Shown here piece by piece: positions 1-21,389 of a stretch of 21,389 bases of DNA. Both the position numbers and the translations under genes were made by a program. This DNA comes from a virus. The notes under the pieces are model-generated. The model was not told where the DNA came from, made no database searches, and saw nothing but the letters and a program-made list of their open reading frames with translations. Where the stretch lies: IMG/VR virus record IMGVR_UViG_3300010354_000818, positions 1-21,389 of that record; one strand, written 5' to 3'. Every line of letters starts with the position of its first letter. The stretch's first letter is position 1.

Positions 1-246
1 ACAGGGCACTTGAACCTGTGTGGGTTTTGAATTGGTTTCGCCTTTGACACCAGCGAAAGGCAATTTAATCATTGCTCGCTCAATCCAGAAAAATGTGTTG
101 TTGGTGTCACCGTCTGGAAGGAAACGAACTGTAGTAGTTGTGCCTTCTGCGATGTTCCAGTGTGGAAAAATGGCGTTGTCGCCGGTTGATAGAGTCTGCT
201 GACTCGATTGTTGAAGTTTTGCCCTGATCTCTGCTAAAGTTGCCAT
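1..246 (-). CDS. 32: gp32-like single-stranded DNA-binding protein, N-terminal part (cut by window edge)
   Basis: An open frame starts at the ATG complementary to 244-246 and runs off the left edge after 82 codons without a stop. The protein begins MATLAEIRAKL and then has a stretch containing FPHWNIAEGTTTTVRFLPDG, followed by FFWIERAMIKLPFAG and a final VQVPC. The 'VRFLPDGD..NTFFW' core and a following Cys match what I remember of gp32 proteins in marine T4-like phages. Gp32 coats single-stranded DNA during replication, recombination and repair, and its Zn-binding core would lie just outside the window. A strong Shine-Dalgarno (AAGGAG) sits about seven bases before the start, and a terminator isolates the gene from upstream late genes. 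No late promoter is visible in its leader, which fits early or middle expression. Identification is from sequence memory of a partial protein. Confidence 0.8.
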   Translation of the reverse strand, partial: MATLAEIRAKLQQSSQQTLSTGDNAIFPHWNIAEGTTTTVRFLPDGDTNNTFFWIERAMIKLPFAGVKGETNSKPTQVQVPC

Positions 247-384
247 AATGTTTCTCCTTAATGTTGTGCCTTTAGTTTTTTTGCCACTTCTTTCTAGCCC
301 ACTGACTAAAAAGAAAAAGTGCGTAGTTGTTATTCTACGCACTTCTATTTAGTATGTCAATCTATTAGAGTAGGGAAAATAGGG
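247..384 (-). other. Intergenic region between the 635-residue gene and gp32
   Basis: This 138-base gap holds the intrinsic terminator at 311-344 and the gp32 leader with AAGGAG. I found no TATAAATA late element and no convincing sigma-70 promoter pair, so the promoter that drives gp32 is not identified. Confidence 0.6.
311..344 (-). terminator. Rho-independent terminator downstream of the 635-residue gene
   Basis: A perfect 10-bp stem (AAGTGCGTAG at 317-326 with CTACGCACTT at 335-344) encloses an 8-base loop. Read on the minus strand, the stem is followed by TTTCTTTTT. It lies about 40 bases past the stop of the 635-residue gene and separates the late packaging block from gp32. Confidence 0.9.
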
Positions 385-2292
385 TTATTTTGCCAATCCT
401 GAAAGTTTGAGAATTCTATCCATTTCGCCTTCCGCCACACCTTCATCACCTTTGAGATTACCCATGTCCTTTGCCCTCTGTAACATATCGTAACGATCTT
501 TGAAACCTTTGACCCCAGGTTTAATGTTGGCAGCATCAGCACGATCACCATAGGTCTTATTTTTCAAATGTTTCAATGTGGTCTGTGCCTGGTGGCTGTG
601 GGGTGTTCCTTCGTTGTCTTTTTCACCCATAAGTCTATCTCCTCTATGGCGTTGTGACCACTCTTGGGTAAGTTTGGTCATAAATTTTTCTGCTAGTTGT
701 CTAGCCTGTTGTCCCATTTCATCACCAAACTTTTCACTGATGGCTTTTTCTACATCAATGGCAATACCTTCTTCACTGCGGAATGGTCCTACATTAGGAT
801 TGTCTCTATTATAGAAACTTTTAACAATTTTAGCAACTTCACCTATTACCGCTTTCATGTCACGATCTTCTGCCACAGGTTGTGGTTGCTCTGCTGGTTG
901 TGCTGGTTGTAATACCTGAGCCAACCCTGGGAACTTTTGTTGATTTTCTGGTTTTGCTGCCCATGGTGCTATGACGTCATTGATAGGATCAGCACCGGGA
1001 TTGATACGAGCCTGGTCTTTGAGATTGTCTGCCAGTTCGGGACTTTCGACGCCGTATTCGCTGAAGAAACGCACTACCTCATCTGCTGCCATTTCATCAC
1101 TAAGTGTAAATGGTTGTGGAAGTTCCTGGAGAGCCTGTGCTAGTTGTTCTACATCAAATTCCGTACTGGCGGCGTCTTCTGCCCACTCTGCGAATGCCTG
1201 ATCTAGTTTGCCTGGTGCGAGATTTTCAGTTGCCTGTTCTTGTGTCTCTGACTCTGCTGTGTCGGTTTCACTTACATATGATTCTAAATCTACTCGATTG
1301 GCCTCACTCATAATACGATGTAATAAGGGGAAATATTGACTCAGTGCCTCTTGATAGTTTTTCTCTGTGAATTTTGCCTTGTAGTCTTCCATTGTGACAG
1401 CGTCTAATTCTGCCTGTAGTCCATCATCTTCTGTTGCTGTAAATTCCGAGATCCATGATTCATAATAGGGGCGCTTGCTCAAACTCTCTAATTGTGCCTT
1501 TAATTCTTGTAGTCGGCCTATGGCCCTTTCTGTTATTCCCAATGCGTCGTCATGTAGAGTAGCGCCACGAACTGTTTTTTGAAATTCACTTAATTGAGCA
1601 ATTTCTTCGCTCATACGAATGATTGCCTTGCCTGCTGGATCATGTGGAGCACCACCATGATCTACGTGTTGTGCCATGGCAAATGCGCCTGCTGGATGAA
1701 TGAAAGGATATTTAAATCTTTCTCCATCCTTGTTCTGTATAAAAATTGCCTTGATGTTTTTACGCTGACTGCGAGCACCTGGGAATGTTTCTTCCACTGG
1801 TTTGTTGTGTCTAATAATGACTTCTGTGCGACCTTTTACCGCACGACTGGTTTTAGAACTGCTACGACCGTTCCAGCGTCCTTCTGCTATGCTTGTCATA
1901 TCTTCTTCCTTGGGGCCCTGAGTGGCTGCTAGATGTTGAAAATCATTTTTATCTAAGTTAGTTTTGGCAATGTCTCTGGTGTCAAATCTCAATAATCTAC
2001 GCATGGCAAAATAGCGCATTTCTTTGAGAAAATCATACCATAACTTCTTGCCCATGGGATCCTGTCCCTCTGTGATACCCTGGCTGTAATATACCTTGAG
2101 ACTGCCTAGATCATTTAGACTGATACTGACACGCCCTAGATCTACACCTTCTCTGATAAAATCAAAGTCAAAAAATCTTGCTTCTGCTGGGTCTATGGTC
2201 ACTGCGCCTGTTTCGTCGCCCATTTCAAGATTTGAGAAACGGCTGCGAACTTTGTCAAATAGATCTTGGCTGATAATCTGTATAGGTTTCAT
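385..2292 (-). CDS. Conserved T4-like phage protein of unknown function, 635 aa
   Basis: I do not recognise a functional domain. The sequence resembles a protein I recall as widespread in uncultured marine T4-like phages next to gp17, for example its 'GRWNGRSSSKTSRAVKG' and 'KDGERFKYPFIHPAGAFAMA' stretches. Residues 1-300 look folded and basic-aromatic. Residues ~340-480 are acidic and rich in Gln, Pro and Ala (QPAQPAEQPQPVAEDRD), probably a flexible linker. The C-terminus is Lys/Gly-rich and ends in EGEMDRILKLSGLAK, a tail style seen in myophage structural and core proteins. There is no signal peptide or membrane segment. It follows gp17 by 12 bases, and a near-late element (AATAAATA) ends 6 bases before the ATG with no Shine-Dalgarno. 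Late, virion- or packaging-linked expression is inferred; enzymatic function is unknown. Base composition is clearly richer in G+C than the right part of the window. Confidence 0.8.
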   Translation of the reverse strand: MKPIQIISQDLFDKVRSRFSNLEMGDETGAVTIDPAEARFFDFDFIREGVDLGRVSISLNDLGSLKVYYSQGITEGQDPMGKKLWYDFLKEMRYFAMRRLLRFDTRDIAKTNLDKNDFQHLAATQGPKEEDMTSIAEGRWNGRSSSKTSRAVKGRTEVIIRHNKPVEETFPGARSQRKNIKAIFIQNKDGERFKYPFIHPAGAFAMAQHVDHGGAPHDPAGKAIIRMSEEIAQLSEFQKTVRGATLHDDALGITERAIGRLQELKAQLESLSKRPYYESWISEFTATEDDGLQAELDAVTMEDYKAKFTEKNYQEALSQYFPLLHRIMSEANRVDLESYVSETDTAESETQEQATENLAPGKLDQAFAEWAEDAASTEFDVEQLAQALQELPQPFTLSDEMAADEVVRFFSEYGVESPELADNLKDQARINPGADPINDVIAPWAAKPENQQKFPGLAQVLQPAQPAEQPQPVAEDRDMKAVIGEVAKIVKSFYNRDNPNVGPFRSEEGIAIDVEKAISEKFGDEMGQQARQLAEKFMTKLTQEWSQRHRGDRLMGEKDNEGTPHSHQAQTTLKHLKNKTYGDRADAANIKPGVKGFKDRYDMLQRAKDMGNLKGDEGVAEGEMDRILKLSGLAK

Positions 2293-2298
2293 AATGTA

Positions 2299-2306
2299 TA
2301 TTTATT
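2299..2306 (-). promoter_or_regulatory. Late-promoter-like element AATAAATA before the 635-residue gene
   Basis: The minus strand reads TAATAAATATACATTATG: one mismatch from TATAAATA, six bases before the start codon. It overlaps the stop codon of gp17. By analogy with T4 late promoters, where the octamer spans about -13 to -6, transcription would begin at or next to the ATG. Confidence 0.5.
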
Positions 2307-3885
2307 AGTGACTTATGTAAATGGGCATGGGCATAATCCACTCATCTTCTCGTTCTTCACGCATTTTATCATAGATAGCAGGATCCCACTCCTGTAGCAT
2401 CATGACCATGCGTAGAGCCAACAACATACTGCTGACCAAGTCATCTGTGGCGCCAACTTTGCCCTCAAAACTCATGCCCTTAGCCACGTAGGTCTTTAAT
2501 TCACTGACCAAGGGCTTACTATAGATCTTAAGACGATCACTTTCAATTAAGTGCTTTAACTTGGCACAGATTGAGATCTTGGCTGAATGTGTGGTGTTAA
2601 ATCCCTTGCGGAAACGGCGAATATGACCCTTCTTGATTGGCTCACTGAGAAACAGACCCGGTATGCTTTCTTCACCTATTTCACTGATGGCTACTAATGC
2701 TGCTTCTCCTACAGAATTGTTTTCCACGCTGAAGTAGAGATTAGCCTGACTGCCCTGTTTGGCACATTCGTCATTGATAAAATTACAGATATCTCTTAGA
2801 ATACGTACCTGTCCCTGTATGGTGGTCAGATTATGCTGCCATTCTGCCGCCTGTTCGAAACTGGGTATTTCTAAAACCTGTATCGCAGCAGGATCACCAC
2901 CTGTGCCTAGGCTAGGATCCAGTGCTACAATATAAGTAGAGTTAGGTTTTACCTTTTTATACCAACGGCATTGCCCTGCTCGCATCCATGGTTCTTTGCC
3001 TTCAAGCGTGGCTAATTTTATACTGCTGATCAGGGTTTCATCAAATACTAGGAATTCACATTCGTGCTCGCGACGGAAGCGTTCTTCTCCAATACTAGCA
3101 CGTTCCATTTCTGCCCAGGTTTCGTCCCTATCTGGGTGCTCACTCCAATGTGATCTAAACGGGAAAAAACCATTTCTCCCTACTTCTGTAGTATTACCAT
3201 GCTCATCAAATCTATAACTAGCGTCCTTCCAGATTAAAGCAAACTGATCTTCGTCCGAGTTTGGCGTTGAAGTAATAATAGCTTTACCACCTGTGGCCAG
3301 TGTAGGACGAATTGAAGTCCAGAATTCTGTAGCAATGTTAGGTGGGACGAAGGCAAACTCATCAGCATATAGTAAGGAAAGACTCATACCACGACCAGTT
3401 GTTTCTGTTGTAGTCTGTGCTACAATACGTGATCCGTTGTCAAATTCTATGCTTTCTTTGTTATAACTTGTCACACCACAACGAATATGATCTGGACAAA
3501 ATTCGTAACCATATCTTACCCTTGTCATAATTTCTTTTGCGCCAGTATATTTGTGTGCTGCTATAAGTATTGTACTGTCTGGGATAAACATAGCGAACCA
3601 TAGTAAATACCCTGCTGCTGTTGTAGTTTTACCTGTTTGACGAGGAAGCAAATTTACATTAAATCTATGATTGTGATAACTGTCTACTAACCTGCGTTGG
3701 TAATCAAAAGGTTCAAATAATAGTTTGCCTTTAACTGGGTGTTGAATGTAAAAAAAGTTTTTGAGAAAATAATGTGGCCCCGATTTCTGATCTGAGCAGG
3801 CTATGAGGTCGTCAATTTCCTGCTGTGTCCATTTTTGCTGAACATTAGCATTTTTAACTAGTTTATAATCTTTTGTTAATGCCAT
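2305..3885 (-). CDS. 17: Terminase large subunit (packaging ATPase and nuclease)
   Basis: This is the packaging motor that docks on the portal, pumps DNA into the prohead with ATP and cuts the concatemer. The N-terminal ATPase shows Walker A PRQTGKTT (81-88), Walker B LLYADE (171-176) and the coupling motif TSTPN (205-209). The C-terminal RNase-H-like nuclease has the expected three acidic sites: D323 in ALDPSLG, E388 in SVENNS, and D481/D482 in GATDDLVSS, matching the spacing of T4 gp17 D401/E458/D542. At 526 residues it is somewhat shorter than T4 gp17 (610). It is preceded by a terminator and then a late-like element 5 bases from the ATG, with no Shine-Dalgarno, so it appears to be its own late unit. 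Unlike T4, gp16 is not adjacent: two genes lie between. Confidence 0.97.
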   Translation of the reverse strand: MALTKDYKLVKNANVQQKWTQQEIDDLIACSDQKSGPHYFLKNFFYIQHPVKGKLLFEPFDYQRRLVDSYHNHRFNVNLLPRQTGKTTTAAGYLLWFAMFIPDSTILIAAHKYTGAKEIMTRVRYGYEFCPDHIRCGVTSYNKESIEFDNGSRIVAQTTTETTGRGMSLSLLYADEFAFVPPNIATEFWTSIRPTLATGGKAIITSTPNSDEDQFALIWKDASYRFDEHGNTTEVGRNGFFPFRSHWSEHPDRDETWAEMERASIGEERFRREHECEFLVFDETLISSIKLATLEGKEPWMRAGQCRWYKKVKPNSTYIVALDPSLGTGGDPAAIQVLEIPSFEQAAEWQHNLTTIQGQVRILRDICNFINDECAKQGSQANLYFSVENNSVGEAALVAISEIGEESIPGLFLSEPIKKGHIRRFRKGFNTTHSAKISICAKLKHLIESDRLKIYSKPLVSELKTYVAKGMSFEGKVGATDDLVSSMLLALRMVMMLQEWDPAIYDKMREEREDEWIMPMPIYISH

Positions 3886-3890
3886 GTAAT

Positions 3891-3898
3891 TATTTACT
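3891..3898 (-). promoter_or_regulatory. Late-promoter-like element AGTAAATA before gp17
   Basis: The minus strand reads CAGTAAATAATTACATG. The element has two mismatches from TATAAATA but keeps the AAATA core, and it ends 5 bases before the gp17 start. It directly follows the terminator of the upstream gene. No Shine-Dalgarno is present. Confidence 0.45.
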
Positions 3899-3927
3899 GA
3901 AAAAAATAGCCCCCTAAGGGGCTATTT
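3898..3927 (-). terminator. Rho-independent terminator between the 251-residue gene and gp17
   Basis: A perfect 10-bp stem (AAATAGCCCC at 3904-3913 with GGGGCTATTT at 3918-3927) has a 4-base loop. On the minus strand it is followed by a run of Ts. It closes the gp16-side transcript before gp17. Confidence 0.92.
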
Positions 3928-3945
3928 GGTGAAAATGTTTATTTT

Positions 3946-4701
3946 TCACTCATTGACAAATTTGCGATATTCTGCAAATAGGTCTGTTTCAATTTGCTCC
4001 ATCGTTCTAGTATAGGGGTTGCCGCCACCGTTTACTTTGCTGGCTTCGCTGTCGCCTTTGCTGTTCATGTCGTTGCCAGTTGGAGTCATACTATCATATC
4101 CCGAAGTTTCAGGATCTGGTTCATTATCAAACTCTTTTACTTCGTCATCTTCCTCGTCATCACCGGGGTTTAATTTATCAATCATACTACGCATGATATC
4201 TGTATTATCGCCATCCATGCCATCACTACCGTCAGTACTGACTTCGGCAGGTGGAGCAGCATCTCCTGGCATATCCATGGGTTCCGCAATGTCATCTCCA
4301 TGATCATGATGTCCTTGACCTGCCAATGTCATGATATCACGTAACATAGCACTGAGTTCGTCGCCGCTGTCTGCTGTGATATTGATACTTGCCGGTGTAT
4401 GATGGTCATTCATTCCACCCATGGGCATCATGCCACATTCATCAACTTGTTCTTCATCAAACATATCTTCTTTTTTGATGTCGCCTGTGCCTTTGCCATT
4501 TATTTTGATTTCTTGACCTTTTGGTGTGTTTTGAACTGCCAGTCCATAGGCATTACCTTCATTTGGTTCTTCATCAACGTGATCTTCTTTATTACTTTTG
4601 TTTTCTGCTACACCCTTATTTAGAATAGGAGTATCTTTATAAACTCGAGGATTATCGGCGTCAAGTTCTGCTAATCTTTTTAATACATCTAACATTTGCA
4701 T
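3946..4701 (-). CDS. Acidic, largely disordered conserved phage protein, 251 aa
   Basis: Function is not recognised. The protein is strongly acidic and low in complexity, with runs such as GDDEEDDEVKEFDNE and Met/His-rich patches (MMPMGGMNDHH; GHHDHGDD). One probably folded segment, ASINITADSGDELSAMLRDIM (start given only; residues ~104-125), resembles a short motif I recall in marine T4-like phage proteins near gp17. The C-terminal YTRTMEQIETDLFAEYRKFVNE stretch (~230-251) looks helical. Starts at the first of two close Met codons, with AAGGAAAT as ribosome site. It lies two bases after the 197-residue gene and is followed by a terminator, so it ends the gp16 operon. The acidic character resembles prohead core or scaffold components, but that is inference only. 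Confidence 0.75.
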   Translation of the reverse strand: MQMLDVLKRLAELDADNPRVYKDTPILNKGVAENKSNKEDHVDEEPNEGNAYGLAVQNTPKGQEIKINGKGTGDIKKEDMFDEEQVDECGMMPMGGMNDHHTPASINITADSGDELSAMLRDIMTLAGQGHHDHGDDIAEPMDMPGDAAPPAEVSTDGSDGMDGDNTDIMRSMIDKLNPGDDEEDDEVKEFDNEPDPETSGYDSMTPTGNDMNSKGDSEASKVNGGGNPYTRTMEQIETDLFAEYRKFVNE

Positions 4702-4703
4702 AG

Positions 4704-5297
4704 TTATTTCCTTAACGGGTTATAGTCCGTTGGTTGAATTGGACTTTGCGTGCCTGCAGGGGAATCTGTATTAAATTTAGCATCACCCTCAGTAGGTCTT
4801 TGCTCACCACGCTCTTTGCGTTGTAGTCTAAGAATATCGTTTAATTCTTTAACAAAACCGGTGTTATATTTGTCACCATAATAATCTTCAAATTTAGCAT
4901 TAGGTGCTTCACTGTAATTAGGATCATCTAACAAAGCACCTTTACGTTCAGGAGCAGGAGTTTGATATTCTTCACTTGGCTCTCCTGGACGTCGCACAAC
5001 AATATGGCTAGAATGCCTCTTTAATGCTTGAGCTACAATTTCTGTTAGTTCATGTTGTGTAGCAGGGTAATCTAAACTAACCTCGTAAATATTAACTTCT
5101 ACATTTTTTACGCTAGGAAAATCTAACGGAAGTTGCTGAATAGGAGTTTTTCCTGCTTTTTTAAAACTATTAGTAACAAATCTTTCCAAACAGGTTTTTA
5201 ATGCCGTCTCATGATCAGAAGACATTTCTCCAGCGATTTTTATTTTAAAATCGTAACGTTTTTGGCTTTCGGTAAGGTATTCGGTGAATGTTTTCAT
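4704..5297 (-). CDS. Conserved T4-like phage protein of unknown function, 197 aa
   Basis: No known domain is recognised. It starts MKTFTEYLTES, a leader style common to several virion-associated proteins of T4-like phages. A folded N-terminal half (~15-110) alternates beta and helix and ends in HIVVRRPGEPSEEY, similar to a conserved unknown I recall in cyanophage and pelagiphage genomes. The C-terminal half is polar and Pro/Gly-rich and ends DYNPLRK. It sits between gp16 and gp17 and partners the acidic 251-residue gene downstream (2-base gap). The late-type element AATAAATA, which overlaps the gp16 stop codon, ends 5 bases before the ATG, and no Shine-Dalgarno is seen. A packaging or head-assembly role is plausible from position only. 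Confidence 0.78.
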   Translation of the reverse strand: MKTFTEYLTESQKRYDFKIKIAGEMSSDHETALKTCLERFVTNSFKKAGKTPIQQLPLDFPSVKNVEVNIYEVSLDYPATQHELTEIVAQALKRHSSHIVVRRPGEPSEEYQTPAPERKGALLDDPNYSEAPNAKFEDYYGDKYNTGFVKELNDILRLQRKERGEQRPTEGDAKFNTDSPAGTQSPIQPTDYNPLRK

Positions 5298-5301
5298 ACA
5301 C

Positions 5302-5781
5302 TTATTTATTCAAAGTTTTAAGTTTTTCTAGAAGGCTATTCCTATCACTTATTACAAATCCTTGGGCATCAATAGGTTTATCTACTTCACTATGTTTTTT
5401 ATCTATAGCAAGTTTTTTTAACTGCAATTCTACCATTTTAAGTTTTTTATCAATTTTGGCACTCTTTGCCTGTATAGCAGCGGTCATCATATTAGCAGCA
5501 ACTTCGAACATTCTAGCACCATATCGAACTTCAACATTCATTCCTAGGTCCATTAGATCATCGTAAGCCTGTTCTGCTTTGCTAGCAAGAGCATCTAATT
5601 CACTATCCGCCATATCTCCTAATCCTACAACTCTAGGAAGTGCTGAAGATATTTTATCAAATTCTTCTAGTTTTTCTTTGAGATCTATAACTTCTGTTGA
5701 CACCTGGGGTGTTTGTTTAGGATCTAAATATGGTTCCTCAGAAGGTGAGATATTTAAAATTTGTTCTAGTTTTTTAGTCAT
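5302..5781 (-). CDS. 16: Terminase small subunit (gp16-like)
   Basis: The small terminase recognises the packaging substrate and regulates the gp17 ATPase, forming ring oligomers. At 159 residues it is close to T4 gp16 (164). It has the expected layout: a polar N-terminus, a central helical region with an alternating coiled-coil pattern (about 85-130, containing KIDKKLKMVELQLKKLAIDK), and a short C-terminal tail ending KLKTLNK. The segment LPRVVGLGD (48-56) before the helices resembles marine T4-like gp16. It lies just after gp4 (8-base gap) and before the 197-residue gene. No clear Shine-Dalgarno is present; the leader reads AGATAAGTAGTTTT. Identification rests on length, coiled coil and packaging context, and this family diverges strongly. 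Confidence 0.78.
   Translation of the reverse strand: MTKKLEQILNISPSEEPYLDPKQTPQVSTEVIDLKEKLEEFDKISSALPRVVGLGDMADSELDALASKAEQAYDDLMDLGMNVEVRYGARMFEVAANMMTAAIQAKSAKIDKKLKMVELQLKKLAIDKKHSEVDKPIDAQGFVISDRNSLLEKLKTLNK
5303..5310 (-). promoter_or_regulatory. Late-promoter-like element AATAAATA before the 197-residue gene
   Basis: The minus strand reads GAATAAATAAGTGTATG: one mismatch from TATAAATA, with 5 bases to the start codon. The stop codon of gp16 lies inside the element, so a reader could explain part of the motif by the coding sequence AAT AAA TAA. Confidence 0.45.
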
Positions 5782-5789
5782 AAAACTAC

Positions 5790-6233
5790 TTATCTTTTTC
5801 TACGTGGATTATGAAAGATATCGTTTTCGGTGATTACACGGAATTTCAAACCATGATTTCTTGCCCAATCACTTGCAGCTGACCATTTTGCTATATTTTT
5901 TACATATTGAGCTTGATTGTAGGCATTTTTTCCTATTTGTTCTTTAAGAGTTTGATTAGCAGGTTTTATTTCTATCAGTTCAGCATGTTGTTTCATATTT
6001 TTATCTAAGTATCTAATTAAAAAATCAGGCACGTAAACAGTTTGTTTACCTGTTAATGGATCTCTATATGGGATTTTCACAGGTTCGCTAGCCCATTCTT
6101 GTATAGAAGGATTATTGTCGCAAAAGATCATAAAAGTCATTTCCCAACTACTTCTATACATAGGGGATTTTCTACCTATATATTTTTCTGGATTTTGTAC
6201 TTTGTAAATGTCTTTAGCAAATTTTAAACTCAT
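5790..6233 (-). CDS. 4: Head completion protein with nuclease-like fold (gp4)
   Basis: T4 gp4 (also called gp50) is a head-completion protein required after packaging; it belongs to a TnsA-like restriction-endonuclease fold family. At 147 residues this matches T4 gp4 (150). The shared pattern is visible: YRSSWE (E31), then PVKIPY and VPDFLI (D70), and the LIEIKP motif (E88-x-K90). These form the E...D...ExK catalytic set of the fold. The C-terminus LKFRVITENDIF also matches T4 'IKFRILTEDGL'. The start overlaps the upstream stop (ATGA, 6230-6233), indicating translational coupling with the 122-residue protein. Assignment as gp4 is firm; whether it cuts DNA is not shown here. Confidence 0.9.
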   Translation of the reverse strand: MSLKFAKDIYKVQNPEKYIGRKSPMYRSSWEMTFMIFCDNNPSIQEWASEPVKIPYRDPLTGKQTVYVPDFLIRYLDKNMKQHAELIEIKPANQTLKEQIGKNAYNQAQYVKNIAKWSAASDWARNHGLKFRVITENDIFHNPRRKR

Positions 6234-6598
6234 GCAATTATATTTCTTTGAACTTCTGGGTTAATAACAAAATTAGGAGAAAAACCTAAACTACTACTCT
6301 TATAACGATTATAATTTAATATTTCAGCAACTATGCCAGACAATTCTATTTGATTCAAAGATCTCATGCTGTCGAGTATTTGTATAGGATTATACCCATC
6401 CTGTTTTGCCTGACTAATAATAACTTCACTTATCAATTCTGACGCCACTCGATCGAAACCATTTGAAGTAAAGAATCCTATCATGGCACTATATATTGAA
6501 GGATTTGTACTTCCTTTTATGGTTTGATAGCCTTCAAATTCTTGAATAGTTTTATTTTTTGAAGTTATATAAGGTAAGTTAGTATAATTTGCTCTCAT
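6230..6598 (-). CDS. Small conserved phage protein of unknown function, 122 aa
   Basis: No family is recognised. The protein is mostly helical in the middle (PSIYSAMIGFFTSNGFDRVA, then an Ile-rich helix and DGYNPIQILDSM). It has polar ends, with a C-terminal FSPNFVINPEVQRNIIA tail. It lies two bases after the gp19-like gene and overlaps gp4 by four bases, so the three are probably one transcript. The T4 genes in this neighbourhood are 3, 2 and 4, but I cannot align it with any of them, nor with gp53. There is no signal peptide or membrane segment. A structural or assembly role is inferred from context alone. Confidence 0.7.
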   Translation of the reverse strand: MRANYTNLPYITSKNKTIQEFEGYQTIKGSTNPSIYSAMIGFFTSNGFDRVASELISEVIISQAKQDGYNPIQILDSMRSLNQIELSGIVAEILNYNRYKSSSLGFSPNFVINPEVQRNIIA

Positions 6599-6600
6599 TT

Positions 6601-7875
6601 TTATCTTTTAGGAGGAAATACAATAGCAGCCGGATTTACTCTTAATTTTCCATCAACTCCTCGATTAAATGCCTTAAAAACATTTATACCTAGACCATTA
6701 GATAGTTGAAATAGTCCCGGAACTGCTTGTGTACTAGGTGGATCGTAATATTTTCCTGCAGGATTTCTTATAGTATTGTTCAAAGCGCTGGAAGCAATGT
6801 TATACCCTTTAGGTCCTACTCTACCAAATCCGTTTTGATTTACATAATCTTTAGCTAGAATAGCAGCAAAGTCTAACAACGGATTATTTAAAGTATTAGG
6901 GGCATTAATGACACCGTATTGTCTAGGCTTGCCCGGCCTATCAAATAGATTAGTAATTTGTTTTCCTGGAATACTGTAAGATCGTGCTTTTCCTTGTTTA
7001 TCAAATAAAGGGTTACCACTTTGAATAGGCGCTTGTGCTCTATCAAAAATTACTGCGTTTTCTGGTCTAGAGTCAATTGATGTTTCTGTAATATCTGCTG
7101 TTCTAGGATTATTTAAATCAAAGGGACTAGGTGATGTATCATAAAATTGGTTTACAAATCCTTCAATTTTCTTATTACTAGAACCTTTATAATATAATAC
7201 GTTTTCATAAACTAGGGTCATGCTGTTTTGTAAAGCCTTAGCACCTTCTGAAGAATTTAGCGAATCGTGTCTCCAGTCAGTAATTTTAGGATTAATTAAT
7301 GAAACTAAAGTATGGTCTTTTCCAGGGTTTAACAAATATATATCTATTCTATCAAAAAAACTTTTTTCTATTCCTCTATTGTATATACCGTATTCATAAT
7401 CATTTATTCCATACTTTGTATCGCCGAATTGTCTAGGAGAATTTGTTGTTTCTGTGTCATAATTTCCATCGGCAATAATATTTTTATAGTAATTTACCCA
7501 TAGACTGTTTGTTATACCTATAGCATCATCATGAAAATCTAGTGTAATAGGATTATAACTTATTCCAGTTTGTACCTGTTTTTTTCTATTATATTGATTA
7601 AGTACCTCTGTTTTAATTTGAAATTTAGGTAAATCGATCTTTTTAACAAATACCCCAACGTTAGGATCAACATCAAATACCTGTGCTTCTCTATTAATAA
7701 TAAATTTTACATAGTACAGGAATCCTAGTTTAGGTGCCCTTATTTGATTATCAGCTACAAATAATCGAGAGGCGTGTGTATAATCTTTTAAATTTATAAC
7801 ACCTGGTTGATTATTACCATCGATGTTTTCTGTAGCTTGATTACTATTCGATAGATAGGGATTAGTTAGACTCAT
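6601..7875 (-). CDS. gp19-like tail-tube-fold protein (tube initiator or terminator candidate), 424 aa
   Basis: This resembles a protein found next to gp19 in cyanophages (from memory, starting MSLxNPY and containing GVINLKDYTHASRLF). The core, about residues 50-225, follows the phage tube-fold pattern: VKKIDLPKF, a Tyr/Arg-rich linker, YNPITLDFHDDAIG, a helix with LWVNYYKNII, then IDIYLLNP, INPKITDWRHD and an NSMTLVYENVLYY strand. T4 proteins with this fold include gp19 and the initiator gp54; T4 gp3 terminates the tube. Which of these roles it plays cannot be decided. The C-terminal ~200 residues are Pro/Asn-rich and end in NPAAIVFPPKR. The segment SNGLGINV echoes SNGLGVNV near the C-terminus of gp19. 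It is preceded by a terminator and a consensus late promoter 5 bases from the ATG, and has no Shine-Dalgarno. Confidence 0.8.
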   Translation of the reverse strand: MSLTNPYLSNSNQATENIDGNNQPGVINLKDYTHASRLFVADNQIRAPKLGFLYYVKFIINREAQVFDVDPNVGVFVKKIDLPKFQIKTEVLNQYNRKKQVQTGISYNPITLDFHDDAIGITNSLWVNYYKNIIADGNYDTETTNSPRQFGDTKYGINDYEYGIYNRGIEKSFFDRIDIYLLNPGKDHTLVSLINPKITDWRHDSLNSSEGAKALQNSMTLVYENVLYYKGSSNKKIEGFVNQFYDTSPSPFDLNNPRTADITETSIDSRPENAVIFDRAQAPIQSGNPLFDKQGKARSYSIPGKQITNLFDRPGKPRQYGVINAPNTLNNPLLDFAAILAKDYVNQNGFGRVGPKGYNIASSALNNTIRNPAGKYYDPPSTQAVPGLFQLSNGLGINVFKAFNRGVDGKLRVNPAAIVFPPKR

Positions 7876-7880
7876 AATAA

Positions 7881-7888
7881 TATTTATA
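7881..7888 (-). promoter_or_regulatory. Consensus late promoter TATAAATA before the gp19-like gene
   Basis: The minus strand reads GATATAAATATTATTATG: a perfect TATAAATA octamer ending 5 bases before the start codon. It directly follows the terminator at 7894-7916. No Shine-Dalgarno lies between the promoter and the ATG. Confidence 0.75.
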
Positions 7889-7893
7889 TCAAC

Positions 7894-7916
7894 AAAAAAG
7901 CCCGATTAACGGGCTT
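7894..7916 (-). terminator. Rho-independent terminator downstream of gp19
   Basis: A 7-bp stem (AAGCCCG with CGGGCTT, 7898-7904 and 7910-7916) has a 5-base loop. On the minus strand it runs into a T tract. It ends the gp18-gp19 transcript 20-40 bases after the gp19 stop. Confidence 0.88.
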
Positions 7917-7936
7917 CTTCTTAAGGTTAACTTTCA

Positions 7937-8587
7937 TTAACCTCCTGTTGCTAGACCTTGAGCGTTTCCTGGACGTACTACCCTTCCAACATTTACGCCT
8001 AGACCGTTTGATGCTCCCCCTGGTGCTTCTAGTTGAATTGCGTTGTCATAGGATATTGTTAAGGCAATATCCATAATCTCATTACTGCTATAATCCCCAT
8101 TAGCATAGGTTGCTTGTTTGAGATAACAACCTAAAAATTCAAAACTTTCTAATGTCACCGGCTCAAATCCGCCATTACCACCATCTAGAACTTCAACACG
8201 CATTCTAAATTTATAATCAATAGCACTTTGAGCACTTGCTTGTTCAAAAAAGTCAAATTGTTTTTGTAGCTGTTCACCAACTTTTCTGCTTACAATACCG
8301 CTGGCGTCATCTCTCAATGTAACTTTGGCATCTGTCCAACTATGCTTACCTAAAATTTTAACTGTACTGTTGTAGACAGGCAAAGAAATTGTTTCGAATG
8401 TTACATCAGGTCTAGTAACATTCATTACCTGTTTTGTTAGTTCAGTCGTTGGAGCACCTGCTACACCAAATCCGTCCATAGTAACACGGAAGCGATACTT
8501 TAACTTTGGCATTAGCAAGCCTTGAGTAGTGCTTGCCTGTGCCCCTGCGATAGGAACTGTGAAATTTCTTAAACTTGCGATTGGCAT
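7937..8587 (-). CDS. 19: Tail tube protein
   Basis: Gp19 hexamers stack to form the inner tube of the contractile tail. This 216-residue protein has the tube-fold pattern: LMPKLKYRFRVTMDGFG (25-41), VTRPDVTFETISLPVYNS, KHSWTDAKVTLRDDASG, a helix with KQFDFFEQ, then YKFRMRVEVLDG, VTLESFEFLGCYLKQAT and a final IMDIALTISYDNAIQ strand. T4 gp19 is 163 residues; the extra length is an N-terminal lead and a Gly-rich C-terminal tail (GGASNGLGVNVGRVV). It begins 19 bases after gp18, with a good Shine-Dalgarno (AAAAGGAGC) and no promoter of its own, so it is co-transcribed with the sheath. A terminator follows. Confidence 0.95.
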   Translation of the reverse strand: MPIASLRNFTVPIAGAQASTTQGLLMPKLKYRFRVTMDGFGVAGAPTTELTKQVMNVTRPDVTFETISLPVYNSTVKILGKHSWTDAKVTLRDDASGIVSRKVGEQLQKQFDFFEQASAQSAIDYKFRMRVEVLDGGNGGFEPVTLESFEFLGCYLKQATYANGDYSSNEIMDIALTISYDNAIQLEAPGGASNGLGVNVGRVVRPGNAQGLATGG

Positions 8588-8606
8588 TTAAATGCTCCTT
8601 TTAAAC

Positions 8607-11573
8607 TTATAAACCTGCTGCAATATCACCTCTGTTCTTGATACGTAATGGAATATAGATAAACTCGACTGCTTTTACAGGTTCTATAGCAATATCTACA
8701 TACAATTCGTTGCGATCAATTCTAGCAGGTGTATTATTTGTTTCGTCACATACGACAATAAAGTCATATAAAGCACGTTGACCTACTAATTCTAACATTA
8801 GACTTTCTACACTTGCTTTAATTTCTCTACGTGTTTGTGCATCATTTGGCTCAAATAAGAATGGTCTAGATAAAATATCTAACTGACGTCTTAGATAGGC
8901 CACTAATCTAGCAACATTTACTCTATCCAATGCGCTGGCATTTGATGCTCTTGTTCTTTGTCCGTAGGCAACAATTCCAACTCCTGTAAGATTTGTAATT
9001 GGATTGATCGCAACATTAGTATTAGGATCTAACATGACGTCTCTAATGCTTTGAGGAACTACAGTGCTCCTAAACTCATTCTCTGAGTCAATGTAACCAA
9101 TACTAGTTGCATTATCGATTACTGCTCTTCTAGTTCCTGCCGGAGCGAACCATAAGTAAGACTTAGCATCATTATTAATATAAGTTCTTAACATCATATG
9201 GCTAGGTGGAACTACAATTGCGTTACCTGAATTGTCTGTTGTTCTTCCGCTAGGATAGTAAAGAGCCATGTACTCGTTATAGGTTACAGCACCTTTTTCA
9301 CCGTTATCTGTTGCTAAATTACTGTTTAATCCGTAGTTTGATATACTTGTTGCGTTGGGTAATAATCTAAATGGAGTATCACCTATAACAAAAGATGTTA
9401 ATCCTCTATCAACATTTAAACCAACCATGTTACTGATCAATTCCGGATAGCCTGGTGCTACAATTAGATTAAAATTAACAGAATCTGTATCTCTCAATGC
9501 AAGACTTGTATCTACCATGCTCTTCATTTCTTTGACAACTACTTGTCGTTGAGATTTTCTACCGAATACACCAGCTCCTGTATCATCAATTGGATACTGG
9601 CTTACCCATCTATCTGGGTTATATCCTGTCATTGATTCGCCGAAATATCTATCATTTGTATCTGTAAGATCAATATATCCTTTAACAAACTTCTTAACAT
9701 TAAATCCTGATCTTCTTGTATTCCATAATTTTATTCCACGTGGGTATAATCTAGGATCCGGTGCATCAGGATCCACATAATTAGATGATAATAATGAAGT
9801 AATTGATGCTGCTTCTGTATCTGCGCCTAATAATCCCCAGCGAGCGTCCGCAAACACCCAGCCATCTGGACTGGTTTGATCTGTGGTATCTTGTAATACC
9901 CACTTGCTACCGCTAGTAATAGTGCTATCATATACATAGATATTTGAGCCGTATAATTCTAGATCGCTTGTGTCGATCCAAATATCACCAGTTACCAAAT
10001 TGCCACCGTCGCTCCTGTCACCGTTAACTGGTTCAGTTGCTTGAATTAGCGGACCTCCTGGATCACTCAACGGAAAGAAATTCAAATAACTTACCCATGT
10101 TGTACCTGAATTAACTAAAATGTCAACTTCGTCAATAACATTATTGTACCAGAATGTTCCATCTGCAGGATCTGTATATGGTGCTGTTCTGCTTGCTTCA
10201 TATACAAGAGGTTTCCATGCGCTAATTATATTTGTTGATGTATCTTCTGTAAAGAAGTTGCTGTTTCCATCTTGGTTAACTACTGAATAAGGAGTTAGGT
10301 TTAATAACGTTCTTGTAGCAGTAGTCATGCCTGTTATCTTAATTTCTCCGCCCTGTCGATGAGAAATAGTTAGTATCTGTGTACTATTGTTGAATAATAC
10401 TTCAACGTTTTGAAGATTACTTTGTGCTAGTACAGCATTCGCAAATAACTGTCCTAAGTAAGTAGTTGTGTTAGTAGCAGTCATTCCAATTGGGAAAGAG
10501 CTACCAAATGCCTCAGTACCTGCTGTTGTTTCTGCTATAGAGAAGCTATAAGTAGTACCGCTTGTTGCGTAACTAGTTGCCGCATCAGCAACACATAAAG
10601 TTGGACCTTTATTTGTTCTTCTTCTGATTTCAAAATTTGCTAACAAAGGAACTTGAGAATTTCTAATATTCCAATCGATGTATAATGAACCGGCTGGAAT
10701 ATTTAAACCTCCGCCTGCGGCATCCTCATTATATGTAGCACTTTCTCTAGTTGAATAGAGGGGAGCATCAACTTGATCCCAAGTTTTTGTAGTTCCGTTA
10801 TAATACTTAATTGCCCAGTTCGCACCATTTGTTATAGGGGTAGATGTAATCCAAACGCTACCAGTAGCAGTACTTGCATCGTAGATAGGATAATCATAGT
10901 GTGGACTAATTTGTAATCTTGTTGTAGAATCATTAGTTACTTGTACCCAACTATTTGATGAATTTCTATAATACAACGCATTTTGATTATCGTTTGTTAC
11001 TACCATAGCATAGTCACCTGGTGTACCAAATCCAGGTGCAGGAACAAGACCTGTTAAAAATGTTGAACCTGTGTTGTCATCTAAAACAAGAGGAGTTTTT
11101 GTTGTAAATTTTCTTGTTACACTACTCCATTCCTTAACGCCAAATTGGCTATTTGCTGTATCTACCCAGTATGTTCCTGCTACAGGTTCTCCCTTAGGGA
11201 CACTAGAATCAGGCAAAAGTTGATTTAAATCAATATCTGCCCTAACAACATACGCTCTAGAACTTACGCCCAGACTACTATATGCTGCCTGTAGTCCGTA
11301 TTCATTCAATTCATTTCCATGTTGAGGATTACCACTTGAATCTGTATAGAACAATGGGGTGCCAAATGTGTCGGTTAAGTCTCTTTGGCTAGTTACAAGA
11401 TAAATCTTGCCTGCGTTTGCTGCTAATGTTCCAGCGGCAGTAGAACCGCTAGGATTTGTTTTATCCTCTGCAGATACTACAATTACTAAAGGTGTGGTGC
11501 CAGAAGCAGCAGGTGTATAAAAACTTTCATCTATTACTGTAACTGATACACCTGGTGAAATTAATGTTGCCAT
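8607..11573 (-). CDS. 18: Tail sheath protein with a large repeat-containing insertion, 988 aa
   Basis: Gp18 forms the contractile outer sheath. The N-terminal domain (1-~125) has LISPGVSVTVIDES and the DTFGTPLFYTD / NEYGLQAAYSSLG segments typical of T4-like sheaths. The C-terminal part (~590-988) carries the conserved core, including VAPGYPELISNMV, RLVAYLRRQLDILSRPFLFE and the last ELYVDIAIEPVKAVEFIYIP strand used in subunit interlocking. Between them, about 465 residues form an insertion rich in Ser, Thr, Trp and Tyr with recurring units such as GTYWVDT, GDYAMVV, GSVWITS, GTFWYNN and GDIWIDT, each followed by a W-containing strand. Total length is well above T4 gp18 (659). By analogy with T4, insertions sit on the sheath exterior, so surface decoration is inferred. 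A near-late promoter lies 31 bases upstream and the ribosome site is GAGGAG. Confidence 0.96.
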   Translation of the reverse strand: MATLISPGVSVTVIDESFYTPAASGTTPLVIVVSAEDKTNPSGSTAAGTLAANAGKIYLVTSQRDLTDTFGTPLFYTDSSGNPQHGNELNEYGLQAAYSSLGVSSRAYVVRADIDLNQLLPDSSVPKGEPVAGTYWVDTANSQFGVKEWSSVTRKFTTKTPLVLDDNTGSTFLTGLVPAPGFGTPGDYAMVVTNDNQNALYYRNSSNSWVQVTNDSTTRLQISPHYDYPIYDASTATGSVWITSTPITNGANWAIKYYNGTTKTWDQVDAPLYSTRESATYNEDAAGGGLNIPAGSLYIDWNIRNSQVPLLANFEIRRRTNKGPTLCVADAATSYATSGTTYSFSIAETTAGTEAFGSSFPIGMTATNTTTYLGQLFANAVLAQSNLQNVEVLFNNSTQILTISHRQGGEIKITGMTTATRTLLNLTPYSVVNQDGNSNFFTEDTSTNIISAWKPLVYEASRTAPYTDPADGTFWYNNVIDEVDILVNSGTTWVSYLNFFPLSDPGGPLIQATEPVNGDRSDGGNLVTGDIWIDTSDLELYGSNIYVYDSTITSGSKWVLQDTTDQTSPDGWVFADARWGLLGADTEAASITSLLSSNYVDPDAPDPRLYPRGIKLWNTRRSGFNVKKFVKGYIDLTDTNDRYFGESMTGYNPDRWVSQYPIDDTGAGVFGRKSQRQVVVKEMKSMVDTSLALRDTDSVNFNLIVAPGYPELISNMVGLNVDRGLTSFVIGDTPFRLLPNATSISNYGLNSNLATDNGEKGAVTYNEYMALYYPSGRTTDNSGNAIVVPPSHMMLRTYINNDAKSYLWFAPAGTRRAVIDNATSIGYIDSENEFRSTVVPQSIRDVMLDPNTNVAINPITNLTGVGIVAYGQRTRASNASALDRVNVARLVAYLRRQLDILSRPFLFEPNDAQTRREIKASVESLMLELVGQRALYDFIVVCDETNNTPARIDRNELYVDIAIEPVKAVEFIYIPLRIKNRGDIAAGL

Positions 11574-11604
11574 TATAAAATCTCCTCAATGGAATTCTTT
11601 GAAG

Positions 11605-11612
11605 TATTTATC
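11605..11612 (-). promoter_or_regulatory. Late promoter GATAAATA upstream of gp18
   Basis: The minus strand reads TCGATAAATACTTCAAAG: one mismatch from TATAAATA, 31 bases before the gp18 ATG. The leader carries GAGGAG at normal spacing. Confidence 0.7.
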
Positions 11613-11634
11613 GATAACAAATATTTTTTTATGG

Positions 11635-11642
11635 CTTAAATA
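11635..11642 (+). promoter_or_regulatory. Late-like element CTTAAATA upstream of the zinc-ribbon gene
   Basis: GGCTTAAATACTTCGAAAAG has the TAAATA core with two mismatches in the first two bases. It is 30 bases before the plus-strand start at 11673. It mirrors the gp18 promoter in the inverted repeat. Confidence 0.45.
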
Positions 11643-11672
11643 CTTCGAAAAGGGAAGTAAAAAGGGCGGTAA

Positions 11673-12008
11673 ATGAGGAAGTTATGCAAAATTTGCCAAG
11701 AAAGGCAGGTAGCCATAAATTACCATAAAGATGATAAAATTTTTTATAGGACTACCTGCGACCATTGTTCTAAAGGTCGTGGAAAAAACATCTTCCCCTG
11801 GGAAAAAAGTGGGTATAAAAAGAAAAATATCTGTGACAGGTGTGGGTTTAGTTCAAGATATCTTGAGCAGTTTAATGTTTTTCATACCGATGGGAACTTA
11901 CTTAATTGTAGGCATGCTAATCTAAAAACAGTTTGTGCTAATTGTCAACGAATATTTGGTAAGGAGGACATTAAATGGAGACGAGGTGATCTTGTTCCTG
12001 ATTTTTAA
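11673..12008 (+). CDS. Small zinc-ribbon / HNH-like protein, 111 aa
   Basis: Four CxxC pairs are visible (C5-C8, C29-C32, C54-C57, C88-C91), suggesting two zinc ribbons. The last half, VFHTDGNLLNC (69-79) then NLKTVCANCQ (83-92), resembles the HNH nuclease pattern: His, Asp, Asn and a CxxC knuckle. The usual final His is Gln, so catalysis is uncertain. A similar small protein, as I recall, occurs beside tail genes in other marine T4-like phages. Role unknown: DNA-binding regulator, degenerate HNH nuclease or structural zinc protein are all possible. It is divergent from gp18, with a late-like element 30 bases upstream and a purine-rich leader (AAAAAGGGCGG). Its last 38 bases overlap the convergent dNMP kinase gene. 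Confidence 0.82.
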   Translation: MRKLCKICQERQVAINYHKDDKIFYRTTCDHCSKGRGKNIFPWEKSGYKKKNICDRCGFSSRYLEQFNVFHTDGNLLNCRHANLKTVCANCQRIFGKEDIKWRRGDLVPDF

Positions 12009-12630
12009 TCACAAGTTCTAAAGAACGAAATAAATCATCTATAGAACCATCATTTTCAATAGTATGATCAATGTCTAATCCTATCCAACTGGTTTCACTT
12101 GCATGAATTTTTAGTTCTTCTAATCTAGATTTACTAATAGTCCAACTCATGTTAGTCGGACCTTTATTTACATTTACAGCATCTTGATACCATTCTGGTT
12201 CAGGACCTCTTTTTACTCTTATAACCTTTCCACCTGCTCGATGTATAGCACGTATTTCATTAGGAAATCTAACATCTGAAATAACAATATTGTCTTTTGT
12301 CTTTCTCACACGATTTTCTAAACTAGCAATCCAAATATCATCGTGAAATCCCTGTCTACAAACTTCAGTACCCCAGTACTGCATGATCCATCTAGGCGTT
12401 AAATGTGGAATATTAAGACGTTCAGCCCACCATTGATCTATCTGTTCACGCCATTCTCTGCTTTCTTTGGTTTTCCCCTCCATCAAGATTCTGTCCCACC
12501 CGAATACGTAGCTAATAGCGTCTTTTAAACTATTAGCAAAACTATCTCTTCTAAAATGGTGAAAGTTTACAAGATAGTCTGCCGCTGTATCTTTACCCGA
12601 TCCTATAAAACCAACAAATCCTATGATCAT
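11971..12630 (-). CDS. 1: Deoxynucleoside monophosphate kinase (gp1-like)
   Basis: T4 gp1 phosphorylates dTMP, dGMP and hydroxymethyl-dCMP to diphosphates for phage DNA synthesis. This 219-residue protein (T4: 241) opens with a P-loop, GFIGSGKDT (7-15), and continues with the family's features: DSFANSLKDAIS, a Trp/Arg-rich lid-side region (KESREWREQIDQWW), then the conserved WIMQYWGTEVCR and NIVISDVRFPNEI segments, and a C-terminal LDIDHTIENDGS. All catalytic elements look intact. The gene lies between gp13 and gp18. Its leader has a near-late element (TATAAATT) and a GGAG ribosome site that can pair into a hairpin. Its 3' end overlaps the opposing zinc-ribbon gene. Whether modified bases are substrates cannot be told. 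Confidence 0.93.
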   Translation of the reverse strand: MIIGFVGFIGSGKDTAADYLVNFHHFRRDSFANSLKDAISYVFGWDRILMEGKTKESREWREQIDQWWAERLNIPHLTPRWIMQYWGTEVCRQGFHDDIWIASLENRVRKTKDNIVISDVRFPNEIRAIHRAGGKVIRVKRGPEPEWYQDAVNVNKGPTNMSWTISKSRLEELKIHASETSWIGLDIDHTIENDGSIDDLFRSLELVIKNQEQDHLVSI

Positions 12631-12653
12631 ACAATACTCCTGTAGGATATTGT
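12631..12653 (-). promoter_or_regulatory. Hairpin that can hide the dNMP-kinase ribosome binding site
   Basis: On the minus strand ACAATATCC (12653-12645) can pair with GGA(G)TATTGT (12640-12631), giving nine base pairs with one bulged G and a TACA loop. The Shine-Dalgarno GGAG lies in the 3' arm, six bases before the ATG. T4 uses similar hairpins in the leaders of e, soc and 49. Visible in sequence; function inferred. Confidence 0.55.
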
Positions 12654-12661
12654 AATTTATA
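12654..12661 (-). promoter_or_regulatory. Late-like promoter TATAAATT upstream of dNMP kinase
   Basis: The minus strand reads ACTATAAATTACAAT: one mismatch from TATAAATA. Expected initiation about six bases downstream would fall inside the 5' arm of the ribosome-site hairpin. A TTGACC 17 bases upstream of TAAATT could also make a host sigma-70 promoter here. Confidence 0.5.
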
Positions 12662-12689
12662 GTATTTTTTTAATTAGGTCAATATTTTT

Positions 12690-13448
12690 TTAACCAATTA
12701 CAAATGTTAGCGGCGTACCGCCATCTTTATAATTAATAAGATCTTGCTCTAGAATTTCTAATTCTGCTTTGGCTTCTGCTTTAAGAGCAGTTCCATTTAA
12801 ACTTGTTCCGCCTTGCGGGCTAGCAATTTGTGCGAATTTTTCTCTTGCTTCGCCTAGCATTAATTTACAAGTAGCCAAGGTATAATCTCTTAACCATTGG
12901 CTAGCAAAATTGTCTTGTAAAAGATTAAAATCTGGACGTTTATTGTAAATCCAAATTAATACTTCTTCTTCACTTCTTGGACGCTGCATGAGTGTTAATT
13001 TTTTGTTAGTTCTATTATATAGAAAATTAATTTCGCTACCAAACATTTTACCAACTTGTTTTTGATAACTGGCAAATGCGTAGTATGTAGCAAGTCCGCC
13101 CATATTTGTTGCAGTAAGTAGATATGTATTAGAATATGCTAAGTTAAATGGCTCAAACAAAGTACCACCTTGTCCGCCACCTGATCTAGATCCAATACTT
13201 CTACGAAAAATTTGCCTAACATCCATAACTTCGCTAGGCATAAAATATTCATTACGATCAACTTCCACTGTTAAAAAGGCATAACTTTCTTCAACAGCAT
13301 TGGAACTACGTTGCCTAAATTTTCCTAATGCACGATCAATAGCTATATTGTAATCTTTAGGATCTAATTCTACATCAACCATAGACCCACCCAACATCGT
13401 TTGGACGTATTCTACAACCGCTTGACGTTCTAATTCGTTCTCATTCAT
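12690..13448 (-). CDS. 13: Neck protein gp13
   Basis: Gp13 together with gp14 forms the neck that seals the portal after packaging and joins the tail. This 252-residue protein (T4 gp13: 309) has the family's pattern: an N-terminal helical region with VDVELDPKDYNIAIDRALGKF (start ~23; 20-residue part only), an NEYFMPSEVMDVRQIF strand, a Gly-rich loop (SRSGGGQGG), the NRTNKKLTLMQRP hairpin, WLRDYTLATCKLMLGEAREKF helices, and an acidic C-terminal helix ending GTPLTFVIG. It is divergent from gp14; in T4 genes 13, 14 and 15 are co-directional. A late-type element (CATAAATA) ends five bases before the ATG and there is no Shine-Dalgarno. Confidence 0.87.
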   Translation of the reverse strand: MNENELERQAVVEYVQTMLGGSMVDVELDPKDYNIAIDRALGKFRQRSSNAVEESYAFLTVEVDRNEYFMPSEVMDVRQIFRRSIGSRSGGGQGGTLFEPFNLAYSNTYLLTATNMGGLATYYAFASYQKQVGKMFGSEINFLYNRTNKKLTLMQRPRSEEEVLIWIYNKRPDFNLLQDNFASQWLRDYTLATCKLMLGEAREKFAQIASPQGGTSLNGTALKAEAKAELEILEQDLINYKDGGTPLTFVIG

Positions 13449-13453
13449 AGCGA

Positions 13454-13461
13454 TATTTATG
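13454..13461 (-). promoter_or_regulatory. Late promoter CATAAATA of gp13 (half of a divergent pair)
   Basis: The minus strand reads GCATAAATATCGCTATG: one mismatch from consensus and 5 bases to the gp13 start. It abuts the plus-strand gp14 promoter, forming TATTTATGCTATAAATA (13454-13470). Confidence 0.68.
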
Positions 13462-13462
13462 C

Positions 13463-13470
13463 TATAAATA
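13463..13470 (+). promoter_or_regulatory. Consensus late promoter TATAAATA of gp14
   Basis: A perfect octamer ends 7 bases before the gp14 ATG (CTATAAATACAAGACTATG). No Shine-Dalgarno is evident. It is the right half of a near-palindrome with the gp13 promoter; only about 30 bases separate the two start codons. Confidence 0.75.
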
Positions 13471-13477
13471 CAAGACT

Positions 13478-14665
13478 ATGCCACGCTTATCTCTCTATCG
13501 TCCAGAAAAAGGCAAAGATTTTAGGTTTATAGATCGTGCGATCAATGAACAGTTCCAAATTGGAGGAACTGATGTTTATATTCACAAGTATCTAGGACCG
13601 GTAAGTCCAGAAGAAGGTGAAAGTTCTCCTGCGCAGCCCAATCAAACTAATGAAATTCCGGAGTTAGGAATCCAAGATCTATTATTTTTAGAAAATAGAG
13701 ATAGACACTATAGCGAAGATGTCTATGTAATTAGAGGAATTTATACTCTTCAAGATATAGATTTTAATCTTAGTCAATTTGGATTATTTTTACAAAATGA
13801 TAACATTATGGTAACTTTTCATCTGCGTTCAAGTTTTGATGCTTTAGGAAGGAAAATTGTAGCAGGAGATGTTTTAGAACTGCCACATCAAAAGGACGAG
13901 TATGCTTTAGATGATAGCCTTGTAGCTTTAAAAAGATTTTATGTAGTATCAGAAGTTACAAGACCTGCTAGCGGATATAGTCAAACATGGTACCCTCATT
14001 TAATTAGAGCAAAGTGTCAACCATTAGTTGATAATCAACAATTTAAAGAAATTTTTGATAAGGACTCTGGAGCTGAAGACGGATCTACCCTGCGAGATCT
14101 CTTGTCTGAATATCAAAAATCAATTGATATCAATAACCAAGTGATATTACAAGCAGAAGAAGATGTGCCTAAAAGCGGTTATGAAACAAAGCATCTTTTT
14201 GTTATTCCTACAGAGGACACAACGGGATTTGTTGATATCAAAGATGCTAGTGAAACAATTAATATAACAGAAGATACATTTGATGCGTCTGCTGTTTTGA
14301 GCACTCCTACAAAAAATTTCTATGTAGGTTATTTAACTGGAGACGGTATACCCCCAAATGGTGCTCCTTACGGATTTGGTATTACGTTTCCTTCTAATCC
14401 AGTAGCAGGAGAATTCTTCCTTAGAACAGATTATCTACCTAACAGAATGTATAGATATGACGGTTCACATTGGATTAAATTTGAAGATAATGTAAGGATG
14501 ACCACGAGTATGTTAGGAAATACTCAAACTAATGATCCTGCTTTAATAAGACAAAAATTAAAAGCAAGTTTTGTTAATAATATCAATACACAAACTATAG
14601 CAGGTGAAGTTATTCAAGAAAAACAAGCCTTGAGTAAGGCATTAAAACCTAAGGCAGATATATAA
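13478..14665 (+). CDS. 14: Neck protein gp14 with C-terminal extension, 395 aa
   Basis: The protein matches my memory of cyanophage-type gp14: MPRLSLYRPEKG, IGGTDVYIHKYLGPV, LENRDRHYSEDVYVIRGIY, FNLSQFGLFLQNDNIMVTFH, GRKIVAGDVLELPH and SQTWYPHLIRAKCQPL. These cover about residues 1-190, and the 'FSNFGMQVQDEVTLSIN ... GDLIYFP' counterparts are recognisable in T4 gp14. T4 gp14 has 256 residues; here the C-terminal half is extended. About 302-337 hold a small module, FPSNPVAGEFF then MYRYDGSHWIKF, that also occurs in fibre proteins of this window. The tail is basic and helical. It heads a plus-strand operon with gp15 (TAATG overlap at 14663-14667). Role: neck, with gp13. Confidence 0.88.
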   Translation: MPRLSLYRPEKGKDFRFIDRAINEQFQIGGTDVYIHKYLGPVSPEEGESSPAQPNQTNEIPELGIQDLLFLENRDRHYSEDVYVIRGIYTLQDIDFNLSQFGLFLQNDNIMVTFHLRSSFDALGRKIVAGDVLELPHQKDEYALDDSLVALKRFYVVSEVTRPASGYSQTWYPHLIRAKCQPLVDNQQFKEIFDKDSGAEDGSTLRDLLSEYQKSIDINNQVILQAEEDVPKSGYETKHLFVIPTEDTTGFVDIKDASETINITEDTFDASAVLSTPTKNFYVGYLTGDGIPPNGAPYGFGITFPSNPVAGEFFLRTDYLPNRMYRYDGSHWIKFEDNVRMTTSMLGNTQTNDPALIRQKLKASFVNNINTQTIAGEVIQEKQALSKALKPKADI

Positions 14666-16068
14666 TGGATTATTTTTACGACGGGCAGGTTAGAAAATAT
14701 CTTGCCCAATTTATTAATTTATTCAGCAATTTTGCCTACAAGGATGCAAAAGGTAATTTAATAACTATTCCTGTAAGATACGGCGATATGAGTCGCCAAG
14801 TCGCACAAATTTTAAGAAAAAATAGTGAAAATTCTGTCCCTTCGGCCCCGTTTATTGCTTGTTATATAAAAGATTTACAATACGACAGAAATCGTCTTCA
14901 AGATCCAACTTTTGTAAGTAAAATTAATATTAGAGAAAGAGATTTTAGTACAGCTACTAATTCATATTTGAACAATCAAGGATCTAATTATACAGTAGAA
15001 AGAATAATGCCAAGTCCTTGGATTTTAAGTTTATCCACAGATATTTGGACTACAAGCATGGATCAAAAATTACAAATCTGGGAACAGATTGTTGTATTTT
15101 TTAACCCCAGTTTTGAAATTCAAACTACTGATAATTATATTGATTGGACAAGTTTAAGTTCAGTAACTTTAGAAAATCAAACATTTACAACAAGAACTAT
15201 TCCTCAAGGACTTGACGATAATATAGATGTCCTGACATTAAATTTTACTGCTCCAGTCTGGATAACTCCTCCTGCAAAGGTTAGAAAACTAGGAATAGTT
15301 ACAAAAATAATAAGCAATGTTTTTGCTAATACAGCAGAAGGAACTATTCAAACTTCTTACAGAATAGATGGAGCAAGCGGATTATTTGATCAAATAAGTC
15401 CAGATGAAGAAATAGTTGTAACATCAGGTAATTTCAGTCTATTGGTAATCAATGGTATAGCACGTATTATAAATTTAACTGCTCTAGGAGACAGTATAGA
15501 TGTAGAAGATCCAAGAAATTCTACATCATGGTTAAAGCTATTAGATTTATATCCAGGAAAATTTAGAGCCGGATTAAGTCAGTTAAGGTTTAGACAAGAA
15601 AGCGGATCAGAAATTGTTGCTACTATAAGTTTAAATCCAAATAATGATAACGAGATGATTTTAAATATTGATCCAGATACTATACCCTCTAATACAATTT
15701 TATCTGGAAGAGGGTCAGTTGATGCCATTGTAAACCCTGTAACATATAGTCCAAGTTCCCTGTCAGCGGGAACAAGATATTTAATATTAGAAGGAATTAA
15801 CAATAACGATCAGTTTGGAACGATAGGATATCAAGGACCTGTTTCATGGAGAAACGCTGATAACAGCGATTTTAGAGCCAACCCCAATGATATTATAGAA
15901 TGGAACGGAAGTTCATGGTCGGTAATTTTTAATTCCCAAGGTGCAGGTGGCACAGTAATTTTTACTACAAATTCGTACACAGGTATTCAATATCAATTTA
16001 GTCAAGGCGATTGGACGAAAAGTTATGATGGAATATATGATAGGCAGTTATGGAGACTAATTCTTTAG
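14665..16068 (+). CDS. 15: Tail sheath stabiliser and completion protein gp15, extended, 467 aa
   Basis: Gp15 caps the sheath and joins the tail to the neck. The N-terminus DYFYDGQVRKYLAQFINLFS parallels T4 gp15 'YFYNSSFRRYATLMGDLFS', followed by ITIPVRYGD (T4 'IRVPITYAS'), a SENSVPSAPFIACYIKDLQY strand, then PSPWILSLSTDIWTTSMDQ and a QIVVFFNPSFEIQ segment typical of marine homologues. T4 gp15 is 272 residues; this one has some 200 more. The extension (~240-467) is beta-rich and ends with a module reading NDIIEWNGSSWSVIF (~405-420) and two Trp-containing strands. Its start overlaps the gp14 stop by one base, and its end overlaps the Nudix gene by 19 bases, so the three are co-transcribed and probably translationally coupled. 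Confidence 0.86.
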   Translation: MDYFYDGQVRKYLAQFINLFSNFAYKDAKGNLITIPVRYGDMSRQVAQILRKNSENSVPSAPFIACYIKDLQYDRNRLQDPTFVSKINIRERDFSTATNSYLNNQGSNYTVERIMPSPWILSLSTDIWTTSMDQKLQIWEQIVVFFNPSFEIQTTDNYIDWTSLSSVTLENQTFTTRTIPQGLDDNIDVLTLNFTAPVWITPPAKVRKLGIVTKIISNVFANTAEGTIQTSYRIDGASGLFDQISPDEEIVVTSGNFSLLVINGIARIINLTALGDSIDVEDPRNSTSWLKLLDLYPGKFRAGLSQLRFRQESGSEIVATISLNPNNDNEMILNIDPDTIPSNTILSGRGSVDAIVNPVTYSPSSLSAGTRYLILEGINNNDQFGTIGYQGPVSWRNADNSDFRANPNDIIEWNGSSWSVIFNSQGAGGTVIFTTNSYTGIQYQFSQGDWTKSYDGIYDRQLWRLIL

Positions 16069-16490
16069 ACAAAATTATTTGTAGTGGCGGTATTATTTTA
16101 TCAGCTAAAACGAAAAAGTTTTTATTGTTATTAAGAAGAAATGGTAAGACAGCAGGTACATGGGGCTTTGTCGGCGGTAAGAAAGAACCAGTTGATCAAA
16201 CTTCATTAGATATTTTATTGAGAGAAATAGAAGAAGAACTAGGTATTTCTCCTTCTATTCAAAAAATTATTCCTTTAGAATTGTTTGTAAGTCAGGATCA
16301 GAAATTTCAATATAATACCTATGTTGTAATTGTTGACAAAGAATTTATACCTGTTTTAAATAATGAACACACTGCCTATGCTTGGTGTTCTTATCAATCT
16401 TGGCCTAAACCACTACATAAAAGAATTAGTCAGAGTTTTAGTAATAAAATTATTAGGGCTAAATTAGAAATTTTGTTAGAATTAATCTAA
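16050..16490 (+). CDS. Nudix hydrolase, 146 aa
   Basis: Nudix proteins hydrolyse nucleoside diphosphates linked to another group. The Nudix box is at residues 43-66, reading GKKEPVD...LLREIEEELGI. Against the GX5EX7REUXEEXGU pattern it has Asp in place of the first Glu and one extra residue in the middle, while the REIEEELGI metal-binding helix is intact. Upstream strands (CSGGIILSAK, FLLLLRR, TWGFVGG) fit the family. The substrate cannot be told; T4 NudE acts on ADP-ribose, Ap3A and FADH, but similarity here is only at fold level. The gene overlaps gp15 by 19 bases with no clear Shine-Dalgarno, so it is likely coupled to late expression. Its stop overlaps the convergent glycosyltransferase stop by nine bases. 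Confidence 0.9.
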   Translation: METNSLDKIICSGGIILSAKTKKFLLLLRRNGKTAGTWGFVGGKKEPVDQTSLDILLREIEEELGISPSIQKIIPLELFVSQDQKFQYNTYVVIVDKEFIPVLNNEHTAYAWCSYQSWPKPLHKRISQSFSNKIIRAKLEILLELI

Positions 16491-17141
16491 CAAGTCTGGA
16501 CCAAACGCCCATGTACCCAGGTGTCGGAGTTCATGACTTAGTGCTGTATCAATTTTTACCGTATAACCAGCAGCAGCCATTTTTTGACAAAGCAGCATAT
16601 CTTCCCCTAGATAATCTTCAGATTCTGGTGTCCATCCAAATTCAAACCATGGTTTAGGAATCTGCGTAAAAATTTCAGTTTTCATCAGCAAACAACCCAT
16701 TCCAACACCTTGGACCTCAACTAAATCATCGTAGATTTTAAATGGTAAGGGTCTTTGCCAATCTCCAATTACTTCATAAGCTACTCCTTTCGCAGGTAAT
16801 TGCCTTCTGATATAATTGCAGGCCACTACCGGTTCATCATGAGCCATTAATCTTAATGCCACACTTGGAGGAAAGGTAATATCACTATCAAGCCATAATG
16901 TATATTCTGATTGTAAATCTACAGCCATCGATGCTAGTCTTTCACGTTGAGTTAATAAAATTGTACTAGCGTCCATGAAGATTTGCGTATCTATTTCATT
17001 TTGTGTGTTTAATTTTACTAGTTCAGCCAAACATAAAGCATGAGCAGAATGTAAAGTGTCTCTGACTGGAATACATACTGCTAATTTGCCTTTTTTTGTT
17101 GCCCAAGAACTGGAAGAGAATACTGATTTTTTCTTTTTCAT
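16482..17141 (-). CDS. Glycosyltransferase, GT-A fold, 219 aa
   Basis: The protein looks like a phage GT2-type glycosyltransferase. It has an N-terminal KLAVCIPVRDTLHSAHA strand, the TQRERLASMAV helix, and WLDSDITFP with the DxD metal/nucleotide-sugar motif at 85-87. A GVGMGCLLMKTEIF stretch follows, then GEDMLLCQKMAAAGYTVKID and SHELRHLG near the end, where the acidic GED and the His are usual catalytic-side elements. The Lys-rich start (MKKKKS) is probably disordered. Its target is unknown: virion protein, DNA or host glycan are all possible. It overlaps the upstream 156-residue gene by four bases (ATGA), so the two are coupled. It lies at the 3' end of the tail-fibre block, which favours a virion-decoration role by inference. 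Confidence 0.83.
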   Translation of the reverse strand: MKKKKSVFSSSSWATKKGKLAVCIPVRDTLHSAHALCLAELVKLNTQNEIDTQIFMDASTILLTQRERLASMAVDLQSEYTLWLDSDITFPPSVALRLMAHDEPVVACNYIRRQLPAKGVAYEVIGDWQRPLPFKIYDDLVEVQGVGMGCLLMKTEIFTQIPKPWFEFGWTPESEDYLGEDMLLCQKMAAAGYTVKIDTALSHELRHLGTWAFGPDLLD

Positions 17142-17608
17142 GCGCCTGCCACGTCGTTGCTTAAACTTTCACCTTTAATAACCAAACCTTGAATCGAATT
17201 AATTAAATCTTGTGTGCGTTTAGCACATAGTATAAAGTCATTAGGGCTTAATTTACAAGCAGTTTCCATATTTTCTGTATCAATTCTTCCAATAGTAAGA
17301 ATCTGAATAGCATTGGCTCTAGCAAGACTTTCTATAAAATTTTCTTTTAATTCATCTTCTGATAATTCGAATAATTCTAAACACTCATCTAGATCAGTCT
17401 CTTCTAATAATTCAAGAAGTTTCAATATTTCTTTTTCTTCTGAATAAGTTTTATTAACAGCAGAATTTAAAGAATTTATCCTTTGTAGGAAAGCAATTAA
17501 AGTTTTTGGATTGCTTGATCTATCCCAATAAACTATATTATCAAATTCCCATTTGCTAGGACTTGTATCTGCTTTATCTAATATTGTTTTAATGTCTTCT
17601 ATTTTCAT
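17138..17608 (-). CDS. Unknown helical protein, 156 aa
   Basis: Not recognised. The protein is predominantly helical and acidic, with a Glu/Leu-rich central stretch (EEKEILKLLELLEETDLDE, ~58-76) likely to form a coiled coil. It has an N-terminal DNIVYWDRSSNPKTLIAFLQ segment and a C-terminal ILCAKRTQDLINSIQGL helix. There is no Cys pattern, signal peptide or membrane segment. It begins 5 bases after the 76-residue gene, with a weak AGAAGA site, and its stop is coupled to the glycosyltransferase start. Position suggests a tail-fibre assembly helper or partner of the glycosyltransferase, but nothing in the sequence proves it. Confidence 0.7.
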   Translation of the reverse strand: MKIEDIKTILDKADTSPSKWEFDNIVYWDRSSNPKTLIAFLQRINSLNSAVNKTYSEEKEILKLLELLEETDLDECLELFELSEDELKENFIESLARANAIQILTIGRIDTENMETACKLSPNDFILCAKRTQDLINSIQGLVIKGESLSNDVAGA

Positions 17609-17613
17609 GTCTT

Positions 17614-17844
17614 CTATGGATATGGGAAAGGTGTAACTTTGCCACCGAACGTCTGCGAGAATTTTATTTGAGTACCAGGACTTTGTAAAATTCCATAGGC
17701 AGCATTCGCTCCAAGGACAGCACTTAACTTTATATTTCGTCCACCTGCAGGTGCATCTCCAGCAGAACCTCTTACTACATTAGTAAATGCTTGATGCACT
17801 TTACCAAATGCTATTTCTGCACCTGTTGCGGGTAAAGTTGCCAT
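17614..17844 (-). CDS. Small virion-type protein, 76 aa
   Basis: A short, Gly/Ala-rich protein beginning MATLPATGAEIAFGKVHQAF and ending FSQTFGGKVTPFPYP. The 'G..I.FGKV..A' and 'LG....YG......I..SQTFGG' pattern recalls small proteins, often repeated within longer fibres, in the tail-fibre regions of marine T4-like phages. It is likely a beta-structured virion component, though no experiment is known to me. It has the clearest leader of the fibre block: Shine-Dalgarno AAGGAC about six bases before the ATG and a consensus TATAAATA 21 bases upstream. It begins a short transcript with the 156-residue gene and the glycosyltransferase. Confidence 0.8.
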   Translation of the reverse strand: MATLPATGAEIAFGKVHQAFTNVVRGSAGDAPAGGRNIKLSAVLGANAAYGILQSPGTQIKFSQTFGGKVTPFPYP

Positions 17845-17865
17845 GTTAGTCCTTTATGGCACCTT

Positions 17866-17873
17866 TATTTATA
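17866..17873 (-). promoter_or_regulatory. Consensus late promoter TATAAATA before the 76-residue gene
   Basis: The minus strand reads CCTATATAAATAAAGGTG: a perfect octamer 21 bases before the ATG, with a Shine-Dalgarno in between. It is one arm of a palindrome (ATTTATATA-GG-TATATAAAT, 17867-17886), so a weaker TATAAATG faces the other way. Confidence 0.75.
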
Positions 17874-17908
17874 TAGGTATATAAATGACGGAAATAAAAA
17901 AGAGAATT

Positions 17909-17983
17909 GACCATATAATTTTTTTTTGAATAACAAACTATTTATAGGAAATATAAAACGCCAGTTACCTAAAATATATGGTC
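17909..17983 (-). repeat. Inverted repeat flanking a late promoter
   Basis: GACCATATAATTTT (17909-17922) pairs with AAAATATATGGTC (17971-17983), a 13-bp match with one bulge and a 48-base loop. On the minus strand TTTTTT follows seven bases after the stem. The loop contains the promoter at 17939-17946. It lies just after the stop of the 338-residue fibre gene. Confidence 0.6.
17939..17946 (-). promoter_or_regulatory. Second consensus late promoter TATAAATA in the fibre intergenic region
   Basis: The minus strand reads TCCTATAAATAGTTTG. It lies 73 bases upstream of the first one in the same direction and shares the preceding CCTAT context. It is inside the loop of the inverted repeat. Confidence 0.65.
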
Positions 17984-17990
17984 TATAATT

Positions 17991-19007
17991 TTATTTAGAT
18001 ACTGCGGTTCTAATAATTTTAATTGTTTTAGGAACAGCATCTATTGAAATAAAATATAAATTAACCGATGTATCAGTGCCAACGTTGGTCATAAGCGTAT
18101 CATAACTTCCTAAATCTATTGTAGAAAATACATTAGCATATTCTACTAAAGAACTTGTACCAGTGTTAAATGCCACTGTTAGGAGTTCAGATGTTTGGCT
18201 TCTATGGGTGCTAGATGTTCCTTCGTCAATTTGAATGATATATTTGGCAGACCTATATTGGCTAAACCAATAACTATCAATTATTGTGGCAGAAGTTGTG
18301 CTTACTGTTTTAATAGATGATGTGATATTTCCATAAATTAAATTATAACCTTGGGCACTCACGTTGTTAGATACCCCGACACCACCAGAGACAATCAGTG
18401 CTCCACTAGTTGTTCCTGTTGATGCTGTTGTGTTGGTTAAATTGATTTGTCTATTAGTTGTTGATCCACGTAGAGTAACACTTTGAAGGGTAGAAATGTT
18501 ATTAAATTCTAAAATGCCTCCTCCTACATCTACCACGTCGATATCAGTTCCATCCGCTGGTGTGTTATTAAAACTTGCTGTAGTTAGAACAGGAGCACCT
18601 TGGCTGAACAAAGTACCACCTATGTATAAATTACCTCCTATACCTACGCCTCCTACAATCTGTAACGCCCCTGTATTTGTGCTGTTTGATTGAGTAGCCC
18701 CTGTAACAAAACTTGTAATAAAACTTCCGGTTGCTAAAGATAGTTGCCCGCCGGTATTAACTATATTTCCACCAACATATAAATTGCCTGCCACAGCGGC
18801 TCCACCTGCCACAGTTAACGCACCACCGTTAGACACACTTACTGCGTTAGTTGTGGTTGATACTGTCAGAGATAGAACAGTTGTACTATTAAATGTTGCA
18901 AGTTTTGATAAAATTATCCAAGCAGATCCATTCCATTGATAAGTTGTCGAGCCTATCGTATGTGTTTGACCTATTGACGGATTTGATGGAAAATTAAACA
19001 TTGACAT
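17991..19007 (-). CDS. Tail-fibre-type structural protein with GG repeats, 338 aa
   Basis: The N-terminus FNFPSNPSIGQTHTIGSTTY-then-QWNGSAWIIL is a small beta module found at the start of many marine T4-like fibres. The middle has three copies of a repeat of the form GALxVxGGxxVxGNLYVGG (GALTVAGGAAVAGNLYVGG, GALQIVGGVGIGGNLYIGG, GALIVSGGVGVSNNV). The C-terminal ~110 residues, from TVSTTSATIIDSYWFSQYRSAKYIIQ on, form a distinct domain resembling tip domains shared among cyanophage fibres; this is from memory. No enzymatic motif is seen. The likely role is a trimeric adhesin or fibre subunit. Two close Met codons exist (MSM); the first gives the listed start. No good Shine-Dalgarno is seen; it follows the 561-residue gene by 13 bases. 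Confidence 0.83.
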   Translation of the reverse strand: MSMFNFPSNPSIGQTHTIGSTTYQWNGSAWIILSKLATFNSTTVLSLTVSTTTNAVSVSNGGALTVAGGAAVAGNLYVGGNIVNTGGQLSLATGSFITSFVTGATQSNSTNTGALQIVGGVGIGGNLYIGGTLFSQGAPVLTTASFNNTPADGTDIDVVDVGGGILEFNNISTLQSVTLRGSTTNRQINLTNTTASTGTTSGALIVSGGVGVSNNVSAQGYNLIYGNITSSIKTVSTTSATIIDSYWFSQYRSAKYIIQIDEGTSSTHRSQTSELLTVAFNTGTSSLVEYANVFSTIDLGSYDTLMTNVGTDTSVNLYFISIDAVPKTIKIIRTAVSK

Positions 19008-19020
19008 TTTTATATCTCAT

Positions 19021-20706
19021 TTAAAATTGTAAAGTCTGTAACCAAAATGAACTGGTTCCATCTTTAATGTATTGGAAATACGAATTAGTTTGACTGTTGA
19101 TCCACACATCTCCTATTCTAGGGCTACTAGGTGCTGTACCAGTATTAACTGTAATAACTGGAGTGTATAATTCGTAGTCTTCATCAGGAGCGCCCCCGGA
19201 CTGACTGTAAACTTTGCCGGTAACTCCTAACCCTCCTAGTACAACCAATGCTCCTGAATTTGTGCCTGTACTATCAGTTCCTAGACCTAATCTTACATCA
19301 CCGTTTATATCAGTATTTCCGGCACCGTCATAATAGATTAAACTACCTATATTGATCTGATTATTTTTTAAGTCAACAAGATTGTCAGCACCAATTGCTA
19401 TAATACCACTAGCACTTGTTAAATTATTAAATTGATTATGACCTATAATAGTATTGTTTGATCCAGTGGTTAAATTAACAGCAATATTATTACCAAAGAA
19501 GAAATTGTCTGAGCCATTTACTAGATTAGGAGCAGCATTTATACCTATAGCTATATTGTCGTCGTTGGTTACATATCTATAAATTGTGCCACTAGACGAA
19601 TAAGATCCGTATGTTGAAGCATTAATAGGAATTAATAAAGTAGAATTACCAAACAGTGCCAATGTCGAGCTGTTAATCCAGTCAACATAGTAGACATTTT
19701 GATTTAATTGAGTAGTTCCTACCACTCCGTCGATATAAATTGCTGTTCCTGTTCCTATATCATGAGTAGGTGAAGTTACTAATGCTGGGCTTGTTACAAC
19801 ACCGCCACTAGTATATGAATTTAATGAGTAAACTACGGTACCTACTGTAGCTGTTAAACCGTTTGAAGGTACCGTTAAATTTTTGTTTGTGTATAAAGCC
19901 AGAGTATTAGTTGTTAGTACATCAACCCAATATTTTGTGTTATTTAAAACACTTGTTGAAGTTGTAGCAGTACTAAGCCCTGTAACTCCTGTAATTAATA
20001 TTTGGCTTCCAGTTGTTAATTGATGGTTGTTGGCGGTTACAACAATAGGACTAGCATTTGTGGCTGCAGAAATTGTACTGCTACTAATTCTTGTAACATT
20101 GGTAATAGTTGATAAAATAGGAAAATTATTTGTACCCATTAAGGTTAAAGCACTATCACCTATAGCAATTGTATTACTGATATTAGATCCCGAACTGAGT
20201 GATTTTCTACCAATAGCAATTACTTTATTAGTAGAAGATAATCCAGTTAAAGTATCATAACCTATGGCTATACTATTTTGTCCGGTTTCAAATCCTGAAG
20301 ATGTTGAAGCAGTTCCTCTAAAAACAATATTATTAACACCTTCAAAACCTTTACCTAAAGTTAAGCCATTTACAACAATATCTTTAGCAATATTCATATT
20401 GCCGCCAACACCAATACCCCCAGTGACTACAAGTGTTCCTGATGCTGTAGAAGTAGAAAGATAGCTAGTTCCTGTGGCTAAAACTCTTATTGTTCCTTCT
20501 GGAAGAAGGCTGTACATACTTGCTGTATAGATATGAACAAATCCAAGACTACTTCTGTATGTTGTGCGTAATGCACTATCAGTGGCAACAGTAAAACCAG
20601 TAGCGGTTGTTTCAGTAGGAGGTAGCTGTGGTTGTGCTCCAGGGAGATCGATAAACTCCCCGCTTGTTCCTCTTCTAAGTGTTGATCCACTAAGTAATCG
20701 TGCCAT
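19021..20706 (-). CDS. Repeat-rich tail-fibre or adhesin protein, 561 aa
   Basis: Several repeat types are visible. NxxAIG-type repeats (IAIGYDTLTGL, VIAIGRKSL, TIAIGDSAL at ~145-195, and NIAIGINAAPNL, NTIIGHNQF, IIAIGADNL at ~384-440) resemble the left-handed beta-roll repeats of trimeric adhesin heads. Two copies of a unit resembling the E1-FCCH-type domain of phage fibres (~215-285 and ~305-375) share 'V(T)...H.(L/I).TG..I.I.GV.G....LN...Y.V......LAL'. GG repeats (SGTLVVTGGIGVGGNMN and SGALVVLGGLGVTGKVY) match those of the next gene. The C-terminus PRIGDVWINSQ...FWLQTLQF is the aromatic module also found in gp18. The likely role is host attachment, by inference. Followed at 13 bases by the 338-residue gene; weak ribosome site. 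Confidence 0.83.
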   Translation of the reverse strand: MARLLSGSTLRRGTSGEFIDLPGAQPQLPPTETTATGFTVATDSALRTTYRSSLGFVHIYTASMYSLLPEGTIRVLATGTSYLSTSTASGTLVVTGGIGVGGNMNIAKDIVVNGLTLGKGFEGVNNIVFRGTASTSSGFETGQNSIAIGYDTLTGLSSTNKVIAIGRKSLSSGSNISNTIAIGDSALTLMGTNNFPILSTITNVTRISSSTISAATNASPIVVTANNHQLTTGSQILITGVTGLSTATTSTSVLNNTKYWVDVLTTNTLALYTNKNLTVPSNGLTATVGTVVYSLNSYTSGGVVTSPALVTSPTHDIGTGTAIYIDGVVGTTQLNQNVYYVDWINSSTLALFGNSTLLIPINASTYGSYSSSGTIYRYVTNDDNIAIGINAAPNLVNGSDNFFFGNNIAVNLTTGSNNTIIGHNQFNNLTSASGIIAIGADNLVDLKNNQINIGSLIYYDGAGNTDINGDVRLGLGTDSTGTNSGALVVLGGLGVTGKVYSQSGGAPDEDYELYTPVITVNTGTAPSSPRIGDVWINSQTNSYFQYIKDGTSSFWLQTLQF

Positions 20707-20718
20707 TCTATTTCTCTA

Positions 20719-21132
20719 TTATGAATTTGCTGTTTCTAAAACGCTTAAAACCAACTGTACTGTTCCTGTATGATTAGCAAATGCTCTTATACTATCAAGG
20801 CTTTCTATAATCAATTTACCAGATAACACCTGTGCTGCATCAGCTGGAGGTATAGAAAAATCTTTAACTAAAAAACTATCAACATTTGCTGCTTGAGCAC
20901 CATTTCCTTGTGCGTCAGCAAGGACAGGTCTATTTCTGTGATGAATAAAACTAACTAATTCAGTTGAGCTCGAGGTTAAGTTTGATAATTGTGCCATCAA
21001 AATAATTGATGTTACCCCAATCGGTGCGGTATAAACAGTTGTAGTCGTTCCTCCGCTATATGAGTAATAGTTACTTGACGTTGTAATAATAAACGTCTTT
21101 GTTAAAAATTTATTTAATGGTAACTGTGCCAT
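20719..21132 (-). CDS. Virion-associated beta-rich protein, 137 aa
   Basis: Not assigned to a named family. The pattern TTTVYTAPIGVTSIILMAQLSNLTSSS, then a charged loop and DFSIPPADAAQVLSGKLIIESLDSIRAFAN (only short parts of which are diagnostic), ending in TVQLVLSVLE, resembles small beta-sandwich proteins in marine phage fibre regions. I recall the 'IYTAP.G....I...v.N......V.....' and 'L..GD.i...a' motif pairs, but not a function. It is 13 bases from the 561-residue gene and follows the partial fibre gene with AAGGAT as ribosome site. Accessory fibre or host-range protein is the likely role. Confidence 0.78.
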   Translation of the reverse strand: MAQLPLNKFLTKTFIITTSSNYYSYSGGTTTTVYTAPIGVTSIILMAQLSNLTSSSTELVSFIHHRNRPVLADAQGNGAQAANVDSFLVKDFSIPPADAAQVLSGKLIIESLDSIRAFANHTGTVQLVLSVLETANS

Positions 21133-21135
21133 TTG

Positions 21136-21389
21136 TTATCCTTCAATCGCTAAAATAAATGGTGTCATATTTGCATATAATGATTGAACAAAAGTTCTAC
21201 CGCTTAGAACACCAGTGGCTTGACTAATTACTAACCCTTTACCAATTCTAAAATCTCCGTTTTGATCAGTAGAAGTAAAGAATACTTTACCTCCATCGAG
21301 TTGAACTGTTTCTTTTCCTTGTTGTGGATCAGCACGACCTACTTGTGGTAGAGCTCCATAGTTTGTTCCTGCACCAACATATTCAAATA
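21136..21389 (-). CDS. Tail-fibre-type protein, C-terminal part (cut by window edge)
   Basis: An open frame enters from the right edge and ends at TAA (21136-21138) after 83 visible codons. The protein contains FEYVGAGTNYGALPQVGRADPQQ (beginning), then GGKVFFTSTDQNGDFRIGKG, followed by LVISQATGVLSGRTFVQ, ending ILAIEG. The 'G.vff.STDQ.GdFRiG..l.I.QATG' sequence is characteristic of long fibre proteins in T4-like cyanophages and pelagiphages, as I remember them. Its length and N-terminus are outside the window. It is followed by three more co-directional fibre genes, so it is probably upstream in the same operon. Confidence 0.78.
   Translation of the reverse strand, partial: FEYVGAGTNYGALPQVGRADPQQGKETVQLDGGKVFFTSTDQNGDFRIGKGLVISQATGVLSGRTFVQSLYANMTPFILAIEG

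Follow-up and report, generated by a model that had tools for sequence, protein, structure and literature searches.

What kind of tail sheath protein is encoded by the 988-residue open reading frame P0001, which lies at positions 8607−11573 on the minus strand of the window (the whole virus record of 21,389 bases analysed here, free of end repeats and probably a fragment), and what are the makeup and role of the long region in the middle of its sequence? Profile comparison matches P0001 almost end to end with the "tail sheath" family phrog_10581 (E 8e-212, 707 bits; query residues 1−982, profile positions 1−913 of 915), and Phage_sheath_1C (PF17482), matched in 26 of 26 family members, scores 61 bits against a cut-off of 26.9 at residues 880−978. 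The PF04984 subtilisin-like domain gave no sequence match within the window and is matched in 2 of the 26 members (best E 0.0037), and a PDB sequence search returned no structure of P0001 or a close relative, its matches being confined to the C-terminal core. In an AlphaFold model of P0001 derived from a 93-sequence alignment (mean pLDDT 87.2), the core has its best solved matches among T4-type sheaths, superimposing on chain 9f4a_SA by VIA-align (Z 25.7, rmsd 5.5, 335 aligned residues, model range 22−967), and other contractile sheaths also match it, including T4 3j2m_U (Z 22.2) and the T4 gp18M crystal chain 3foa_C (Z 18.4, rmsd 2.7, 202 residues). P0001 is the sheath protein of a contractile tail, from a lineage of jumbo phages related to PA5oct/Paride, RaK2/121Q, Atu_ph07/Phosso and SCTP-2, and tube self-assembly is reported for one relative's sheath, RaK2 041 (PMC8618960). 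Residues 1−124 share 56−90% identity with relatives whose rows have complete N-termini, structural alignments of P0001 to sheaths begin at residues 19−26, and the fold match shows that the N- and C-terminal parts fold jointly into the standard sheath core:

8607..11573, minus strand: tail sheath protein (gp18-type), P0001; phrog_10581 profile match and sheath core fold
11214..11573, minus strand: sheath core, N-terminal part (residues 1−120); relatives' identity, dN/dS and structural alignments
8607..9803, minus strand: sheath core, C-terminal part (residues 591−988); Phage_sheath_1C at 880−978

The sequence-only reading had described the middle as built of W-containing repeats and had named five motifs, all of which are present, at five sites between residues 133 and 535: GTYWVDT (133−139), GDYAMVV (186−192), GSVWITS (238−244), GTFWYNN (472−478) and GDIWIDT (529−535). 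The corresponding units (U1 to U5) and the remaining features of the middle are:

11082..11207, minus strand: W-unit U1 (GTYWVDT), residues 123−164; profile match to U4, strands 135−138, 146−150, 155−159
10932..11048, minus strand: unit U2 (GDYAMVV ... W209), residues 176−214; strands 188−191, 198−203, 209−211
10761..10910, minus strand: W-unit U3 (GSVWITS), residues 222−271; profile match to U5, strands 240−243, 255−259, 264−268
10614..10709, minus strand: possible sixth unit, residues 289−320; weak self-comparison to U5
10212..10607, minus strand: flagellin-D2/FliD-like alpha/beta domain (IN), residues 323−454; VIA-align and relatives' extra-domain profile
10074..10196, minus strand: W-unit U4 (GTFWYNN), residues 460−500; profile match to U1, strands 474−477, 485−488, 493−495
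9882..10043, minus strand: W-unit U5 (GDIWIDT), residues 511−564; profile match to U3, strands 531−534, 545−548, 558−560

Chance occurrence of the motifs is ruled out by a motif-blind self-comparison, in which 48-column windows of the family alignment were compared pairwise (2850 non-overlapping pairs): P values below 1e-3 were reached by 42 of 975 insert−insert and insert−N pairs (35/630 and 7/345, respectively) versus 0 of 1875 others (C−insert 0/1203, C−C 0/378, C−N 0/279, N−N 0/15), the listed insert−N pairs being windows that extend into U1. Profiles of hand-set units, compared in 15 pairs, are most similar between U1 and U4 (P 2.3e-6) and between U3 and U5 (P 1.2e-5), with weaker similarity for U1−U3 (1.1e-3), U1−U5 (1.7e-3) and U4−U5 (2.3e-3) and only 0.02 for U3−U4. 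Self-comparison also finds a resemblance to U5 at residues ~289−322 (P 1.4e-4 to 2.9e-4), in a stretch that the sequence-only reading had not named. U2 was not significantly similar to any other unit profile (P 0.076−0.58, with relatives' extra-domain columns included in the U2 profile) and, when self-comparison was run on the window's own columns, was aligned in none of the 30 best pairs listed. In the whole-protein model the five units share one strand order, each having three short strands, and in residues 118−592 folded alone (78 sequences; mean pLDDT 91.3, pTM 0.77) the first U4 strand is unassigned. Judged by sequence comparison, U1, U3, U4 and U5 are true internal repeats, and U2 would group with them solely through its predicted strands. 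Repeated small beta subdomains are thus borne out by the unit profiles, the self-comparison and both models, and since they exist, the opposite outcome, an extended T4-like sheath domain with no repeated subdomains, was not seen; the description of the whole middle as W-containing repeats holds for U1, U3, U4 and U5 but not for the profile-dissimilar U2 or for residues 323−454, which are alpha/beta.

Conservation was read from alignment A2, which joins 92 of 101 non-redundant proteins to that of the window and omits L027, L046, L060, L064, L072, L077, L079, L094 and L119, several of them among the longest; alignment A3 keeps 78 of its 93 rows. Most residues of the motifs are near-fixed: W209 and W532 in 93/93 proteins, W136, W149, Y188 and W475 in 92/93 each, W493 in 90/93, W241 in 84/93, W558 in 83/93 and W265 in 82/93, W253 being less conserved (only 59/93). 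Because glycine and tryptophan are near-fixed in three-stranded units, the tryptophans probably make up each W-unit's own core.

The alpha/beta domain IN, which spans residues 206−337 of the separately folded 118−592 model, aligns by VIA-align with flagellin FliC (4nx9, Z 6.5), with FliD (5h5t, Z 6.1) and with two phage chains, residues 93−186 of 8kee_C from the sheath of cyanophage A-1(L) (Z 6.3) and residues 88−210 of E217 chain 8env_A, which we take to be the E217 sheath protein (Z 5.8); Z values of 5.8−6.5 are modest and can be reached by unrelated folds. Sequence gives independent support: an additional domain, located between U2 and U3 in relatives, matches IN by profile (P 9.8e-8), and in the relative L071 this extra domain has a hit, at 271−310, above the Pfam Flagellin_IN cut-off (24.1 versus 22.7 bits). 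Flagellin_IN appears at E ≤ 1 in 4 of the 26 family members, and a Pfam search of P0001 gave no Flagellin_IN match. As regards an Ig-like beta-sandwich, Foldseek with the insert listed 50 rows, mostly antibody chains (probability 0.09−0.23, TM ≤ 0.26), together with one FliD row at probability 0.96, and a PDB structure search with the whole insert left the W-units unmatched among the matches listed.

We propose, with a probability of roughly 0.68, that the middle of P0001 is a modular and mainly structural outer arm on the sheath protein of a jumbo phage. The middle (~residues 125−590) would exit the core and re-enter it as an arm, whose order, shown by sequence and model, is U1, U2, U3, flagellin-D2-like domain, U4 and U5 and which, by homology with T4, would face outward. 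The sequence-only reading had expected discrete outward beta domains: small beta units are indeed predicted, but their outward side comes only from homology with T4 and with the sheaths analysed by Evseev et al., in which added domains are located away from the tube (PMC9230969). Such an arm would enlarge the sheath, pack against neighbouring subunits or rings and provide a tolerant surface, carried along as the core contracts but with no share in contraction itself; as a single-chain model cannot show subunit contacts, this structural role is one that we infer. Weak adhesion or the docking of whiskers or fibres could be added roles of the arm.

The proposed modularity is visible in the spacing between U2 and U3, which is 6−18 residues in 34 of the 93 proteins, the window protein among them, and 99−144 residues in the other 59, with none intermediate, so that P0001 belongs to those without a second flagellin-like domain at this position; the core parts keep stable lengths across the alignment (N 123−127, C 387−415). 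On a quick core-only tree of the 93 rows, the presence or absence of the second domain needs at least five changes, compared with a mean of 27.8 for shuffled labels. This tree is a recount without eight named phages, with which an earlier tree of 101 rows had given seven changes; the label of Paride is doubtful there because its domain at 269−392 matches the IN rather than the extra-domain profile. By these alignments and trees, the second flagellin-like domain is a module gained or lost several times while core length was kept.

The size of P0001, which the sequence-only reading had set against the 659 residues of T4 gp18, proves ordinary in its family. Complete relatives (126 of 126) measure 957−1290 residues and fall into two classes, 957−1037 and 1078−1290, in a survey of loci (the best 80 of 107 from one search, the best 80 of 590 from another) from which open-ended ORFs and ORFs below 850 residues were excluded, and published sheaths reach 1283 residues (PMC9230969). 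Sheaths of eight cultured relatives have 879−1091 residues and three T4-type sheaths 634−671. A merged W profile, run on 12 proteins with hits counted at iE ≤ 1e-5, matches four times each in Atu_ph07 and Phosso, three times each in SCTP-2, Paride and Vibrio phage 2.275, once each in Munch and 121Q, and not at all in RaK2 (best 5.5e-5). RaK2 and 121Q gave no convincing match to the flagellin-like profiles. For Atu_ph07 and Phosso, the match to the extra-domain profile lies before U3 and the gap between the U3 and U4 hits is only ~60 residues, which places their flagellin-like sequence before U3 instead. As far as these profiles go, the arm map fits the window's own clade and fits more poorly elsewhere.

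Selection was compared across regions in 32 pairs above 80% identity, which are not independent and from which saturated regions were set aside (30−32 pairs per median). Median dN/dS is 0.070 for the N-terminal part, 0.156 for U1 and U2 together, 0.239 for U3, 0.231 for IN, 0.080 for U4, 0.158 for U5 and 0.094 for the C-terminal part; every computable region and pair stays at or below 0.50, with no diversifying selection at region-level resolution in the 32 pairs. By these estimates the middle is faster-evolving than the core, yet under purifying selection, and the rise of dN/dS from the core to the centre of the arm, followed by a fall, is as expected of a loop-out whose middle is distal. These values bear directly on the notion that the arm is near-neutral baggage of a large genome, in which outer domains come and go with little counter-selection. 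Such drift would accord with the repeated gain or loss of one domain and with the supposition, quoted in PMC9230969, that the additional domains of T4 are non-essential for sheath formation, but purifying selection acts on every module measured (median dN/dS 0.08−0.24) and the motif residues are nearly fixed, which argues that each module is maintained and makes this account highly improbable.

The same data weigh on the suggestion that the sheath is decorated for glycan binding or stickiness, which finds no support here: searches of P0001 and its relatives with carbohydrate-binding-module and lectin profiles gave none above cut-off, and median dN/dS lies between 0.07 and 0.24. The sole carbohydrate-related Pfam family listed at E ≤ 1, H_lectin, gives a hit in 1 of 26 members (L028, E 0.07, 13.7 bits versus a cut-off of 24), and U5, searched on its own against PDB sequences, reached no better than E 0.72, so that these searches leave a carbohydrate-binding identity unsupported. 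A broader version has the whole tail aid adsorption through weak binding of cell-surface or environmental glycans, by the W-units or by the flagellin-like domain. It draws on the argument that beta modules rich in aromatic residues, if exposed on each subunit of the sheath, would be suited to low-affinity binding, on the faster evolution of U3 and IN and on the adhesion that Evseev et al. suggest for extra sheath domains alongside stabilisation (PMC9230969). We nevertheless consider it unlikely, given that the sub-threshold H_lectin stands alone among 26 members, that computed dN/dS never exceeds 0.50 and that the tryptophans, near-fixed in 93 proteins, look more like the core of a fold than like host-specific sites.

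A further rival reading starts from the hair-like fibres seen on the tail or head of the jumbo phages CBB, phAPEC6, 121Q and Atu_ph07, and from the long tail fibres of A-1(L), which run along a groove of the sheath; both would suit an arm on which tail whiskers, or tail fibres when folded back, can dock. The hairs of phAPEC6, a phage described as structurally like 121Q, are however found at only three annular positions on a 25-ring sheath (PMC7247149), meaning that they are not one per sheath subunit, and the authors of the CBB study were unable to assign whisker genes; we regard docking as improbable.

Outside sheath proteins the separate unit profiles found nothing convincing (best E 0.24). 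The merged W profile scores at least 5 bits in 24 of 2349 non-sheath ORFs versus 3−4 in each of five shuffles, and 7 bits in 8 ORFs versus 0−1, the weak scores falling in neck, gp15-type, fibre and some other ORFs. As many of the scoring ORFs are mutually homologous and all have E > 0.1, they amount to no more than a lead, and it seems quite unlikely that the W-unit is a lineage-wide virion building block, used in the sheath, in the sheath stabiliser of gp15 type, in a neck protein and in the fibres. If it were, head-neck, tail surface and fibres would share one beta module, interlocking or binding a common ligand, and the tail would be a lattice of repeated contact sites. For the outer sheath arm itself, the present domain map describes the outer portion of a sheath family that is large, widespread and inclusive of phages with unexplained hairy tails. 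Close relatives differ naturally in whether one flagellin-like domain is present, which offers ready comparisons for the function of outer sheath domains.

How far does this architecture depart from known sheaths? The contrast with T4, first described as a ~465-residue insertion absent from that phage, is overstated, because domains I and II of T4 gp18 (residues 88−345) occupy the equivalent place, face solution and consist of a beta-barrel with a helix and of a beta-sandwich (PMC3004832); by our guess at the boundaries, the net excess of P0001 over T4 in the middle is about 200 residues. T4-type gp18 proteins (T4, KP1 variant Lilla1, RB16 and S-WAM2) share the core fold with P0001, at Z 22.2 for T4 to 25.7 for the KP1 variant, and as in P0001 their outer domains interrupt a split core. 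Unlike P0001, the T4-type sheaths of RB16, S-WAM2 and D527 yield no merged W profile match up to E 1, an absence that may reflect divergence, the profile having been derived from the family of P0001 itself. In the type 3 sheaths modelled by Evseev et al. 2022, found in large phages, the core carries at least three domains, as in RaK2 (888 residues, 4 domains), Atu_ph07 (1086, 5 or more) and SCTP-2 (955, 4) (PMC9230969). P0001 is alike in its multi-unit middle, with the tube-distal position following from homology only, and in phage 812, as quoted in PMC9230969, such an extra domain is reported to contact a neighbouring subunit, probably stabilising the disk. The main text of that article does not contain "tryptophan" and mentions flagellin only as an analogy for the split core and in references, and open-access PMC literature showed, among the matches listed, no other description of W-units or of a sheath Flagellin_IN domain. 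To flagellin D2 and the FliD cap, P0001 shows a resemblance confined to one domain, with no sign of a flagellar role. The cultured phages whose sheaths resemble P0001 along its full length (PA5oct/Paride, RaK2, 121Q, Munch, Atu_ph07, Phosso and SCTP-2) have the same core, the Paride sheath being 37% identical to P0001 across 99% of the protein, and the eight cultured relatives share a U1-like unit with it, weakest in RaK2; the flagellin-like domain follows U3 in P0001 but precedes it in Atu_ph07 and Phosso, with seemingly none after. Large multi-domain sheaths, those of cultured relatives of P0001 included, are thus already published, and P0001 is a detailed new example to which the W-repeat, the flagellin-D2-like domain and the gain and loss of that domain are added here.

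A pattern resembling the W-unit, the small repeated beta unit with W motifs found in the probably outward-facing arm of the sheath protein (a G, then a strand, then y.dG..W), is seen by eye and by computed alignment as short stretches in four other open reading frames of the window.

W-unit-like stretches outside the sheath gene, as aligned by eye and by computation
13478-14665, + strand: head-neck type virion protein, stretch at the C-terminus
14665-16068, + strand: gp15-type sheath stabiliser, stretch at the C-terminus
17991-19007, - strand: fibre-like ORF, stretch at the N-terminus
19021-20706, - strand: fibre-like ORF, stretch at the C-terminus

The merged W profile, built from the W-units of the sheath family, gives weak scores to members of the head-neck type and gp15-type families, as well as to the fibre-like ORF at 19021-20706. 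The latter also carries two sub-threshold matches, one to the ubiquitin-activating enzyme FCCH domain in Pfam (E = 7.7e-5; 23.1 bits against a cut-off of 29.5) and one, close to its C-terminus, to DUF7360 (E = 0.0068). As the T4-gp15 Pfam domain covers only residues 3-228 of the 467-residue gp15-type protein, the latter extends beyond it by about 240 residues at the C-terminal end. The ORF at 16050-16490 (+) contains a stretch that, judged by eye, looks Nudix-box-like.

Among the sheath relatives, the proteins of loci L028 and L064 (1278 and 1289 residues) are two of the longest, with 292 and 327 surplus residues, respectively, in the region corresponding to residues 125-590, and with two matches and one match to the profile of the extra, flagellin-like domain. 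At locus L063 (4953-8453), the sheath gene is split over separate ORFs of 428 and 644 residues with an overlapping 190-residue ORF between them, which may be due to a frameshift, to an element that interrupts the gene or to faulty assembly. In Pseudomonas phage Paride (locus L161, 8742-10358), a gene annotated as a homing endonuclease lies between the sheath and tube genes.
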